Translations under genes and position numbers: made by a program
Assembly (NCBI RefSeq): GCF_017876435.1
Contig: NZ_JAGIOA010000001.1
Coordinates: 3,664,651 to 3,728,650 of the forward strand
Source of the DNA: Microbacterium phyllosphaerae
GTDB taxonomy: Bacteria; Actinomycetota; Actinomycetes; Actinomycetales; Microbacteriaceae
Direction of reading: 5' to 3'
Length of the DNA stretch: 64,000 nucleotides
The notes under the pieces: model-generated
Told to the model about the DNA's origin: nothing
The model's database searches: none
What the model saw: only the letters and a program-made list of their open reading frames with translations
In this document: positions 1-64,000 of the stretch, piece by piece
How positions within the stretch are numbered: the stretch's first letter is position 1
How the letters are laid out: each line of letters starts with the position of its first letter

Positions 1-117
1 GGAGCCGCCGCGATCGACCTTCTCGCCAAGCGCATCGCCGACCCCACGCGTCCGGTGCATCGGGTGTCACTGAGCCCGACGATGCACGCCAGGGAGTCGT
101 CGGCTCCACCCGCCTGA
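1..117 (+). CDS. LacI-family regulator, C-terminal fragment (cut by window edge)
   Basis: Only the last 38 codons lie in the window, ending at TGA 115-117. The peptide runs through AAIDLLAKRIADP and VHRVSLSPTMHARESS, which matches the usual end of LacI/GalR effector-binding domains (helix, R-I-x-D/P, then a strand and V/L-x-R-x-S). It is probably a sugar-responsive repressor that would dimerise through this domain. The stop codon lies inside a 39-bp sequence repeated at the end of the next gene. The DNA-binding half is outside the window, so the target cannot be named. Confidence 0.6.
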   Translation, partial: GAAAIDLLAKRIADPTRPVHRVSLSPTMHARESSAPPA

Positions 118-159
118 CGTCAGCGCGCGCTCGCGCGCTGGGTCCTCCACGCGCCAGGC

Positions 160-245
160 GCATCCCGCGACTCAGGCGGGGTCAATTCCGCATCCCGCGA
201 CTCAGGCGGGGTCGATTCCGCATCCCGCGACTCAGGCGGGGTCAA
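160..245. repeat. 30-bp tandem repeat, nearly three units
   Basis: Units start at 160, 190 and 220 with an exact 30-base period. Each opens with GCATCCCGCGACTCAGGCGG and carries the core GCGGGGTCAATTC or GCGGGGTCGATTC. Units 1 and 2 differ by one base; unit 3 breaks off after about 25 bases. The array lies in the gap between two converging genes, so a non-coding role (transcription end or chromosome architecture) is more likely than a coding one. There are no spacers, so it is not CRISPR. Confidence 0.9.
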
Positions 246-270
246 AAGAGCATCCGAATCAGCCGTTTCC

Positions 271-330
271 GGTGTCGAATTGACCCCGCACCGCGAGTCC
301 GGTGTCGAATCGACCCGCAGCGGGCACGGC
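271..330. repeat. Two diverged inverted copies of the 30-bp unit
   Basis: Two units start at 271 and 301, again with a 30-base period. They carry GAATTGACCCCGC (277-289) and GAATCGACCCGC (307-318), the reverse complement of the core of the 160-245 array. The rest of the unit (GGTGTC and CGCGAGTCC) differs from the forward array. The region is therefore two head-to-head arrays of the same period that can fold back on each other. Confidence 0.75.
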
Positions 331-360
331 GGCGCACGAGGCGGCTCCACCCGCCTGACG

Positions 361-1380
361 TCAGCGCGCGCTGGCGCGCTCGACGAGAAGGGTCGGCACG
401 ACGGCGGATGCCTCGACCCCCGCCGTCCCCTCGATCTGAGCCACGAGCAGGTCGACGGCGCGGTGCGCGAGAGCGGTGAAGTCCTGACGGATCGTCGTCA
501 ACGGAGGGCGGTAGTTGGCGGCATCCGGCACGTCGTCGAATCCGATCACGCTGACGTCCTCAGGAATCCGGCGCCCGGCCTCGGCGAGCGCGCGCAGCAG
601 CCCCAGCGCCATCTGGTCGTTGGCGCAGAAGACGGCGGATGCTGCGCTAAGCGCATCGCCCGCGGCGAACCCGGCCTCGGCCGACCAGTCACCGCGCGCC
701 ACCGCCGGAGGTTCGATGCCCGCGGCGACGAGGGTCTCGCGCCAGCCGCGCTCGCGCTCGGCTGCGGCGAACGAGTCGGCCGGACCCGCGAGATGGTGCA
801 CGGAGTCGTGCCCGAGGCTCAGCAGATGCGCGGTCGCCGCAGCGGCACCGCCGACGTGGTCGCTGTGCACGACGGCGAGGTCGGCTGTGGCCGGTGCATC
901 GACGACCACCAGGCGCAGTCCCGCCGGGCGCTGCGCCGCGGGAACCAGGGCGGATGCCTCGTTCAGCACGATCGCGCCGTCGACCTCCTGCTCGGCGAGG
1001 CGCTCGAACGCGTCGGCGACGCTCTCGCCCGCGGTCACGAGGGTGAGGGCGTACCCGCGCTCAGCCGCCGCTTCGGCGGTGGCCTGCAGCATCCGCGAGT
1101 TGCCGACCGTCGCGAGCGTGGTGACGACGAGTCCGATGGTCTGAGAGCGGCCGGTACGCAGGGCTCGGGCGGCACGGTGCGGGCGGTATCCGAGCTCGGC
1201 CATGGCCTGCTCGACCCGCTCGCGGGTGGCGGGATCGACCCGGGGGCTCTCGTTCACGACGCGAGAGACGGTCTGCCCCGAGACGCCGGCGCGCGAGGCG
1301 ACCATCGCCATCGACACGCGGCCCGACGAGGGGCGGCGGCGGCGCGGCCTGCCGGCATCGCGCAGGAGGTCGTCTTCCAT
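361..1380 (-). CDS. LacI-family transcriptional repressor of the gal operon
   Basis: This 339-residue protein has a LacI helix-turn-helix at about residues 23-43 (VSMAMVASRAGVSGQTVSRV) and hinge helix ALRTGRSQTIG, followed by a periplasmic-binding-type sensor domain to the end. Length is normal for the family. ATG 1380 is preceded by GAAGGAG at a good distance. It is divergent from galT, and the 71-bp gap contains a LacI-type palindrome over the galT start, so it most likely represses galTKE until galactose or a derivative binds. Regulation of galTKE is inferred from position; the ligand is unknown. Confidence 0.9.
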   Translation of the reverse strand: MEDDLLRDAGRPRRRRPSSGRVSMAMVASRAGVSGQTVSRVVNESPRVDPATRERVEQAMAELGYRPHRAARALRTGRSQTIGLVVTTLATVGNSRMLQATAEAAAERGYALTLVTAGESVADAFERLAEQEVDGAIVLNEASALVPAAQRPAGLRLVVVDAPATADLAVVHSDHVGGAAAATAHLLSLGHDSVHHLAGPADSFAAAERERGWRETLVAAGIEPPAVARGDWSAEAGFAAGDALSAASAVFCANDQMALGLLRALAEAGRRIPEDVSVIGFDDVPDAANYRPPLTTIRQDFTALAHRAVDLLVAQIEGTAGVEASAVVPTLLVERASAR

Positions 1381-1413
1381 GGCGGGCGCTCCTTCAGCCG
1401 TTCACACTCGGAA

Positions 1414-1458
1414 TGTTGACGTTACCACGGACCTGTGCGTACCATGTTTACGTGAACA
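1414..1458 (+). promoter_or_regulatory. galT promoter with LacI-type operator, probably leaderless
   Basis: TTGACG (1416-1421), 18 bases, TACCAT (1440-1445), 6 bases, then GTG 1452. This spacing puts the transcript start on or next to the start codon. TGTTTACGTGAACA (1445-1458) is a 14-bp palindrome with one mismatched pair, typical of LacI-family operators, and covers the start site. A weaker relative, TGTTGACGTTACCA (1414-1427), overlaps the -35. Binding at either site would block RNA polymerase. Confidence 0.7.
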
Positions 1459-2663
1459 CGCACGAATCCCCTGAGTTGCGAACCGAGACCCTTTCCGCCG
1501 GAATCATCAAGCGAGCGACCACGCTCGCCGACGGCCGCGAGCTGATCTACTTCGACGACCCCGACACGACGCTCGGCGAAGAGCGTTCTGTCGATTCCCG
1601 CACCCTCGACCCGCGCGGCGAGACCGCGACGATGCGCCTCGACGTGCTCACGGGAGACTGGATCACGGTCGCCGCGAACCGCCAGAACCGCGTCATGATG
1701 CCGAGCGCCGACGCCGACCCGCTCGCGCCGCAGTCGCCGACCAACCCGTCGGAGGTGCCGTCGCGCTACGACGTCGCCGTGTTCGAGAACCGCTCCCCCG
1801 CTTTCGGGCCCGCCCTGGCCGAGGCCACCGGCACCGCCCCCGGGGCGAGCAACCCTCCCCGCGGCCTCGACGACCTCGGCGCCCTCGGCCTCGGCCGCAC
1901 CCGCACCTCGGTCGGACGCTGCGAGGTCGTCTGCTTCAGCCCCGAGCACACCGGCTCATTCGGCACGCAGTCGGTCACGCGCGCCCGCACCGTGATCGAG
2001 GCCTGGGCCGACCGCACCGCCGCGCTCTCGAAGCTCCCCGGCATCGAGCAGATCTTCCCGTTCGAGAACCGCGGCGAGGCGATCGGCGTGACGCTCCCCC
2101 ACCCGCACGGCCAGATCTACGCCTACCCCTACGTGACGCCGCGCACGACCCGGGTGCTCGACTCGATCGAACGCACCGCGCCCGATCTGTTCCAGCACAT
2201 CCTCGAGTCCGAGCAGGCGTCCGAGCGCGTCGTGTTCCGCGGCGAGCACTGGACCGCCTTCGTGCCCTTCGCCGCCCGCTGGCCCCTCGAGGTGCATCTG
2301 ATGCCGCACCGCCACGTTCCGGACTTCGCCGAGACGACGGATGCCGAGCGCGACGAGCTCGCTCCCCTCTACCTGCGCCTGCTCCGCGGCGTCGACGCGC
2401 TCTACGACACCCCGACCCCGTACATCGCCGCCTGGCACCAGGCCCCGGTCAACGTCGGTCGTGACAGCGTGCGGCTGCACCTGCAGCTGACGAGCCCGCG
2501 GCGCGCGGCCGACAAGCTCAAGTTCCTCGCCGGTTCCGAAGCGGCGATGTGGGCGTGGGCCGCCGAGATCACCCCCGAACAGGGCGCCGCCCGCATCCGC
2601 GAGGCCATCGCACAGGCAGACGCCGCCCACGCCGCAGACTCATCAGAAGAGGTATCCGCATGA
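1452..2663 (+). CDS. galT: Galactose-1-phosphate uridylyltransferase
   Basis: GalT exchanges UDP between UDP-glucose and galactose-1-phosphate, the middle step of the cytosolic Leloir pathway. The 403-residue product carries LPHPHGQIYAYPY with the His-Pro-His active-site triad, and a C-terminal HQAPVN segment. It is longer than the E. coli enzyme (about 350) but normal for actinobacteria. I chose GTG 1452 over ATG 1413 because the promoter places the transcript start there; the 13 extra codons of the longer form would lie inside the promoter. The stop overlaps the galK ATG by 3 bases (ATGA), so the two are translationally coupled. Confidence 0.93.
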   Translation: MNTHESPELRTETLSAGIIKRATTLADGRELIYFDDPDTTLGEERSVDSRTLDPRGETATMRLDVLTGDWITVAANRQNRVMMPSADADPLAPQSPTNPSEVPSRYDVAVFENRSPAFGPALAEATGTAPGASNPPRGLDDLGALGLGRTRTSVGRCEVVCFSPEHTGSFGTQSVTRARTVIEAWADRTAALSKLPGIEQIFPFENRGEAIGVTLPHPHGQIYAYPYVTPRTTRVLDSIERTAPDLFQHILESEQASERVVFRGEHWTAFVPFAARWPLEVHLMPHRHVPDFAETTDAERDELAPLYLRLLRGVDALYDTPTPYIAAWHQAPVNVGRDSVRLHLQLTSPRRAADKLKFLAGSEAAMWAWAAEITPEQGAARIREAIAQADAAHAADSSEEVSA

Positions 2664-3856
2664 CCGCCACCGACGACGCCGCGACCGCGCTCTTCGCCGA
2701 GCTCACCGGCCAGGCCCCCGCAGGAGTCTGGTCCGCCCCTGGCCGGGTGAACCTCATCGGAGAGCACACCGACTACAACGACGGCTTCGTGCTACCGTTC
2801 GCGATCCCCCATCGCACGGTCGCCGCCGTCGGCACGCGCGACGATCGCCGCATCCGTGTCGCCTCGACCTTCGCCGACGAACCGGTCGAGGTCGCGATCG
2901 ACGAGCTCGCGCAGCTGTTCCCGACGCCGACCGGTTCCGCGCCGGCGGTTCCCGAGTGGGCGGCGTACCCGCTCGGCGTCGCCTGGGCGCTGCGTCAGGC
3001 CGAGGGCGCTGCCGACAGCGTGATCACCGGCTCGGGGCTCGACATCGCGATCGCCTCCGACGTCCCCGTGGGCGCGGGCCTCTCGTCGTCCGCCGCGATC
3101 GAGGGCGCCACGGCATCCGCCCTCAACGACCTGTGGGACGCGGGACTCGACCGCACGGCCCTCGCCCGCGTCGGTCGCCGCGCCGAGAACGAGGCCGTCG
3201 GCGCCCCGACCGGCATCATGGACCAGATGGCCTCGATGCTCGGCGAGCCCGACGCCGCGATCTTCCTCGACTGCCGCTCCCTCGACGCGAACCTGGTGCC
3301 GGTCGGCATCGCCGAGGCCGGCCTCGCGATCCTTGTGATGGACACCCGCGTCAAGCACGCGCACTCCACGGGCGGCTACGGCGAGCGCCGGGCCGCGTGC
3401 GAGCGTGGCGCGGCGATCATGGGCGTGCCGAGCCTCCGCGATGTCTCGGTCGACGACCTCCCCCGCGCCGCAGAGCTCATGGACGACGTGACCTTCCGCC
3501 GCGTCCGCCACGTGGTCACCGAGAACCAGCGCGTGCTCGACACCGTGCGCGTGCTGCGCGAGGAGGGTGCCCGCGCGATCGGCGATCTGCTCGTCGCCTC
3601 GCACGCCTCCATGCGCGACGACTTCGAGATCTCGGTGCCCGAGCTCGACACGGCGGTCGAGGCGGCCCTCGCGGCCGGGGCGATCGGCGCACGGATGACC
3701 GGCGGCGGGTTCGGCGGTGCGGCGATCGCGCTCATCGAGCAGGATGCCGTGCAGCAGGTGACGGATGCCGTGAACGCGGCGTTCGCGGCATCCGCCTTCA
3801 CCGCTCCCGTGATCTTCACCGTCACTCCGTCGGCCGGCGCGCACCGCGACGCCTGA
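2660..3856 (+). CDS. galK: Galactokinase
   Basis: GalK phosphorylates alpha-D-galactose with ATP at O1. The 398-residue protein shows all three GHMP-kinase motifs: the galactokinase signature GRVNLIGEHTDYND (28-41), the ATP-binding PVGAGLSSSAA (136-146), and GGGFGGAAI near residue 350. It is the second gene of galTKE and overlaps galT by ATGA. Length and motif order are canonical. Confidence 0.96.
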   Translation: MTATDDAATALFAELTGQAPAGVWSAPGRVNLIGEHTDYNDGFVLPFAIPHRTVAAVGTRDDRRIRVASTFADEPVEVAIDELAQLFPTPTGSAPAVPEWAAYPLGVAWALRQAEGAADSVITGSGLDIAIASDVPVGAGLSSSAAIEGATASALNDLWDAGLDRTALARVGRRAENEAVGAPTGIMDQMASMLGEPDAAIFLDCRSLDANLVPVGIAEAGLAILVMDTRVKHAHSTGGYGERRAACERGAAIMGVPSLRDVSVDDLPRAAELMDDVTFRRVRHVVTENQRVLDTVRVLREEGARAIGDLLVASHASMRDDFEISVPELDTAVEAALAAGAIGARMTGGGFGGAAIALIEQDAVQQVTDAVNAAFAASAFTAPVIFTVTPSAGAHRDA

Positions 3857-3883
3857 CACCGTCCCGATCCTTCTGTGACACCC

Positions 3884-3968
3884 GTCCCGATCTGCGGAGC
3901 CCGCCCCGATCTGCGGCCGAATCCGGCCGATTCACCCGCAGATCGGGACCGCGTCCGCAGATCGGGAC
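3884..3968. repeat. Nested inverted repeat between galK and galE
   Basis: CCCGATCTGCGG occurs at 3886-3897 and 3905-3916, and its reverse complement CCGCAGATCGGG at 3936-3947 and 3955-3966. The outer pair extends to 14 bp (GTCCCGATCTGCGG with CCGCAGATCGGGAC). Two direct and two inverted copies can form a long hairpin or two alternative ones. There is no T tract, so it is not a classical terminator; it could attenuate galE, protect the galTK mRNA, or be a short mobile repeat. Confidence 0.85.
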
Positions 3969-4024
3969 GCCACAGGTCGGGTTCCGCCCTGAAATACTGA
4001 ACTCTCCACCACCTGAGGAGCACC

Positions 4025-5002
4025 ATGTCCTGGATCGTGACCGGCGGCGCCGGATACATCGGCTCGCACGTCGTACGCGCACTCGCGGATGCGGGGCTGA
4101 CGCCCGTCATCCTCGACGACCTCTCCAGCGGGGTGGCGTCGTTCGCGCCCGAGGGCGTGCCGTTCGTGCAGGGTTCGATCCTCGACCGCGCGCTCGTCGA
4201 GAAGACGCTCCGTGATCACGACGCCGACGGAGTCATCCACGTCGCCGGTTTCAAGTACGCCGGCGTCTCGGTGCAGCGCCCGCTGCACACGTACGCGCAG
4301 AACGTCGAGGGCACCCGCGTGATCCTCGAGGCCATGGAGGCCGCGGGAGTCGGCAACATCGTCTTCTCGTCGTCTGCCGCCGTGTTCGGCACGCCGGATG
4401 TGGCGCTCGTCGTCGAAGACACCGCCAAGAGGCCGGCGAGCCCGTACGGGGAATCCAAGCTCATCGGCGAGTGGCTGCTGCGCGACCAGGCCATCGCGAC
4501 CGCGGAGTCCGAGACGCCGCTGCGCCACACGTCGCTGCGGTACTTCAATGTCGTCGGCTCGGCCGACCCGACGGTCTACGACGTCAGCCCGCACAACCTC
4601 TTCCCCATCGTGTTCGAGGCGCTCATCGCCGGCAAGACCCCCAAGATCTTCGGCGACGACTACGACACCGAAGACGGCACCAATGTGCGCGACTACGTGC
4701 ATGTGGGCGACATCGCCGCGGCGCACGTCGCAGCCGCCCAGCGTCTGCTGGCCGGCGAGTCGATCGAGCCCGCGTACAACCTCGGCTCCGGCGACGGGCT
4801 CAGCGTGAAGCAGATCATGGATGCCGTGGCCCGCGTCACCGGCATCGACTTCACTCCCGAGATCGGCCCCCGCCGCGCCGGCGACCCCGACCGCATCGTC
4901 GCCACCGGTGAGCTCGCCGCCCGCGACCTCGACTGGAAGATGCGGTACACGGTCGACGAGATGGTGCGCACGGGCTGGGAGGCTCGTCAGGCCGCTTCCT
5001 GA
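4025..5002 (+). CDS. galE: UDP-glucose 4-epimerase
   Basis: GalE interconverts UDP-galactose and UDP-glucose using bound NAD. The 325-residue extended SDR has the NAD motif GGAGYIGS (7-14), a serine cluster VFSSSAAVFG (113-122) and the catalytic YGESK (Tyr141, Lys145). GAGGAG lies just upstream of ATG 4025. A 168-bp gap with the inverted repeat separates it from galK, so it may be expressed partly on its own. Its last 16 bases overlap the end of the convergent transporter gene, leaving no room for a terminator between them. Confidence 0.95.
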   Translation: MSWIVTGGAGYIGSHVVRALADAGLTPVILDDLSSGVASFAPEGVPFVQGSILDRALVEKTLRDHDADGVIHVAGFKYAGVSVQRPLHTYAQNVEGTRVILEAMEAAGVGNIVFSSSAAVFGTPDVALVVEDTAKRPASPYGESKLIGEWLLRDQAIATAESETPLRHTSLRYFNVVGSADPTVYDVSPHNLFPIVFEALIAGKTPKIFGDDYDTEDGTNVRDYVHVGDIAAAHVAAAQRLLAGESIEPAYNLGSGDGLSVKQIMDAVARVTGIDFTPEIGPRRAGDPDRIVATGELAARDLDWKMRYTVDEMVRTGWEARQAAS

Positions 5003-6330
5003 TCTCCGAGGTCTCGGGTGCGGATCGGGTAGAGCCAGAAGCAGAGCCAGGCGAGGGCGGCGAACACGAGCGGCACCACCGCGACCATCACGCGGATGCC
5101 GCCGTCGACCGCCTCGGGTTGGGCGTCGCCGAGCGATGCGTCGAAGCCGGATGCCGTGAGCACCACCGCCGCGACGATCGCCTGCAGCACGACCGACCCG
5201 CGCACCACGAAGCCGTTCACGCCGAAGTAGGCGCCCTCCCGGCGATGCCCTGTGCGCACCGCATCCTCGTCGATGATCTGGGCGAGCACGACCTCGAGCA
5301 GCTGCAGCAGACCGCCGACGCCCACTCCCACCGCGACCCCGACGAGGGCCGCCGCCATCACGGTCGACGGCAGCAGGTATCCGAGCATCGCGATGCCGAA
5401 GACCGCGACGCTCCACAGGAGAGCCGTGCGCGGTGAGGTGCGCCGCACGACCGCGCTCCAGAGGACGATCGACGGGATCGCCGTGACGAAGATGGCACCG
5501 AGCAGCAGACTGCCCTCGCCCTCGGCCGCACCGAGCGAGTACCGCACGTAGAACGGGATCGCCGCGAGCACCACCGCGATCGCCGTCTGGATGAACAGCG
5601 ACCCGAGCACGTAGGGGACGAACGCGCGATTCGCGAACGTGTAGGTCAGCTGATCGCGCCAGCGCATCGCCTCGGACGCCGCCTCCGGCACTCGACGCTC
5701 GATCATGCCGCCGACGAACGACCACACGAGCAGCACCAGGCAGACGGTCGCGAGCACGACCGCCATGCCCGGCCAGCCGATCCGCCCGTACAGCGCGGGG
5801 GCGCCCGCCGTGCCGAGCACGATGCCGAGGATCGCGAAGATCTGCCGGGGCACATTGCCCCTGGCGCGCTCGTCGGTGGTGCGGAAGATCTCGGGGAACA
5901 GCGCCGAGATGTTGAGCACGACGACCACGAACGCGATGTCGTACACCGCGACGACGATCAGGAACCAGACGATCAACCCGGCGGCCGGCAGCTCCGGCGG
6001 CATCCACACCAGCGCGAACGCGACCACGAGCGGCACGATCCCGAGACCGATCCAGGGGATGCGGCGGCCCCAGGGCGTGCGGATGCGGTCGGACAGCGCG
6101 CCGACGACCGGGTTGAGCACGGCGTTCAGCACCCCGTGCGCGATCATCGCTGCGGCCACCCATGTGGGTTCGACGCCGAGGTGGGTGACGTAGAAGTAGA
6201 CGACGAACGCCGAGAACGTCTGCGTCATGAGCTGCGTCGGGAATCCGGATGCTCCGAACGCGATCGCCTGCGCCCTCGTGGGCGCGGCATTCAACCGTCG
6301 GTCTCGAAGACGCGTCGTCAGCGAGGTCAT
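4987..6330 (-). CDS. GPH-family (MelB-like) sugar:cation symporter
   Basis: This 447-residue membrane protein has about 12 hydrophobic segments and the glycoside-pentoside-hexuronide signature LSDRIRTPWGRRIPWIG after the second pair of helices. The family imports glycosides with H+ or Na+. ATG 6330 overlaps the stop of the upstream deacetylase gene (ATGA), so I prefer it to the start 13 codons further out. Cotranscription with a ROK regulator and a ChbG-type deacetylase points to an oligosaccharide substrate, possibly N-acetylated; this is inference. Confidence 0.85.
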   Translation of the reverse strand: MTSLTTRLRDRRLNAAPTRAQAIAFGASGFPTQLMTQTFSAFVVYFYVTHLGVEPTWVAAAMIAHGVLNAVLNPVVGALSDRIRTPWGRRIPWIGLGIVPLVVAFALVWMPPELPAAGLIVWFLIVVAVYDIAFVVVVLNISALFPEIFRTTDERARGNVPRQIFAILGIVLGTAGAPALYGRIGWPGMAVVLATVCLVLLVWSFVGGMIERRVPEAASEAMRWRDQLTYTFANRAFVPYVLGSLFIQTAIAVVLAAIPFYVRYSLGAAEGEGSLLLGAIFVTAIPSIVLWSAVVRRTSPRTALLWSVAVFGIAMLGYLLPSTVMAAALVGVAVGVGVGGLLQLLEVVLAQIIDEDAVRTGHRREGAYFGVNGFVVRGSVVLQAIVAAVVLTASGFDASLGDAQPEAVDGGIRVMVAVVPLVFAALAWLCFWLYPIRTRDLGDQEAA

Positions 6331-7235
6331 GCGCTCTCTCTCCGCTGCAGGTCGCGCAGGTCGCGCCACCCCAGCCTGATCAGTCCCTCGTCGGCGATCG
6401 CCTGCAGCACCGCCGGATCCGACAGCAGACGCAGCTCGTGCCCCCGCTTCACGGCGCCGTAGTCGACGGCGGCACGCAGCTCGTCGTCGTCGACCATCGG
6501 ATGCAGGTAGATCTCCGTCACTCCCGAAGGCACCGCCCGCAGCAGCGCGATGAACCCGTCTCGTACCTGCTCGTACGACTCGTCGGGTGCGGCGTCGAAG
6601 GGATGGCTCCAGAGGCGGTCGATGATCTCGACGCCGAACGCGTCGGCCCCGGCCGCAGCCTCGGCGAGCTTCGCCTGCAGCGCGGCATCGTCTTCCGTGC
6701 CCTCCATGCTCCGAGGCAGCCGGAACGGCAGCCCGTGGCGCGCGGCCAGCTCGAACACGGGCCGCAGGAAGTCGCGTCCGGTGAGCAGCCCGTAGACCGA
6801 CCCCATGTGGTTGTCGAGGTGGGTCACATCGACACCGGCATCCAGTGCCGCCTGCAACTGGGCTGCGATCTCGGCCGCGACGTCATCGGTCGACGCGTGC
6901 TGCTCGATCTCGAGCGCACCGGCCGGGAAGTATCCGGCCGCATCGACCAGGGTCGTGCCTGTTCCGGTGAGCGGGCGCCACCGGTAGTCGGTCCACTCGC
7001 TCGTGAGCACGAGGTGCACTCCCACGTCGAGATCCGGTCGCGACGCGGCGAACGCGAGCGCCTCGGGGGCCCAGGCGCACGGCACCATCACCGTCGTGGA
7101 ATCGATGTGCCCTGCATCCAGCAGCTGGACGATCGCGGTGTTCGCCGCGTGGCACATACCGAAGTCGTCGGCGTTGATGATCACGGCTCGGGCGCCGGGG
7201 GCGAGCCCGAGTCGATCTGCGAGATCCGAGCTCAT
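6327..7235 (-). CDS. ChbG/YdjC-family carbohydrate deacetylase
   Basis: The 302-residue protein has the metal-site motifs of the YdjC family: INADDFGMCHAAN near residue 20, a central DVGVHLVLTSEW, and THLDNHMGSVYG further on. Family members remove one acetyl group from N-acetylated oligosaccharides such as diacetylchitobiose so that they can be processed or act as inducers. It overlaps the ROK gene by 4 bases and the symporter by ATGA, so the three proteins are made together. The exact sugar is not evident; no glycosidase is present in the operon. Confidence 0.85.
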   Translation of the reverse strand: MSSDLADRLGLAPGARAVIINADDFGMCHAANTAIVQLLDAGHIDSTTVMVPCAWAPEALAFAASRPDLDVGVHLVLTSEWTDYRWRPLTGTGTTLVDAAGYFPAGALEIEQHASTDDVAAEIAAQLQAALDAGVDVTHLDNHMGSVYGLLTGRDFLRPVFELAARHGLPFRLPRSMEGTEDDAALQAKLAEAAAGADAFGVEIIDRLWSHPFDAAPDESYEQVRDGFIALLRAVPSGVTEIYLHPMVDDDELRAAVDYGAVKRGHELRLLSDPAVLQAIADEGLIRLGWRDLRDLQRRESA

Positions 7236-8374
7236 CTGCGCTTCCTGTCTGCATCGGGAACGAGACGCGAGAACACGGTCGCGCGAAGAGCGGATGCCGC
7301 CTCACCCACCGCCCCGACCAGCGGCGCCTCCGGTCCGAACGACGAGACCGCGAACGTCAGAGGCAGTCTCGGAGCGAGGTTCTCGGCGTAGTAGTCGGCG
7401 ACGGCGTCGATCATCGCGGGGTGCGCAGCGGATCCGCTGAGGATGAACGCCTCAGGATCCAGCACGAGGGCGATGCTGCCGGCGATCAGAGTCAGTCGGC
7501 GCCCCATCTCGGCAGCCATCGCGATCGCGGCAGGGTCGCCGGCGTGCGCGGCATCGAGATGCTGGTCGACCGTCTCGTCGGGGTTGCGCCCGTTGGCGAG
7601 GGCGAGATCGCGCACGACCTCGTCGCCGAGCACGGGGGCTCCGATCGGCACCGGCGTCTGCGGCAGGTACATGACCTCGCCGGCGACTCCCGAGAAGCCG
7701 CGGTGCAGCACACCGTCGATCACGATGCCCGCGCCGAGCCCGTCGTCGAGCAGCAACAGGGCGAAGCTGGCGAGGTCGGCGCCGGTGCCCGCTGTCAGTT
7801 CTGCGAGCGCCGCCAGATTGACGTCGTTCTCGACGCGTACGGGGCAGCCGAGACGCTCCGAGAGCGCGTTCTTGAACGCACCCCCGTCTGGCCCCTGATC
7901 GTCGCGGATGCCGCCGTCGGCCGAGACGATGCCGGGGATGCCGACGACCGCGAGCTCCAGCGGCCCGGCGACCACTCGTCTGCAGGCGGTGACGAGCTCG
8001 ACGATGTGCTCCACCCGATCGCCCCGCACGGGGAACGGCGCGTGATGCTCGGCTCGGACGGCACCGGTCGGGTCGACGAGCACGACGTGGGCGGCATGGC
8101 CGTCGACGTGCACGGCGGCGGCGAGGCCGAGCTGCGGATGCAGCGCCACACGGCCCGCGGCGGGTCCTCGGGTCTCGCGGTCGACGCCTGCCGGCGCGAC
8201 CGCCGCGGCGCTCTCGAGCATCCGCAGCACCTGCGTCACCGCGGTGCGCGAGAGCCCGGTCTCGGTCGCGAGCGCGTTTCGCGTGAGTGGCCCTCGGCGA
8301 GCGAGCGTCTCGAGGATCGCACGTCCGTTGAGGGTGCGTAAGAGGGTCTGCGGGCCCGCCAGTGGTCTTGCCAT
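7232..8374 (-). CDS. ROK-family transcriptional regulator
   Basis: The 380-residue protein has an N-terminal winged helix (about 14-65, RNALATETGLSRTAVTQVL) joined to a ROK sugar-kinase-like domain, the layout of NagC/XylR-type repressors. It heads the operon ROK-deacetylase-symporter. A GGGGGG purine run precedes ATG 8374. It probably represses its own operon through the palindrome at 8409-8421 and responds to the imported sugar. The effector cannot be read from the sequence. Confidence 0.88.
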   Translation of the reverse strand: MARPLAGPQTLLRTLNGRAILETLARRGPLTRNALATETGLSRTAVTQVLRMLESAAAVAPAGVDRETRGPAAGRVALHPQLGLAAAVHVDGHAAHVVLVDPTGAVRAEHHAPFPVRGDRVEHIVELVTACRRVVAGPLELAVVGIPGIVSADGGIRDDQGPDGGAFKNALSERLGCPVRVENDVNLAALAELTAGTGADLASFALLLLDDGLGAGIVIDGVLHRGFSGVAGEVMYLPQTPVPIGAPVLGDEVVRDLALANGRNPDETVDQHLDAAHAGDPAAIAMAAEMGRRLTLIAGSIALVLDPEAFILSGSAAHPAMIDAVADYYAENLAPRLPLTFAVSSFGPEAPLVGAVGEAASALRATVFSRLVPDADRKRR

Positions 8375-8408
8375 GATGATCCCCCCGGATTCGACGTGCG
8401 CTCAGCAT

Positions 8409-8421
8409 GACACATCGTGTC
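8409..8421. promoter_or_regulatory. Palindrome upstream of the ROK operon (candidate operator)
   Basis: GACAC-ATC-GTGTC is a perfect 5-bp inverted repeat with a 3-base centre, 35 bp upstream of the ROK start, in the gap shared with the divergent acetyltransferase gene. Position and form fit a ROK-family operator, but no second copy supports it. Confidence 0.4.
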
Positions 8422-8477
8422 TCACTGGTCGAGGGGTCAGTCCGTCAGGTTCGACGGCGCTTCCAGAACACCGCTTC

Positions 8478-8489
8478 TAGAGTGGTCGG
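8478..8489 (+). promoter_or_regulatory. -10 element of a probable leaderless promoter
   Basis: TAGAGT (8478-8483) stands exactly 6 bases before ATG 8490, with no Shine-Dalgarno sequence between. This is the standard arrangement of leaderless genes in actinobacteria. The -35 is not recognisable. Confidence 0.5.
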
Positions 8490-9017
8490 ATGACGACACT
8501 GCTGATCCGTGACGGAGTGATCGACGACGCCGATCAGATCGCCGGCGTGCACGTCCGCTCCTGGCAGGCGGCGTACCGCGGGCTCATCGACCAGGAGGTC
8601 CTCGACGGGCTCTCGATCCCCGACCGCGCCGAGGGGTGGCGACGCAACCTCTCGGACCCGCTGCCGACCATCATCGGCATTCTTGTCGCCGAACGCGACG
8701 GCGAGATCGTCGGGTGGACATCCTTCGGCTCAGGGCGCGAGGAGGAGGGAGCGGGCGACGGCGAGGTCTACGGGATCTACGCCGACCCCGCCGAGTGGTC
8801 GACGGGCGTCGGACGCGCGTTGCTCGACGCCGCCGAGCAACGGATCCTGGACGCCGGCCACACGCGTGCGTACCTGTGGGTGCTCGACGGCAATGAACGC
8901 GCCGACGCGTTCTACGCTCGCCAGGGGTGGGTGGCCGACGGCGCGAGCAAGGTCGAGGAGCGGCCGGGAATGAGCCTGCGGGAACACCGCAGGGTCAAGC
9001 ATCTGGCCGGCTCCTGA
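8490..9017 (+). CDS. GNAT-family N-acetyltransferase
   Basis: The 175-residue single-domain protein shows the GNAT core: VRSWQAAYRGLI near the N-terminus (the common AAYRG motif), GEIVGWTSFG, YGIYADPAEWSTGVGRALLDAA (acetyl-CoA-binding motif A with its G-V-G-R-A turn), and YLWVLDGNERADAFYARQGW. It transfers an acetyl group from acetyl-CoA to an unknown amine. It stands alone between divergent and convergent genes, so context gives no hint of substrate. Confidence 0.88.
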   Translation: MTTLLIRDGVIDDADQIAGVHVRSWQAAYRGLIDQEVLDGLSIPDRAEGWRRNLSDPLPTIIGILVAERDGEIVGWTSFGSGREEEGAGDGEVYGIYADPAEWSTGVGRALLDAAEQRILDAGHTRAYLWVLDGNERADAFYARQGWVADGASKVEERPGMSLREHRRVKHLAGS

Positions 9018-9030
9018 CCCGGCCGCGCTC

Positions 9031-10464
9031 TCAGTCGAGAGCCGACATCACGTGCTTGATGCGCGTGTAGTCGTCGAAGCCGTACTGCGAGAGGTCCTTG
9101 CCGTAGCCGGAGTGCTTGAACCCGCCGTGGGGCATGTCCGACACGAACGGGATGTGCGTGTTGATCCACACGCATCCGAAGTCGAGGTCGCGTGAGAAGC
9201 GCATCGCGCGGGCGTGGTCGGTCGTCCAGACCGACGATGCCAGCGCGTACGGCACGTCGTTCGCCATCTCGAGTGCCTGCGCGTCGGTGTCGAACGACTG
9301 CACGGTGAGCACCGGGCCGAAGATCTCGCCCTGCACGGCCTCGTCGTCCTGGTGCAGGCCCGACACGATGGTCGCCTCGAAGAAGTAGCCCGTGTCTCCC
9401 TGTCGCCGACCGCCGGTCTCGATCGTGGCGTGCGCCGGCAGCCGGTCAACGAACCCCTGCACCTGGGCGAGCTGAGCCGCACTGCTCAAGGGGCCGTAGA
9501 GCACGCCCTCCTCGTGCGGTGCGCCGGTGCGCGCATCCGTCTTCGCCTTCTCGACCAGGGCCGCGACGAACTCGTCGTGCACAGACGAGTGCACGAGGAC
9601 GCGCGTGGCGGCGGTGCAGTCCTGCCCCGCGTTGAAGAAGGCACCGGTGATGATTCCGGATGCCGCCTTGTCGAGGTTCGCGTCGGGGAAGACGATCGCC
9701 GGCGCCTTGCCGCCGAGTTCGAGGTGCACGCGCTTGACGTCGTTCGCCGCCGAGCGGGCGACGGCCATGCCCGCACGGACGGACCCGGTGATCGCGACCA
9801 TCTGCGGAGTCGGATGCTCGACGAGAGCGACACCGGTGTCACGGTCGCCGAGCACGACATTGAGCGTGCCTGTGGGCGTGTGGACCGCGACGATCTCGGC
9901 GAGCAGCAGCGTCGTGAGCGGCGTCGATTCAGCCGGCTTCAGCACCACGGTGTTGCCCGCGGCGAGCGCGGGAGCGATCTTCCACACGGCCATGTTCAGC
10001 GGATAGTTCCACGGCGTGACCTGGCCGATGACGCCGATCGGCTCTCGGCGCACGAATGACGTGTGTCCGGCGAGGTACTCCCCCGCGGCGCGGCCTTCGA
10101 GGCTGCGCGCCGCCCCGGCGAAGAACCGCAGCTGGTCGATCGACTGCAGGATCTCGTCGTCGACGAGGGTGGCGCGGGGCTTTCCGGTGTCCTTCGACTC
10201 CAGGTCGGCGAACTCCTCGGCCCGGGCCTGCATCTCATCGGCGATGCGGAACAGCGCCAGCTGCCGATCGGCCGGTGTCGTGTCGCGCCAGATCGGGAAC
10301 GCGGCGGATGCGGCGGCATAGGCCGCATCGACGTCGGAGGCGTCCGAGACGGGCAGCTCGCCGTAGGTCTCCTCGGTCACGGGGTCGATCAGCGGCATCC
10401 GCCCCTGTCCGCTCACGGGAACGTACTGCCCGCCGATGAAGTTCTTGAGGAGTTCTGTGGCCAT
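9031..10464 (-). CDS. Aldehyde dehydrogenase, gamma-aminobutyraldehyde type
   Basis: The 477-residue NAD-dependent aldehyde dehydrogenase has the start LLKNFIGGQYVPVSG, VTPWNYPLNMAVWK, LELGGKAPAIVF and the catalytic cysteine in FFNAGQDCTAATR, all typical of the PatD/YdcW group that oxidises 4-aminobutyraldehyde to GABA. ATG 10464 is chosen because TAGCAT lies 7 bases before it, with TTCTGT 17 bases further up. It is divergent from an Lrp-type regulator followed by an amine oxidoreductase, so a role in polyamine breakdown is likely. Substrate assignment is by resemblance and context. Confidence 0.85.
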   Translation of the reverse strand: MATELLKNFIGGQYVPVSGQGRMPLIDPVTEETYGELPVSDASDVDAAYAAASAAFPIWRDTTPADRQLALFRIADEMQARAEEFADLESKDTGKPRATLVDDEILQSIDQLRFFAGAARSLEGRAAGEYLAGHTSFVRREPIGVIGQVTPWNYPLNMAVWKIAPALAAGNTVVLKPAESTPLTTLLLAEIVAVHTPTGTLNVVLGDRDTGVALVEHPTPQMVAITGSVRAGMAVARSAANDVKRVHLELGGKAPAIVFPDANLDKAASGIITGAFFNAGQDCTAATRVLVHSSVHDEFVAALVEKAKTDARTGAPHEEGVLYGPLSSAAQLAQVQGFVDRLPAHATIETGGRRQGDTGYFFEATIVSGLHQDDEAVQGEIFGPVLTVQSFDTDAQALEMANDVPYALASSVWTTDHARAMRFSRDLDFGCVWINTHIPFVSDMPHGGFKHSGYGKDLSQYGFDDYTRIKHVMSALD

Positions 10465-10471
10465 GCCCGCC

Positions 10472-10564
10472 ATGCTAGCGATCGGAGTGCGAATACAGAA
10501 GAGTCTTTTGAATCAGACGATGGAATCAGTTGCCATGATGGGTGCATCCTGTCAATATCGACAC
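10472..10564. promoter_or_regulatory. Divergent promoter region of the first amine locus
   Basis: On the - strand TTCTGT (10495-10500), 17 bases, and TAGCAT (10472-10477) drive the dehydrogenase gene. On the + strand CAATAT (10553-10558) lies 6 bases before the Lrp ATG. Between them, GAATCAG is repeated at 10510-10516 and 10523-10529 (period 13) in the most AT-rich stretch of the area, a reasonable place for Lrp binding. Confidence 0.45.
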
Positions 10565-11032
10565 ATGAGCGCCACGCCGAAGCAGCCCGTTCTCGATGAC
10601 ATCTCGAAGCGGATCGTCGAACTCCTGCAGGAGGACGGCCGCCGGCCCTATGCCGAGATCGGTCGCGAGGTGGGGCTCAGCGAGGCCGCCGCACGCCAGC
10701 GCGTGCAGAGGATGACCGAGGCCGGCATCATCCAGATCGTCGCCGTGACCGACCCGATGCAGCTGGGGTTCCACCGCATGTCGATGATCGGCATCCGCGT
10801 CACCGGCGACCCGCGGCTCATCGCCGAGGAGCTGACGAAGATCACCGAGCTGGCCTATGTCGTCGTCACGCTCGGCACCTTCGACATCCTCGTCGAGGCC
10901 GTGTGCGAGAGCGACGCCGACCTGCTCGACCTCATCGCCACCCGCATCCGCACCATCCCGGGCGTCGCCCACACCGAGAGCCTGCTGTATGCGGGTCTCT
11001 ACAAAGACCTCTACAACTGGGGCACGCGCTGA
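10565..11032 (+). CDS. Lrp/AsnC-family transcriptional regulator (paralogue 1)
   Basis: The 155-residue protein has an N-terminal AsnC helix-turn-helix (about 20-55; YAEIGREVGLSEAAARQRVQ) and a C-terminal RAM effector domain (about 70-150). ATG 10565 is the first start giving the normal family length. By my alignment about 100 of 155 residues match the second Lrp protein at 40265, which has the same length and the same C-terminus YNWGTR. It sits between a divergent aldehyde dehydrogenase and a downstream amine oxidoreductase, so it probably controls both in response to an amine or amino acid. Confidence 0.9.
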   Translation: MSATPKQPVLDDISKRIVELLQEDGRRPYAEIGREVGLSEAAARQRVQRMTEAGIIQIVAVTDPMQLGFHRMSMIGIRVTGDPRLIAEELTKITELAYVVVTLGTFDILVEAVCESDADLLDLIATRIRTIPGVAHTESLLYAGLYKDLYNWGTR

Positions 11033-11059
11033 GGCGCGGCTCCGAGAACGGGACTGATC

Positions 11060-12466
11060 ATGGGAACCACGGTCTTCGAACGTCACCGCCCCGCGGATGC
11101 AGTGATCGACGCCTCGCTGCGCGACACGGCCTTCAGCGTGTTCTGGCTCGATGACGTCGAGCGGGTCTCGCACCCCGCCCTCTCCGGCAGCATCACGGCC
11201 GACCTCGCGATCGTCGGCGGCGGATACGCGGGCCTCTGGACCGCCGTCCGTGCGAAGGAGCGCGACCCCGAGCGCCGTGTGGTGCTGCTCGAGGCGTCGC
11301 GTATCGCGTGGGCCGCATCGGGGCGCAACGGCGGTTTCTGCGAGGCCAGCCTCACGCACGGACACGAGAACGGTCTCACCCGCTGGCCTGACGAGATCGA
11401 CCGCCTCGAAGAGCTCGGTCACGAGAACCTCGACGGCATCGAGCAGACCGTGAAGCGCTACGGCATGGACGTCGATTTCGAGCGCACGGGACAGCTGGCC
11501 GTGGCCGTCGAACCGCACCAGGTCGAGTGGCTGCGTGAGGAGGAGGGATTCCTCGACCGCGAGGCCGTGCAGGCCGAGGTGCACTCCGACACGTTCCTCG
11601 CGGGGGCGTGGGAACGCGACGGATGCGCGATGGTGCACCCCGCCAAGCTCGGTCTCGAGCTGGCCCGCGTCGCCGCAGAACTGGGCGTCGAGATCTACGA
11701 GCAGTCGCTCGTGCGCGAGGTCGTCGGCGACGGATCGGGCCCGATCACGCTCGTCACCCGCGGCGGAGGACGAGTGACCGCGGATGCCGTGGCGCTGGCC
11801 ACCAACGTCTTCCCCTCACTCCTCAAGCGCAATCGCCTGATGACGGTTCCGGTGTACGACTACGTGCTGATGACCGAGCCGCTGACCGACGAGCAGCTCG
11901 CCTCGATCGGGTGGTCGAACCGACAGGGCCTCGCCGACAGCGCCAACCAGTTCCACTACTACCGGCTCACCGCAGACAACCGCATCCTCTTCGGCGGATA
12001 CGACGCGGTCTACCACTTCGGCGGCAAGGTGCGCCCCGAGTACGAGGACCGCGCCGAGAGCCACCACAAGCTGTCCTCGCACTTCTTCACGACGTTCCCG
12101 CAGCTCGAGGGCCTGCGCTTCACGCACCGGTGGGCCGGAGCCATCGACTCGTCGAGCCGCTTCTGCGCGTTCTTCGGCACCGCCCGCAAGGGTCGCGTGT
12201 CGTACGCGACAGGGTTCACCGGACTCGGCGTCGGCGCCGCCCGCTTCGCCGCCGACGTCATGCTCGACAAGCTCTTGGGTGAGTCGACCGAGCGCACAGA
12301 GCTCGCGATGGTGCGCGAGAAGCCGATCCCGTTCCCGCCCGAGCCGGCAGCCTCGATCGGCGTCAACCTCGTGCGCGCGGCGATGAACCAGGCCGATCAC
12401 AACGAGGGCAAGCGCAACCTGTTCCTCAAGACACTCGACGCGGTCGGCATGGGATTCGACTCGTGA
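11060..12466 (+). CDS. FAD-dependent amine oxidoreductase (PuuB/DAO family)
   Basis: The 468-residue enzyme begins with a family-typical leader (VFWLDDV) and a Rossmann motif ADLAIVGGGYAGLWTA near residue 50, followed by WAASGRNGGF, the segment seen in gamma-glutamylputrescine oxidases and related D-amino-acid-oxidase-fold enzymes. The C-terminus has TGFTGLGVGAARFAADV. Such enzymes oxidise a primary or secondary amine to the aldehyde, releasing ammonia and H2O2. It follows the Lrp gene by 27 bases and overlaps the cupin gene (GTGA). The puuA-puuD operon lacks a PuuB, so this protein may supply that step from 38 kb away. Confidence 0.82.
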   Translation: MGTTVFERHRPADAVIDASLRDTAFSVFWLDDVERVSHPALSGSITADLAIVGGGYAGLWTAVRAKERDPERRVVLLEASRIAWAASGRNGGFCEASLTHGHENGLTRWPDEIDRLEELGHENLDGIEQTVKRYGMDVDFERTGQLAVAVEPHQVEWLREEEGFLDREAVQAEVHSDTFLAGAWERDGCAMVHPAKLGLELARVAAELGVEIYEQSLVREVVGDGSGPITLVTRGGGRVTADAVALATNVFPSLLKRNRLMTVPVYDYVLMTEPLTDEQLASIGWSNRQGLADSANQFHYYRLTADNRILFGGYDAVYHFGGKVRPEYEDRAESHHKLSSHFFTTFPQLEGLRFTHRWAGAIDSSSRFCAFFGTARKGRVSYATGFTGLGVGAARFAADVMLDKLLGESTERTELAMVREKPIPFPPEPAASIGVNLVRAAMNQADHNEGKRNLFLKTLDAVGMGFDS

Positions 12467-12810
12467 GCGAGCTCGCTGCGGGAACCGGAGTGGATGCTGC
12501 GGCGCTGCCGCTCGTGCACGAACCGCTGCCTGCGGATGAGGTGGTCATCGGTCGCCCGACGACGGCGGTGCATACGTTGGCAACCATCGGCGAAGTCGAG
12601 GTCGGCGTCTGGGAGATGACGCCGGGCACGGCATCCGACACCGAGGTCGACGAGGTGTTCGTCGTGCTCGCAGGTCACGCCCGAATCGAGTTCGTCGAAC
12701 CGGCACTGCCCGCGGTCGAGGTCGACCGCGGGTCGGTCGTACGCCTGGCCGCGGGCCAGCGCACCGTGTGGACGGTCACCGAGACGCTCCGCAAGGTCTA
12801 CATCGCCTGA
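12463..12810 (+). CDS. Small cupin-domain protein
   Basis: The 115-residue single cupin has VGVWEMTPGTASDTEVDEVFVVLAGHARIEF, containing the Glu and His of the first cupin motif, then GSVVRLAAGQRTVWTVTETLRKVY for the second. It resembles the small cupins often encoded next to gamma-glutamylputrescine oxidoreductases. GTG 12463 overlaps the oxidoreductase stop (GTGA), indicating coupled translation. A catalytic or sensory role is not evident. Confidence 0.8.
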   Translation: MSELAAGTGVDAAALPLVHEPLPADEVVIGRPTTAVHTLATIGEVEVGVWEMTPGTASDTEVDEVFVVLAGHARIEFVEPALPAVEVDRGSVVRLAAGQRTVWTVTETLRKVYIA

Positions 12811-12838
12811 CTCGCGGCGACGCCGTCACGCGCACCCG

Positions 12839-12856
12839 GGATCGTTGAGGCGATCC
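12839..12856. terminator. Weak hairpin between convergent genes
   Basis: GGATCG-TTGAGG-CGATCC: 6-bp stem and 6-base loop, in the 83-bp gap between the cupin gene and the convergent zinc-finger-like gene. There is no T tract, so a terminator role is tentative. Confidence 0.3.
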
Positions 12857-12893
12857 TCTGGGCTTGAGAGGAGACCACAGCCGAGGCCCTGCG

Positions 12894-13124
12894 TCAGACC
12901 GATCCGTCCGGAGTGAACGGGCTCGCGGGACCGTGGGCACGGCGGGTCTCGGGGTCGATCCAATTGCCCGAACCGGTCATGCGGTGCCAGCGCTTGTGAA
13001 ATGCCAGATCGGTGCCGTCGGCTTCGACGACGGCCGCTCCGCACAGATCGCAGATCCGCAGGATGACGATGTCGCCGTCTGCAGTCATGACCGAGATCGA
13101 CCCCGCCGGGAATATGACGCCCAT
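12894..13124 (-). CDS. Small zinc-finger-like protein of unknown function
   Basis: The 76-residue protein contains CDLCGAAV followed 15 residues later by HKRWH, a C-x2-C ... H-x3-H arrangement that could hold one zinc ion. GAGGAG precedes ATG 13124. It lies 20 bases downstream of the CPBP protease gene on the same strand, so the two are probably cotranscribed. I do not recognise a named family; a DNA-, RNA- or protein-binding adaptor is possible. Confidence 0.65.
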   Translation of the reverse strand: MGVIFPAGSISVMTADGDIVILRICDLCGAAVVEADGTDLAFHKRWHRMTGSGNWIDPETRRAHGPASPFTPDGSV

Positions 13125-13144
13125 CGCGCTCTCCTCTCGCGCCC

Positions 13145-13927
13145 TCAGCGCACGGGCGCTGTCGCTGGCGCCGTCGCTGCGGCGACCGGCTTCTCATCCG
13201 CACCCTTGATCACCCAGTAGACGACGGCGACCGCGAGGATGCCGATCACCGGGGTCAGGAACGCAGCCCACGCGGTGCCGAGCGGGGCGAAGCCGACCGC
13301 GAACACCGAGACATCCCAGAGACCGTGCAGCGCCATGGCCCAGATGAGCGACCCTGTCACCCGACGCACGATGTAGAAGCACGTACCCGACATCGCGGCG
13401 ATCACGACCTGTCCGAGGGTCGGCACGACGGGGGCTCCGAGTGCAGCGTTGATGATGTGCATTCCGCCGAAGAGGGCGGAGGTGAGCAGCCATACCCAGA
13501 CTTCGGAGAGACGCGAGCGCAGGGCCGTCAGCAAGAGCCCCCGCGACATCAGCTCTTCGCAGAATCCGACGGCGAGCCCGAGGGCGAGCAGCGACAGCAG
13601 GAATGACGCGTCGAACTTCGACCAGTCGGTGTTGAACAGGTTCGCCACTGCGACGACGAGCATGATCGCGGGCACGAAGAGCGGCCACTTGTGGTGCGAC
13701 CGCTTGCGCTCGAACAGCGCCGGCTTCCACCACCCCAGAAGCCACGTGGTGATGGCGAGCAGCACCGCCCCGACCGCGAGGTCGAGCACCGCTCCTCGCC
13801 AGGTGAACTCGGCGGAGGTGCCGATCTCGGTGTACGCCACCCCGCTCAGTTTCGACACGACGAAGATGACCGCGACGTAGCCGACGTAGATCGCGAGGCC
13901 GATCCAGACCCGAGGGGTGACGCGCAT
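13145..13927 (-). CDS. CPBP-family intramembrane metalloprotease
   Basis: The 260-residue membrane protein has about eight hydrophobic segments and the CAAX-protease/bacteriocin-processing signature: GFCEELMSRGLLL (EExxxR), FGGMHIIN (FxxxH) and ALHGLWD (second His). These residues bind the catalytic metal within the membrane. I chose ATG 13927, which has GGAAGG upstream; a 15-codon longer form has no good ribosome site. Substrate is unknown; family members process prenylated or secreted peptides, anchor immunity proteins or act in signalling. Confidence 0.85.
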   Translation of the reverse strand: MRVTPRVWIGLAIYVGYVAVIFVVSKLSGVAYTEIGTSAEFTWRGAVLDLAVGAVLLAITTWLLGWWKPALFERKRSHHKWPLFVPAIMLVVAVANLFNTDWSKFDASFLLSLLALGLAVGFCEELMSRGLLLTALRSRLSEVWVWLLTSALFGGMHIINAALGAPVVPTLGQVVIAAMSGTCFYIVRRVTGSLIWAMALHGLWDVSVFAVGFAPLGTAWAAFLTPVIGILAVAVVYWVIKGADEKPVAAATAPATAPVR

Positions 13928-14037
13928 GAGTTTGTGCCTTCCGTCGGCGGGGGGGGTCCGATCACCCAACATATCGGTGGTGAGGGCGGAGATGGTGACG
14001 CCGGATCGGCCACCATCTTCGCGTTCGCCACCATCAG

Positions 14038-14823
14038 CTACGTACGGTCCGCATCGAGGACGATACCGAGTCGGTCGGCGACAGCACGCGCCTGCCTCTC
14101 AGCGGCGTCCGCTGTGCGCTCGAGGCCAGGCAGGTCCTCCGGGCGGAAGTACCAGGTCGATCGGTCTCCGGGGGAGACGTATCGTTCCTCGTCGGTGAGC
14201 TGCGCGTCGGGACGGGCCTTGAGGAGGTCGGCCTCGGCACGGTCCCGCTCGTCGAGCACCCGCGACGCGAGCTCGATGTCCCGGGCGGTCAGGTCCGCCG
14301 GGGCCCCAGCCACCACGAGGGGATGGATCAGCACCGACGGCAAGGGCTTCGGGATGGGGGTGGTCGGTCGTGCGCGCGAGGCGACGACCGCCGTCACCAC
14401 GGCACCCAGGACGAACAGCAGCCCGACGGCGATGGCCGCGTCTCGAAACGGCAGTCGGAGCGACGCGATCACCACGCCGGCCACGGCCGCGAGCAGGAGA
14501 CCGCCGGCGATCGGAACAAGACACCCGACCGCATCCCTCCGCCCACGGGCGACGCGCGCTCGCCGGTGGCTCTCGATGATCGCCGACGCGTCAGCGTCGC
14601 TGTCCGGCGGCACGAGGTGCAGCTGGTCCGGGCGCGTCCGGATCGCCGCGGCGTCGATAGCCGGCAGGAGGAAGCAATCCGAGCGGTCGGAGGAGATCGG
14701 CACCACCCCATCCTCTCGTGCCCGGGCCCGTGCGATGCCCGCCTCGGAAGCAACGCGATCGACGGCGACCCGAGTTCCCGTCCACGAACCTTCTCTGAAG
14801 ACGATCGCTCTCGGAGAGACCAC
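14038..14823 (-). CDS. Membrane protein of unknown function
   Basis: The 261-residue protein has a soluble N-terminal part (1-100), two adjacent transmembrane helices (about 104-127 and 133-152) and a charged C-terminal domain (about 175-261) rich in Glu/Arg with RSTWYFRPEDLPGLERT. The start (GTG 14823) is uncertain. No family is recognised. It faces away from the orphan gene at 14873 and lies 110 bases upstream of the CPBP gene on the same strand. Confidence 0.6.
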   Translation of the reverse strand: MVSPRAIVFREGSWTGTRVAVDRVASEAGIARARAREDGVVPISSDRSDCFLLPAIDAAAIRTRPDQLHLVPPDSDADASAIIESHRRARVARGRRDAVGCLVPIAGGLLLAAVAGVVIASLRLPFRDAAIAVGLLFVLGAVVTAVVASRARPTTPIPKPLPSVLIHPLVVAGAPADLTARDIELASRVLDERDRAEADLLKARPDAQLTDEERYVSPGDRSTWYFRPEDLPGLERTADAAERQARAVADRLGIVLDADRT

Positions 14824-14860
14824 AACTACGAAGTACGCCTCTCGTAAGATGCACGCACTC

Positions 14861-14872
14861 TAGTCTCAGAGG
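14861..14872 (+). promoter_or_regulatory. -10 element of a probable leaderless promoter
   Basis: TAGTCT (14861-14866) lies exactly 6 bases before ATG 14873. The intervening CAGAGG is too close to serve as a normal ribosome site. No clear -35. Confidence 0.45.
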
Positions 14873-15454
14873 ATGAGCACGGGACACGCGTTGCGGATTC
14901 TGTTCGAGTCGAGGGGATTTGAAGGCGTCGTCACGGTCGACACCGCGACGAGCGAGAACATCTCACAGACGGGTCTGGGCACCCTTCTAACAAACGTGCC
15001 GCACGAACGACTCGTCGGATACCCGATAATGACGGCGAGCGTTGAGTACACCGGGCCGGGCTACAACGCGGTGTTCGCCTGGGTTCAGTTCGTGGAGATG
15101 ATCCCCGCAGACGGGTCGCGCTCGACAGCGTTCCTGGACAACATGCCGAGCCTGAATCAGCAAATTCCTTTCAGCTCATTCGGTTTTTTGCCGACGCTCT
15201 TTGATGCACCGGCGAATCCCAACGCTCCAGACCTGCAATGGCGCGCAGATTCGTACCTTGTCCGATTCTCGGTCCACGAACCGCGAGTGATTACGCCGAT
15301 TGCGGGGTTCCAGTGGGGATATGACCTATGCGAGGGAAAGCCTGCCGTCGTACATGCGACGTGTCTCCCCCGACAAGACATGCTGCGCTGGACGAATTCG
15401 CTGCCTGGCTTACTCGGTGGTTGGGACGTAACCCTTGCTCCCGATAGTGACTAG
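14873..15454 (+). CDS. Orphan hypothetical protein with atypical codon use
   Basis: The 193-residue protein has no recognised domain, signal peptide or membrane segment. It is rich in aromatic residues and prolines (for example FAWVQFVEMIP, FGFLPTLFDAPANPN, GFQWGYDLCEGKP), suggesting a compact beta-rich fold. Many third positions are A or T (ATT, TTT, GAA, CAA, even TTA), unlike the adjoining genes where third positions are almost all G/C. That contrast suggests fairly recent acquisition. An 11-bp inverted repeat follows at 15515-15566. Confidence 0.65.
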   Translation: MSTGHALRILFESRGFEGVVTVDTATSENISQTGLGTLLTNVPHERLVGYPIMTASVEYTGPGYNAVFAWVQFVEMIPADGSRSTAFLDNMPSLNQQIPFSSFGFLPTLFDAPANPNAPDLQWRADSYLVRFSVHEPRVITPIAGFQWGYDLCEGKPAVVHATCLPRQDMLRWTNSLPGLLGGWDVTLAPDSD

Positions 15455-15514
15455 CGGTGAGCTTCAGCATCGCTGATACCTCCTCCACATGACGGCCAAA
15501 CGATCCCCCGAAAT

Positions 15515-15566
15515 CCCTGCCGAAACCCGATTCACCGAAACTGCTGCATCAGCGTTTTCGGCAGGG
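15515..15566. terminator. Inverted repeat between convergent genes
   Basis: CCCTGCCGAAA (15515-15525) pairs perfectly with TTTCGGCAGGG (15556-15566) across 30 bases, in the gap between the orphan gene and the esterase gene. The loop is long and there is no T tract, so it may be a bidirectional terminator or a palindromic repeat element. A small TCAGC-ATC-GCTGA hairpin lies nearby at 15464-15476. Confidence 0.5.
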
Positions 15567-15615
15567 CACCAGCGGCTGCTCCGACACGTGGCGCGCCGCC
15601 GACCTGCCGCTCGAC

Positions 15616-17082
15616 TCAGAGCAGCGCCCGCACCGACGCATACGCGTCGGCGACGTCACGGGTGGGCCGGTCGTAGACACGCACGACACCGACATCCCCG
15701 TCGTGCCTGCCCCACCCCGGATCGCCGGTGGTGATGAACGCGACAGCGGCGCCGTGCACGTCGTCAGCGAGTTCTTGGGGCGGGTTCGGCCCCGCGAGAG
15801 CTTCCATCGACGGGCCGTCGAGGCAGTCGAAGAAGAACGGCACGTCGAGGCAGTGCTCCGCGAAACCGAAGCGTCCCGAGGGCCAGGAGAAGCGGTAGAG
15901 CCAGGTGGGGGCATCGCCACGGTCGGCCGCGATGCCCGGCACGGTGGTGCGGAACATCCGATCGGTCAGCACCCGGCCCGCGAGACGCGCCTTGCCGAGA
16001 CGCACGACGTCGGCATTCGCGGCGAGATACTCGGCACGGATGCTCTTGGGCACACCGAACCGGTTCAGCAGCACGGACTGCGGCACCCACCGCAGTGCCT
16101 TCGCCGCTTTTCCCGCGAACGCCATCGTGAATTCGTCGTCGGTCGCGCCGATCACCAGTGGCTTGTCGGCACCGACGCCGGCGCGCAACGACTCTCGAGT
16201 CGGCCGCGGAAGCAGGTCGCCGTCGATGGCCGGGCCCAGCGGCAGCCCCTCCTCGATCACGGTCGTCAGCGACGAGGGCCCGAGCTGGGTCGCCTTCTTC
16301 TGCAGCGCGAGCAGGCGCTCCTCCGACAGCGTCGACAGTCCGGCCACGGTCGGAGCCACCCCGCCCGAGGCGGCGAGCGCACGCCCGAACGCCTCGGCGC
16401 GAGTCGCCGACACATCGCCCAACGCCCCCGAGATCGCGTAGACCGCGTGGAACAGGTGCTGCGCCTTCTCCATGCCGAGCAGGGTGAGCACCGCCCCGCC
16501 GCCCGCGGACTGTCCCGCGATCGTCACACGGCTCGGGTCTCCGCCGAATGCTGCGATGTTCTGCTGCACCCATTCGAGGGCGAGCAGCCAGTCGCGCACG
16601 CCGCGGTTCGACGGCGCATCCTCGATCCAGCCGAAACCGTCGAACCCGAGACGATACGAGAGCGAGACGGTGACAACGCCGTCACGGTTGAAGTTGCGGC
16701 CGTCGTACCAGGGGCTCGCGGGCGAGCCTGCGAAATACCCGCCGCCGTGGATCCAGACGAGCACGGGCAGTCCCGAAGCCCCGGGGTCGGGCGTGAACAC
16801 GTTCACGTTCAGGGTCGAGTCGCCTTCGACGCTCGGCTCGGGGATCAGCGTCACACCGGGGTCGCCGCGCTGCGCGGTCGCGGCGAACTCGAGCGTGTCG
16901 AGCACGCCCTCCCACGGCGCCCTGGGCACCGGCGCCTGGAACCGCAGCTCGCCGATCGGCGGCTCGGCGAACGGGATGCCGAGGAAGCCCGCCGATCGCG
17001 CGGCACCTCGCCCTCCCGTGGTCGGGCGCCAGCGCCCTCGGACCCGCCCCGCGGCGGTCTGCACTTCGACGTACTCGGTCAT
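15616..17082 (-). CDS. Carboxylesterase type B (para-nitrobenzyl esterase family)
   Basis: The 488-residue alpha/beta hydrolase has the oxyanion-hole segment VWIHGGGYFAGS, the nucleophile elbow IAGQSAGGGAV, an acidic TDDEFT site and the histidine region FAEHCLDVPFFFDCLDG. No signal peptide is visible, so it is probably cytosolic and hydrolyses small carboxylic esters. Only 5 bases separate it from the MazF toxin gene upstream on the same strand, so the toxin-antitoxin promoter may also drive the esterase, an unusual pairing. Confidence 0.9.
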   Translation of the reverse strand: MTEYVEVQTAAGRVRGRWRPTTGGRGAARSAGFLGIPFAEPPIGELRFQAPVPRAPWEGVLDTLEFAATAQRGDPGVTLIPEPSVEGDSTLNVNVFTPDPGASGLPVLVWIHGGGYFAGSPASPWYDGRNFNRDGVVTVSLSYRLGFDGFGWIEDAPSNRGVRDWLLALEWVQQNIAAFGGDPSRVTIAGQSAGGGAVLTLLGMEKAQHLFHAVYAISGALGDVSATRAEAFGRALAASGGVAPTVAGLSTLSEERLLALQKKATQLGPSSLTTVIEEGLPLGPAIDGDLLPRPTRESLRAGVGADKPLVIGATDDEFTMAFAGKAAKALRWVPQSVLLNRFGVPKSIRAEYLAANADVVRLGKARLAGRVLTDRMFRTTVPGIAADRGDAPTWLYRFSWPSGRFGFAEHCLDVPFFFDCLDGPSMEALAGPNPPQELADDVHGAAVAFITTGDPGWGRHDGDVGVVRVYDRPTRDVADAYASVRALL

Positions 17083-17087
17083 GATGA

Positions 17088-17432
17088 TCAGACTCCCAGA
17101 ACGAGACGGATGCCGGTGGCGATCTGCGCCATCAGATAGGGCGCGAGGTGGCCGGCCGGATAGTCGTCGACGAACTCGCGCGTGACCGGACCGATCTGAC
17201 TGACATTCGCCACCGAGTCACGATCGAGTCCTGACGCGGCGGCCGGCACCAGAACGTTGCCGGGAAATCCCTCGAGAGCGGTGTTCGACGTCAGGGGCAC
17301 GACGAGGACGTTGTTGATGTGCGTATCGAGCAGCCAGTCCTCTTGCACAACGACGGATGGTCGCACTTTCGCCGGCTCCGAGCCGCGCGGAACCCCGAAA
17401 TCGACCCAGACGATGTCGCCGCGGCGGATCAC
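17088..17432 (-). CDS. mazF: MazF/PemK-family endoribonuclease toxin
   Basis: The 114-residue protein begins IRRGDIVWVDFG and continues RPSVVVQEDWLLDTHINNVLVVPLTSN, the conserved SH3-like barrel of MazF toxins, which cut mRNA at specific short sequences. GTG 17432 overlaps the antitoxin stop (GTGA). The C-terminal segment (VNQ-like SVANVSQIGPVTREF) is complete, so the toxin appears intact. Confidence 0.9.
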   Translation of the reverse strand: MIRRGDIVWVDFGVPRGSEPAKVRPSVVVQEDWLLDTHINNVLVVPLTSNTALEGFPGNVLVPAAASGLDRDSVANVSQIGPVTREFVDDYPAGHLAPYLMAQIATGIRLVLGV

Positions 17433-17674
17433 CAGTCGGAGTCTTCGCGCAGCCGCTGCTCGTTCGCACGAACGAACAGTTCATCCTCTGCGTCGCTGCC
17501 CGCCTGGGCCAGGATCTGATTCCCGATCCGGGTCAGATCGGACGAGCCTTCCAGCTCATCGGCGAGACGGCGCCCGGCGAGCTGGAAGAACTCCGACCGG
17601 TTCATTCCGTGTCGCGCAGCGAGCCGCTCGAAGCGCGCGAAGTCGCCGTCCGGCACTGAGATCGCAGTCTTCAT
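17429..17674 (-). CDS. Ribbon-helix-helix antitoxin partner of MazF
   Basis: The 81-residue protein starts MKTAISVPDGDFARFERLA, a beta strand and helix typical of CopG/RHH DNA-binding domains, and continues GMNRSEFFQLAGRRLADEL. The acidic C-terminal half (DAEDELFVRANEQRLRED) would wrap around the toxin. ATG 17674 is the right start: a much longer frame extends upstream but lies in the promoter and operator. The gene overlaps mazF by 4 bases, the usual antitoxin-first order. Confidence 0.88.
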   Translation of the reverse strand: MKTAISVPDGDFARFERLAARHGMNRSEFFQLAGRRLADELEGSSDLTRIGNQILAQAGSDAEDELFVRANEQRLREDSDW

Positions 17675-17680
17675 GGGGAG

Positions 17681-17700
17681 AGTATAACTGGTAATACCAG
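17681..17700 (-). promoter_or_regulatory. Toxin-antitoxin promoter with autoregulatory palindrome
   Basis: On the - strand TATACT (17681-17686) lies 6 bases before ATG 17674, so the message is probably leaderless. Directly upstream is CTGGTA-A-TACCAG (17688-17700 as read on +), a perfect inverted repeat. It lies between -10 and -35, where the RHH antitoxin, alone or with MazF, could repress transcription. Confidence 0.72.
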
Positions 17701-17730
17701 CCTTCGACAGGTCCGACAGGGGGCTGTGGA

Positions 17731-18717
17731 CTACTCGCCGACCCGCGTGACCTCGGCGTGCGGCATCCGCTCGGTCATCACGCGAACCGCCTCGGGGTTG
17801 TCGTCGACGAGCACCGCGTCGCGACCGAGTGCCGAGGCGACGGCGCCGGTCGTGCCGCTGCCGGCGAAGAGGTCGAGCACGCGGTCGCCGGGGCGGCTGG
17901 ATGCGCGCACGATGCGCCGGAGGATGCCCTCGGGCTTCTGCGTCGGGTAGCCGGTCTTCTCGCGTCCGGTCGTCGGGACGATCGTGTGCCACCACACGTC
18001 GGTGGGCAGCTTGCCGCGGGCGGCCTTCTCGGCGGTCACCAACCCCGGGGCCATGTACGGCTCGCGGTCGATGTCGTCGGCGTTGAACACGTAGTCGCGC
18101 GGATTCTTGACGTACACGAGGATCGTGTCGTGCTTGGTCGGCCAGCGACGGCGCGACTTCGCTCCGTAGTCATAGGCCCAGATGAGCTCGTTGAGGAAGC
18201 AATCGCGACCGAACACCGCATCGAGCATCACCTTGGCGTAGTGCGCCTCGCGGTAGTCGAGGTGCAGGTACAGCGTGCCGTCATCGGCGAGCAGCCGCCA
18301 CGCCTCTTCGAGCCGAGGCATCAGGAAGGCCCCGTAGTCGTCGAAGCGGTCGTCGTACGCGCGCAGCATCCCACGCACTCGCTCGTACGCGTGGCCATGG
18401 AACCCGTGCCGGACTTCGGAGGGCGGCATCGCCGGTTCAGGGCTCAGCACGACCGGGGCGGCCACGGCATCCGCATCCGCATCCGGCTCGTCCGGAGTCG
18501 TGAACGTGCGACGGGCGGTGACGACCTGCCGCTCCTGTGCGCGGCCGGTATTGAAGGGTGGGTCGAGGTACACGAGGGTGAAGGATGCCGACGGCAGAGT
18601 CGCCGCTGCGGCGAGGTTGTCGCCCTGGAGAATCGAGACATCGCCTCGGACGACGACAGGATCGACGGGGGCCGGATCCTCCCGTGCTGCCTCAGGCGCA
18701 GAAGCGGGGTCGGTCAC
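17731..18717 (-). CDS. Orphan site-specific DNA methyltransferase (beta class)
   Basis: The 328-residue protein has the catalytic motif DPPFNTG early (about 52-58) and the AdoMet-binding DLFAGSGTTG late (about 281-290), the order of beta-class N6-adenine or N4-cytosine methyltransferases. TKHDTILVYVKN and GYPTQKPEGILRRIV are also typical. I prefer GTG 18717, which overlaps the lipoate ligase stop by 4 bases, over the frame start at 18735. No restriction endonuclease is adjacent, so it probably marks DNA for regulation or replication timing, or protects against a restriction system elsewhere. Confidence 0.87.
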   Translation of the reverse strand: MTDPASAPEAAREDPAPVDPVVVRGDVSILQGDNLAAAATLPSASFTLVYLDPPFNTGRAQERQVVTARRTFTTPDEPDADADAVAAPVVLSPEPAMPPSEVRHGFHGHAYERVRGMLRAYDDRFDDYGAFLMPRLEEAWRLLADDGTLYLHLDYREAHYAKVMLDAVFGRDCFLNELIWAYDYGAKSRRRWPTKHDTILVYVKNPRDYVFNADDIDREPYMAPGLVTAEKAARGKLPTDVWWHTIVPTTGREKTGYPTQKPEGILRRIVRASSRPGDRVLDLFAGSGTTGAVASALGRDAVLVDDNPEAVRVMTERMPHAEVTRVGE

Positions 18718-19763
18718 GGAACCCGCTGCAGCCACGCGTCGGTGGCGAACTTCGACTCCACCAGCGCCTCGGCATCGGCATACTCATCGGCGGTGATCGC
18801 CCCGTCTTCCGCGGAGGTCAGCAAGCGGAACGTGTCTTTGAAGCGCTCGATGATCTCGGCCCGCGCGAGACCGGTCTGGCTGCGCAGTGGATCGACGCGC
18901 TTCGCGGCCGATGTCGTGCCCTTGTCGCTGAGCTTCTCGCGGCCGATGCGCAGCACCTCGGTCATCATCTGACCGTCGATGTCGTACGAGAGGGTCGCGT
19001 GGTGCAGCACTCCCCCGTTGGCAAGGCGCTTCTGGGCGGCTCCGCCGATCTTGCCCGACGAGCTGGCGATGTCGTTGAGCGGCTGGTAGATCGCGTCGAT
19101 CCCGAGCGACCGCAGCGCCTGCAGCACCCAGTCGTCGAGGAAGGCATACGAGTCGGCGAACGTCATGCCCTGCACGAGGGATGCCGGGACGTAGAGCGAG
19201 TACGTGATGATCTGGCCCGCGGCCATGAGCATCGCGCCACCGCCCGAGATGCGGCGGACGACGTCGAAGCCGTGGCGTGCGGCTCCCTCGGGGTCGACCT
19301 CGTTGCGGTACGACTGGAACGAGCCGATGACCACGGCTGACTGGTCCCACTCCCAGATGCGGAGGGTCGGGCGGCGTCGCCCTTCGCCCACGCGCGAGGT
19401 GAGCACCTCGTCGAGCGCGAGGTTCATGCGAGGAGAGACGGCCTTCTCGTGCACGATCTCCCAGTCGAAATCGTTCCACCCGGGGGCGGTCACGAGAGCG
19501 CGGCGCACCGCGGTGCCGACCGCCTCGGGCGTGAAGCCCAGCAGCTGCGCGCCGTCGGGAAGAGCGCCGCGGACGGCGGCGGCGATGGCCGTGGCATCCG
19601 TCTCGACCGGCAGCCCGGAGACCGCCGCGTTGATGTCGTCGAGTGCCGTGTCGGGTTCGAGGAAGAAATCGCCGGCGAGCCGGAAACGGACGATCCTGTC
19701 GTCCTCGACCTCGAGGTCGACGACGACGAGCTTTCCTCCAGGGACCTTGTATTCACCGTGCAC
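18714..19763 (-). CDS. Lipoate-protein ligase A family, accessory domain first
   Basis: This enzyme would attach lipoate to E2 and GcvH subunits through lipoyl-AMP. Residues 1-95 form the small accessory domain (VPGGKLVVVDLEVEDDRI) and the catalytic domain follows: MNLALDEVL, WEWDQSAVVIGSFQS, VVRRISGGGAMLM and DIASSSGKIGGAAQ. In E. coli LplA the accessory domain is at the C-terminus, so this 349-residue protein has the reversed order. ATG 19763. It overlaps the methyltransferase gene by 4 bases with the start I chose, but a functional link is not obvious. Confidence 0.83.
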   Translation of the reverse strand: MHGEYKVPGGKLVVVDLEVEDDRIVRFRLAGDFFLEPDTALDDINAAVSGLPVETDATAIAAAVRGALPDGAQLLGFTPEAVGTAVRRALVTAPGWNDFDWEIVHEKAVSPRMNLALDEVLTSRVGEGRRRPTLRIWEWDQSAVVIGSFQSYRNEVDPEGAARHGFDVVRRISGGGAMLMAAGQIITYSLYVPASLVQGMTFADSYAFLDDWVLQALRSLGIDAIYQPLNDIASSSGKIGGAAQKRLANGGVLHHATLSYDIDGQMMTEVLRIGREKLSDKGTTSAAKRVDPLRSQTGLARAEIIERFKDTFRLLTSAEDGAITADEYADAEALVESKFATDAWLQRVP

Positions 19764-19812
19764 GGTTACAGCTTAAGGCGAGCGCGTCGCGCAGGCTCGG
19801 TGCGCCGACGAT

Positions 19813-20553
19813 TCAGCGACCGAGGACGACCGCTCGCTCTCCCGCCCGGATCGGGGCCGAGAACCGGTTGCCTGCCGGCGGCTGGGGGCACACGTACTGA
19901 TCCGAGAACGCGCACGGGGGCAGGTAGGCCCGGTTGAAGTCGATCACCGCGGATCCGTCTGCGGCCGGCTCCTCGATCGGCAGGAACCGGAACCGGTAGG
20001 TCTCGGTGCCGTTGGTGCCGTCGGCGAAGACCGCGGTCAGACTACCCTGCGGCGTGCGAGTGGCCGACAGCGTCACGGCGACCCCGTCCAGCGTGAAGCG
20101 CAGCCGCCCTGCGAGGTCGGAGTCGTGCGAGCGTCCGTCGATCGAGGTGACGGTGATCGTCTCCCCCGGCGTGGGCTCGAACACCGCCGCGATCCGCCAG
20201 CCCTCCCGAGGCGGATACGCGTCGATGGCACTGAACCGTTCGCGTTCGGGCCGCCTCGGGTTGAACACCCGCAGCGCGACGCTGCCGCGCCGGTCGAACA
20301 CGCGCAGCTCCCGACGCCCGAGCCGCAGCGATTCGCTGCCGCGGAGGGTGACGACCGACCCCGACGTACCGAGATCGCTGCCGCGGATCCCTCCGTCTCC
20401 CGTGAGCGCCCACAGCCCCGGAACCCCCTCGACGGCAGCCGGTTCGGTGATGAGCCAGTTCGTCGACTCGAGTGCCGCAGGGCCGTACTCGGCGCCGGCG
20501 TACCGCTCGCGCGACTCATGCCACGCCCGCCAGTCGTCTTCGAAACCCACCAC
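19813..20553 (-). CDS. DUF1684 family protein
   Basis: The 246-residue protein has the hallmark end of DUF1684: VIDFNRAYLPPCAFSDQYVC followed by PQPPAGNRF, with two conserved cysteines in AFSDQYVCP and PPC. The N-terminus FEDDWRAWHESRE is also typical. Family function is unknown; members are mostly beta-sheet proteins without signal peptides. It is a single gene. The 131 bp upstream contain only a small CCCG-TTCA-CGGG hairpin (about 20636-20647) flanked by two GTAACAC copies. Confidence 0.85.
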   Translation of the reverse strand: MVGFEDDWRAWHESRERYAGAEYGPAALESTNWLITEPAAVEGVPGLWALTGDGGIRGSDLGTSGSVVTLRGSESLRLGRRELRVFDRRGSVALRVFNPRRPERERFSAIDAYPPREGWRIAAVFEPTPGETITVTSIDGRSHDSDLAGRLRFTLDGVAVTLSATRTPQGSLTAVFADGTNGTETYRFRFLPIEEPAADGSAVIDFNRAYLPPCAFSDQYVCPQPPAGNRFSAPIRAGERAVVLGR

Positions 20554-20684
20554 GCACCTCCCTCTCGCCGCGAATCTATGCGGAGGAGAGACCGATATGT
20601 TGGGTCGGCGTCACGCGGATTCACCCGCTGTAACACCCGTTCACGGGACGTAACACGCGGACGCGCGGGCGGGTCGTACGCGGC

Positions 20685-21539
20685 TCAGCGAGCGGGGATG
20701 TGCGTGTCGAGCCACGACAGCACGTCGGCGCGAACCTCGTCCTGCTGCAGCTCGGCGAAGATCTCGTGGCGGGCGTCCGGATAGACGAGCGTCGTGATGT
20801 CGGTGAGGCCCGAGCGCGTGCGGTACTCGTCGGCGAGCTTGTGCACGCTGCGGGGTCCGCCGACGGAGTCGTCGCGGCCGACGAGCAGCAGCATCGGGAT
20901 GTCGCGGCCGAGGTCCTTGCGGGGACGACCGTAGAGCTTGGCGGCCTCGATCGGTCCGAAGAGTTTGAGCAGCGGCACGTCAGTGGTGAGCGGGTCCTCG
21001 TCGAACGCCTTCCACACGGCGGGGTCGCGGCTGAGCCACTCGAGACCCGTCGCCTCGGGCCCCGCCCAGCGGGCGTTCAGCGGCGCGGCGTTCAGCGATC
21101 CGGGCATCCGCAGCGCCGAGCCCGAGAGGATCACGGCGTCCCAGGCCTCGGGGTGGTCGTTCACGAGCATCTGCGCGAGGAAAGAGCCCCACGAGTGCCC
21201 CAGCAGCACGAGCGGAAGATCGGGATGCTCGTCCTTGATGATTCCGGTGAGCTGCCAGACCGCATCCTTGGCGGCCATCAGACCGCCCTTGCCGAGTCGA
21301 CCCAGCTTCGCCGGGCCACCGTGCTGGCGGATGCCGGTGCGACCGTGGCCGCGGTGGTCGTCGGCGTAGACGTGGAACCCGGCCCCGGTGAGCGCGGCGA
21401 TCAGCGCCCCGTAGCGACCGGCATGCTCGCCGACACCGTGCAGCAGCTGCACGACTCCCCGCGCATCACCCTCCGCCTCGTGGACGTCGTAGACGATGGC
21501 GATGCCGTCAGCATCCGTGAACTCACGCGTATCCGTCAC
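20685..21539 (-). CDS. Alpha/beta hydrolase, monoacylglycerol-lipase-like
   Basis: The 284-residue serine hydrolase has the oxyanion segment LLHGVGEHAGRY, YADDHRGHGRT, the nucleophile elbow LLGHSWGSFLAQ, LVGRDDSVGG and the catalytic His in YPDARHEIF. This set is typical of the Hydrolase_4/monoglyceride lipase group. No signal peptide, so probably an intracellular lipase or lysophospholipase. Monocistronic as far as the flanking gaps show. Confidence 0.88.
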   Translation of the reverse strand: MTDTREFTDADGIAIVYDVHEAEGDARGVVQLLHGVGEHAGRYGALIAALTGAGFHVYADDHRGHGRTGIRQHGGPAKLGRLGKGGLMAAKDAVWQLTGIIKDEHPDLPLVLLGHSWGSFLAQMLVNDHPEAWDAVILSGSALRMPGSLNAAPLNARWAGPEATGLEWLSRDPAVWKAFDEDPLTTDVPLLKLFGPIEAAKLYGRPRKDLGRDIPMLLLVGRDDSVGGPRSVHKLADEYRTRSGLTDITTLVYPDARHEIFAELQQDEVRADVLSWLDTHIPAR

Positions 21540-21619
21540 GCCCCCACTGTACTGAGAGTGCGCGGCGAGCGTCAGGCCGAGCGCCCGCGGCGCGGCCGGT
21601 CCCGCGCCAGCCGCGAAGG

Positions 21620-22357
21620 TCAGGCGCCGAGCGCGGCGATGACTCCCTGGGCGATCTCGAGGTCGGTGACCTCGTAGCCGCCCACGCCATCGGATGCCGA
21701 GCCCATGCGCACCCCGCCGTCTTCGCGCACCGGGCGCTTGGCAGAGAAGTGCAGGGCGTCCACGCCGGTGGCGGCGAGCGCGGCGGCGCTGGAGGCATCC
21801 ACTCCACTGCCTGCCATGATCTCGATCTCTCCCGCGGCTTCTGCGACCAGCGCGCGGAGGGTCTCGACCCCCTCGATCGCGGTGGACGCGCCACCGGAGG
21901 TGAGCACGCGGCGGAGGCCGAGCGAGCGTGCGGCGACGAGGGTGGCGACAGGGTCAGCGGTCACGTCGATCGCACGGTGGAGGGTGACGGATGCTCCGCC
22001 CGCGGCATCGCGGAGCCGACGCATGGCGGGGATGTCGAGCTGCCCTTCATCATCGAGGGCGCCGATCACGACGCCGTGGGCACCCGCCTCGATCGCGCGA
22101 CGGACATCGGCCTCCGCGACGGCGATCTCATCGGCGGAGTAGACGAAGCCGCCGGCCCGGGGCCGGACGAGCACGTGCACCTCCACCCCCACGGCCCGTG
22201 CCGCGTCGATCGACAGATCCAGAGTCGCCGGCGACGGAGTGAGGCCGCCGAGAGCGAGAGCCTGAGCGAGTTCGACGCGCGCGGCACCGACCGTCCCGGC
22301 GATGCGTACTCCGGTCGGGTCCTGGACGGCGATTTCGATGGCGAGGGCGCGGGTCAT
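21620..22357 (-). CDS. cutC: CutC-family protein
   Basis: The 245-residue TIM-barrel protein has AIEIAVQDPTG at the N-terminus, VHVLVRPRAGGFVYS, GVVIGALDDEGQLD, VTLHRAID, VLTSGG and IMAGSGV, the ordered motifs of the CutC family. CutC was named for copper homeostasis, but its direct biochemical role is unsettled. ATG 22357 is preferred over the frame start 13 codons upstream. It is divergent from marR across about 82 bp. Confidence 0.85.
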   Translation of the reverse strand: MTRALAIEIAVQDPTGVRIAGTVGAARVELAQALALGGLTPSPATLDLSIDAARAVGVEVHVLVRPRAGGFVYSADEIAVAEADVRRAIEAGAHGVVIGALDDEGQLDIPAMRRLRDAAGGASVTLHRAIDVTADPVATLVAARSLGLRRVLTSGGASTAIEGVETLRALVAEAAGEIEIMAGSGVDASSAAALAATGVDALHFSAKRPVREDGGVRMGSASDGVGGYEVTDLEIAQGVIAALGA

Positions 22358-22419
22358 CCGTCCATTCTGGCCTGTGGTCGGCGGGCACCTCGGCATCCGG
22401 CTTCCGATTCCTGCGCAAA

Positions 22420-22440
22420 TTACTTAGACTGTCTAAGTAA
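22420..22440 (+). promoter_or_regulatory. Perfect 21-bp operator over the marR start
   Basis: TTACTTAGA (22420-22428), centre CTG, TCTAAGTAA (22432-22440): 9-bp arms pair perfectly and the final A is the first base of the marR ATG. TAGACT (22425-22430) inside it is a good -10 element, and no Shine-Dalgarno sequence is present. This is a textbook MarR-type autoregulatory operator, and the most AT-rich stretch of the area. Confidence 0.85.
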
Positions 22441-22880
22441 TGTCTGCGTCTGATGAAGCCCTCCACCTCACCGCGACAGACCTGCGCATGGCGACGTTCC
22501 GACTCGCACGGCGCCTGCGATGCGCCCGAGCCGTCGACGCGATGAGCGATGCGCAGCTCGCGGTGCTCGCCACCCTGCGCATGCACGGGCGCCGCACGAT
22601 CACCGCCCTTGCCGAGCGCGAACGGGTCACCGCCCCGTCGATGACGAGCATGATCAACGGGCTCGAAGAGCAGGGCTACGTTCTCCGCACTCCGGATGCC
22701 GAAGACCGGCGACGTGTGCAGGTCGACATCACCGACGCGGGCACCGAGATCGTGGCGCAGACCATCGCGCGCCGCGACGAGCTGCTGGCCGAGATGCTCG
22801 GCGAACTCGACTTCACCGAGGAAGAGCTCGCGACTCTGAGAGAAGCCAGCGCCCTGATGCGAAAGGTGGTCGATCGATGA
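22440..22880 (+). CDS. MarR-family transcriptional regulator
   Basis: The 146-residue winged-helix protein shows the MarR core: LAVLATLRMHGRRTITALAERE, SMTSMINGLEEQGYVLRTPDAEDRRRVQVDIT (recognition helix and wing with the D-x-R-R-x DNA-contact residues) and helical dimerisation ends. It overlaps the MFS gene by ATGA, and its start codon is part of the palindrome, so it should repress itself and the transporter until a toxic ligand binds. Confidence 0.93.
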   Translation: MSASDEALHLTATDLRMATFRLARRLRCARAVDAMSDAQLAVLATLRMHGRRTITALAERERVTAPSMTSMINGLEEQGYVLRTPDAEDRRRVQVDITDAGTEIVAQTIARRDELLAEMLGELDFTEEELATLREASALMRKVVDR

Positions 22881-24232
22881 GCGCGATGTTCCGTTCGTTC
22901 TCGAACATCAACTACCGCATCTGGTTCGCCGGAGCCCTCGTCTCGAACATCGGTGGGTGGATGCAGGCCACCGCCCAGGACTGGGTGGTGCTCACCGAGC
23001 TCACCGATAACGACGCCGCCGCGATGGGCGTCACCATGGCGCTGCAGTTCGGCCCGCCGCTCGTGCTCGTGAGTCTGACAGGCTGGGTCGCCGACCGGTT
23101 CGAGCGCCGGCGCATCCTGATGGCCACACAGTCGGCGCTGCTGCTGCTCGCGATCACCGTGGGTGTGCTGCTGCTCAACGGTGTGATGACGCTGCCGATG
23201 ATGTTCTGCTTCGCCGCGGCCTTCGGCGTCGTCAATGCGTTCGACGCACCGGCCAGGCAGGCGTTCGTCTCCGACATGGTCTCGTCGGGCGACACCTCGA
23301 ACGCGGTCGCCCTCAACTCGGCATCCTTCAACCTCGCGCGCATGATCGGCCCCGCGGTCGGCGGTCTGCTGATCGTCGCGATCGGCTCCGGATGGGTGTT
23401 CATCGCGAACGCCGTGACCTTCCTCGCGATGCTGGTCGCGCTGCTCCTGCTGCGCACCGGGCAGTTGGCGCCGCGTCTCAAGAACCGCCGCCCCGGCGGG
23501 CTTGCCGAGGGCTTCCGCTATGTGTGGGGACGCAGCGATCTGCGCGTGGTCTTCGTGACCGTCTTCCTGATCGGCGCGTTCGGCATGAACTTCCCGATCT
23601 TCGCCTCGACCATGGCGCTCGAGTTCGGCGCCGGCGCCGACGGATACGGCGTGCTGAGCTCGGTGCTCGCGATCGGCTCGCTCGCCGGCGCGCTGCTGGC
23701 CGCCCGCCGCGACCGCGCCAGGGTGCGGGTCGTCATCCTCGCGGCCGGCGGCTTCGGCATCGCCGCGTTCGTGTCGGCGGCAATGCCCACGTACATCTCC
23801 TATGCCGTCACGCTCACGTTCACCGGCTTCATGATCGTCACACTGCTGACGACGGCGAACGGGTACGTGCAGATGACGACGACCCCGGCTCTGCGCGGTC
23901 GCGTGCTCGCGCTGTACATGGCGGTCATCATGGGGTCGACACCGGTCGGAGCCCCCATCGCCGGGTGGGTGGCCGATACCTTCGGACCCCGCAGCGCGAT
24001 CATGCTCGGCGGCACCGCCGGATTCGTCGCCTGCGCGATCGGCGCCATCTGGGTGTTCACCTCGGGCCGTCTGCATCGGTCCGAGAACAGCCGCTTCCTG
24101 ATGACGCTCGATGAGACACGGCCGGTGAGCATCATCGACGAGGCCGACATCATCGAGAAGAAGGCCGACCCGGTGGAGTTCAGCGACGAGGCAGCCGTGA
24201 CGACCCCGATCCGCACGCCAAAGAAGGACTGA
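22877..24232 (+). CDS. MFS efflux transporter (DHA3-like)
   Basis: The 451-residue protein has about 12 transmembrane helices, starting MFRSFSNINYRIWFAGALVSNIGGWMQATAQDW, with the cytoplasmic loop GWVADRFERRRIL between helices 2 and 3, and NAFDAPARQAFVSDMV. These resemble the enterobactin exporter/macrolide efflux group. A charged C-terminal tail of about 50 residues is cytoplasmic. Coupled to a MarR repressor, it probably exports drugs or other toxic small molecules; the substrate is unknown. Confidence 0.88.
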   Translation: MSAMFRSFSNINYRIWFAGALVSNIGGWMQATAQDWVVLTELTDNDAAAMGVTMALQFGPPLVLVSLTGWVADRFERRRILMATQSALLLLAITVGVLLLNGVMTLPMMFCFAAAFGVVNAFDAPARQAFVSDMVSSGDTSNAVALNSASFNLARMIGPAVGGLLIVAIGSGWVFIANAVTFLAMLVALLLLRTGQLAPRLKNRRPGGLAEGFRYVWGRSDLRVVFVTVFLIGAFGMNFPIFASTMALEFGAGADGYGVLSSVLAIGSLAGALLAARRDRARVRVVILAAGGFGIAAFVSAAMPTYISYAVTLTFTGFMIVTLLTTANGYVQMTTTPALRGRVLALYMAVIMGSTPVGAPIAGWVADTFGPRSAIMLGGTAGFVACAIGAIWVFTSGRLHRSENSRFLMTLDETRPVSIIDEADIIEKKADPVEFSDEAAVTTPIRTPKKD

Positions 24233-24243
24233 CCGCGGCCTGA

Positions 24244-24295
24244 GCGCGTCGATCGCGTTCTGACCGCGTCGATCGCGTGACCGCGTGGATCGGCG
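24244..24295. repeat. Three short GC-rich direct repeats
   Basis: GCGCGTCGATCGCGT (24244-24258), CCGCGTCGATCGCGT (24264-24278) and CCGCGTGGATCGGCG (24281-24295) follow each other at 20- and 17-base spacing after the MFS gene; a shortened fourth, GCGCGTGGATGCGG, starts at 24302. CGATCG inside them is self-complementary. No function is evident. Confidence 0.6.
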
Positions 24296-24363
24296 ATCCG
24301 AGCGCGTGGATGCGGTTTGTCAATGCCCTCCACGCACGGCCGGGGCGGACGTAGCTTCGCACC

Positions 24364-24792
24364 ATGGACCAGAACACAGGACGCACCCCGCACGCCGAAG
24401 AGCCCGCCGAGGGTTCGACCGAGCAGAACCCGGAGCACAACACCGCCCCGGACGGACAGACATCGACCGAGCGCGATGAACTGCACGGAAACGCTCAGGG
24501 CGCAGCCCAGGGTGGCGCCATCCAGGGCGACAGCTCGCACGGCGATGCGGCCCGAGGCGCGATCCAGGGCGAGGCCGAAGACGGCAACGCTCAGGGCGCA
24601 GCCCAGGGCGGCGCGATCCAGGGCGACAGCTCGCACGGCGAATCGCCGCGCGGCGCCATCCAGGGTGACGCGAGCCCCGACCGCGATGCGGCACTCGGCG
24701 GCGACAAGAACACCGAGGATCAGCTGACGGCCGACAACGAGGTCGAGGAAGACGCGCTGCGCTCACTCGACCCGAACGACGCTCCCGCCTGA
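24364..24792 (+). CDS. Low-complexity protein with two 33-residue repeats
   Basis: The 142-residue protein is hydrophilic and lacks cysteine and membrane segments. Residues about 42-74 and 75-107 are tandem repeats built on GNAQGAAQGGAIQGDSSHG and RGAIQG; the DNA repeats are almost identical over about 58 bases, 99 bases apart. Both ends are acidic. Such Gly/Gln/Ala/Asp-rich sequence is expected to be disordered, like stress hydrophilins, but no family is recognised. A 13-bp terminator hairpin follows directly, supporting a real transcript. Confidence 0.7.
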   Translation: MDQNTGRTPHAEEPAEGSTEQNPEHNTAPDGQTSTERDELHGNAQGAAQGGAIQGDSSHGDAARGAIQGEAEDGNAQGAAQGGAIQGDSSHGESPRGAIQGDASPDRDAALGGDKNTEDQLTADNEVEEDALRSLDPNDAPA

Positions 24793-24826
24793 CCGGCGGG
24801 CCCCCACTCTCCACACAGGTGAGACC

Positions 24827-24857
24827 CTGAGGGCGAGGAAACACTCCTCGCCCTCAG
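24827..24857. terminator. Bidirectional terminator hairpin
   Basis: CTGAGGGCGAGGA, loop AACAC, TCCTCGCCCTCAG: a perfect 13-bp stem between the repeat-protein gene (+) and the monooxygenase gene (-). No long T run on either side, common in high-GC genomes. Confidence 0.8.
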
Positions 24858-24881
24858 ACCCGACCATCGGGCGTCAGCCCA

Positions 24882-26183
24882 TCACACGTTCGCCGATTCG
24901 CGCGCCGGGGCGGTTCGCGCCGCAACGAATGCATCCAGCAGTCGAGCGGTGTCCTCGAGTTGCTCGTTCCAGATCGCTCGCACGATGTCGATACGGTGTT
25001 CTGCATCCTGCAACCCGCCGAGATAGTCGGCGACGCCCGCGAAGCCAGCGGGATCCGCTTCATGCAGAGTGATCAGTCGAATCGCGAGCTTCGCCTGGAC
25101 GCCGTAGACGGGGATCTGCGGGCCCCGGGGTGCCGCCATCCCGATGTAGTAGAGCTTCTCGAGCCCCTTCGCCACGACGCCGCCCGCGTAACGCAGGGGC
25201 GCACCGTACCGTCGCTCGACGAGGTCATCGGCGAGGAACGGAAGGCTCGAGTGGAATCCGGTGGCCCACAGGATGGTGTCGTACTCGCCCGACGTGCCGT
25301 CCGAGAAGAACACTGTCTTCCCCGCGATTCGATCGATCCCCGGCCTGATCTTCACACGTCCGTGCTGGAGCCAATACAGAAGCAGCGTGTTGACGACCGT
25401 GCTTCCCTCGGCGAGGGTCCGATGCCTGGGTACGGGCAGCCCCGGATAGTCCTTGGCCTCGCCGATGACGATGCGCGCGAGCAGGCGTGAGATGAGGTCC
25501 TGCTCGTCGGGGGCGAACTCGGCCATCCACTCGACCTCCTGGCGCGGAACACCGAAGTAGGACTTCGGCTGGAAGTACGTTCCCTCACGGATGACCATGT
25601 CGACGTCGTACCGATGCTGCGCGGCATCCACGGCCAGATCGCAGCCCGAGTTCCCCGCTCCGACGACCAGCACACGGCGGCCTTCGATGTCATCGGTGTT
25701 TCGATACGAGCCGGAGTGCACCTGCGCGCCGGTGAAGTCAGAGGCGATGGCCGGGACCTTCTGATCCCAGAGGTGACCGTTGGCGACGAGCACACCGTCG
25801 TAGTCGATGCTCTCGCCGGTGTCGAGGGTGACGGTCCATCCCGCCGACCCGACCGGACCGTCAGCGGCGACAGGGACGACGGAGATCACCGCGGTGTTGA
25901 AGCGGATGATCTCGTAGTGGCCGTGATGGCGGGCATACGACTCGAGGTACTCGCGCACCTGGTCGCGACGGGGGAAGTGCGGATAGTCGGCCGGCATGGG
26001 GAAGTCCTCGAAGTGAGTCATGTCCCGAGACGTGATGAGGTGCAGGGCGTCGTAGTCGGTGTGCCAGTGGCCTCCGACTCGGTCGGTCTTCTCGAAGCAG
26101 TCGACGTCGTAGCCGGCCTGCCGCAGTTGCTGAAGTGCGGAGATTCCGGCAGCACCGGCTCCGATGACGCAGTAGCGAGTCAT
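24882..26183 (-). CDS. Class B flavin-containing monooxygenase
   Basis: The 433-residue enzyme has an FAD site VIGAGAAGISAL (6-17), the FMO identifying sequence FTGAQVHSGSY (150-160, F-x-G-x3-H-x3-Y), an NADPH site VVGAGNSGCD (173-182) and LWATGFHSSLPF near residue 300. Class B FMOs oxygenate soft nucleophiles such as amine nitrogen or thioether sulfur. GAAGGAAG precedes ATG 26183. It is the last gene of the SDR-SDR-ABC-FMO operon, 50 bases after the second permease, so it probably acts on the imported compound. Confidence 0.88.
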   Translation of the reverse strand: MTRYCVIGAGAAGISALQQLRQAGYDVDCFEKTDRVGGHWHTDYDALHLITSRDMTHFEDFPMPADYPHFPRRDQVREYLESYARHHGHYEIIRFNTAVISVVPVAADGPVGSAGWTVTLDTGESIDYDGVLVANGHLWDQKVPAIASDFTGAQVHSGSYRNTDDIEGRRVLVVGAGNSGCDLAVDAAQHRYDVDMVIREGTYFQPKSYFGVPRQEVEWMAEFAPDEQDLISRLLARIVIGEAKDYPGLPVPRHRTLAEGSTVVNTLLLYWLQHGRVKIRPGIDRIAGKTVFFSDGTSGEYDTILWATGFHSSLPFLADDLVERRYGAPLRYAGGVVAKGLEKLYYIGMAAPRGPQIPVYGVQAKLAIRLITLHEADPAGFAGVADYLGGLQDAEHRIDIVRAIWNEQLEDTARLLDAFVAARTAPARESANV

Positions 26184-26233
26184 AACTGTTCTTCCTTCGT
26201 GGGAGTGGGTGGCGTGAGGGTGGCGAGGACGTG

Positions 26234-26878
26234 TCATACGGCTCCGCGATCGAGGCGATGCTCGACGAAGACCGACAGCCATGTCGCGGGCACCGCGATC
26301 GCCGCGTAGATCAGCCCCGTGATGAGGTACACCGTGAGGTATTCGAACGTGATGTTGCTCATCTGATACGCGCGGCTCATGAGCTCGTTGACCGAGATGG
26401 AGTAGGCGAGCGAGGTCGCCTGGAACGACATGATGGCGAGTCCCATCAGCGCCGGTATCGCAGAGCGCATGCCCTGAGGGAGCACGATCCGCACGAACGA
26501 TGTGAGACGCGGCAGACCCAGCGCGGACGACGCCTCGACTTGGCCGCGGGGGACGGATTGGATGCCCGCGCGGAAGACCTCCGACGAGTATGCCGCGGCG
26601 GTGAAGGTGAGCCCGAGCACGGCCGCGACGAAGTTCTCGAACAGCACGCCCAGTGCGGGCAGCCCGAAGTAGACGATGTAGAGCACGACCAGGGCAGGGA
26701 TGCCGCGGCCGATCTCGACCACGACGAGAGCCGGCCAACGCAACCACGGTCGCACCGAGGTGACCCCGAGGGCGAAGACGAGTCCGAGCGCGTAACCGAA
26801 TACGACCGAGAGCGCGGTCAGCTGCAGGCTGACGACCAGCCCTTCACCGAGGGTGGGGAGGTAGTCGACGATGTCCAT
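26234..26878 (-). CDS. Polar amino acid ABC transporter permease (2)
   Basis: The 214-residue permease has five to six membrane segments and the EAA loop EASSALGLPRLTSFVRIVLPQ that docks on the ATPase. N-terminus VDYLPTLGEGLVVSLQLTALS is typical of HisM/GlnP-type subunits. ATG 26878 shares one base with the stop of the first permease (TGATG). Together with the next genes upstream it forms a complete PAAT-type importer. Confidence 0.92.
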   Translation of the reverse strand: MDIVDYLPTLGEGLVVSLQLTALSVVFGYALGLVFALGVTSVRPWLRWPALVVVEIGRGIPALVVLYIVYFGLPALGVLFENFVAAVLGLTFTAAAYSSEVFRAGIQSVPRGQVEASSALGLPRLTSFVRIVLPQGMRSAIPALMGLAIMSFQATSLAYSISVNELMSRAYQMSNITFEYLTVYLITGLIYAAIAVPATWLSVFVEHRLDRGAV

Positions 26879-27519
26879 CACTGTGCCTTCCGTAGCCGGC
26901 TGTCGATTCGCCGCGCGAGGATCGCGACGGGAACGCTGACGATGAGGTAGACGGCCGCCGCGACGAAGAACGGCAGAATGCCGGCGGAGGCGGGGTTCTG
27001 CCGGGCGAACATGTTCGCCGCGAACACCATGTCTGCAACCCCGATCGTCGAGGCGATCGAGGAGTCCTTGAGCAGGGACAGCAGGTAGGTCGTGATCGAG
27101 GGCAGTGATGTCCGCAGCGCCTGCGGCGCGAGGATCCGCCCGAAGGTCGTTCGCGAGTCCAGCCCGAGAGCGGCGGCCGCCTCGGACTGCCCCCGCGGCA
27201 ATGTCGCGAAGCCGCCGCGATAGATCTCGGCGAGGTATGCGCTCGCGATGATTCCGAGGCCGAGCACGGCGGCCGACAGGGAATCGAAACGAACCGCGCC
27301 GATCTGCACCCCGAAGTAGATGAGGAAGAGCCACACGATGGGTGGGATGCCTCGTATGAGATCGACGATGAACCGGATGAGCAGTCTCAGCGGCCTCCAT
27401 CGAGCCCGCAGGCCCAGCATGATCGGGAACCCGAGAACCGCGCCGATCGCGAACGCGAGGACCGTGACGAGCAGGGTCATCGGCAGCCCGAGGAGCACAG
27501 CGAGGATGACGTCGCTCAT
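26878..27519 (-). CDS. Polar amino acid ABC transporter permease (1)
   Basis: The 213-residue permease resembles its partner, with FIVDLIRGIPPIVWLFLIYFG and the EAA loop EAAAALGLDSRTTFGRILAPQ. ATG 27519 is one base after the ATPase stop. Two different permeases indicate a heterodimeric channel, as in the glutamine and histidine importers. Confidence 0.92.
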   Translation of the reverse strand: MSDVILAVLLGLPMTLLVTVLAFAIGAVLGFPIMLGLRARWRPLRLLIRFIVDLIRGIPPIVWLFLIYFGVQIGAVRFDSLSAAVLGLGIIASAYLAEIYRGGFATLPRGQSEAAAALGLDSRTTFGRILAPQALRTSLPSITTYLLSLLKDSSIASTIGVADMVFAANMFARQNPASAGILPFFVAAAVYLIVSVPVAILARRIDSRLRKAQ

Positions 27520-27520
27520 G

Positions 27521-28306
27521 TCAGCGCTCCAGGACGGCGCTGAGGAACCGCCGGGTGCGCTCCTCCCGAGGGGAGGCCATGATCTCGGCGGGATTGCCCT
27601 GCTCGATGATGTGCCCCTCCGCCATCACCACGAGATGGTCGCCGACATCGCGGGCGAACTGCATCTCGTGCGTCACGACGATCATGGTCATGCCCGCGTC
27701 GGCGAGTTCACGCATGACTGCCAGAACCTCGATGCCCACCTCGGGATCGAGCGCGCTGGTCGGCTCGTCGAAGAGCATGACGCGGGGGTTCAACGCGAGC
27801 GCGCGGACGATGGCGATGCGCTGCTGCTGACCTCCCGAGCAGCGCCCTGGATGCTGCAGCGCCTTCTCCTTGAGGCCGACGCGCTCGAGCAGGGTCATCG
27901 CTCGCTCTTCGGCTTCCGCCCGACTGCGACCCAGGATCTTCTCCTGCGGGAAGGCGATGTTGCGCAGCACCGTGTAGTGAGGAAAGAGATTGAACGACTG
28001 GAACACCATCCCGACCTGGCGGCGCAGGGCGAGAAGGTCACGGTCTTTGATGGTCGTTCCGGCGTCTATGGTCTGCGTACCGACTGTGACGCTGCCCGCG
28101 TCCGGGGTCTCGAGCAGATTGACGCACCGCAGCAGGGTGCTCTTGCCTGATCCGGAAGGACCGATGAGAGCGGTGACGCTTCCGGGCTTCACGGACATCG
28201 AGATGTCGTCGAGCACGAGGTTGTCGCCGAAGCTCTTGGACAGGTGTGAGATCTCGACACCGGCGTGAGCCAGTTCGTTGCTCTGGGTGATGAGTCCGGG
28301 GTTCAT
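27521..28306 (-). CDS. Polar amino acid ABC transporter ATP-binding protein
   Basis: The 261-residue ATPase has Walker [13 protein letters not shown]-loop [11 protein letters not shown], signature [16 protein letters not shown], Walker [15 protein letters not shown] and the H-loop VVTHEM. This is the GlnQ/HisP type. An excellent ribosome site, AAGGAGGA (28312-28319), precedes ATG 28306. It powers import of the ligand bound by the lipoprotein encoded just upstream. Confidence 0.95.
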
Positions 28307-28357
28307 GTGAGTCCTCCTTGGGTTGGACGCCGACCGTGGCCGGCGTCCAACCAGGTG

Positions 28358-29230
28358 TCAGCGGATCGAGGTGGCGGCGACGTCAGTCGGAACGAGAAGA
28401 CTCGCGGGCAGGTCATAGTCGGCGAGGATCTTCTCGAGCGTGCCGTCTTCGCGGAACCCGTCGATGTGCTCGCTGATCGCGTCCGCGAGGTCGGTGTTCT
28501 CCTTGGCGATCGGGAACGCGATGATCGGCTTCGACGTCGTGATGGCGATACGGTCGTCGACCTCAGCGGGCTCCACGATGAAGTCGGTGTCCGCGTAGGC
28601 GACAGTGGCGACGGCATACCCGTCGAGGGCTGCTTGGATGCGACCGCTCACGAGATCCTGCTTCGTCTCGACGGTCCCGGGGTAGGTCTTGAGCTCGCTG
28701 CCGAGGACCGCGCTCATATCCGCCTCCCACGAGAAGCCCGCGACACTGCCGACGGCGCCGATCTCCTCGAGGGCTTCGACAGTGGTGACGCCCTCTTTCG
28801 AGATGATCCCCATGGAGTCGTAGAAGGTGGGGGCGGTGAATCCGACCTGTTCGGCGCGCGCCTCGGTCACATACCAACCGCCAGTGATGAGATCGGTCTT
28901 CTTCTGCTCGCTGATCATCGGGATGCCGTTGGCATATGTGATCGGCACGAACGCGAGATCGAGGCATTCGGCGGCGGCGATCTTCTTGATCACGTCGATC
29001 TCGAGGCCGGCGGCATCGGTGCCCTTCGTCTGGGTGTAGGGAAGGTTCTCGGGAACGCCCACGGTCAGGGTCCCCTCGGTGTAGGTCGTCAGCCCTTCGT
29101 GTGCGGGCGTGCAGTCGTCGGCGACGCTCGAGCCGGTCGAGGTGGAGGCGCAGCCGGCCAGAGCAGCGACGGCGACGCCGATACCGGCCAGCATGGCGAG
29201 CGGACGGTGGAGTGTGGATCGGGTGTTCAT
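28358..29230 (-). CDS. PAAT-type substrate-binding lipoprotein
   Basis: The 290-residue protein has a signal peptide with lipobox LAGC (Cys27), so it is anchored on the outer face of the membrane. The mature part is a family-3 solute-binding protein: LTVGVPENLPYTQT, AAGLEIDVIKKIAA, DLITGGWYVTEARA, DLVSGRIQAALDGYAVA. The ligand is likely a small polar, amino-acid-like compound, but binding residues do not identify it. The strong presence of dehydrogenases and an FMO in the operon argues for a catabolic substrate, not an ordinary amino acid. Confidence 0.9.
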   Translation of the reverse strand: MNTRSTLHRPLAMLAGIGVAVAALAGCASTSTGSSVADDCTPAHEGLTTYTEGTLTVGVPENLPYTQTKGTDAAGLEIDVIKKIAAAECLDLAFVPITYANGIPMISEQKKTDLITGGWYVTEARAEQVGFTAPTFYDSMGIISKEGVTTVEALEEIGAVGSVAGFSWEADMSAVLGSELKTYPGTVETKQDLVSGRIQAALDGYAVATVAYADTDFIVEPAEVDDRIAITTSKPIIAFPIAKENTDLADAISEHIDGFREDGTLEKILADYDLPASLLVPTDVAATSIR

Positions 29231-29285
29231 GATGCTTCTCTCTGTCTGTACGGGATGGTGCGCTGAGCGGACGCGGGGTGAGCGG

Positions 29286-30014
29286 TCACACAGCGGTCAG
29301 GCCGCCGTCGATGGTGAAGACGGAGCCAGTGACGAATGATGATGCGGGTGAGATCAGGTAGTCGACGAGGGGGGAGATCTCGTCAGGTCGGGCGCGCCTC
29401 CCCAGCGGCGCAGAGGTGCTGCTGCCGCCCGATGGCTCGTGGTCGTTCATCGTGGTCGCGACACCACCGGGGCAGATGACGTTCACACGGACCAGGGGCG
29501 CCAGCTCGACGGCCGCGACTCTCGAGAGCGCCACCACGGCCGCTTTCGACGCGGCATATGCTCCGTATCCCGCCGATCCGACGAGAGCGGCGGTGGAGGA
29601 GATGTTGAGGATCGCGCCGCCGCCCGCGTCACTGATGAGGGGACCGATGGTGCGGATGCCGAGGAATGTCCCGTGCACGTTGATCCGCTCGTGGAGTTTC
29701 CACTCGTCGAGTGCGGTGTCTCGGATCTCTGCGTGACGGAGGATCCCGGCGTTGTTGACCAGCGCTCGGACGCGGACGCGATCCGCTGCCAGGCTCTCGC
29801 CCAGATGTGCCCAGGCCGCCTCGTCGGACACATCGAGGTGCCGATACTCCGCATCGGCTCCGGAAGCGCGCAGTACGGCCGCCATCTGCTCGCCCGGCTC
29901 ATCGAGAACATCCGTCAGGATCACGCGTGTGCCGTGGCGCGCGAGATACGACGCGTGCGCCGCCCCCTGTCCACGCGCGGCTCCCGTGATGATGACGGTG
30001 TTCTTGGCGTTCAC
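29286..30014 (-). CDS. Short-chain dehydrogenase/reductase (SDR 1)
   Basis: The 242-residue SDR has the cofactor motif [10 protein letters not shown] (about 11-20), [13 protein letters not shown] with the catalytic serine, and YAASK (Tyr/Lys). GTG 30014 overlaps the stop of the previous SDR gene (GTGA). It probably oxidises an alcohol in the same pathway; Asp in VILTDV after strand 2 favours NAD over NADP. Confidence 0.9.
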
Positions 30015-30727
30015 CGGATGACGTCCCCACCCGAGAGCACGATCGTCTCACCGGTCATGAAGGCGACGTGGGCTTTGGAGGAGAGAAGCCACACCCATTC
30101 GGCGATCTCGTCGGGTTGCGCCACACGTCCGAGTGGGATGCCGGCAGCTGCCGCTTCCATCCGTCCGGTCGCCGCATTGCCCGGCGTCGCCACCCAGCCC
30201 GGCGCGATGCCGTTGACGCGGATGCCTTCGGACGCGAGTTCGAGAGCGAGCGACTTGGTGAGCATCACCACGGCGGCCTTCGACGCACCGTAGAACAGCT
30301 GCCCGGGTGAGACCACGAATGCATCGACCGAGGCGAAGTTGACCACTGCGGCGCCGGCCGCCATACGGGGACGTACAGCGGCGATGACGTTGACGACACC
30401 GAAGACGTTCACGTCGAAGATGCGGCGATAGATCGCCTCGTCGTACGAGTCGATGGTCGTCGGCGGGTACACGCCGGCGATGTTGGCGACGGCATCGATC
30501 AGGTCGCCGGGAGACAGCACCTCGTCGATCGCTCGCACGATGTCCTCGCGCGACCGTACATCTGCCACGACCGGCAGGAAGCGACCGTCATGCGGTGCAT
30601 CGACTGTTCCGGCGACGATGTCGATACCCACGACCGTCCATCCGTTCCGAAGGAAGAGGGACGCCGTGGCCAGCCCCATTCCTGATGCGGCGCCGGTGAC
30701 GACGACGGTTCCTGTTGTGCCCTGCAT
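30011..30727 (-). CDS. Short-chain dehydrogenase/reductase (SDR 2)
   Basis: First gene of the operon divergent from lysR. The 238-residue SDR has [18 protein letters not shown] (a variant of NNAG), FASVDAFV with the serine and YGASK. GIDIV after strand 2 suggests NAD. ATG 30727 has GGAGGT upstream. Two different SDRs in one operon could act on successive alcohols, or on two enantiomers of the same alcohol. Confidence 0.9.
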
Positions 30728-30840
30728 ATCTCGCTGACCTCCGTGAGTGGTGTTAGGAATCAGTGCACCAGGAGCGGTGGAACAGGGCAATGCTTGGTAC
30801 GGGATGGTAGACATAGGCTCAGCCTTGAGAAAGGATCACC
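30728..30840. promoter_or_regulatory. Divergent promoter region, lysR / SDR-ABC-FMO operon
   Basis: On + , TAGGCT (30814-30819) is a likely -10 for lysR, with AAAGGA (30830-30835) as ribosome site 5 bases before ATG 30841. For the operon on - , I see no confident -10. TGGTACGGGATGGTAG (from about 30795) contains two close TGGTA copies, a possible LysR contact site, but no clean T-N11-A palindrome stands out. Confidence 0.4.
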
Positions 30841-31767
30841 ATGGCCCTCCCCACCATCCGCCAGCTCGAGTACTTCGTGTCTGCCGCGCGAGTGGGAACC
30901 TTCGCGGGCGCCGCCGCGGAGAATCACATCGCGCAGCCCAGCCTGTCCGAGCAGATCAGCGTGCTCGAGAGAACTCTCGAGGTGGCGCTCTTCACGCGCA
31001 CGTCACGTCGATTGCTGCTCACCGACGCGGGCAAACAGCTTCTCCCCCGAGCTGAGCGAGTGCTCGCGGACATGCGCGAGTTCGCGGAGTGGAGCCGTCG
31101 CGTGCGGTCCATAGAAGAAGGCACCGTGTCGTTCGGCACCTTCAACAGCGCACACCTCTACCTGCTGACGGAACTCATCCGCGAGTTCCACCGTCAGTAT
31201 CCGGGCGTGCGGATCGAGGTCGTCGGGCTCAACTCGTCCGAGGTCGCGGATCGCGTGCGCAACGGCGAGCTCGAAGCGGGGCTCGTACAGCTCCCGATCG
31301 ATGATCGAGAACTCGAAGTGACGCCATCGGTCTTCCGTGATCAGGTCGTGTACGTCTCGAGGAACCCGGATCACACGAGAAATCCTGTGGACATCGCATC
31401 GCTGGGTGACCGACCACTCATTCTGTCGGAGGCTCGCTGGTCGCACGACGATCCTCTGCGGGTGTCTCTGACCGAGATCGCCCAGCGCGACGGCGTGGTG
31501 ATCCGTCCGATCGTGGAAGTCGAGTTCCACACCCATTCGCTCGAGCTCGCCGCCGAAGGCGTCGGTGACACCCTCGTGTCGTACCACGTGGGCAAAAACC
31601 TGATGGAGTCGCGAGGGCTGACCTGGGCACCGCTCGACCCGCCGATCGTGGAGCACTACGCCTTCGTCACACGGCGGAACGGAGCGATCTCCCCCGCGAC
31701 GGCGCAGTTCATGCGCCTGGCGCACCGCATCCTCCAGACGATCGCGACCGACGCGCCGTTCTCCTAG
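30841..31767 (+). CDS. LysR-family transcriptional regulator
   Basis: The 308-residue protein has the LysR helix-turn-helix (residues 1-60: IRQLEYFVSAARVGTFAGAA, PSLSEQISVLER) and a two-lobed effector domain. Divergent orientation to the SDR-SDR-ABC-FMO operon is the classical LysR layout, so it probably activates that operon when the substrate or an intermediate is present, and represses itself. A 17-bp terminator follows. Confidence 0.93.
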   Translation: MALPTIRQLEYFVSAARVGTFAGAAAENHIAQPSLSEQISVLERTLEVALFTRTSRRLLLTDAGKQLLPRAERVLADMREFAEWSRRVRSIEEGTVSFGTFNSAHLYLLTELIREFHRQYPGVRIEVVGLNSSEVADRVRNGELEAGLVQLPIDDRELEVTPSVFRDQVVYVSRNPDHTRNPVDIASLGDRPLILSEARWSHDDPLRVSLTEIAQRDGVVIRPIVEVEFHTHSLELAAEGVGDTLVSYHVGKNLMESRGLTWAPLDPPIVEHYAFVTRRNGAISPATAQFMRLAHRILQTIATDAPFS

Positions 31768-31787
31768 CCGCGCAGGCGCCCTGCGCG

Positions 31788-31825
31788 ACGAAGGGGGCGG
31801 ATGCCGCAGCATCCGCCCCCTTCGT
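31788..31825. terminator. Strong bidirectional terminator between lysR and nrdF
   Basis: ACGAAGGGGGCGGATGC, loop CGCA, GCATCCGCCCCCTTCGT: a perfect 17-bp stem with a 4-base loop, centred in the 75-bp gap between two converging genes. Confidence 0.9.
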
Positions 31826-31842
31826 GTCGTTCAGCGTGTGAC

Positions 31843-34995
<3,153 letters not shown>

Positions 34996-34999
<4 letters not shown>

Positions 35000-35457
35000 T
35001 GAGTCAGTCCCTGCCTGCTCGTCAACTGCGGTACCCACCGTCGCTCCAATCCGTCGCTCACGCGATCAACATCGTCTTGTGTGCCGAAGATCTCGAGCCG
35101 ATACAAGTGAGGCACGTTGCACTTGCGGCTGATGATGTCACCGGCGAGACAGAAGGACTCGCCGAAGTTGGTGTTGCCCGCGGAGATCACTCCGCGGATG
35201 TGTCGCCGGTTGCGCTCGTCGTTGAGGAACCGGATCACCTGCTTGGGCACCGCACCTCGTTCGACGCCGCGCCCCTCACCCCCGCCGTAGGTGGGAGTGA
35301 TCAGCACGAAGGGCTCGTCGATGACGAGATCTTCCTGCTGACGGAGAAGGGGAATGCGTCGGGCCGGAAGCCCGAGCTTCTCCACGAAGCGCGCGGTGTT
35401 ACCCGAGGTGCTCGAGAAGTAGACCAGGAGCGGCGCAGCGGTCGCGACGGCGCTCAT
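34996..35457 (-). CDS. nrdI: Class Ib RNR flavodoxin activator
   Basis: NrdI is an FMN protein that supplies the oxidant for assembling the Mn2-tyrosyl cofactor of NrdF. The 153-residue protein shows the FMN phosphate loop [23 protein letters not shown] and [18 protein letters not shown], all characteristic. ATG 35457 is 6 bases after the nrdH stop. Confidence 0.95.
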
Positions 35458-35463
35458 GGGGTG

Positions 35464-35697
35464 TCACGCCAGACGCGAGGCGAGCTCGTCGATCTTGTCG
35501 GGGCGGAAGCCCGACCAGTGACCCTCGTCGGTGACGACGACGGGTGCCTGCATGTAGCCGAGCGCCTTGACCTGCTCCAGGGCCGTCGGGTCCTCCGACA
35601 GGTCGAGGATGTCGTACTCGATGCCCTTGGCGTCGAGCGCGCGGTACGTCGCGTTGCACTGGACGCAGGACGGCTTGGTGTAGACCGTGATCGACAT
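35464..35697 (-). CDS. nrdH: Glutaredoxin-like NrdH-redoxin
   Basis: NrdH reduces the C-terminal disulfide of NrdE. The 77-residue protein starts MSITVYTKPSCVQC with the CxxC active site (Cys11, Cys14), and has GYMQAPVVV and HWSGFRPDKID, the typical thioredoxin-reductase-compatible surface. ATG 35697 is used; a frame start 6 codons upstream has no better ribosome site. First gene of nrdHIEF; the NrdR boxes lie 77-124 bases upstream. Confidence 0.95.
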   Translation of the reverse strand: MSITVYTKPSCVQCNATYRALDAKGIEYDILDLSEDPTALEQVKALGYMQAPVVVTDEGHWSGFRPDKIDELASRLA

Positions 35698-35773
35698 TCT
35701 TTCGCTTCCCCTCAAATCTCTGATTGCTTCTTCTTCTCAAGCATTTTCCGGCAGACCCTCGCCGGGATCTCAA

Positions 35774-35821
35774 TACTACATATAGGTACGGACATTCAGG
35801 GTGACCACTAGGGGTAGTAGT
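35774..35821 (-). promoter_or_regulatory. Candidate tandem NrdR boxes of nrdHIEF
   Basis: ATACTACATATAGGTA (35774-35789) and CCACTAGGGGTAGTAG (35806-35821) match the general NrdR-box pattern ACACwATATATAGTGT at 11 and 9 of 16 positions by my alignment. Their 32-base separation equals three helical turns, as is usual for paired NrdR boxes. TAGTAT on the - strand (35774-35779) is a good -10 that would be covered by the first box. Confidence 0.6.
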
Positions 35822-36074
35822 TACAGTCGTGTAGTTTTCCACCGCTCTCCACTGTTACAACACAGGTTCTCCACCGTTTCTTCCACAGGCCGGACCCCCT
35901 GAGAGAGGCCTCCGAACCGCGAGAAATCGCGGCTGGGAAGCACCTGTGAGAGATCCATCCACAGGCGGCACGATACGGGCGGCCTCGGACATCGGATTTT
36001 CTGTGGAAACGCACCTCCGGCGTGTCGCGGCGTGTCGCCGAGACACCCCTTCGACCGGTGTCGCCGGCTCCCGG

Positions 36075-36086
36075 TAGCGTTGACCC
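36075..36086 (+). promoter_or_regulatory. -10 element of a probable leaderless promoter
   Basis: TAGCGT (36075-36080) lies exactly 6 bases before GTG 36087 and no ribosome site is present. TTCGAC (36050-36055) is a possible, slightly distant -35. Confidence 0.5.
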
Positions 36087-37295
36087 GTGGCGGGATATCG
36101 GGACCTACTTCGCACGCCCGGAGTGGCGCGCATGATCGCGGCGCAGCTGACCGCGCGATTCCCCAACGGGATGAGTTCGCTCGCGATCCTCCTGCACGTG
36201 GAGCAGCAGACCGGCTCGTATGGATCCGCCGGGCTCGTGCTCGCCGCGACGAGCGTCGGACAGGCGGTCGCCGGCCCCATCACGAGCCGCTGGATGGGCG
36301 CGTGGGGCATGCGCCGTGTGCTGACCCTCACGCTCAGCGTGTGTGTGATCGCCGTGCTCGGACTCGCGTTCCTTCCCCTGAACGTGCCCGGATACATGGT
36401 CCTCGGCATGATCGCCGGGCTCTCGACCCCGCCGGTGCAGGCCGCGGTGCGCACCATCTATCCCAAGCTCGTCAACGCCAAGCAGCTCACCCCCCTGTTC
36501 TCACTCGACGCCTCGCTGCAGGAGATCATCTGGGTGCTGGCGCCCGTCGTGATCACGCTCGTCTCCACACAGGTGGGCACCGCGGAGGGACTGCTCCTCG
36601 TCGCGGTCGTCCTCGTCGGCGGAGGGGCGTGGTTCATCCTCTCCCCCGAGGTCGGACGCGTGCGCATCCCACGAAGCCGCAGCGCTCTCGGCAAGGTCGT
36701 TCTCAAGCCTCCGGTGCTCCTCGCCACGATCATCGGCTTCCTGCTCATCGGCGCCTGCTCGGCCGTCGAGGTCGGAGTGGTCGCGACGTTCGAGCACGGC
36801 AGCCTCGCAGCCGGCGTCGTGCTCGCGGTGTTCGCCGTCGGCAGCCTCGCCGGAGGGCTCTCGTTCGGGCACATCCCGATCGGCCCCTGGGCGATGGCCC
36901 GTCGCCTCACGATCGTCACGATCGGCCTCGCCCTCACGATGTTCTCTCTCAACGAGTTCTGGCTCGGCGGCACCCTGATCGTCGCCGGCATCGGCATCGC
37001 CCCGGCGCTCGCCGTGCTGTTCGCCATCACGACCGCCAGCGTCAAGTTCAGCGAGACCGCCGAGGCGTTCGGCTGGGCGGGCACCGGCCAGCTCATCGGG
37101 GCTGCCGCCGGATCCGCCGTGGCCGGGTTCCTCGTCGACGCGACGGATCCGCGCGGCGCCTACCTCGCAGCGACCCTGTTCGCGGCGGCCGGACTCGTCG
37201 TCTCGATCGTGTTCGTCCGCTCCTTCCCCGATCTGCGTCACCGAGACGCGAGTCCCCACCCCGACACCGAACCCCTGGCGGTCACCCCTTCATGA
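36087..37295 (+). CDS. MFS transporter
   Basis: The 402-residue protein has 12 hydrophobic segments, with a poorly charged first cytoplasmic loop (RWMGAWGMRRVL). The series GGLSFGHIPIGPWAMARRL and ETAEAFGWAGTGQLIGAAAGSA resembles the sugar-efflux or unknown-substrate MFS group of actinobacteria. GTG start is fixed by the leaderless -10. It overlaps the following sugar kinase by ATGA, suggesting that transport and phosphorylation concern the same compound, although the direction of transport is not evident. Confidence 0.82.
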   Translation: MAGYRDLLRTPGVARMIAAQLTARFPNGMSSLAILLHVEQQTGSYGSAGLVLAATSVGQAVAGPITSRWMGAWGMRRVLTLTLSVCVIAVLGLAFLPLNVPGYMVLGMIAGLSTPPVQAAVRTIYPKLVNAKQLTPLFSLDASLQEIIWVLAPVVITLVSTQVGTAEGLLLVAVVLVGGGAWFILSPEVGRVRIPRSRSALGKVVLKPPVLLATIIGFLLIGACSAVEVGVVATFEHGSLAAGVVLAVFAVGSLAGGLSFGHIPIGPWAMARRLTIVTIGLALTMFSLNEFWLGGTLIVAGIGIAPALAVLFAITTASVKFSETAEAFGWAGTGQLIGAAAGSAVAGFLVDATDPRGAYLAATLFAAAGLVVSIVFVRSFPDLRHRDASPHPDTEPLAVTPS

Positions 37296-38206
37296 GCTCT
37301 GTCCCCTCCCCCGCATCCACCACCCCCGAGGTCGTCTGCGTGGGCGAGTCCATGGGTCTCGTCACGGCACTCGGCGCACCGCTCGCCGAGACCGAGACGG
37401 CAGCTCTCGGGCTCGCGGGCGCCGAGGGCAACGTCGCAGTGGGCCTTGTCGCAGCCGGGCATACGGCGGCGTGGGCCTCTCGTCTCGGCGACGACCCGAT
37501 CGGCGAGCGGATCTCCACCGAGCTCGCTCGTCGAGGCGTCGAGCTGTGGGTCACGACCGATGCGGATGCTCCGACCGGCGTCATGTTCAAGGATCCCGGC
37601 GTCGAATCCTCCTCCGTCTACTACTATCGCCGCGGCTCCGCGGCCTCCCTGATGGCTCCGGGGTTCCTCGACGCCGCACAGCTCGCCGGCGTCCGGATCG
37701 TGCACACCACCGGCATCACCCCCGCGCTCTCCCCGTCGTGCCGCGCGATGGTCGACCAGCTCTCCGTCGATGCCCGCGCAGCAGGTGCCCTCGTCTCCTT
37801 CGACGTGAACGATCGTCGCGCGCTGTGGACCATGCAGGATGCCGCAGAGACGCTGGCCCGCCTCGCGGATGCCGCCGACATCGCGTTCGTCGGACGCGAT
37901 GAGGCCGAGCGCATCTGGGGCACCGTGACGCCCGCCGCGATCCGCGCCCACCTCCCCCACTGCGGTCTGCTGATCGTCAAGGACGGCGACATCGGTGCGA
38001 CGGCGTTCCGCGGTGACGCCGAGCCGGTGTTCGTGCCCGCTCCGCGCGTCGACGTCGTCGAGCCGGTCGGCGCCGGCGACGCGTTCGCCGCAGGGTTCCT
38101 CGCCGCGACCCTCGACGGCGCCGACCTCGCCGACCGCCTCTCCGCCGGGCATGCCGCCGCCGCCCGTGTGCTCACGACGCACGGCGACCTGCCTCCGCTG
38201 ATCTGA
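37292..38206 (+). CDS. PfkB-family carbohydrate kinase
   Basis: The 304-residue ribokinase-fold enzyme has VCVGESMGLVT at the N-terminus, GLAGAEGNVAVGLVAAGHTAAWASRLG with the substrate-binding GN, and the anion-hole motif EPVGAGDAFAAGF near residue 260 with the catalytic Asp. YYYRRGSAAS matches 2-keto-3-deoxygluconate kinases more than ribokinases, so a sugar acid is the most likely substrate. Coupled to the upstream MFS gene by a 4-base overlap. Confidence 0.87.
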   Translation: MSSVPSPASTTPEVVCVGESMGLVTALGAPLAETETAALGLAGAEGNVAVGLVAAGHTAAWASRLGDDPIGERISTELARRGVELWVTTDADAPTGVMFKDPGVESSSVYYYRRGSAASLMAPGFLDAAQLAGVRIVHTTGITPALSPSCRAMVDQLSVDARAAGALVSFDVNDRRALWTMQDAAETLARLADAADIAFVGRDEAERIWGTVTPAAIRAHLPHCGLLIVKDGDIGATAFRGDAEPVFVPAPRVDVVEPVGAGDAFAAGFLAATLDGADLADRLSAGHAAAARVLTTHGDLPPLI

Positions 38207-38248
38207 CCTCACGTGACCGCGACCGAGCTGCCCTGCGTATCCCGGTCG

Positions 38249-38260
38249 TAGGCTTGCTGC
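38249..38260 (+). promoter_or_regulatory. -10 element of a probable leaderless promoter
   Basis: TAGGCT (38249-38254) lies exactly 6 bases before ATG 38261 with no Shine-Dalgarno sequence. The -35 is weak. Confidence 0.5.
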
Positions 38261-39019
38261 ATGCCCGCACCGCTCTCGTTGCCTCGCATCTCCTGGGGAG
38301 ACCCGACGTCTGACCGCCGCGTCCTCCTCGTGCACGGACTCGGCTCGTCCGGTGCACTCATGTGGCGCCTCGGCACCGCTCTGGCAGACGCGGGCCGGCA
38401 CGCGACCGCGATCGATCTGCGCGGCCACGGAGACGCCCCTCGAGCCCTCGACTACTCGGTCGCCGCCTACGGCGCAGACCTCGTCGCAACGCTCCCCGAC
38501 GGCGGCGGACCGTGGGATGCCGTCGTCGGCCACTCGCTCGGTGGCGCCTCGGCCACGGTGGCCGCGGCATCCGACCCCGAGTGGACCCGCCGACTCGTGC
38601 TCCTCGACCCCGCGATCCTCGTCGGCGGCCGCGACGCCACGATCGTGCGCAAGAGCCAGGAGCGCGCGTTCGCCGACAACCGGGTCGAGCTGGTGCAGCA
38701 GGAGCATCCGCACTGGCATCCGCAGGACTGGGAGCTCAAGGTCGACGCGGTGCACCGCACGAGCGCCTGGGCCGTCGAGCAGACGAGCAGGCAGAACACT
38801 CCCTGGGATGTCACGGCGGATGCCGCGCGTCTGACCGTACCCACGCACGTGATCGCCTCGGATCCCGCGGTCTACAGCATCTTCACCGGCGATGTCGCGG
38901 CTGGTTTGCTCGCCTCGAACCCGCTCATCACGATGTCGGTGGTCGCGGGATCGGGGCACTCGCTGCACCGCGACAAGCCCGAGGAGACCATCCGACAGCT
39001 GGAAGAGGCACTCGCATGA
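38261..39019 (+). CDS. Alpha/beta hydrolase
   Basis: The 252-residue protein has the oxyanion segment LLVHGLGSSGALMW, IDLRGHGDAPR, the nucleophile elbow VVGHSLGGASAT and a C-terminal SGHSLHRDKPEE with the catalytic His. The set is typical of small cytosolic esterases, lactonases and meta-cleavage hydrolases. It overlaps the acyl-CoA dehydrogenase gene by ATGA, so the two probably act in one pathway, perhaps with an acyl-CoA or thioester intermediate. Confidence 0.87.
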   Translation: MPAPLSLPRISWGDPTSDRRVLLVHGLGSSGALMWRLGTALADAGRHATAIDLRGHGDAPRALDYSVAAYGADLVATLPDGGGPWDAVVGHSLGGASATVAAASDPEWTRRLVLLDPAILVGGRDATIVRKSQERAFADNRVELVQQEHPHWHPQDWELKVDAVHRTSAWAVEQTSRQNTPWDVTADAARLTVPTHVIASDPAVYSIFTGDVAAGLLASNPLITMSVVAGSGHSLHRDKPEETIRQLEEALA

Positions 39020-40176
39020 GCACGTTCGATCCGACCGCGTTCCTCCCCGACGATCTGCTCGAGCGCATCCGCGAACGGGCGCCGATCCACGACCGCGACA
39101 ACACGTTCCCGCAGCAGGACCTCGATGAGCTCCGCGACGCGGGCTACCTCTCGATCCTCGTGCCGACCGAACGCGGGGGCGCGGGCCTGGGTCTCGCCGA
39201 GGCGGCGATCCTGCAGCAGCGCCTCGCCACGGCGGCGCCGGCGACGGCCCTCGCCATCAACATGCACCTCGTCTGGACGGGCGTCGCCAAGGTCTTCTCC
39301 GACCGCGGCGTCCCCGGCCTCGACTTCGTGCAGGACGGCGCGGTCGCCGGCGAGGTCTTCGCGTTCGGCATCAGCGAGGGCGGCAACGACCTCGTGCTGT
39401 TCGGCAGCGACACGGATGCCGTGCCGACCGCCGACGGCGGCTACTCCTTCACCGGCACCAAGATCTTCACCTCGCTCGCGCCCGTCTGGACGCGGCTCGG
39501 CCTGCACGGACTCGACACCACGAGCCCCGACGCCCCCAAGCTCGTGTTCGCCTTCGTCGAGCGCACCGATGCGGTCGTCACGGGTGACGACTGGGACACC
39601 CTCGGCATGCGCGGGACGCAGAGCAGGACGACCCGCCTGAACGGGGCAGTCGCCGATGCCGCCCACGTGGTGCGCCGCATCGATCCGGGCCCGAACCCCG
39701 ACCCCATCGTGTTCGGCATCTTCTCGGTCTTCGAGATCCTGCTCGCCTCGGTGTACACCGGCATTGCGCGACGCGCGCTCGACCTCGCGGTCGAGACCGC
39801 CCAGAAGCGCCGCTCGAAGAAGACGGGCGCCGCCTACAGCCAGGACCCCGACATCCGCTGGCGGATCGCCGATATGGGCCTCGCGTACGACGCCCTGCCG
39901 CCACAGATCGCCGCACTCGCCCGCGACGTCGACGAGAAGGTCGACAACGGCGCCCGCTGGTTCACCCTGCTCTCGGGAGTCAAACACCGCGCCATCACCA
40001 TGTCGAAGCACGTCGTCGATCAGGCCATGCTCGTCGCGGGCGGCGGCTCGTACTTCTCGTCGAACGAGCTCTCGCGCTTGTACCGCGATGTGCTGGCGGG
40101 GGCCTTCCACCCGTCCGACCCGGAGTCGGCGCACGCCACCGCGGCGAGCGCGTGGCTGGGACCGCTGGAGTCCTAA
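39016..40176 (+). CDS. Acyl-CoA dehydrogenase family flavoprotein
   Basis: The 386-residue protein has the three-domain ACAD layout: helical N-terminus (IHDRDNTFPQQDLDELRDAGYLSILVP), a beta-barrel with FGISEGGNDL and FTGTKIFTSLAPVW at the flavin, and a C-terminal helical domain with DQAMLVAGGGSYFSSNELSRLYRD. It resembles the sulfur- or nitro-compound-linked ACAD subgroup (SfnB/DszC-like) as much as fatty acyl enzymes, and I see no clear catalytic glutamate. Substrate unknown. Confidence 0.85.
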   Translation: MSTFDPTAFLPDDLLERIRERAPIHDRDNTFPQQDLDELRDAGYLSILVPTERGGAGLGLAEAAILQQRLATAAPATALAINMHLVWTGVAKVFSDRGVPGLDFVQDGAVAGEVFAFGISEGGNDLVLFGSDTDAVPTADGGYSFTGTKIFTSLAPVWTRLGLHGLDTTSPDAPKLVFAFVERTDAVVTGDDWDTLGMRGTQSRTTRLNGAVADAAHVVRRIDPGPNPDPIVFGIFSVFEILLASVYTGIARRALDLAVETAQKRRSKKTGAAYSQDPDIRWRIADMGLAYDALPPQIAALARDVDEKVDNGARWFTLLSGVKHRAITMSKHVVDQAMLVAGGGSYFSSNELSRLYRDVLAGAFHPSDPESAHATAASAWLGPLES

Positions 40177-40229
40177 CCCCGGTATTCTGCGGTTTCCCCG
40201 TCAGAGAACGAGAAATTCTGCGGAATCGG

Positions 40230-40264
40230 TTGAAGAGAGCCCGCTCCGGTGCGAGGATCGCATC
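40230..40264 (+). promoter_or_regulatory. Promoter and possible operator of the second Lrp gene
   Basis: TTGAAG (40230-40235), 17 bases, GAGGAT (40253-40258), 6 bases, ATG 40265: good spacing for a leaderless transcript. Upstream, ATTCTGCGG occurs at 40187-40195 and 40215-40223, the second being part of the near-palindrome ATTC-TGCG-GAAT, a candidate Lrp site. Confidence 0.55.
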
Positions 40265-40732
40265 ATGGCGTCCTCGAAGAAGCACCCCCCACTGGATGAT
40301 GTCGCGAAGACGATCATCGAGCTGCTCCAGGAGGATGGGCGCCGCTCGTACTCCGACATCGGCCGCGAGGTGGGCCTGAGCGAGGCCGCCGTGCGGCAGC
40401 GTGTGCAGCGCCTCACCGAGTCCGGTGTCATGCAGATCGTCGCGGTCACCGACCCGATGCAGCTGGGCTTTCCCCGGCAGGCGATGATCGGCATCCGGGT
40501 CTCCGGGGACACCCGGATCGTCGCCGAGGCCATCGCCGAGATCCCCGCGATCGACTACGTCGTGATCACGGTCGGATCCTTCGACATCCTCGCCGAGGTC
40601 GTCTGCGAGGACGACGAAGACCTGCTCGCCATGATCAACGACCACATCCGCCCGATCGACGGGGTGCTGTCGACCGAGACCTTCATCTACGCCAAGCTGC
40701 AGAAGCAGCTCTACAACTGGGGGACCAGATGA
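40265..40732 (+). CDS. Lrp/AsnC-family transcriptional regulator (paralogue 2)
   Basis: The 155-residue protein has the same two-domain layout as the protein at 10565, with helix-turn-helix YSDIGREVGLSEAAVRQRVQ and RAM domain VVITVGSFDILAEVVCEDD. About 100 of 155 residues are identical, so the two arose by duplication and may bind similar sites. It overlaps the following aminotransferase by ATGA, so it probably controls that gene and perhaps both amine loci. Confidence 0.92.
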   Translation: MASSKKHPPLDDVAKTIIELLQEDGRRSYSDIGREVGLSEAAVRQRVQRLTESGVMQIVAVTDPMQLGFPRQAMIGIRVSGDTRIVAEAIAEIPAIDYVVITVGSFDILAEVVCEDDEDLLAMINDHIRPIDGVLSTETFIYAKLQKQLYNWGTR

Positions 40733-42123
40733 GCACGCAACGCACGACACCGTCCGAGGCCGAACTCCAGGCGATGGCCAAGGACCATCTGTGGATGCAC
40801 TTCACGCGACAGTCCACGATGGAGAAGAGCGGCGTCCCGATCATCGTCAAGGGCGACGGGCACCGCATCTGGGACTCGAAGGGCAAGGAGTACTTCGACG
40901 GCCTCGCCGGGCTCTTCGTCGTGAACGCCGGGCACGGTCGCCGTCGTCTCGCCGAGGCCGCCGCCAAGCAGGCATCCGAGCTCTCCTTCTTCCCGCTCTG
41001 GTCATACGCGCACCCCGCAGCGATCGAACTCGCCGACCGGCTCGCCGACGAGGCCCCCGGCGACCTCAACCGCGTGTTCTTCTCCACCGGCGGCGGCGAG
41101 GCCGTCGAGACCGCGTTCAAGCTCGCGAAGCACTACTGGAAGCTGCAGGGCAAGCCCACCAAGCACAAGGTCATCTCGCGCTCGGTCGCCTACCACGGCA
41201 CCCCGCAGGGAGCCCTCGCGATCACCGGCATCCCTGCGATGAAGTCGATGTTCGAGCCGGTCACTCCCGGCGGCTTCCGAGTGCCGAACACCAACTTCTA
41301 CCGCGCGGCCGAGATGGGCGGTCCGAGCGACGACCTCGAGGCCTTCGGGCGTTGGGCCGCCGACCGCATCGAGGAGATGATCCTGTTCGAGGGCGCAGAC
41401 ACGGTGGCCGCCGTCTTCCTCGAACCGGTGCAGAACTCTGGTGGATGCTTCCCGCCGCCTCCCGGCTACTTCGCCCGGGTGCGCGAGATCTGCGACCGCC
41501 ACGATGTGCTGCTCGTCTCCGACGAGGTCATCTGCGCGTTCGGTCGACTCGGCCACACCTTCGCCTGCACCGGTCTCGGCTATGTGCCCGACATGATCAC
41601 GTGCGCCAAGGGCATGACCAGCGGCTACTCGCCGATCGGCGCCACGGTCATCAGCGACCGGATCTACGAGCCCTTCTCGAAGGGCGACGTGTCGTTCCCG
41701 CACGGTTACACGTTCGGCGGGCACCCGGTCTCCGCCGCGGTCGCACTCGAGAACCTCGCGATCTTCGACGAGGAGGGACTCAACGAGCACGTGCGCGAGA
41801 ACTCGCCGCTGTTCCGTGCCGAACTCGAGACGCTGCTCGACCTCCCGATCGTCGGAGACGTGCGCGGTGACGGCTACTTCTTCGGCATCGAGCTGGTGAA
41901 GGACAAGGCCACGAGGGAGACGTTCGACGACGACGAGTCCGAGCGACTGCTGCGCGGCTTCCTGTCGCCCGCCCTGTTCGAGGCCGGGCTCTACTGCCGC
42001 GCCGACGACCGCGGCGACCCCGTGATCCAGCTCGCGCCGCCGCTCACGATCGGCCCTGCCGAGTTCCGCGAGATCGGACAGATCCTGCGCGGCGTGCTCT
42101 CGGACGCGCAGTCGGTGCTCTAG
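40729..42123 (+). CDS. Class III aminotransferase, omega-amine type
   Basis: The 464-residue PLP enzyme has LWMHFTRQSTMEKSG at the N-terminus, FFSTGGGEAVETAFKLA, YHGTPQGALAITG, LVSDEVICAFGRLG (PLP Asp) and the Schiff-base lysine in TCAKGMTSGY. It resembles putrescine/GABA/taurine:pyruvate aminotransferases (SpuC-like). Coupled to an Lrp regulator, it probably transaminates putrescine, GABA or a related amine. Which one cannot be read directly. Confidence 0.88.
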   Translation: MSTQRTTPSEAELQAMAKDHLWMHFTRQSTMEKSGVPIIVKGDGHRIWDSKGKEYFDGLAGLFVVNAGHGRRRLAEAAAKQASELSFFPLWSYAHPAAIELADRLADEAPGDLNRVFFSTGGGEAVETAFKLAKHYWKLQGKPTKHKVISRSVAYHGTPQGALAITGIPAMKSMFEPVTPGGFRVPNTNFYRAAEMGGPSDDLEAFGRWAADRIEEMILFEGADTVAAVFLEPVQNSGGCFPPPPGYFARVREICDRHDVLLVSDEVICAFGRLGHTFACTGLGYVPDMITCAKGMTSGYSPIGATVISDRIYEPFSKGDVSFPHGYTFGGHPVSAAVALENLAIFDEEGLNEHVRENSPLFRAELETLLDLPIVGDVRGDGYFFGIELVKDKATRETFDDDESERLLRGFLSPALFEAGLYCRADDRGDPVIQLAPPLTIGPAEFREIGQILRGVLSDAQSVL

Positions 42124-42141
42124 CCCTCAGTCAGTTCGGGA

Positions 42142-43680
42142 TCAGCCGGATGTCGCGGTGCGCCGCCTCGCGAGAAGTGCGAGGTGGAGCGCCGCGATCG
42201 TCTCGCCGTCGTCGAGGTCGGCTCCGAGCAGATCGCCGATCAGCGTGAGCCGCTGATAGAACACCGACCGAGACAGGTGGCTCGCCGCCGCTGCCGCCGA
42301 GCGATTGCCCGGGTGGGCGACGAGGGCTGCGAGCACGTCGAGCAGGTCGCCGCGGCGCTCACGATCGTGTCGGATCAGCGGCGACAGCATCCGCTCGCTG
42401 TGCTCATGCAGTCGGTGGTCGTCGCGCAGGGTCGCGACGAGCCGTTCGAGCGGGCGGTCGTCGACGCGGCGTACCCGGGCCCCCGCCTCGGCACGATCGC
42501 TGTCGGCGAGGTCGCGCGCCGCTCGCAGAGAGCCGAGCAGACCGAGCACGTCGTCGGCGACCGGCCCCACGAACACTGCGCGGTCGGGACCGGCGATGCG
42601 CAGCAGCACCTCGTCGGACAGCCCGGTGGACGCGGGCACCGAGAGCAGTGCGACGTCATCGCCGTCGACACGCGCGGCCATCACCGCGAATCCCGCCTGC
42701 CGCGCACGATAGGCGAGCTCGCTGATCGAGCCGTTGCCGCGTGCCACGATCCCGTGGCAGTGGCGGCCTCGGAGCGCGAAGCCGCCGGCGCGCAGCCGTG
42801 CATCGATGTCCTCAGCCTTGGCGAAGCGCGCGCCGAGCAGGTCGTCGATCACCCCACGCTGGGCGAGCAGCGACCATTCGGCGTCGCCGCCGTCGGCGAT
42901 GCATCCGAAGGCCAGGGCTGTCGCGCCCTGTTCGAGAACCGTGACCCGACCGGCGGGGTGCGCGGCGCCCGGCAGAGCGAGGAGCGTGCCCCAGCGCACC
43001 CCGCGCGCCTGTACGGCCACCCTCTCGGCCGCGCTGCGGTTCCCGAGCACCTCGGCGACCGCCATTCCGAGTCCCTCGGTCGCGATCACCTCGCCTGCGA
43101 GATTCTCGAGCACGACCGGGGATCCGAGCGCTCTGGCGGTCTCGGAGACCACGACGTCGGCGGGAGCCCCCTGCAGACTCAACGCGGTGAAGAGCTCGTG
43201 CAGGTGCTGCCGTTCGCGCAGCGCCTGCGTCTGTGCGGCGATCAACGCATGATGCACCGCCTCGGTCACCGCGACGAACTTGACCTCGTGCGTGAGCGCG
43301 ATGAGGGCCAGACCCACCGTGGCGCAGACGTCGACGACCGGCTGCGGAACGCTCTGACGGGCGGTCTTCAGCTCGAACACGATGCCGGCGATGCCCGCCC
43401 GATGCAGGCTCGACGCGAAGTCCCGCAGCTCGGCCTCATCGACCGGCCACCCCGCCCCGGTGGTCAGCAGCAGCTCGCCGCCGTCGAGTAGACGTGCGAC
43501 TCCGACGCTGTCGGACACGTGCGCCCAGCGCACGGCGGCGCCGAGTGCGGCTCCGCCGACGATCACGTCGGGCTCGCCCTGCTGCACCGCGGCCTCTGCG
43601 AGGACGTCGGCGACCGTCAGGAAGACCGCACTCGCCGGACGATCTGTCCGATCATCGGCGATGTCGCTACGTTCTGACAC
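42142..43680 (-). CDS. PucR-family transcriptional regulator
   Basis: The 512-residue protein has an N-terminal PucR domain (TVADVLAEAAVQQGEPDVIVG, about 20-140), a central GGDEF-like/GAF-like region and a C-terminal PucR helix-turn-helix (about 445-505: RSAAAAASHLSRSVFYQRL). GTG 43680 has GAGGAG upstream. It is divergent from mmsA plus an aminotransferase, so it probably activates beta-alanine or related omega-amino acid catabolism. PucR proteins often respond to nitrogenous metabolites. Confidence 0.9.
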   Translation of the reverse strand: MSERSDIADDRTDRPASAVFLTVADVLAEAAVQQGEPDVIVGGAALGAAVRWAHVSDSVGVARLLDGGELLLTTGAGWPVDEAELRDFASSLHRAGIAGIVFELKTARQSVPQPVVDVCATVGLALIALTHEVKFVAVTEAVHHALIAAQTQALRERQHLHELFTALSLQGAPADVVVSETARALGSPVVLENLAGEVIATEGLGMAVAEVLGNRSAAERVAVQARGVRWGTLLALPGAAHPAGRVTVLEQGATALAFGCIADGGDAEWSLLAQRGVIDDLLGARFAKAEDIDARLRAGGFALRGRHCHGIVARGNGSISELAYRARQAGFAVMAARVDGDDVALLSVPASTGLSDEVLLRIAGPDRAVFVGPVADDVLGLLGSLRAARDLADSDRAEAGARVRRVDDRPLERLVATLRDDHRLHEHSERMLSPLIRHDRERRGDLLDVLAALVAHPGNRSAAAAASHLSRSVFYQRLTLIGDLLGADLDDGETIAALHLALLARRRTATSG

Positions 43681-43777
43681 CGTTCAGGCTCCTCGTGCTC
43701 TGTGATCATGGGAGGAAGTCAGCGTATCGCGCCTCGGTCAGAGTGTTCGATACGGATTCGTACCCCGAAGGAGCCCC

Positions 43778-45262
43778 GTGGACATCGTCCGTCACCTCAT
43801 CAATGGAGCAGAGACCGCCGACGCGGCACGCACGGGTCAGGTCTTCGACCCGGCCACCGGTCAGGTCTCGAAGCAGGTCGCCTTCGCTTCCACCGCCGAG
43901 GTCGACGAGGCGATCGCCGCCGCGGCATCCGCTCTGCCCGCCTGGCGCGAGACGAGCCTCATCAAGCGGGCCGACGTGTTCTTCCGTCTGCGCCAGCTGC
44001 TCAAGGAGCGCACGCCCGAGCTCGCGGCGATCGTCACCTCGGAGCACGGAAAGGTGCTCTCGGATGCCGCGGGCGAGGTCTCGCGCGGCATCGAGAACGT
44101 CGAGTTCGCCGCCGGTCTCGTGCACCTGCTCAAGGGCGAGCGCAGCGAGCAGGTCTCGCGCGGGGTCGACGTGCACTCGGTCAAGCAGCCCGTCGGTGTC
44201 GTCGCCGCGATCACGCCCTTCAACTTCCCCGTCATGGTGCCGCTGTGGATGGTCGCCTCGGCGATCGCCTGCGGCAACACCGTGGTGCTCAAGCCGAGCG
44301 AGAAGGACCCGTCGGCCTCGATCTGGCTCGCCAAGCTCTTCCAGGAGGCGGGGCTCCCCGACGGCGTGCTCAACGTCGTGCACGGCGACAAGGAGGCCGT
44401 CGACGCTCTGCTCGAATCGCCGCGCGTGAACGCGATCAGCTTCGTCGGCTCGACGCCCATCGCCCGGTCGATCTACCAGCGCGCGGCGACCGCGGGCAAG
44501 CGTGTCCAGGCTCTCGGCGGCGCGAAGAACCACATGGTCGTGATGCCGGATGCCGACATCGACGCTGCAGCCGACGCCGCCGTCTCCGCCGCGTACGGCT
44601 CGGCCGGCGAGCGCTGCATGGCCGTGTCGGTGCTCGTCGCGGTCGGCGACATCGCCGACGACCTCGTCGCCGCGATCGCCTCGCGCATCGAGGGCCTCAC
44701 GATCGGCGCCGGCACGGACGCAGCGAGCGAGATGGGCCCGCTCATCACGCGCGAGCACCGCGACCGCGTCGCCTCGTACGTGACGGGAGCCGACGCCGAG
44801 GGTGCGACCGTGGTGGTCGACGGCACGACGAAGGAGTTCGACTCGGACGGATTCTTCATCGGAGTCAGCCTGATCGACCGCGTCGCCCCCGGCATGAAGG
44901 TGTACGACGACGAGATCTTCGGCCCGGTCCTCTCGGTCGTGCGCGTCGAGACCTACGCCGAGGCCGTCGAGCTCGTCAACGCGAACGCCTACGGCAACGG
45001 CACCGCGATCTTCACACGTGACGGCGGCACCGCCCGCCAGTACGAGTTCGACATCGAGGTCGGCATGGTCGGCGTCAACGTGCCGATCCCCGTGCCGATC
45101 GGCGCCTACTCGTTCGGCGGCTGGAAGGACTCGCTGTTCGGCGACTCGCACATCTACGGCCCCGAGTCGGTGCACTTCTACACTCGGTCGAAGGTGGTCA
45201 CCACTCGCTGGCCCGACCACACGCCCTCGCAGATCGACCTGGGCTTCCCGAGCAACCACTGA
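43778..45262 (+). CDS. mmsA: CoA-acylating methylmalonate-semialdehyde dehydrogenase
   Basis: MmsA converts malonate semialdehyde or methylmalonate semialdehyde to acetyl- or propionyl-CoA plus CO2, using NAD and CoA without needing Glu for water activation. The 494-residue protein has TPFNFPVMVPLWM, FVGSTPIARSIYQ, ALGGAKNHMVVMPDAD and the catalytic Cys in SAGERCMAVS, the MmsA-specific set. GTG 43778 has GAAGGAG upstream. With the aminotransferase 34 bases downstream it would turn beta-alanine into acetyl-CoA. Confidence 0.94.
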   Translation: MDIVRHLINGAETADAARTGQVFDPATGQVSKQVAFASTAEVDEAIAAAASALPAWRETSLIKRADVFFRLRQLLKERTPELAAIVTSEHGKVLSDAAGEVSRGIENVEFAAGLVHLLKGERSEQVSRGVDVHSVKQPVGVVAAITPFNFPVMVPLWMVASAIACGNTVVLKPSEKDPSASIWLAKLFQEAGLPDGVLNVVHGDKEAVDALLESPRVNAISFVGSTPIARSIYQRAATAGKRVQALGGAKNHMVVMPDADIDAAADAAVSAAYGSAGERCMAVSVLVAVGDIADDLVAAIASRIEGLTIGAGTDAASEMGPLITREHRDRVASYVTGADAEGATVVVDGTTKEFDSDGFFIGVSLIDRVAPGMKVYDDEIFGPVLSVVRVETYAEAVELVNANAYGNGTAIFTRDGGTARQYEFDIEVGMVGVNVPIPVPIGAYSFGGWKDSLFGDSHIYGPESVHFYTRSKVVTTRWPDHTPSQIDLGFPSNH

Positions 45263-45296
45263 GCTCCCGAGCAGACAGAGAACGGAGACACGAGAC

Positions 45297-46685
45297 ATGA
45301 CGAAATACACCGACCGCCACGGTGCATCCCACCCGCTGCCTGCCCCCGAGGCCGAGGCGCAGGTACGAGCGGATGACCGCGGCCACGTGTTCCACTCGTG
45401 GAGCGCGCAGGGCCTGATCGATCCGCTGCCGGTCGCCGCGGGTGAGGGCTCGACGTTCTGGGACTACGACGGCAACGCCTACCTCGACTTCTCGAGCCAG
45501 CTGGTGAACCTGAACCTCGGGCACCAGCATCCCGATCTGGTCGCCGCGATCCAGCAGCAGGCCGGACGCCTCTCGACCATCCAGCCCGCGATGGCCAACG
45601 ACGTGCGAGGCGAGCTCGCCCGACTCATCGTCGAGGTCGCGCCCGAGGGCTTCGAGAAGGTCTTCTTCACGAACGGCGGCGCCGAGGCCAACGAGTACGC
45701 GGTGCGCATGGCGCGTCAGTCGACCGGTCGCCACAAGGTGCTCTCGATGTACCGCAGCTATCACGGCTCCACGTCGACCGCGATCTCGCTGACGGGTGAC
45801 CCTCGTCGGTGGGCGAACGGCACTCCGGACTCGGGAGCCGTGCGCTTCTTCGGGCCGTACCTCTACCGCTCCCCGTTCCACGCCGAGACCCCCGAGCAGG
45901 AGTCCGAGCGCGCGCTCGCCCACCTCGAGCAGACGATCCAGCTCGAGGGGCCGGCGACGATCGCCGCGATCATCATCGAGACCGTGGTCGGCACGAACGG
46001 CGTACTCGTGCCGCCGCCCGGATACCTGCAGGGTGTGCGCGAGCTGTGCGACCGCTACGGCATCGTCTACATCGCCGACGAGGTCATGGTCGGGTTCGGC
46101 CGGCTCGGCGAGTGGTTCGGCATCGACGCCTACGGCGGGCGTCCCGACCTGATCACCTTCGCCAAGGGCGTGAACTCGGGCTACGTGCCGCTCGGCGGCG
46201 TCGTGATCTCCGAGCGCATCGCGAAGGCCTTCGACACCACGCCGTTCGCCGGTGGACTGACGTACTCGGGCCACCCGCTCGCGTGCGCCGCAGGCGTCGC
46301 GACGTTCGAGGTGTTCCGCCGCGACGGCATCCTCGAGCGCGTGCGCGATCTCGGCGAGCGCATCGTCGAGCCGACGCTGCGCCGCTGGGTCGACACCCAC
46401 CCGAGCGTCGGAGAGGTGCGCGGCCGTGGACTGTTCTGGGCCGTCGAGCTCGTGCGCGACCCGCAGACGCGCGAGCCGCTCGTGCCGTTCAACGCGAGCG
46501 GAGCGGATGCCGCGCCGGTCGCCGCTTTCGCCGCCGCAGCGAAGAAGGCCGGCGTCTGGCCGTTCACGCACTTCAACCGCATGCACGTGGCGCCGCCGCT
46601 CGTGATCAGCGAGGACGACCTGGTGCGCGGTCTCGCCGTGCTCGACGAGGCTCTCGCCGTGGCAGACGAGGCAGCCACGAGCTGA
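45297..46685 (+). CDS. Class III aminotransferase (second)
   Basis: The 462-residue PLP enzyme has FFTNGGAEANEYAVRMARQ, SYHGSTSTAISLTGD, YIADEVMVGFGRLGEWF (PLP Asp) and the lysine in TFAKGVNSGYVPLG. It is of the omega-amino acid:pyruvate type. ATG 45297 follows AACGGAGA. Cotranscription with mmsA suggests beta-alanine (or beta-aminoisobutyrate) to malonate (methylmalonate) semialdehyde as its reaction; this is inference from context. Confidence 0.88.
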   Translation: MTKYTDRHGASHPLPAPEAEAQVRADDRGHVFHSWSAQGLIDPLPVAAGEGSTFWDYDGNAYLDFSSQLVNLNLGHQHPDLVAAIQQQAGRLSTIQPAMANDVRGELARLIVEVAPEGFEKVFFTNGGAEANEYAVRMARQSTGRHKVLSMYRSYHGSTSTAISLTGDPRRWANGTPDSGAVRFFGPYLYRSPFHAETPEQESERALAHLEQTIQLEGPATIAAIIIETVVGTNGVLVPPPGYLQGVRELCDRYGIVYIADEVMVGFGRLGEWFGIDAYGGRPDLITFAKGVNSGYVPLGGVVISERIAKAFDTTPFAGGLTYSGHPLACAAGVATFEVFRRDGILERVRDLGERIVEPTLRRWVDTHPSVGEVRGRGLFWAVELVRDPQTREPLVPFNASGADAAPVAAFAAAAKKAGVWPFTHFNRMHVAPPLVISEDDLVRGLAVLDEALAVADEAATS

Positions 46686-46692
46686 CCCTCCC

Positions 46693-46731
46693 GCTGCTGC
46701 GCGGTTTCAGATCAGGAATCCGCGCAGCAGC
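46693..46731. terminator. Hairpin between convergent aminotransferase and gntR
   Basis: GCTGCTGCGCGG (46693-46704) pairs perfectly with CCGCGCAGCAGC (46720-46731) across 15 bases. The second arm and part of the loop are the last codons of gntR, so the terminator is partly coding. No T tract. Confidence 0.7.
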
Positions 46732-47435
46732 GCTTCGGACCCCGCGAGGTGATCGCGCATCGCGGCCTCGGCGACGTCGGGGCGCCCGGCCAGGATCGCC
46801 GTGACGATGCTCTCGTGCTGCTCCCCAGAGTGCTGGATGTTCCTCGGCATCAGCGGAAAGGTGTCGAGCCAGGCGTTGACGTCGGCCCGGTTCTCGGCCA
46901 CGAGCGCGACGAGCGACGGGATTCCGGCGGCCTCGGCGATCGCGAGGTGCAGCAGCGTGTCGAGCCGGCGATACTCGTCGGGTCCGGCCGGCAGTGCTGC
47001 CTCGTGCCGGGCCCACAGGTCGGCGCGGGTCGCGGAATCCAGCGAGCGACTCGCTGCGGCACGCGCCGCACCGGTCTCGAGCACGCGACGGAGCCCCAGC
47101 ACGTCATCGACCTCGGCCGCGGTCACGGGGCCGGCATCCGAGGGCTGCGGCAGCGGATCGGCGACGAACGTGCCGCCGTACCGCCCGCGCTTCGGCACGA
47201 GGTATCCGGTGTCTGCGAGCTCGCGGATCGCCTCGCGCACGGTGTCGCGGCTGACGCCGAACGATGCCGCAAGCTCACGCTCCGGCGGCAGCGACTCTCC
47301 GGGAGCGACGACGCCGAGGCGGATGGCCTGCACGAGGCGGGCGACCGCATCCTCGAGGGCGTTGCCGCGGCGCAGCGGCCGATAGACCGCTCGGCGCACC
47401 CCGACGAGATCGCCGTCGGAAGGGTGCTCGCTCAT
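46707..47435 (-). CDS. GntR/FadR-family transcriptional regulator
   Basis: The 242-residue protein has a GntR winged helix (about 25-90: LPPERELAASFGVSRDTVREAIRELADTGYL) and a helical FCD effector domain with conserved metal-binding His (HLAIAEAAG, HESIV, AAMRDHL). ATG 47435 is chosen; the open frame continues 29 codons further without a likely start. It is the last gene of puuA-puuD-ALDH-SDR-gntR and probably its repressor. Confidence 0.9.
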   Translation of the reverse strand: MSEHPSDGDLVGVRRAVYRPLRRGNALEDAVARLVQAIRLGVVAPGESLPPERELAASFGVSRDTVREAIRELADTGYLVPKRGRYGGTFVADPLPQPSDAGPVTAAEVDDVLGLRRVLETGAARAAASRSLDSATRADLWARHEAALPAGPDEYRRLDTLLHLAIAEAAGIPSLVALVAENRADVNAWLDTFPLMPRNIQHSGEQHESIVTAILAGRPDVAEAAMRDHLAGSEALLRGFLI

Positions 47436-47469
47436 GCTTCTCAGCCTGTCACAGCGACATGATCCCGCT

Positions 47470-48249
47470 TCACAGCGGGGTGACGTAGGCGTTGGTGATG
47501 CCACCGTCGACGACGAAGGCACTGGCGGTGATGAACGACGAGTCGTCGGACGCGAGGAAGGCCACGGCGGCGGCGAGCTCGGACGGCTCTGCGAAGCGTC
47601 CCATCGGCACGTGCACGAGGCGACGCTGTGCGCGCTCCGGATCCTTGGCGAACAGCTCCTGCAGCAGCGGGGTGTTGACCGGACCAGGGCACAGGGCGTT
47701 CACGCGCACTCCCTGCCTGGCGAACTGCACGCCGAGCTCACGCGACATCGCGAGCACGCCGCCCTTCGACGCGGTGTAGCTGATCTGCGAAGTCGCCGAC
47801 CCCAGCAGCGCGACGAACGATGCGGTGTTGATGATCGAGCCCCGACCGGCCGGCACCATGTGGCGAAGTGCGGCACGGCTGCAGAGGTAGACGCTCTTGA
47901 GGTTGACGTCCTGCACGCGATCCCAGGCGGGCAGCTCGGTGGTCTCGATCGAGTCGTCGTCGGCGGGCGAGATGCCCGCGTTGTTGAAGGCGATGTCGAT
48001 GCGGCCGAACTCCGCGGCGACGCCGTCGAAGAGCGCGTTGACCTTCGTCTCATCGGCGACGTCGACGGGGCGGAACGCACCGCCGACCTCGGCGGCTGCC
48101 TTCTCGCCCGTGGCGGGGTCGACGTCGGCGATGACGACGAACGCGCCTTCTGCGGCGAAGCGCTGGGCGGTGGCGAAGCCGATGCCGCTGGCCCCACCGG
48201 TGATGATGGCGACGCGGTCCTTGAGGCGCTGGGTCAGATCGATGGTCAT
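47470..48249 (-). CDS. Short-chain dehydrogenase in the puu operon
   Basis: The 259-residue SDR has TGGASGIGFA (NAD motif), NNAGI, the serine in INTASFVALLG and YTASK. IADVD favours NAD. ATG 48249. It lies 31 bases after the aldehyde dehydrogenase. The classical puu operon has no SDR; it could reduce or oxidise a hydroxy derivative, for example 4-hydroxybutyrate/succinate semialdehyde chemistry, but this is conjecture. Confidence 0.88.
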   Translation of the reverse strand: MTIDLTQRLKDRVAIITGGASGIGFATAQRFAAEGAFVVIADVDPATGEKAAAEVGGAFRPVDVADETKVNALFDGVAAEFGRIDIAFNNAGISPADDDSIETTELPAWDRVQDVNLKSVYLCSRAALRHMVPAGRGSIINTASFVALLGSATSQISYTASKGGVLAMSRELGVQFARQGVRVNALCPGPVNTPLLQELFAKDPERAQRRLVHVPMGRFAEPSELAAAVAFLASDDSSFITASAFVVDGGITNAYVTPL

Positions 48250-48280
48250 GTGTGTTCTCCGTTGCAGGGTGGTGTGCGGG

Positions 48281-49642
48281 TCAGGATTCGTCGGTCGCGA
48301 AGAAGACGTTCTTGGTCTCGGTGAAGTGCTCAGCGGCATCCGGTCCGAGCTCGCGCCCGAGACCCGACGCCTTCATTCCGCCGAACGGCGTCGCGTACCG
48401 CACCGACGAGTGCGAGTTCACCGACAGCACCCCGCTCTGGACTCCGCGCGACACGCGCACGGCACGGCCGAGACTCTCGGTCCAGATCGAGCCGGCGAGA
48501 CCATAGGCGGTGTCGTTCGCGAGGCGGATCGCATCGGCCTCGTCGTCGAACGGCATCACCGCGACGACCGGCCCGAACACCTCCTGCTGCGCGATCCGGT
48601 CGGACGGATCGGCCAGCACCACGGCGGGGGCGAACCAGAAGCCGTCGCCCTCGGGAGCGCTGCCCCGGAACGCGATGTTCGCGTCGTCGAGGAACCCCGA
48701 GACGGTGTCGCGGTGCGCGGCCGAGATGAGCGGCCCCATGTCGGTGTCGGCGCTCGACGGGTCGCCCACCCGCCAGGCGGCGACAGCGGGCTCGAGCAGT
48801 TCGAGGAAGCGGTCGTAGACCGAGCGCTGCACGAGCAGCCGACTGCGCGCACAGCAGTCCTGACCGGCGTTGTCGAACACCGACCCCGGAACCGCAGCGA
48901 CCGCCTTTTCGAGGTCGGCATCGGCGAAGACGATGTTGGCGCTCTTGCCGCCGAGCTCCAGCGTGACGGGCTTGAGCGCCCTGGCGCATCCGGCAGCGAC
49001 CTCGATGCCGACCTCGGTCGACCCGGTGAACACGACCTTGCGGACATCCGGATGCTCGACGAGCCGCTGCCCGACGACCGAACCCGACCCGGTGACGACC
49101 TCGAAGAGCCCCTCGGGGAGGCCCGCTTCGAGGGCGAGCTCACCGAGCCGGATCGCCGTGAGAGGCGTGAGCTCAGCCGGCTTCAACACCACCGCGTTGC
49201 CGGCGGCGAGCGCCGGCGCGAACGCCCACGCGGCGATCGTCATGGGGAAGTTCCACGGCACGATGACCCCGACCACACCGTACGGGTCGTGGAAGGTGAC
49301 GTCGAGTCCGCCCGCCACGGGGATCTGCCGACCCGACAGGCGCTCAGGATCGGCCGAGTAGTAGTTGAGCACCTGGGCGACATGACCGGCCTCCCATCGG
49401 GCGGAGCCGATCGGATGCCCCGAGTTCAGCACCTCGAGCTGCGCGAGCTCTTCCGCCGCGGCCTCGACCGTGCGCGCGAACGCACGCAGCGCATCGGCCC
49501 GAGCGACCGGGGCGAGCGCCGCCCACCGGCGCTGCGCCGCAACGGCGCGGGCGATCGCGACATCCGTCTCTCCGATGTCGGCGCGCGCGATCTCGCGGAT
49601 CGCCGCACCGGTCGACGGGTTGATGACTGTGAACGCGCTCAT
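48281..49642 (-). CDS. Aldehyde dehydrogenase (probable PuuC function)
   Basis: The 453-residue NAD(P)-dependent enzyme has IVPWNFPMTIAAW, FTGSTEVGIEVAAG, LELGGKSANIVF and the catalytic Cys in NAGQDCCARSR. It overlaps puuD by 4 bases and so belongs to the pathway: it most likely oxidises gamma-glutamyl-gamma-aminobutyraldehyde to gamma-glutamyl-GABA. It is slightly short (about 480-495 is usual) because the N-terminus begins directly at TVINPSTG. Confidence 0.87.
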   Translation of the reverse strand: MSAFTVINPSTGAAIREIARADIGETDVAIARAVAAQRRWAALAPVARADALRAFARTVEAAAEELAQLEVLNSGHPIGSARWEAGHVAQVLNYYSADPERLSGRQIPVAGGLDVTFHDPYGVVGVIVPWNFPMTIAAWAFAPALAAGNAVVLKPAELTPLTAIRLGELALEAGLPEGLFEVVTGSGSVVGQRLVEHPDVRKVVFTGSTEVGIEVAAGCARALKPVTLELGGKSANIVFADADLEKAVAAVPGSVFDNAGQDCCARSRLLVQRSVYDRFLELLEPAVAAWRVGDPSSADTDMGPLISAAHRDTVSGFLDDANIAFRGSAPEGDGFWFAPAVVLADPSDRIAQQEVFGPVVAVMPFDDEADAIRLANDTAYGLAGSIWTESLGRAVRVSRGVQSGVLSVNSHSSVRYATPFGGMKASGLGRELGPDAAEHFTETKNVFFATDES

Positions 49643-50391
49643 CGGGCGTCCTCCTTCCGCCGTGCGGCGAACGCACGGGCCTGTGAGACGAGATCTGCGA
49701 AGAGCCGCCGATCCTCGGCGTTCTCCTCCGGGTGCCATTGGACGCCGACGATGTGACCGGCCGACGTGTCGACGAAGGCCTGCACGAGACCGTCGGCGGA
49801 GTGCGCCGCGGCCACGAGTCCGTCGCCGAGACGGTCGACACCCTGGTGGTGATAGCTGTGCACGCGCATCCCGGTCTCGCCGATGATCTCGGCGAGTGGG
49901 GTGTCGGTCGACACCTCGACGTCGTTCTCGGCGAAGACTCCCCCGCCGATGCGGTACTTCTCCGTGCCGAGCGATTCGGGCAGATGCTGCTGCAGGGTGC
50001 CGCCGCGTGCGACGTTCACGAGCTGCAGACCACGGCAGATCGCGAGCACCGGGATGCCGCGGCGCTCCGCCGCCTGGAACAGGGCGAGCTCCCACGCATC
50101 CCGGTCGACGCGGGCGGGGTCGGTGAGCGGATGCCGGTCCTCACCGTACAGCTCGGGCGCGACGTCGGCGCCGCCGGAGAGCACGAGACCGTGCATGCCG
50201 GAGATCGCCGCGTCCGCGGCATCCGGATCCTGGGGCGGAAGCAGAAGCGCGATGCCGCCGGAGGAGGTCACACTCGTGAGGTACTGCTCGGGCAGGAACG
50301 CCGCCCTGACGTCCCACACCCCCTGCTGTGCGCGCTCGAGATAGGTCGTGACGCCGATCAGCGGCGCGGGGTCAGAGGCGCTCGAAGCCAC
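49639..50391 (-). CDS. puuD: Gamma-glutamyl-GABA hydrolase (peptidase C26 type)
   Basis: PuuD cleaves gamma-glutamyl-GABA to GABA and glutamate. The 250-residue class I glutamine-amidotransferase-fold protein has the nucleophile in AICRGLQLVNV (Cys119) and the His/Glu of GVQWHPEEN near residue 222, with LSGGADVAPELYG at the oxyanion site. GTG 50391 overlaps the end of puuA by 20 bases; no in-frame later start fits better. Confidence 0.9.
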   Translation of the reverse strand: MASSASDPAPLIGVTTYLERAQQGVWDVRAAFLPEQYLTSVTSSGGIALLLPPQDPDAADAAISGMHGLVLSGGADVAPELYGEDRHPLTDPARVDRDAWELALFQAAERRGIPVLAICRGLQLVNVARGGTLQQHLPESLGTEKYRIGGGVFAENDVEVSTDTPLAEIIGETGMRVHSYHHQGVDRLGDGLVAAAHSADGLVQAFVDTSAGHIVGVQWHPEENAEDRRLFADLVSQARAFAARRKEDAR

Positions 50392-51727
50392 GGATGCGCT
50401 CCCAGTCGGTGACGGCCGCGTCGTAGGCTTCCACCTCGATGCGGGCCTGGTTCAGGTAGTGCTCGACCACGTCGTCGCCGAACGCGGCCCGCGCGACGGT
50501 CGACTCGCTGAAGAGCTTCGCCGCCTCGCGCAGGGTCGTCGGCAGATGGTCGACCGCGTCCTCGTAGGCGTTGCCGGTGAAGCGCTCGGGCAACGGCAGC
50601 TCGTTCTCGATGCCGTACAGGCCGCCCGCGATGATCGCCGAGATGCCGAGGTACGGGTTCACGTCTCCGCCGGGCACGCGGTTCTCGACCCTCAGCCCCG
50701 AGCCCGACCCGACCACGCGCAGCGCGCATGTGCGGTTGTCGATGCCCCACGCGACTCCGGTCGGGGCGAAGCTGCCCTTGGCGAAGCGCTTGTACGAGTT
50801 GATGTTCGGCGCGAACAGCAGGGTGAACTCCCGCAGTGTGGCGAGGATGCCGGCGATCCAGTGCTCCATCACGGGGCTGAAGCCGTGCTCGCCGTCTCCC
50901 GCCATGACCGGAGCACCCGACTCGTCGCGGAGCGACAGGTGGATGTGGCAGCTGTTGCCCTCGCGCTCGTTGAACTTGGCCATGAAGGTGAGCGCCTGCC
51001 CGTGCTGCTCGGCGATCTCCTTCGCCCCGTTCTTATAGATCGCGTGCTGGTCGGCGGTCTCGCGCACCTCCGCATAGCGGAAGGCGATCTCCTGCTGACC
51101 GAAGTTGCACTCGCCCTTCACGCCCTCGCAGTAGAGCCCCGCGCCGTCCATGCTGTTGCGGATGTCGCGCAGCAGCGGCTCCATGCGCGTCGAGGCGAGC
51201 AGGTTGTAGTCGACGTTGTAGTCGGTCGCAGGCGTCAGGCCTTCGTACTTGCGCGCCCAGGCGTCGCGGTAGGTGTTGTCGAAGACGATGAACTCGAGCT
51301 CCGTGCCCGAGTACGCGGTCCAGCCCCGCTCGGCGAGACGGTCGCGCTGCCGGTCGAGGATCGCTCGGGGCGAGGGGCCCACCGGTTCGCCGTTCTGCCA
51401 GACGAGGTCGGCCATGACCAATGCCGTGCCGTCGAGCCACGGAATGTTGCGCATGGTCTCGACGTCGGGCTTCAGCACCATGTCGCCGTAGCCGCGGTCC
51501 CACCCCGACATCGCGTAACCGTCGACCGTGTTCATGTCGACGTCGACCGAGAGCAGGTAGTCGCAGGCCTCGGCCCCGTGAGCCAGGATGTCCTCCTGGA
51601 ACAGCCGCGCCGACACGCGTTTGCCGACCAGTCGCCCCTGCGCATCCGCGAAGGCCACGATCACCGTGTCGATCTCGCCGGCGGCGATGCCGGCATCCAG
51701 CTGTTCGACGCTCAGGTTGCCCGACAT
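50372..51727 (-). CDS. puuA: Gamma-glutamylputrescine synthetase (glutamine synthetase family)
   Basis: PuuA ligates glutamate to putrescine with ATP, the first step of the glutamylated putrescine pathway. The 451-residue protein has GS-family motifs: a beta-grasp N-terminus (ADAQGRLVGKRV), YSGTELEFIVF (metal Glu), GECNFGQQEIAF, GNSCHIHLSLRD and RVPGGDVNPYLGISAIIAGG. The presence of puuD and a permease supports puuA over plain glnA. On the - strand GTGACA, 18 bases and TACCTT (51798-51803) could be its promoter. ATG 51727. Confidence 0.88.
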   Translation of the reverse strand: MSGNLSVEQLDAGIAAGEIDTVIVAFADAQGRLVGKRVSARLFQEDILAHGAEACDYLLSVDVDMNTVDGYAMSGWDRGYGDMVLKPDVETMRNIPWLDGTALVMADLVWQNGEPVGPSPRAILDRQRDRLAERGWTAYSGTELEFIVFDNTYRDAWARKYEGLTPATDYNVDYNLLASTRMEPLLRDIRNSMDGAGLYCEGVKGECNFGQQEIAFRYAEVRETADQHAIYKNGAKEIAEQHGQALTFMAKFNEREGNSCHIHLSLRDESGAPVMAGDGEHGFSPVMEHWIAGILATLREFTLLFAPNINSYKRFAKGSFAPTGVAWGIDNRTCALRVVGSGSGLRVENRVPGGDVNPYLGISAIIAGGLYGIENELPLPERFTGNAYEDAVDHLPTTLREAAKLFSESTVARAAFGDDVVEHYLNQARIEVEAYDAAVTDWERIRGFERL

Positions 51728-51883
51728 CTGACGCTCCGTTCTCGTGCGGTGAAGCGATCGGCCGACCGGCTTCGCCCTCAGAGTAGATCACCTTCGCGTT
51801 TAAAGGTAGACGAAACCACCATTGACTGTCACAATCATCCGCAAGGTGCACCCGGCGCCTGCACGCATGCGAACGGAGAGCGG

Positions 51884-53431
51884 ATGTCCCAGCAGAGCAA
51901 TGAATCCCGCAAGGTCGCCGGAGCGACCTATACACGCGCCGGGAGTGAGTATTTCGAGAAACGCACCCTGAAGAGATCCGCCGGAGTCTGGGGGCTGTGG
52001 GGCCTCGCGGTCGCCGCGGTGATCTCGGGCGACTTCTCGGGCTGGAACTTCGGCATCGACTTCGCGGGCTTCGGTGGGATGCTCATCGCCTTCGCGATCC
52101 TCGTCGCCATGTATTACGGCATGATCTTCGCGATCGGAGAGATGGCGGCCGCGATGCCGCACACCGGAGGCGCCTATTCGTTCGCCCGCTCGGCCATGGG
52201 CCCCTGGGGCGGCCTCGTCACCGGGGCGGCCGAGACCATCGAGTACGTCGCCACCACGGCGGTGATCGTCTACTTCTCGGCGTCGTATGCCAACGGCATC
52301 ACGAGTGAGCTGCTGGGCCTCGAGCTGCCCGGATGGGTCTGGTATCTCATCCTCTACGTCGTCTTCATCGCCCTGAACTCCGCGGGGGCGGCGATCTCGT
52401 TCCGCTTCGCGATCGTCGTCTCGGTCATCTCGATCGGCATCATCCTGGTGTTCTCGGCCATGGCGATCTTCTCGGGCGCGTTCTCGTGGGATGCCCTGTG
52501 GAACATGGTCCCCGACGAGGGCCAGACCGCGTTCCTTCCCCATGGCGTCCTGCCGATCCTGTTCGCCCTGCCGTTCGCGATGTGGTTCTTCCTCGGCATC
52601 GAAGAGCTTCCGCTCGCCGCCGAAGAGTCGCACAATCCGACCCGCGACATCCCGAAGGCGGGCTTCTGGGCCCGCGGCACGCTCATCGTCACCGGCCTCC
52701 TGGTGCTCTTCCTGAACACCGGTGTCATCGGCGCCGAAGCCACCAGAACGGCGGGCGAGCCCCTGCTCGACGGCTTCCGCGCGATCGTCGGCGACCAGCT
52801 CGCCGCCGTGCTCGCGCTGTTCGCGCTCATCGGCCTGCTCGCGTCGCTCCAGGGCATCATGTTCGCCTACGGACGCAACATGTACTCGCTCTCCCGCGCC
52901 GGGTACTACCCGCGGTTCCTCTCCCTCACCGGCAAGCGCCAGACGCCGTGGGTCGCCCTCACCGTGGGTGCCGCCATCGGCTTCATCGCCCTGATCGTGC
53001 TCGATGTGCTCACCGCGGTCGACTCCGAGGGCGCGGGTACGGTCGCCGGCGCGATCGTGCTGAACATCGCGGTCTGGGGCGCAGTCGTCGCCTACGGCCT
53101 GCAGCTCGTATCGTTCATCATCCTGCGCAAGAAGTTCCCGAACGTCGACCGCCCGTACGTCAGCCCATGGGGCATCCCCGGTGCCGTCATCGCGCTCGTG
53201 ATCGCCGCTCTGATCTTCGTGGGCTTCTTGCTGAACCCGACGTTCGGTCCGGCCATCATCGCGATCGCGATCGTCTACGCGATCATCCTGCTCGGCTTCG
53301 GCCTCTTCTTCCGGCACCGTCTCGTGCTCTCCCCCGAGGAGGAGTACGCGCTGTCGGGCGGTTCGCATGGCGACCCGCAGGCCGAGGGCTACGACGCCAT
53401 GGAGGGCGAGGTCTTCGACCCGAAGCGGTGA
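51884..53431 (+). CDS. APC-family putrescine/ethanolamine-type permease
   Basis: The 515-residue protein has 12 predicted transmembrane helices, beginning LWGLAVAAVISGDFSGWNFG, and the APC consensus AMPHTGGAYSFARSAMGPWGG. EELPLAAEESHNPTRDIP is the family loop after helix 6. It resembles EutP/ethanolamine permeases and PuuP. ACGGAGAG precedes ATG 51884. Divergent from puuA, it most likely imports putrescine or a similar amine. The C-terminal 45 residues are acidic and cytoplasmic. Confidence 0.87.
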   Translation: MSQQSNESRKVAGATYTRAGSEYFEKRTLKRSAGVWGLWGLAVAAVISGDFSGWNFGIDFAGFGGMLIAFAILVAMYYGMIFAIGEMAAAMPHTGGAYSFARSAMGPWGGLVTGAAETIEYVATTAVIVYFSASYANGITSELLGLELPGWVWYLILYVVFIALNSAGAAISFRFAIVVSVISIGIILVFSAMAIFSGAFSWDALWNMVPDEGQTAFLPHGVLPILFALPFAMWFFLGIEELPLAAEESHNPTRDIPKAGFWARGTLIVTGLLVLFLNTGVIGAEATRTAGEPLLDGFRAIVGDQLAAVLALFALIGLLASLQGIMFAYGRNMYSLSRAGYYPRFLSLTGKRQTPWVALTVGAAIGFIALIVLDVLTAVDSEGAGTVAGAIVLNIAVWGAVVAYGLQLVSFIILRKKFPNVDRPYVSPWGIPGAVIALVIAALIFVGFLLNPTFGPAIIAIAIVYAIILLGFGLFFRHRLVLSPEEEYALSGGSHGDPQAEGYDAMEGEVFDPKR

Positions 53432-53458
53432 CGCGAGAGGAGCGCGACCGGCCAGACC

Positions 53459-53731
53459 CTACTTGCGGTCGAAGTCGAACGCCTTGAGAAGCTCGGCGAC
53501 AGCCTTGTCGCGCTCCTCCCCTCCCTCGTCGAACATGTGCGTCACGTGCGTGCGCAGATGGTTCTCGAGCAGCAGACGGTTCAACGACTCCAGCGAGCGC
53601 TGGATCGCGCGGGACTGCGTGATGATGTCCATGCAGTACTCCTCGTTCTCGATCATCCGCGCGACACCGCGCATCTGACCCTCGAGGATGCTGGTGCGAT
53701 GCAGGGCGCGCTTCTTGATGTCTTCGATCAC
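53459..53731 (-). CDS. CsoR/RcnR-family metal-sensing repressor
   Basis: The 90-residue all-helical protein belongs to the DUF156 family of tetrameric repressors. Ligand positions are Cys33 (EEYCMD), His58 (NHL) and His62 (THV). Copper-sensing CsoR has Cys-His-Cys at this spacing; Cys-His-His is the nickel/cobalt RcnR pattern, although the N-terminal histidine of RcnR is not seen. So a divalent metal (or formaldehyde-type signal as in FrmR) is more likely than copper. No metal transporter is adjacent; its targets are elsewhere. Confidence 0.88.
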   Translation of the reverse strand: MIEDIKKRALHRTSILEGQMRGVARMIENEEYCMDIITQSRAIQRSLESLNRLLLENHLRTHVTHMFDEGGEERDKAVAELLKAFDFDRK

Positions 53732-53760
53732 GCTTCGAGGGTACTCGGCCTCTGCCGCTG

Positions 53761-54171
53761 TCAGTCCTCGAACGGGTTCAGCACCGACAGGCCGGGGATC
53801 TCGAAGTCCTTCGTGTTGCGCGTCACGAGAGTCAGGCCGTGATGCAACGCTGTGGCCGCGATCAGCGCGTCAGCCCACGGACGACGATCCGGCACGTTGA
53901 GAGCGGCGCACGTCCGCGCGATCTGCGGAGAGACGGGGAGGATGCGGGAGCCGAGCCCGAGTCGAAGCGTGTCCAGCCAGCGTCGGAGTGCTCTCGCCTG
54001 ACGCGGATCGCGGCGCTGGAGTCCGAGGACACCGAGTTCCAGCTCGTAGTCGGTGATGACGCTCATGTGAAGAGCCTCGGGCACCCCGCTCTCCATCCAG
54101 GTGCGAGCGGCGATGCCGGCTCCGGTTCCGCGCCTCGCGTCGGAGAACGTGTTCGTGTCGATCAGATACAT
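53761..54171 (-). CDS. vapC: PIN-domain toxin (VapC family)
   Basis: The 136-residue protein has the acidic cluster of PIN nucleases: MYLIDTNTFSD (Asp5), DYELELGVL (Glu) and RPWADALIAATALHHGLTLVTRN (two Asp/one Asn region). FitB/VapC toxins cut tRNA or rRNA. ATG 54171 lies 3 bases after the antitoxin stop. All key residues are present, so the toxin should be active. Confidence 0.92.
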   Translation of the reverse strand: MYLIDTNTFSDARRGTGAGIAARTWMESGVPEALHMSVITDYELELGVLGLQRRDPRQARALRRWLDTLRLGLGSRILPVSPQIARTCAALNVPDRRPWADALIAATALHHGLTLVTRNTKDFEIPGLSVLNPFED

Positions 54172-54174
54172 CGG

Positions 54175-54450
54175 TCAGAACTCGATCGGAGGACGACCGA
54201 AGTCCGTCTTCCGATCGGCGACGATCTCGTCGATGATGCGATCGAACTCGCCGTCGTCGTCCACGAGGTCCTCCTCCGGCATCGCAAGGAACTCGAGAAT
54301 CGACCCGGGTCGGGCCGGGGCGAGCCGTTCGTACTCGTCGATGCTCAAGAGCACGTACGCGGGCTCGCCGCGCTTCGTGATCATCACGGGCTGGTCGTCG
54401 GCGACGCGCTGAGCGCGCGCGACGGACTGGTTGAACTCTCGAGCGGTCAT
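54175..54450 (-). CDS. Phd/YefM-family antitoxin
   Basis: The 91-residue protein starts MTAREFNQSVARAQRVADDQ, continues PVMITKRGEPAYVLLSIDEYERL and ends in an acidic segment: a Phd/YefM DNA-binding domain plus a toxin-binding tail. ATG 54450 is chosen; a GTG three codons upstream is possible. It pairs with the VapC toxin directly downstream and should repress its own promoter through the TGTAGT palindrome. Confidence 0.92.
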   Translation of the reverse strand: MTAREFNQSVARAQRVADDQPVMITKRGEPAYVLLSIDEYERLAPARPGSILEFLAMPEEDLVDDDGEFDRIIDEIVADRKTDFGRPPIEF

Positions 54451-54476
54451 GGTGAACACGATGTACCTCGATTCGG

Positions 54477-54496
54477 AATGTAGTGATGGTACTACA
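54477..54496 (-). promoter_or_regulatory. Promoter and operator of the Phd-VapC pair
   Basis: TGTAGT-GATGGT-ACTACA (54479-54496) is a perfect 6-bp inverted repeat with a 6-base spacer. On the - strand TACATT (54477-54482) is a likely -10 that overlaps it. Binding of the antitoxin would therefore block its own transcription. Confidence 0.7.
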
Positions 54497-54577
54497 CAGC
54501 CCAGATCTCTCGACGGACGACAGAACTCGATGCGGCACGCCGACCTCGGCGAGAACTCCCCGTGAAAGGATGACGTC

Positions 54578-55855
54578 ATGCCGCGAACCCCGATGGCGCT
54601 CCTGTCGCCCGCAGACCAGGTACGACTTCGCGCCCTTCGCCGCATGAAGGCGGTGGCCCTCGGGGCTCTCATCTTCATGGCGATCGTGTTCGTCGTCGCG
54701 TTCGCGTTCCAGGAGCGGCAGCCGTGGCTCGGCTATGTGCGCGCGGCCGCCGAGGGCGGGATGGTGGGCGCCCTCGCCGACTGGTTCGCCGTGACGGCGC
54801 TCTTCCGCAGACCGCTGGGGCTGCCCATCCCGCACACCGCGATCATCCCGAACCGCAAGGATGAGATCGGGCGCACGCTGGGCGAGTTCGTCGAGACGAA
54901 CTTCCTCGAGGCGAGCGTCGTGCGCACCAAGCTCGCGAGCACCGCGATCGCGAAGCGCGCGGGCGAGTGGTTGCGCGAGCCGGCCCACGCCGAGCGGGTG
55001 GGCGCCGAGGGAGCGACGATCGCGACGGCGGTGCTCAACGCCCTCAGCGACGACGACGTGCGCGACCTCATCACCGATCTCGCCCGCGAGCACCTCGTCT
55101 CTCCCGAGTGGGGTCCGCCGGCCGGGGCCTGGCTCGAGAAGATCGTCGAAGCGGATGCTCACCACGGAGCGGTCGACCTCGCCGCCGACAGCATCGCCCG
55201 CTGGCTCGACGCGAATGCAGCCTCGTTCTCGGGGCTCATCTCACGGCGGCTCCCCGGGTGGGTGCCGAAGCTCGCGCACCGCTTCGTCGACGACACCGCG
55301 TACAACGAGGCGGTCAAGTTCGTGCGCGCCGTGCAGGCCGATCCGCAGCATCCGGCCCGCATCGCCGTCGACGGCTATCTCGCCCGCCTGGCAGACAGTC
55401 TGCAGAACGACCCCGCGACGAGGGCCAAGCTCGAGAACGCCAAGGCCTCGCTGTTCGACAGCCCCCGCGTGGGCGCCCTCGCGGCCGAGGCGTGGAACAC
55501 GGCCAAGAACGGACTCCTCACCGCCCTCGCCGACCCCGAGAGCGGGCTGCGCGTGCGTGCGGCTCAGGCTCTGCAGGAGGTCGGCGACAGGCTGACGACG
55601 GATGCCGCGCTGCAGCACCGCGTCGACACCTGGGTGTCGGATGCCGCGGTGTTCCTCGTCGACCGCTACCGCCACGACATCGCGTCGATCATCACCGACA
55701 CCGTCGAGCGCTGGGACCCGGTCGAGACGACCGAGAAGATCGAGCTCATGGTCGGTCGCGACCTGCAGTACATCCGCCTCAACGGCACGTTCGTCGGCGC
55801 CCTCGCCGGTCTCGCGATCTTCACGATCGCCCACCTGCTGATCCCCGGGGTCTGA
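54578..55855 (+). CDS. DUF445 membrane protein
   Basis: The 425-residue protein has the DUF445 hallmark EGGMVGALADWFAVTALFRRPLG near residue 60-82 and IPHTAIIPNRKDEIGRTLGEFVETNFL. One transmembrane helix lies at each end (about 25-45 and 405-423), with a long helical soluble region between. Function unknown; members are widespread and membrane-associated. AAGGATG precedes ATG 54578. The following ATPase gene is 3 bases away. Confidence 0.9.
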   Translation: MPRTPMALLSPADQVRLRALRRMKAVALGALIFMAIVFVVAFAFQERQPWLGYVRAAAEGGMVGALADWFAVTALFRRPLGLPIPHTAIIPNRKDEIGRTLGEFVETNFLEASVVRTKLASTAIAKRAGEWLREPAHAERVGAEGATIATAVLNALSDDDVRDLITDLAREHLVSPEWGPPAGAWLEKIVEADAHHGAVDLAADSIARWLDANAASFSGLISRRLPGWVPKLAHRFVDDTAYNEAVKFVRAVQADPQHPARIAVDGYLARLADSLQNDPATRAKLENAKASLFDSPRVGALAAEAWNTAKNGLLTALADPESGLRVRAAQALQEVGDRLTTDAALQHRVDTWVSDAAVFLVDRYRHDIASIITDTVERWDPVETTEKIELMVGRDLQYIRLNGTFVGALAGLAIFTIAHLLIPGV

Positions 55856-55858
55856 CGC

Positions 55859-56395
55859 GTGCGGATCGTCGTGTCGGGCACTCACGCGAGTGGCAAGAGC
55901 ACGCTGATCTCCGACTTCCACGCAGCTCACCCCGAATACGCGGTCCTCGGCGACCCGTTCGATGACATCGAGTCGGAGGCGCCGGCTGGCGCGGCCAGCT
56001 TCGTGGCGCAGCTCCGCGTCACGGTCTCCCGACTGCGAGAGTCGGCGGGCGAGAGCTCCGTCATCTCGGAACGCGGGTCGATCGACTTCCTCGCCTATCT
56101 CACCGCGCTCGACGCGCTGGGCCGTGGAGACGACACGCTGCTCTCTCGAGCGCAGGAGCTGGTCGAGTCATCGATGGCCGATGTCGATCTGATCGCCGTC
56201 GTGCCGCTCGACCCACGGCACGCGATCGCCGTTCCCGACGACGAGGATCCGGAGCTCCGAGAGGCGATGGGGCGCGCTCTTCTGGATGTGCTCGACGACC
56301 TGGAACGCGCCGGTGATGCGCCGTCGATCGTGACGCTCACGGGGAGCCCCGGCGAGAGACTCACCCAGCTGGAGAAGGCTGCCGGCCTCTGCTGA
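55859..56395 (+). CDS. Small P-loop ATPase/kinase-like protein
   Basis: The 178-residue protein has a Walker A motif VSGTHASGKST (about 5-15) and ISERGSIDFLAYLTALD, typical of AAA_28/NadR-like nucleotide kinases. It lies 3 bases after the DUF445 gene (GTG start), so they are probably cotranscribed. It may phosphorylate a small molecule; substrate residues are not recognised. Confidence 0.78.
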   Translation: MRIVVSGTHASGKSTLISDFHAAHPEYAVLGDPFDDIESEAPAGAASFVAQLRVTVSRLRESAGESSVISERGSIDFLAYLTALDALGRGDDTLLSRAQELVESSMADVDLIAVVPLDPRHAIAVPDDEDPELREAMGRALLDVLDDLERAGDAPSIVTLTGSPGERLTQLEKAAGLC

Positions 56396-56416
56396 TCGTC
56401 GGATCTGACCGTGAGG

Positions 56417-56806
56417 TCACAGGAAAAGCGGCAGCAGTGATCCGATGAGGCCGATTACGCCGACACCCGCGAACACGATCCCCAGAGTCATCACGACCCG
56501 GCGCAGATGTGGCGGATCCCCCACACGAGCACGAGCAGGATCGTTCGCACTGACGACCCCTGCAGCCCAGCCCTCCTCCGGGGTCGCGAACTCGTCGCGC
56601 CGCAACGGCCTCTCGTGGAAGTCGCCTCCGGCGAACCAGCGGGCGAACACGGAGCCGTCCCGCTCGACGATCGCGATCTCGATGCTCCGCCACGGTCCTT
56701 CGACCGCACGAATCAGCATGGCCAGCAGGAGCAGCGGCAGCCCGATCCCCAGGCCCACCCACGACAGCACCTCGCCGACGAGAGCGAGGGTGTCCAGCGT
56801 GTCCAT
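56417..56806 (-). CDS. Small two-helix membrane protein of unknown function
   Basis: The 129-residue protein has a hydrophobic helix at each end (about 8-34 and 106-128) around a soluble middle segment with VERDGSVFARWFAGGDFHERPL. ATG 56806 is chosen. No family is recognised. It faces the ATPase gene (convergent) and the PadR operon (divergent). Confidence 0.65.
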   Translation of the reverse strand: MDTLDTLALVGEVLSWVGLGIGLPLLLLAMLIRAVEGPWRSIEIAIVERDGSVFARWFAGGDFHERPLRRDEFATPEEGWAAGVVSANDPARARVGDPPHLRRVVMTLGIVFAGVGVIGLIGSLLPLFL

Positions 56807-56875
56807 GGCTCCATCGTAAAGTCGCCGGCCGGTGACTCTCACGGCCGCCTCGACACGCGAGCTAGGTAGAGATCT

Positions 56876-56901
56876 GGACTAGTCCGTGGCATGATCTAGT
56901 C
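56876..56901 (+). promoter_or_regulatory. Palindrome and -10 upstream of padR
   Basis: GGACTAGTCC (56876-56885) is a perfect palindrome and CTAGTC recurs at 56896-56901, just before ATG 56902. CATGAT (56890-56895) stands 6 bases before the start, as in a leaderless promoter. The pair of CTAGTC-containing sites is a plausible PadR operator. Confidence 0.5.
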
Positions 56902-57246
56902 ATGGATTCGACGCAGTGGCCCAGCGAGTGGGCTCGGGCCGCGCTCCCCGGCGCCGTGCTCGCTCTCGTGGGCGACGAGGACGCCTACGGCTACCTGATC
57001 GCCCAGCGCCTCGCGGCGGCCGGATTCGGCACCATCAAGGGGAGCACGCTCTACCCGCTGCTCGCCCGCCTCGAGCACGACGGTTCTCTCGCCTCGACCT
57101 GGCAGGACGGGGCCGGAGGGCCGGGGCGCAAGTACTACTCGATCACGGAATCGGGCAGGCGAACGCTCGACGAGCACCGGGCCGCCTGGGCGGATTTCAC
57201 CGCCCGCACCATGACAGTCCTCGGCGACAAGAAGGAGTCACGATGA
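56902..57246 (+). CDS. PadR-family transcriptional regulator
   Basis: The 114-residue winged-helix protein has ALVGDEDAYGYLIAQRLAAAGF and GSTLYPLLARLEHDGSLASTW and GRKYYSITESGRRTLDEH, the PadR recognition helix and wing. It overlaps the following membrane protein gene by ATGA. PadR proteins of this short subfamily are commonly paired with HAAS-type membrane proteins in stress or envelope control. Confidence 0.9.
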   Translation: MDSTQWPSEWARAALPGAVLALVGDEDAYGYLIAQRLAAAGFGTIKGSTLYPLLARLEHDGSLASTWQDGAGGPGRKYYSITESGRRTLDEHRAAWADFTARTMTVLGDKKESR

Positions 57247-57668
57247 GCGGCACACGGGACGACTACGGCACGGCTCTCGCGGACGAGCTCGAACTACGCG
57301 ACGTCCCGAGTGACCAGGTCGATCTCATCGTGCGGGAGGTGAGGAGCCACCTCGCAGAATCCGGGGAGGATCCGCTCGAGACGTTCGGTTCGCCTGAACA
57401 CTACGCAGACCAGTTCGCCCCGCGCTCATGGACGCGACGGATGCTGTGGGGACTCGTGGCTCTCGCCGGTCTGCTCGGCGCCGGCGCCGGACTCCTGCTG
57501 CTGAGCGGAGTCTTCGGGCTCATGGATCCGTCGATGCAGCTGTGGGGGTGGGCGCCGAGCATCCGACTCACGCTGGGGACCCTCTGCCTCCTGGGCCTGG
57601 CCGGTCTCCTGACCTTCATGGTGATGGAGTCGCGACGACGCCAGGCGTCGTGGACGCTGCGTCGATAG
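57243..57668 (+). CDS. HAAS-domain membrane protein paired with PadR
   Basis: The 141-residue protein has an N-terminal helical HAAS-like domain (about 5-60: YGTALADELELRDVPSDQVDLIVREVRSHLAE with ETFGSPEHYADQ) and two transmembrane helices (about 68-93 and 106-128). HAAS proteins are usually cotranscribed with PadR regulators and are thought to transmit an envelope signal. ATG 57243 overlaps the padR stop. Confidence 0.82.
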   Translation: MSGTRDDYGTALADELELRDVPSDQVDLIVREVRSHLAESGEDPLETFGSPEHYADQFAPRSWTRRMLWGLVALAGLLGAGAGLLLLSGVFGLMDPSMQLWGWAPSIRLTLGTLCLLGLAGLLTFMVMESRRRQASWTLRR

Positions 57669-57677
57669 CGGCCGCTG

Positions 57678-58583
57678 TCAGCGCGCGACGAGAGCCGCGA
57701 GCATCTCGAGCACGCAGAGGGCCGCGAGCCTGACCGTGCGCATGTCGTCGGTGTCGGCCGTCGCGTCGACCTCGGCGATATCGGCGCTCACCACGCGAGG
57801 ATCCGCGACGATCGAGCGGACGAGAGCACGCAGCTCCCACGCGGCGAATCCGCCGGGCACACTCGCCGGGCACCCGGGCGCTGCGGCCCGATCGGCGGCG
57901 TCGACGTCGACATCGAGATGGATGCGGGCGGCCGCACCGGCGCCGGCGATGCGCGTTGCCTCCGCGACGACCTCGTCGATCCCGCGGCGCCGGACCTCGT
58001 CGAGGGTGATCACGCGAATGCCCCACTCGGCGGCGCGCGCCGCGTAGGCGGCGGAGTTCGCGAAGTCCGCGATGCCGATCTGCACGATCTTCGTCGGATC
58101 GATGCGTTCCTTCTCGGGTGCGTCCTCGATCAGTCGCCGCACGGGCGACCCGTTCGAGATCCCGTCGCGCAGGTCGAAGTGCGCATCGATCGTGATCAGT
58201 CCGGTGGCCCCGGCTCCCCGCGCGACCGGGTAGGTCAGCGCGTTGTCGCCCCCGAGGGCGATCACGAGACGAGCGGATGCGGCGAGCTCATGCACGCGCG
58301 CGACGCTCGCCGCGATGCCGGCCTCGCCGTCGGGCTCGGCCACATCCCCGGCGTCGAGAACGCGCAGCGCCTCGCCGAGATCGACGACAGGCGGACCCAT
58401 GAGCGTGGCGCTGTACCGGGTCAACGCCTCCCGGATCGCCGCGGGGGTCGCATGCGCGCCGGTCGGCGAGAGCGAGGTGCGCCAGGTCGGAACGCCGAGC
58501 AGCACGGCATCCGCGTCATCCTCCGCAGCGAACGAGGGCCAGGATCCGGCGCGCGGCCAGAGGTCATCGTGCGACAGGGCCAT
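57678..58583 (-). CDS. hutG: Arginase-family hydrolase, probable formimidoylglutamase
   Basis: As the last gene of the hut operon it most likely hydrolyses N-formimidoyl-glutamate to glutamate and formamide. The 301-residue protein has the arginase-fold metal motifs DAHFDLRD (Asp133, His135, Asp137) and [10 protein letters not shown] (about 219-228). The first motif is GGDN (Asn114) where nearly all active arginase-family enzymes have GGDH, so one metal ligand is changed. ATG 58583 overlaps hutI by 20 bases. It could be inactive, or use one metal or another ligand. Confidence 0.82.
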
Positions 58584-59784
58584 GGTTCTCCGCTCCTCGT
58601 GCCTTCGACGCTGCCGCGAAGACCGCGACCCCGTCCTTCCACACCTGATCGACCAGCGGCACTCCGGGTCGATACGCGAGATGGATGCGCGTGGGCGCGG
58701 TCAGCAGCACGAGGTCCGCGCGTGCTCCCACCGTGATCACGCCGACGTCGTCGCGGCGCAACGCCCGCGCTCCCCCGGCGGTCGCCGCCCACACGGCCTC
58801 GGCGGGGGTCATACCCATGTCGCGTACTGCGATCGCGATGCAGAACGGCATGGACGACGTGAAGCTCGAACCAGGGTTCGTGTCGCAGGCGAGGGCCACG
58901 GTGACGCCCGCATCGATCAGTCGGCGCGCGTCGGGATACGGCTGCCGGGTCGAGAACTCGACGCCGGGCAGCAGGGTCAGCACGGTGTCGGAGGCGGCGA
59001 TCGCTGCGATGTCGTCGTCGGTCAGATAGGTGCCGTGATCGATCGAGGCCGCACCGAGCTCGACGGCGAGGCGCACCCCATCGCCCGGGCCGAGCTGGCT
59101 CGCGTGCAGTCGGGGTGTGAGGCCCTTCGCGACGCCGGCCTCGAGCACCCTCCGCGACTGCTCGACCGAGAACGCACCGGTCTCGCAGAACACGTCGACC
59201 CATTTCGAATGCGGAGCACAGGCGTCGAGCATCGGGCCCGTCACCAGATCGACGTAGTCGTCGGCTCGGTCGGCGTACTCGGCCGGCACGACGTGCGCCC
59301 CGAGGAACGTGACCTCCGGCGTGACCTCGGCGGCGAGGCGCACGAGGCGCTCTTCATCCGCCACGCTCAGCCCGTATCCGCTCTTGATCTCGACCGTCGT
59401 GGTGCCCTGCGCGAGCATCTCGTCGAGGAAACCGCGCAGGCGCGCGCGCAGCTCGTCGTCGCTCGCCGCTCGCGTCGCGGCGACGGTCGAGCGGATGCCA
59501 CCCGCGGCGTACTTCTGCCCCGCCATCCGCGCCTCGAACTCGGCCGCACGATCTCCGCCGAAGACGAGGTGGCTGTGGCTGTCGACGAACCCGGGGATGA
59601 CCGCCCGCCCGCCGGCGTGGACGATCTCGTCGGCCCCGGGTGCGGCATCCGCCGAGCCGACCCAGGCGATCCGTCCGCCGTCGACCAGCACGGCCGCATC
59701 GTGCAGCGTGCCGAAGCGGTCTCCGTCCGGTGAGCCGACGTTGGTCGTGAGCTCGCCGATGTTCGTGATCAGCATGGTGGTCAC
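58564..59784 (-). CDS. hutI: Imidazolonepropionase
   Basis: HutI opens the imidazolone ring to formimidoylglutamate. The 406-residue amidohydrolase has the metal motif [41 protein letters not shown] and [19 protein letters not shown] 59784 overlaps the hutU stop by 4 bases; ATG 59775 in the same frame is an alternative. Middle gene of hutHUIG. Confidence 0.94.
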
Positions 59785-61460
59785 AGCATCGGCACCTTCA
59801 GGCCGCGCTCGCGGGCGATGTCGCGCGCGTGCTCGTAGCCGGCGTCGACGTGTCGCATGACTCCGGTGCCGGGATCGTTGGTCAGCACGCGTTCGAGCTT
59901 CTCGGCGGCGAGCGCAGAACCGTCCGCGACGCTGACCTGGCCGGCGTGGATCGAGCGTCCGATGCCGACACCGCCGCCGTGGTGCAACGACACCCACGAC
60001 GCGCCGGATGCCGTGTTGAGCAGTGCGTTCAGCAGAGGCCAGTCGGCGATCGCATCCGAGCCGTCCTTCATGGACTCTGTCTCGCGGTACGGCGAGGCGA
60101 CCGAGCCCGAGTCGAGGTGGTCTCGACCGATCACGATCGGTGCCGACAGCTCACCCGACGCCACCATCTCGTTGAACTTGAGCCCCGCCAGGTGGCGCTC
60201 CTTGTAGCCGAGCCAGCAGATGCGCGCGGGCAGTCCCTCGAAGTGCACCTTCTCTCCGGCCTTCTCGAGCCAGCGGTGCAGCGCCTTGTCGTCGGGGAAG
60301 AGCTCGGCGATCGCGCGATCGGTCTTGTAGATGTCCTCGGGGTCGCCCGAGAGCGCCGCCCAACGGAAGGGTCCGCGGCCCTCTTCGAACTGCGGACGGA
60401 TGTATGCCGGCACGAAGCCCGGGAACTCGAAGGCGCGGTCGAAGCCACCGAGCTGAGCCTCGGCGCGGATCGAGTTGCCGTAGTCGAACACCGCTGCCCC
60501 CGCATCCTGGAATGCGACCATCGCCGCGACGTGCTGCGCCATCGACTCGCGCGAGCGGTGGGTGAAGGCCTCGGCATCCCGTTCGGCCTCGGCCTTCCAG
60601 TCGGCGACCGAGATTCCCACCGGCAGATAGGCGAGCGGGTCGTGGGCGCTGGTCTGATCCGTGACGATGTCGATCGGCACACCACGGCGCAGCAGCTCGG
60701 GGAAGACCTCGGCCGCATTGCCGACCACGCCGACCGAGAGCGCTTCGCCGGCCTGTTTCGCGGCGACGACCCGGGCGACGGCCGCGTCGAGGTCGGTCGT
60801 GTACTCGTCGAGATATCCGTGTTCGACCCGGCGAGCGAGGCGCGACTCGTCGACATCGACGATCAGCACGACGCCGTCGTTGAGGGTGACGGCGAGCGGC
60901 TGCGCGCCGCCCATGCCGCCCGCACCGCCGGTGAGGGTCAGCGTCCCCTTGAGCGACTCCCGGCCCAGCGAACGGGCGACGGCCGAGAACGTCTCGTAGG
61001 TGCCCTGCAGGATGCCCTGGGTTCCGATGTAGATCCACGATCCGGCGGTCATCTGGCCGTACATGATCAGGCCGAGCTCTTCGAGCTTGCGGAACTCGGG
61101 CCAGGTCGCCCAGTCGCCGACGAGGTTCGAATTGGCGATCAGCACACGGGGTGCCCACTCGTGCGTGCGGAAGACGCCGACCGGCTTGCCCGACTGCACG
61201 AGCAGCGTCTCGTCCGGCTCGAGCTCGTCGAGAGTGCGGACGATCGCGTCGTACGCCTCCCAGCTGCGCGCCGCCTTTCCGGTGCCGCCGTACACGACGA
61301 GGTCTTCGGGGTGCTCGGCGACCTCGGGATCGAGATTGTTCATGAGCATCCGCTTGGCCGCTTCTGCGCCCCAGCTCTTGGCGGTGCGCTGGTTGCCGCG
61401 GGCGGCCCGAACGGTGCGCGGCCCCGCCGTGGCGGTGTTGGGCGTCGTGGTGTCAGTCAT
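59781..61460 (-). CDS. hutU: Urocanate hydratase
   Basis: HutU adds water to urocanate using tightly bound NAD. The 559-residue protein has [73 protein letters not shown] and [13 protein letters not shown], which are near-invariant in the family. It overlaps hutH by 8 bases. Confidence 0.97.
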
Positions 61461-62994
61461 TCGCGTGCTCCTTTGCGATGCGGGCGACGGCGCCGGACTG
61501 CACGAGCGCAGTCACGGCCTCCATGTCGGGTGAGAGGAAGCGGTCGGGTCCGGGCCCCGCCGCGACGGTGCGGACGAGATCGCGGACCGCGCCGGTCGCG
61601 GGTCCCGCCTGCAGCGGCGCTCGCAGGTCGAGGGCGCGCGCACCGGTGAGGATCTCGATCGCCAACACGCGGCCCAGGCCGTCGATCGCGCGGCGCAGCT
61701 TGCGAGCGGCCGCCCATCCCATCGAGACGTGGTCCTCCTGCATCGCCGACGACGGGATCGAGTCGACGGATGCCGGAACGGCGAGGCGCTTGAGCTCCGA
61801 CACGATGCCGGCGGCGGCGTACTGCGCGATCATCAGGCCCGAATCGACGCCCACCTCGTCAGCGAGGAAGGGCGGCAGGCCGTGGCTGCGCGCGGGGTCG
61901 AGGGCACGATCGGTACGACGCTCCGAGATCGAGGCCACATCGGCGACCGAGATCGCGAGGAAGTCCAGCACTGCCGCGACCGGCGCTCCATGGAAGTTGC
62001 CGTTCGATTCGATGCGACCGTCGACGGTGATCACGGGGTTGTCGATGACACTCGCGAGTTCCCGGTCGGCGATCATCGACGCGTACCCCATGGTGTCGCG
62101 CGCGGTTCCGTGCACCTGCGGCGAGCAGCGCAGCGAATACGCGTCCTGCACGCGGCCGTCCTCGGGCCCCTTGTGGCTGTGCACGATCGGAGAATCTCCG
62201 AGGAAGGACCGCAGGTTCGCCGCGGACGTGGCCTGACCCGCCTGGGGGCGGAGCGCCATGAGGTCGGCGGCGAACACGGCATCCGTGCCCAGCTGCGACT
62301 CGACCGACATCGCCGCGGCCATGTCGGCGGTGAGCAGCAGCGCCTCGAGATCGTGCAGCGCCAGCACCAGCATCCCGAGCATCCCGTCGGTGCCGTTGAT
62401 GAGGGCGAGCCCCTCCTTCTCGACGAGGGTGAGCGGCTCGATGCCGGCGGCGGCCAGAGCATCGGATGCCGGGACGAGCGCGCCCTCGGCGTTGCGGACG
62501 TCGCCCTCTCCCATCGTCGCGAGCGCGATGTGGGCGAGCGGGGCCAGGTCGCCGGAGCATCCGAGCGAGCCGTACTCGCGCACGACCGGGGTGATCCCCG
62601 CATTGAGCAGACCCGCATACGTCTCGACCACGACGGGCCGCACGCCTGTACGACCCGACGTGAGCGTCTGCAGCCGAAGCAGCTGCAGACCGCGGACGAC
62701 CTCGCGCTCGACCTCGGCGCCGGTGCCGGCGGCGTGGGAACGGATGAGGCTCGCCTGCAGCTGCAGGCGGCGATCCGGCGCGATGAAGGTCGTGGCGAGT
62801 GCGCCGAAGCCGGTGGACACCCCGTAGTGCGGGTGGGGGTCGGCCGCGAGTCCGTCGATGACCTGCCGGGTCTCGGCGACCCGCACCAGCGCTGCGGGGC
62901 TGATGGTCACCGGGGCACCGTGTCGGGCGACCGCGACGACATCGGCGTGGCTCAGGGGTGCATCGCCGACGAGGACGGAGGGCTTTTCGCTCAT
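61453..62994 (-). CDS. hutH: Histidine ammonia-lyase
   Basis: HutH deaminates histidine to urocanate with an MIO cofactor made from three residues of its own chain. The 513-residue protein has YGVSTGFGA, the MIO site [14 protein letters not shown] (Cys146-Ser147-Gly148 in place of the usual Ala-Ser-Gly), FRGxx-like [12 protein letters not shown] and [11 protein letters not shown]. On the - strand TGGAAT (63001-63006) lies 6 bases before ATG 62994 and no ribosome site is visible, so the operon is probably leaderless. First gene of hutHUIG. Confidence 0.96.
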
Positions 62995-63061
62995 GTCTCG
63001 ATTCCACACCCGACAGGTCGCGCGCGACAGACGAACGTGGGATCCTGTGTCTGTGATCCCA
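62995..63061. promoter_or_regulatory. Divergent hutH/iclR promoter with candidate operator
   Basis: TGGGATC (63038-63044) and GATCCCA (63055-63061) form a perfect 7-bp inverted repeat with a 10-base spacer that covers the IclR start codon (GTG 63053). GATCCT (63041-63046) lies 6 bases before that start; TGGAAT (- strand) serves hutH. Binding of IclR here would control itself and, across 45 bases, hutHUIG. Confidence 0.65.
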
Positions 63062-63823
63062 GACAATGCGGAGACCGGCGCCCAGGTACCCGCTGCCCAG
63101 AACACCCTGCGGATCCTGAGCTATCTGGCCGGACGCCCCGCGCCCGTCGCCGCCTCGGCGATCGCTCGCGAGCTCGAACTGCCCCGGTCGACCGTGTACC
63201 ACCTACTCACCACCCTCGCGGCGCACGGTTTCGTGCTGCACATGAAGGAGGATCGGCGCTGGGGGCTGGGTACGTCGGCCTTCGAGCTCGCCGGCGGATA
63301 CGCGCGACAGCAACCGCTCGCACGGATCGGGCGTCCCCTCGTCGCTGCGCTCTCGGACCGCCTCGGCGAGAGCACGCACCTCGCCGTGATGAGCGGTGGT
63401 GACGTGTTGTACATCGTCGAGGAGCGCGCCCCACGCAGACAGGCCCTCGTCACGGACGTCGGAGTGCGCCTCCCCGCCCACCTCACGGCATCCGGACGAG
63501 CGATGCTCGCAGCGCTCCCTCGTGAACAGGTGCGTGCACTGTATCCGAGCGCCTCCGCGTTCCCCGACCGCACCGGCCTCGGTCCGCGAAAGCCGAGTGA
63601 CCTGCGTGAGCTGCTGCGCACGGTGAGAGGGCGCGGCTATGCGACGGAAGACAGCGAGGTCGCAGACGGCCTGCGCAGTGTCGGCGCGGTCGTTCGCGAT
63701 CACGCGGGGTGGCCGGTCGCCGCCGTCGCGGTGACCTGGGCGGGTGGCGAACTCGACGAGCGCACGCTCGCTGATGCTGTCATCGAGACGGCCGCGGTGC
63801 TCGAGTCCCGGCTCAAGCGCTGA
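63053..63823 (+). CDS. IclR-family regulator of the hut operon
   Basis: The 256-residue protein has an IclR winged helix (about 15-75: ILSYLAGRPAPVAASAIARELELPRSTVYHLLTTL) and an effector domain with THLAVMSGGDVLYIVEE, LTASGRAMLAALP and GYATEDSEVADGLRSVGAVVRDH. GTG 63053 gives the normal length and is placed by the promoter and operator. Divergent position makes it the probable repressor of hutHUIG, responding to urocanate or histidine. Confidence 0.92.
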   Translation: MIPDNAETGAQVPAAQNTLRILSYLAGRPAPVAASAIARELELPRSTVYHLLTTLAAHGFVLHMKEDRRWGLGTSAFELAGGYARQQPLARIGRPLVAALSDRLGESTHLAVMSGGDVLYIVEERAPRRQALVTDVGVRLPAHLTASGRAMLAALPREQVRALYPSASAFPDRTGLGPRKPSDLRELLRTVRGRGYATEDSEVADGLRSVGAVVRDHAGWPVAAVAVTWAGGELDERTLADAVIETAAVLESRLKR

Positions 63824-63851
63824 AACCCGGCGATGAGCTCACGCGCTGAAA

Positions 63852-63899
63852 CGTGATCGTGCCCGGGTGCGCGGCGCCCGGGTACTCGATTCGATCACG
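63852..63899. terminator. Long inverted repeat after iclR
   Basis: CGTGATCG (63852-63859) pairs with CGATCACG (63892-63899). The loop contains two GCCCGGGT copies, each with the self-complementary CCCGGG, which can form an inner stem. It lies 29 bases after the iclR stop and may end its transcript. Confidence 0.5.
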
Positions 63900-63951
63900 A
63901 ACGTGCGACGTCATCGCTACTGTCGTCGACGTGTACGAATGCACGTTAACG

Positions 63952-63985
63952 CAGAAAAGCCACCCAACATTGGGTGGCTTTTCTG
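63952..63985. terminator. Intrinsic terminator at the window edge
   Basis: CAGAAAAGCCACCCAA and TTGGGTGGCTTTTCTG form a perfect 16-bp stem with loop CA, followed by TTT. AAAA on the left arm makes it work on both strands. It is the only hairpin in the window with a U-rich arm. The gene it serves, apart from iclR, must lie beyond the right edge on the - strand, or be a short RNA in the gap. Confidence 0.85.
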
Positions 63986-64000
63986 TTTAAAAGAAGTCCG

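Follow-up and report, generated by a model that had tools for sequence, protein, structure and literature searches.

The classical pathway for trans-4-hydroxyproline employs an epimerase, a D-hydroxyproline dehydrogenase and a deaminase of the DHDPS family. Clusters of this type (L086 and Arthrobacter Rue61a p232) resemble the Microbacterium phyllosphaerae operon described here in having an amino-acid catabolic gene set and a related PAAT importer (substrate-binding protein, SBP, 37-40% and ATPase 67-71% identical), but none of the enzymes of the classical pathway is in the operon, and no gene of the proline-racemase family was found in the genome (hydroxyproline epimerase PF05544, no match at E 1e-20).

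Other described systems touch on single enzymes of the operon. For instance, the ephedrine and pseudoephedrine dehydrogenases of Arthrobacter sp. TS-15 are short-chain dehydrogenases (SDRs) that, in the available extracts of the two reports, convert a beta-amino alcohol into an alpha-aminoketone (PMC7773637, PMC11842280); they are likened to the first operon dehydrogenase, SDR1, by its proposed reaction and not by sequence. Mammalian BDH2, the 4-oxo-L-proline reductase, is an SDR that acts reversibly and NAD-dependently on 4-oxoproline according to the excerpted article (PMC8914325), a likeness to SDR1 in function and not in sequence, and unlike SDR1 it belongs to no catabolic operon. With regard to the class B flavin monooxygenase (FMO), YUCCA and the clade III bacterial FMOs, which include members performing Baeyer-Villiger oxidation as far as the extracts of PMC10682829 go, share with it a Leu at the first dyad site, but are set apart by the operon context and Arg353 of our FMO. 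DiatB (PDB 8z12) has Asn57 and Arg360 where the operon FMO instead has Ile50 and Ala351, with Arg353; no DiatB paper giving its reaction was found in the open-licence PMC literature, and neither was a described operon of the present kind.

Organisation of the operon

Within the window, meaning the whole 64,000-nucleotide stretch that was analysed, seven minus-strand genes occupy 24882-30727 beside one divergent LysR gene (Table 1), as checked by open reading frames and starts. A sequence-only reading had listed seven same-strand genes with overlaps or gaps of 1-55 bases, a divergent LysR gene and an F-x-G-x3-H-x3-Y signature in the FMO; the coordinates and starts agree with this, the LysR gene carries both expected Pfam domains, and the signature reads F150-T-G-A-Q-V-H156-S-G-S-Y160-R. 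The gene families are supported by Pfam and NCBIfam profile matches, and the importer set is complete in the one operon (an SBP_bac_3 SBP, two BPD permeases and an ATPase). The lysR and SDR1 genes lie 113 bases apart, and the dyad in this gap is a candidate regulator site; AGG-N5-CCT is invariant in 15 of 15 aligned lysR-SDR1 gaps, against a mean column identity of 54%.

Table 1. Genes and candidate regulator site of the operon, with positions in the window
Feature	Position	Strand	Remarks
LysR-type regulator	30841..31767	+	divergent; Pfam HTH_1 and LysR_substrate
AGGCT-C-AGCCT dyad	30815..30825		within lysR-SDR1 gap; candidate regulator site
SDR1, NAD-type short-chain dehydrogenase	30011..30727	-	core partner of the FMO; Ser133-Tyr146-Lys150, Asp36, invariant Asp135
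SDR2, second short-chain dehydrogenase	29286..30014	-	starts with GTG; 4-base overlap with SDR1; Pfam
SBP lipoprotein (SBP_bac_3) of importer	28358..29230	-	55-base gap after SDR2; Pfam
PAAT-type ABC ATPase	27521..28306	-	51-base gap after SBP; Pfam and NCBIfam
ABC permease 1	26878..27519	-	1-base gap after ATPase; Pfam and NCBIfam
ABC permease 2	26234..26878	-	1-base overlap with permease 1; Pfam and NCBIfam
Class B flavin monooxygenase (FMO)	24882..26183	-	final operon gene; 50-base gap after permease 2; Leu49-Ile50, Arg353

Conservation and distribution

Orthologues of FMO, SDR1 and SBP (at least 60% identity) fall in the same 9 of 149 Microbacterium genomes, and further genomes repeat the gene set, which makes it a genuine conserved module rather than a chance association. 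We compared 47 FMO loci, taking "near" as within 7.5 kb and applying thresholds of 50% for SDR1, 40% for SDR2, 55% for the ATPase with 40% for a permease, 60% for glutamate dehydrogenase, and 60% for HxlA with 50% for HxlB. SDR1 lies nearby in 42/47, a LysR copy (at least 40% identical) in 31/47, an SDR2 copy (at least 40% identical) in 27/47, being missing in 20/47, and a PAAT importer in 26/47. SDR1 stays with the FMO even at loci that yielded neither SDR2 nor the ABC importer, while L014 is an FMO locus without SDR1. These counts do not represent independent events because many loci are closely related, e.g., L001/L002, L018-L020, L023/L024/L032/L075 and L076/L077. Loci cut by contig ends (L025, L028, L067) were retained; left out were L033-L062 (short loci, orthologue duplicates or distant paralogues), L063, L065 and L066 (the same contigs as L003, L006 and L015), L079 and L080 (FMO 36% and 32%, other contexts) and L081-L084.

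The idea of one LysR-linked import-and-oxidise unit thus survives the comparison of gene order around FMO homologues that had been suggested for it: the unit is conserved in other Microbacteriaceae, and a separation of the FMO and SDRs from the ABC genes, which would have spoken against it, did not occur, 26/47 loci having retained the PAAT importer. The module is patchily distributed among genomes, and the SDR1-FMO pair is seen in Microbacterium and as far afield as assemblies of Nanopelagicales and plasmids of Thioclava. Among plasmids, 11 records gave an FMO match, of which three (H1, H3, H4) were inspected; SDR1 gave two matches at E 1e-35, both in Thioclava and each beside an FMO relative, and SDR2 gave none at E 1e-45. 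On a Thioclava plasmid the SDR1 homologue (50%) sits between a Liv importer and the FMO relative (38%).

Residues of the FMO and the dehydrogenases

The fingerprint of type I BVMOs is FxGxxxHxxxW. In the operon FMO, Tyr160 replaces the Trp, and Ile50 replaces the Asp that the extracts of PMC10682829 place at the second dyad site of type I BVMOs; in the same extracts, the first dyad site of enzymes performing Baeyer-Villiger oxidation holds Leu or Ile, and Leu49 stands there. Ile50 also takes the place of the Asn above the flavin of N/S-oxygenating FMOs (Asn61/62, Asn78, DiatB N57), aligning with DiatB N57 and Asn62 of AncFMO5, and is Ile in 43/43 readable orthologues. It is not diagnostic, since 21/24 more distant FMOs of unassigned reaction carry Ile there too. 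Arg353, by comparison, is specific to SDR1-paired FMOs, being present in 44/44 FMOs and the Thioclava FMO and in 0/22 other relatives readable at that site. The FMO scores 150.8 bits against Pfam PF00743 (cut-off 22) and 91.2 bits against trimethylamine monooxygenase NF058570, below the equivalog cut-off of 675; identity as a trimethylamine monooxygenase or as ArsO was rejected, the NCBIfam scores being below cut-offs.

Both dehydrogenases have the residues of classical NAD-type SDRs (SDR1 S133, Y146, K150, N107 and D36, invariant in 22 aligned; SDR2 S140, Y153, K157, N112 and D35, invariant in 17 aligned), and searches of solved structures with either returned general SDRs only. Asp135 of SDR1, two residues past the catalytic Ser, is present in 22/22 and in 0/5 aligned PDB SDRs. 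A glycerol-kinase type gene precedes SDR1 in four loci, which the model that we favour below does not explain.

The importer and the neighbouring genes

Among the NCBIfam matches listed, no equivalog cut-off was reached by the FMO, SBP, permeases or ATPase. The EhuABCD ectoine and cystine PAAT models are among the best for the permeases and ATPase, yet all score below their equivalog cut-offs, and an ectoine or cystine importer was rejected on these scores; the best SBP model is of the Lys/Arg/Orn type, far below its cut-off, and a fold search with the SBP gave general amino-acid binders and no ligand call. SBP Arg125 is invariant in 23/23 aligned, preceded by a stretch that reads GGWYVTEAR (including the Arg) in the operon and GTIDATEKR in the hydroxyproline-type SBP of G007. 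GlnBP/LAO-type binding proteins usually have an amine-binding Asp; this aligns to Gly204 of the operon SBP, with Asp203 one residue before, and the G007 SBP, too, carries Asp at 203 but not at 204. Besides the PAAT importers, the FMO loci have Liv (L072, L078) and APC importers (3/47), and some have an MFS transporter (L017, L021) or an NhaC-type antiporter (L022), untypical for amino-acid import; in 10 of 11 GntR-type FMO loci an importer was not identified. The substrate had been described as a small polar compound without a name, and no listed family model indeed names one, but the ligand is probably narrower, amino-acid-like rather than any small polar compound, judging from the PAAT, Liv and APC importers and the invariant Arg125.

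Of the importers found away from any FMO cluster, the two most closely related lie in clusters of the hydroxyproline type, where genes for proline racemase, DHDPS and OCD accompany the importer, one in G007 and the other on an Arthrobacter Rue61a plasmid. Relatives of the SBP are just 33-40% identical to it; on plasmids they came to 24 records, 15 of them among the matches listed, and seven were inspected. Four annotated alphaproteobacterial loci had FAD oxidoreductases, aminotransferases, racemases or an oxoprolinase-family gene, without the hydroxyproline gene set; in the two unannotated plasmids a script picked out a racemase related to the Paracoccus gene. Across Microbacterium, PF05544 is present in 32/149 genomes, with no link to or exclusion of the module (3/9 module-bearing versus 29/140 other genomes).

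Racemase, glutamate dehydrogenase and Hxl genes are all absent from the operon itself. Near the FMO, an Asp/Glu-type two-cysteine racemase occurs in 14/47 loci and is absent in 33/47 (both Cys are invariant in 11/11 aligned), glutamate dehydrogenase of two types in 7/47 (absent in 40/47), and the formaldehyde-fixing HxlAB in 3/47 (absent in 44/47), two of the three loci being closely related. In a search for the racemase, the 7993 best candidates were scored. HxlB-HxlA follows immediately behind the module in L001/L002 and is differently arranged in L030. In M. phyllosphaerae, HxlA (TIGR03128 test) lies away from the module at G000:C1:2034958, adjoined, by eye, by an HxlB-like ORF. The genome-wide link of the module with HxlA is weak (4/9 module-bearing versus 23/140 other Microbacterium genomes, p = 0.057).

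Discussion

We tentatively propose, with a little less than even confidence, that the module catabolises a hydroxylated amino acid with an alcohol beside the amine-bearing carbon (a 1,2-amino alcohol), via SDR1 and then a Baeyer-Villiger FMO. The SBP and ABC importer, an importer by family, would take in this compound; SDR1 with NAD+ would oxidise the alcohol to an alpha-aminoketone, with SDR2 probably handling the other OH epimer; and the FMO, with NADPH and O2, would insert an oxygen next to the carbonyl, on the side of the amine-bearing carbon. An ester of the form N-CH2-O-C(=O) breaks up into acid, amine and formaldehyde, and the product would accordingly be expected to fall apart in water in this manner. 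Going by the genes near the FMO in relatives, formaldehyde might pass to HxlAB or to general detoxification and the amino nitrogen to glutamate metabolism, the racemase of some relatives might correct the alpha-carbon, and LysR, from its position, presumably controls the unit. Points that weigh against the proposal are the lack of racemase, glutamate dehydrogenase and Hxl genes in the operon and their absence near the FMO at most loci, the FMO motif with Tyr instead of Trp and the missing BVMO Asp, the occurrence of Ile50 in more distant FMOs, the untypical transporters of some loci, the glycerol-kinase type gene and the lack of SDR1 in L014.

The reverse order, in which N or S is oxygenated before an alcohol is oxidised, had been suggested for the operon and is not favoured, because the FMO has Leu49-Ile50 instead of the catalytic Asn together with the Arg353 specific to SDR1-paired FMOs, and SDR1 has Asp135; oxidation of the alcohol to a ketone and a Baeyer-Villiger attack upon it fits better with these residues and with SDR1 as the near-constant partner of the FMO. 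The FMO might still oxygenate a nitrogen, that of an N-methyl amino acid or a secondary one, so that formaldehyde is freed as the product breaks down, with the SDRs oxidising an alcohol at another site of the molecule, and the FMO-type motif with Tyr, the formaldehyde genes in 3/47 loci, the FAD oxidoreductase genes adjoining related importers and a downstream gene in L014 of the N-methyl-tryptophan/sarcosine oxidase type (below the model cut-off) all agree with this. We regard it as improbable, given that all the readable orthologues have Ile in place of the Asn stabilising the C4a-hydroperoxyflavin, that N61S abolishes trimethylamine N-oxygenation by human FMO3 in the extracts of PMC5676948, and that SDR1 is so nearly constant a partner. 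Alternatively, the same carbonyl-type active site might perform Baeyer-Villiger oxidation on another carbonyl, for example that of a beta-keto acid, of a hydroxymethyl ketone or 1,2-diol, or, in a YUCCA-like oxidative decarboxylation, of a transamination-derived alpha-keto acid. The more distant FMO of L068 (46%), found with an aminotransferase and a PAAT importer, and the glycerol-kinase type genes are in keeping with this, but the operon is without an aminotransferase, and the amino-acid importers and the racemase seen in relatives suggest an amino acid, which leaves such substrates an equally improbable choice. The rarity of the formaldehyde and glutamate genes near the FMO, and the patchy distribution, would be in line with their being neighbours by chance and with a module that serves to detoxify or modify some unrelated compound; we consider this very unlikely, as several kinds of importer and two apparently separate HxlAB arrivals speak for the breakdown of a specific compound resembling an amino acid.

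Within the proposed SDR1-FMO chemistry, the best specific candidate is 4-hydroxyproline, our leading guess because of the hydroxyproline-type clusters that hold the two nearest importers outside FMO clusters, and nonetheless a doubtful one; the activity of the SDR BDH2 on 4-oxoproline also speaks for it. SDR1 and SDR2 would oxidise the 4-hydroxyproline epimers to 4-oxoproline, the FMO, as an unrecognised Baeyer-Villiger class with a Leu-Ile dyad and Arg353, would insert oxygen between C4 and C5 to give a 1,3-oxazinan-6-one, and hydrolysis would yield aspartate and formaldehyde, handled in relatives by the Asp/Glu-type racemase and HxlAB; we hold this route, too, to be rather unlikely in its full form. 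The same chemistry on another 1,2-amino alcohol is a sub-case that overlaps the best model and is somewhat unlikely: 5-hydroxylysine would give glutamate, formaldehyde and ammonia, and a beta-hydroxy-alpha-amino acid might serve equally. The glutamate dehydrogenase neighbours and the Lys/Arg/Orn type of the top SBP model speak for it, and against it stand the Gly204 at the usual amine-binding site and the Asp203 shared with the G007 hydroxyproline-type SBP. 5-Hydroxylysine was earlier our favoured substrate and was lowered once the L086 and L095 importers had been placed in hydroxyproline-type clusters.

Even with another amino alcohol as substrate, the SDR1-FMO pair represents a clear, testable functional unit. 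If the proposal is right, a task would be assigned to a subfamily of class B monooxygenases for which we found no role, and the SDR1 partner together with Arg353 would be a simple sequence marker for such enzymes. If the hydroxyproline route is true, it would substitute for the epimerase route in genomes that, like that of M. phyllosphaerae, yielded no epimerase, and would represent an O2-dependent amino-acid breakdown that frees formaldehyde from a carbon in the ring of a residue very common in plants and animals.

Gene set and neighbourhoods

The sequence-only reading had described seven tightly spaced genes on one strand facing a divergent LysR gene, and its positions, spacing and families all stood: the ORFs were checked, and Pfam returned FMO-like, two BPD permeases, an ABC ATPase, SBP_bac_3, two adh_short and LysR. 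Among the matches listed, no NCBIfam equivalog cut-off was reached by the FMO, the binding protein (SBP), the permeases or the ATPase, so the substrate is not identified by family membership. An acidic ORF of 142 aa with AQGGAIQGDSSHG-type repeat units lies directly downstream of the FMO, and a Pfam search with it gave no match.

Features of the window and of other loci
Feature	Location	Strand
Operon (SDR1, SDR2, SBP, ATPase, permeases 1 and 2, FMO)	window 24882-30727	-
LysR gene	window 30841-31767	+
nrdF/nrdE/nrdI genes, flanking the operon	window 31843-35457	
MarR and MFS genes, flanking the operon		
142-aa acidic ORF, opposite strand to FMO	window 24364-24792	+
Second FMO of the window's genome	G000:C1:3051493-3052548	
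Locus with more distantly related SDR and FMO	L068, G068:C12:192000-210000	
Ldh_2 (malate/lactate-dehydrogenase family) gene between racemase and FMO	L070 8159-9172	
Proline racemase gene split over two frames in the assembly	L086 (G007) 5607-6609	

A single scan yielded 32 loci around FMO relatives, and further ones were cut from genomes; 47 loci were tabulated, and several of the following counts are drawn from genomes related to each other. Within 7.5 kb of the FMO we found SDR1 (50% identity threshold) at 42 loci, SDR2 (40%) at 27, the PAAT importer with its SBP at 26, LysR at 31, GntR at 11, a racemase at 14, glutamate dehydrogenase at 7, the formaldehyde-fixing pair HxlA and HxlB at 3, MFS at 5 and APC at 3. 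The five loci lacking SDR1 are L067, L025 and L028 (contig ends), L068 (SDR1 only 39%) and L014. An APC transporter stands at L030, L073 and L085, MFS is the sole transporter at L017 and L021 and accompanies PAAT at L018-L020, a Liv importer occurs at L072 and in one Thioclava plasmid, and L022 has an NhaC-type antiporter (367 bits, where the cut-off is 370). Of the 11 GntR-type loci, 10 yielded no identified importer. Since transporters swap between loci while SDR1 is near-constant, the core is the SDR1-FMO pair, to which importers of different kinds can be joined. Three of these transporter families (PAAT, Liv, APC) are of amino-acid type, which cannot clearly be said of MFS and NhaC.

L068 combines an FMO 46% identical, with Ala at position 353, and a 39% SDR with a class I/II aminotransferase and a PAAT importer; it is perhaps a sister operon with the same chemistry on another substrate. 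At L067 (G105 contig C48, 21.5 kb) the FMO and importer genes stand twice, in inverted orientation and with equal match scores, which is likely an assembly palindrome; the SDR1 of G105 is on a separate contig. The FMO copy at L071 (G452) has one in-frame TAG, reflecting either a decaying module or a sequencing error.

Distribution

The window comes from a Microbacterium-type genome, as its genus sample and an FMO of M. foliorum with 96% identity indicate. Of the 149 genomes in the genus sample, nine, the window's own among them, have an FMO orthologue (at least 72% identity), and precisely these nine carry SDR1 (E 1e-45 or better) and the SBP (at least 60% identity). In a tenth genome, G068, a 43% SBP relative adjoins the 46% FMO. 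The module is patchy beyond the genus: 7 of 398 family-sample and 6 of 394 class-sample genomes (both E 1e-140, own genome counted), and 3 of 351 genomes of another family in the class (E 1e-120). The second FMO of the window's genome is 39% identical. Many genomes of the genus sample have relatives of this kind (about 35-41%), and most of those read have Ile50 and Ser353.

Importer ligand

Arg125 of the SBP, invariant in 23 of 23 aligned, occupies the position of the carboxylate-binding Arg in amino-acid binders; Gly204 aligns where their amine-binding Asp usually stands, with Asp203 one residue before. Among those found, the nearest importers without an adjoining FMO are those of genome G007, which carries a second, 40% identical SBP (importer SBP 37-40%, ATPase 71%, permeases 56-58%), and of Arthrobacter sp. 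Rue61a plasmid p232 (SBP 40%). Both adjoin proline racemase, DHDPS-family and ornithine-cyclodeaminase-family genes, the gene set of hydroxyproline catabolism. The G007 racemase gene is split between two reading frames in the assembly, and its pieces were searched only separately. The SBP stretch GGWYVTEAR of the window reads GTIDATEKR in G007, so the ligands of the two are not necessarily the same. The four annotated alphaproteobacterial SBP relatives examined (~36%) have other neighbours: FAD oxidoreductases, aminotransferases or Asp/Glu racemases, or a gene of the oxoprolinase family. The one in Paracoccus seriniphilus adjoins two SDRs, of which one is 37% identical to SDR1 and shares Ser-Val-Asp-Ala-Phe.

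Proposed pathway

All 22 aligned SDR1 sequences keep the triad S133-Y146-K150, N107 and D36, the last of which marks the NAD type. They also all keep Asp135, which lies two positions beyond the catalytic Ser and occurs in none of the five PDB relatives with alignments printed; it may contact a positively charged amine.

From gene set, conservation, co-occurrence and residue patterns, which are observed, we propose a substrate, step order, products and regulation. A CH(OH)-CH2-N unit would be oxidised to CO-CH2-N, and Baeyer-Villiger insertion on the N side of the carbonyl would give an ester, which would break up into acid, formaldehyde and amine. With 4-hydroxyproline as substrate the products would be aspartate and formaldehyde, and SDR2 probably serves alongside SDR1 for epimers. 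4-Oxoproline is a substrate of the mammalian SDR BDH2 (PMC8914325).

Neighbouring genes bear on the predicted products. L001 and L002 have the order FMO, glutamate dehydrogenase, HxlB, HxlA (at L001 both Hxl proteins exceed NCBIfam cut-offs) and L030 the order APC, SDR1, FMO, SDR2, HxlB, HxlA, which look like two separate arrivals of the pair; a second glutamate dehydrogenase type lies downstream at L017-L020 and L085. The window operon itself is without HxlA/HxlB and glutamate dehydrogenase, and its genome has HxlA elsewhere with an HxlB-like ORF adjoining (by eye). In the genus sample HxlA is present in 4 of the 9 genomes with the module and in 23 of the remaining 140 Microbacterium genomes (p = 0.057). 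Both cysteines of the racemase that relatives carry are conserved in all 11 sequences aligned, and a search in which only the best 7993 candidates were scored gave 42 relatives. A glycerol-kinase type gene upstream of SDR1 at L023, L024, L032 and L075, related actinobacterial loci of which two are titled Nanopelagicales, is not accounted for by the model. The proposed pathway accounts jointly for SDR1, SDR2, the FMO and the importer class, and for the racemase, HxlAB and glutamate dehydrogenase that some relatives carry.
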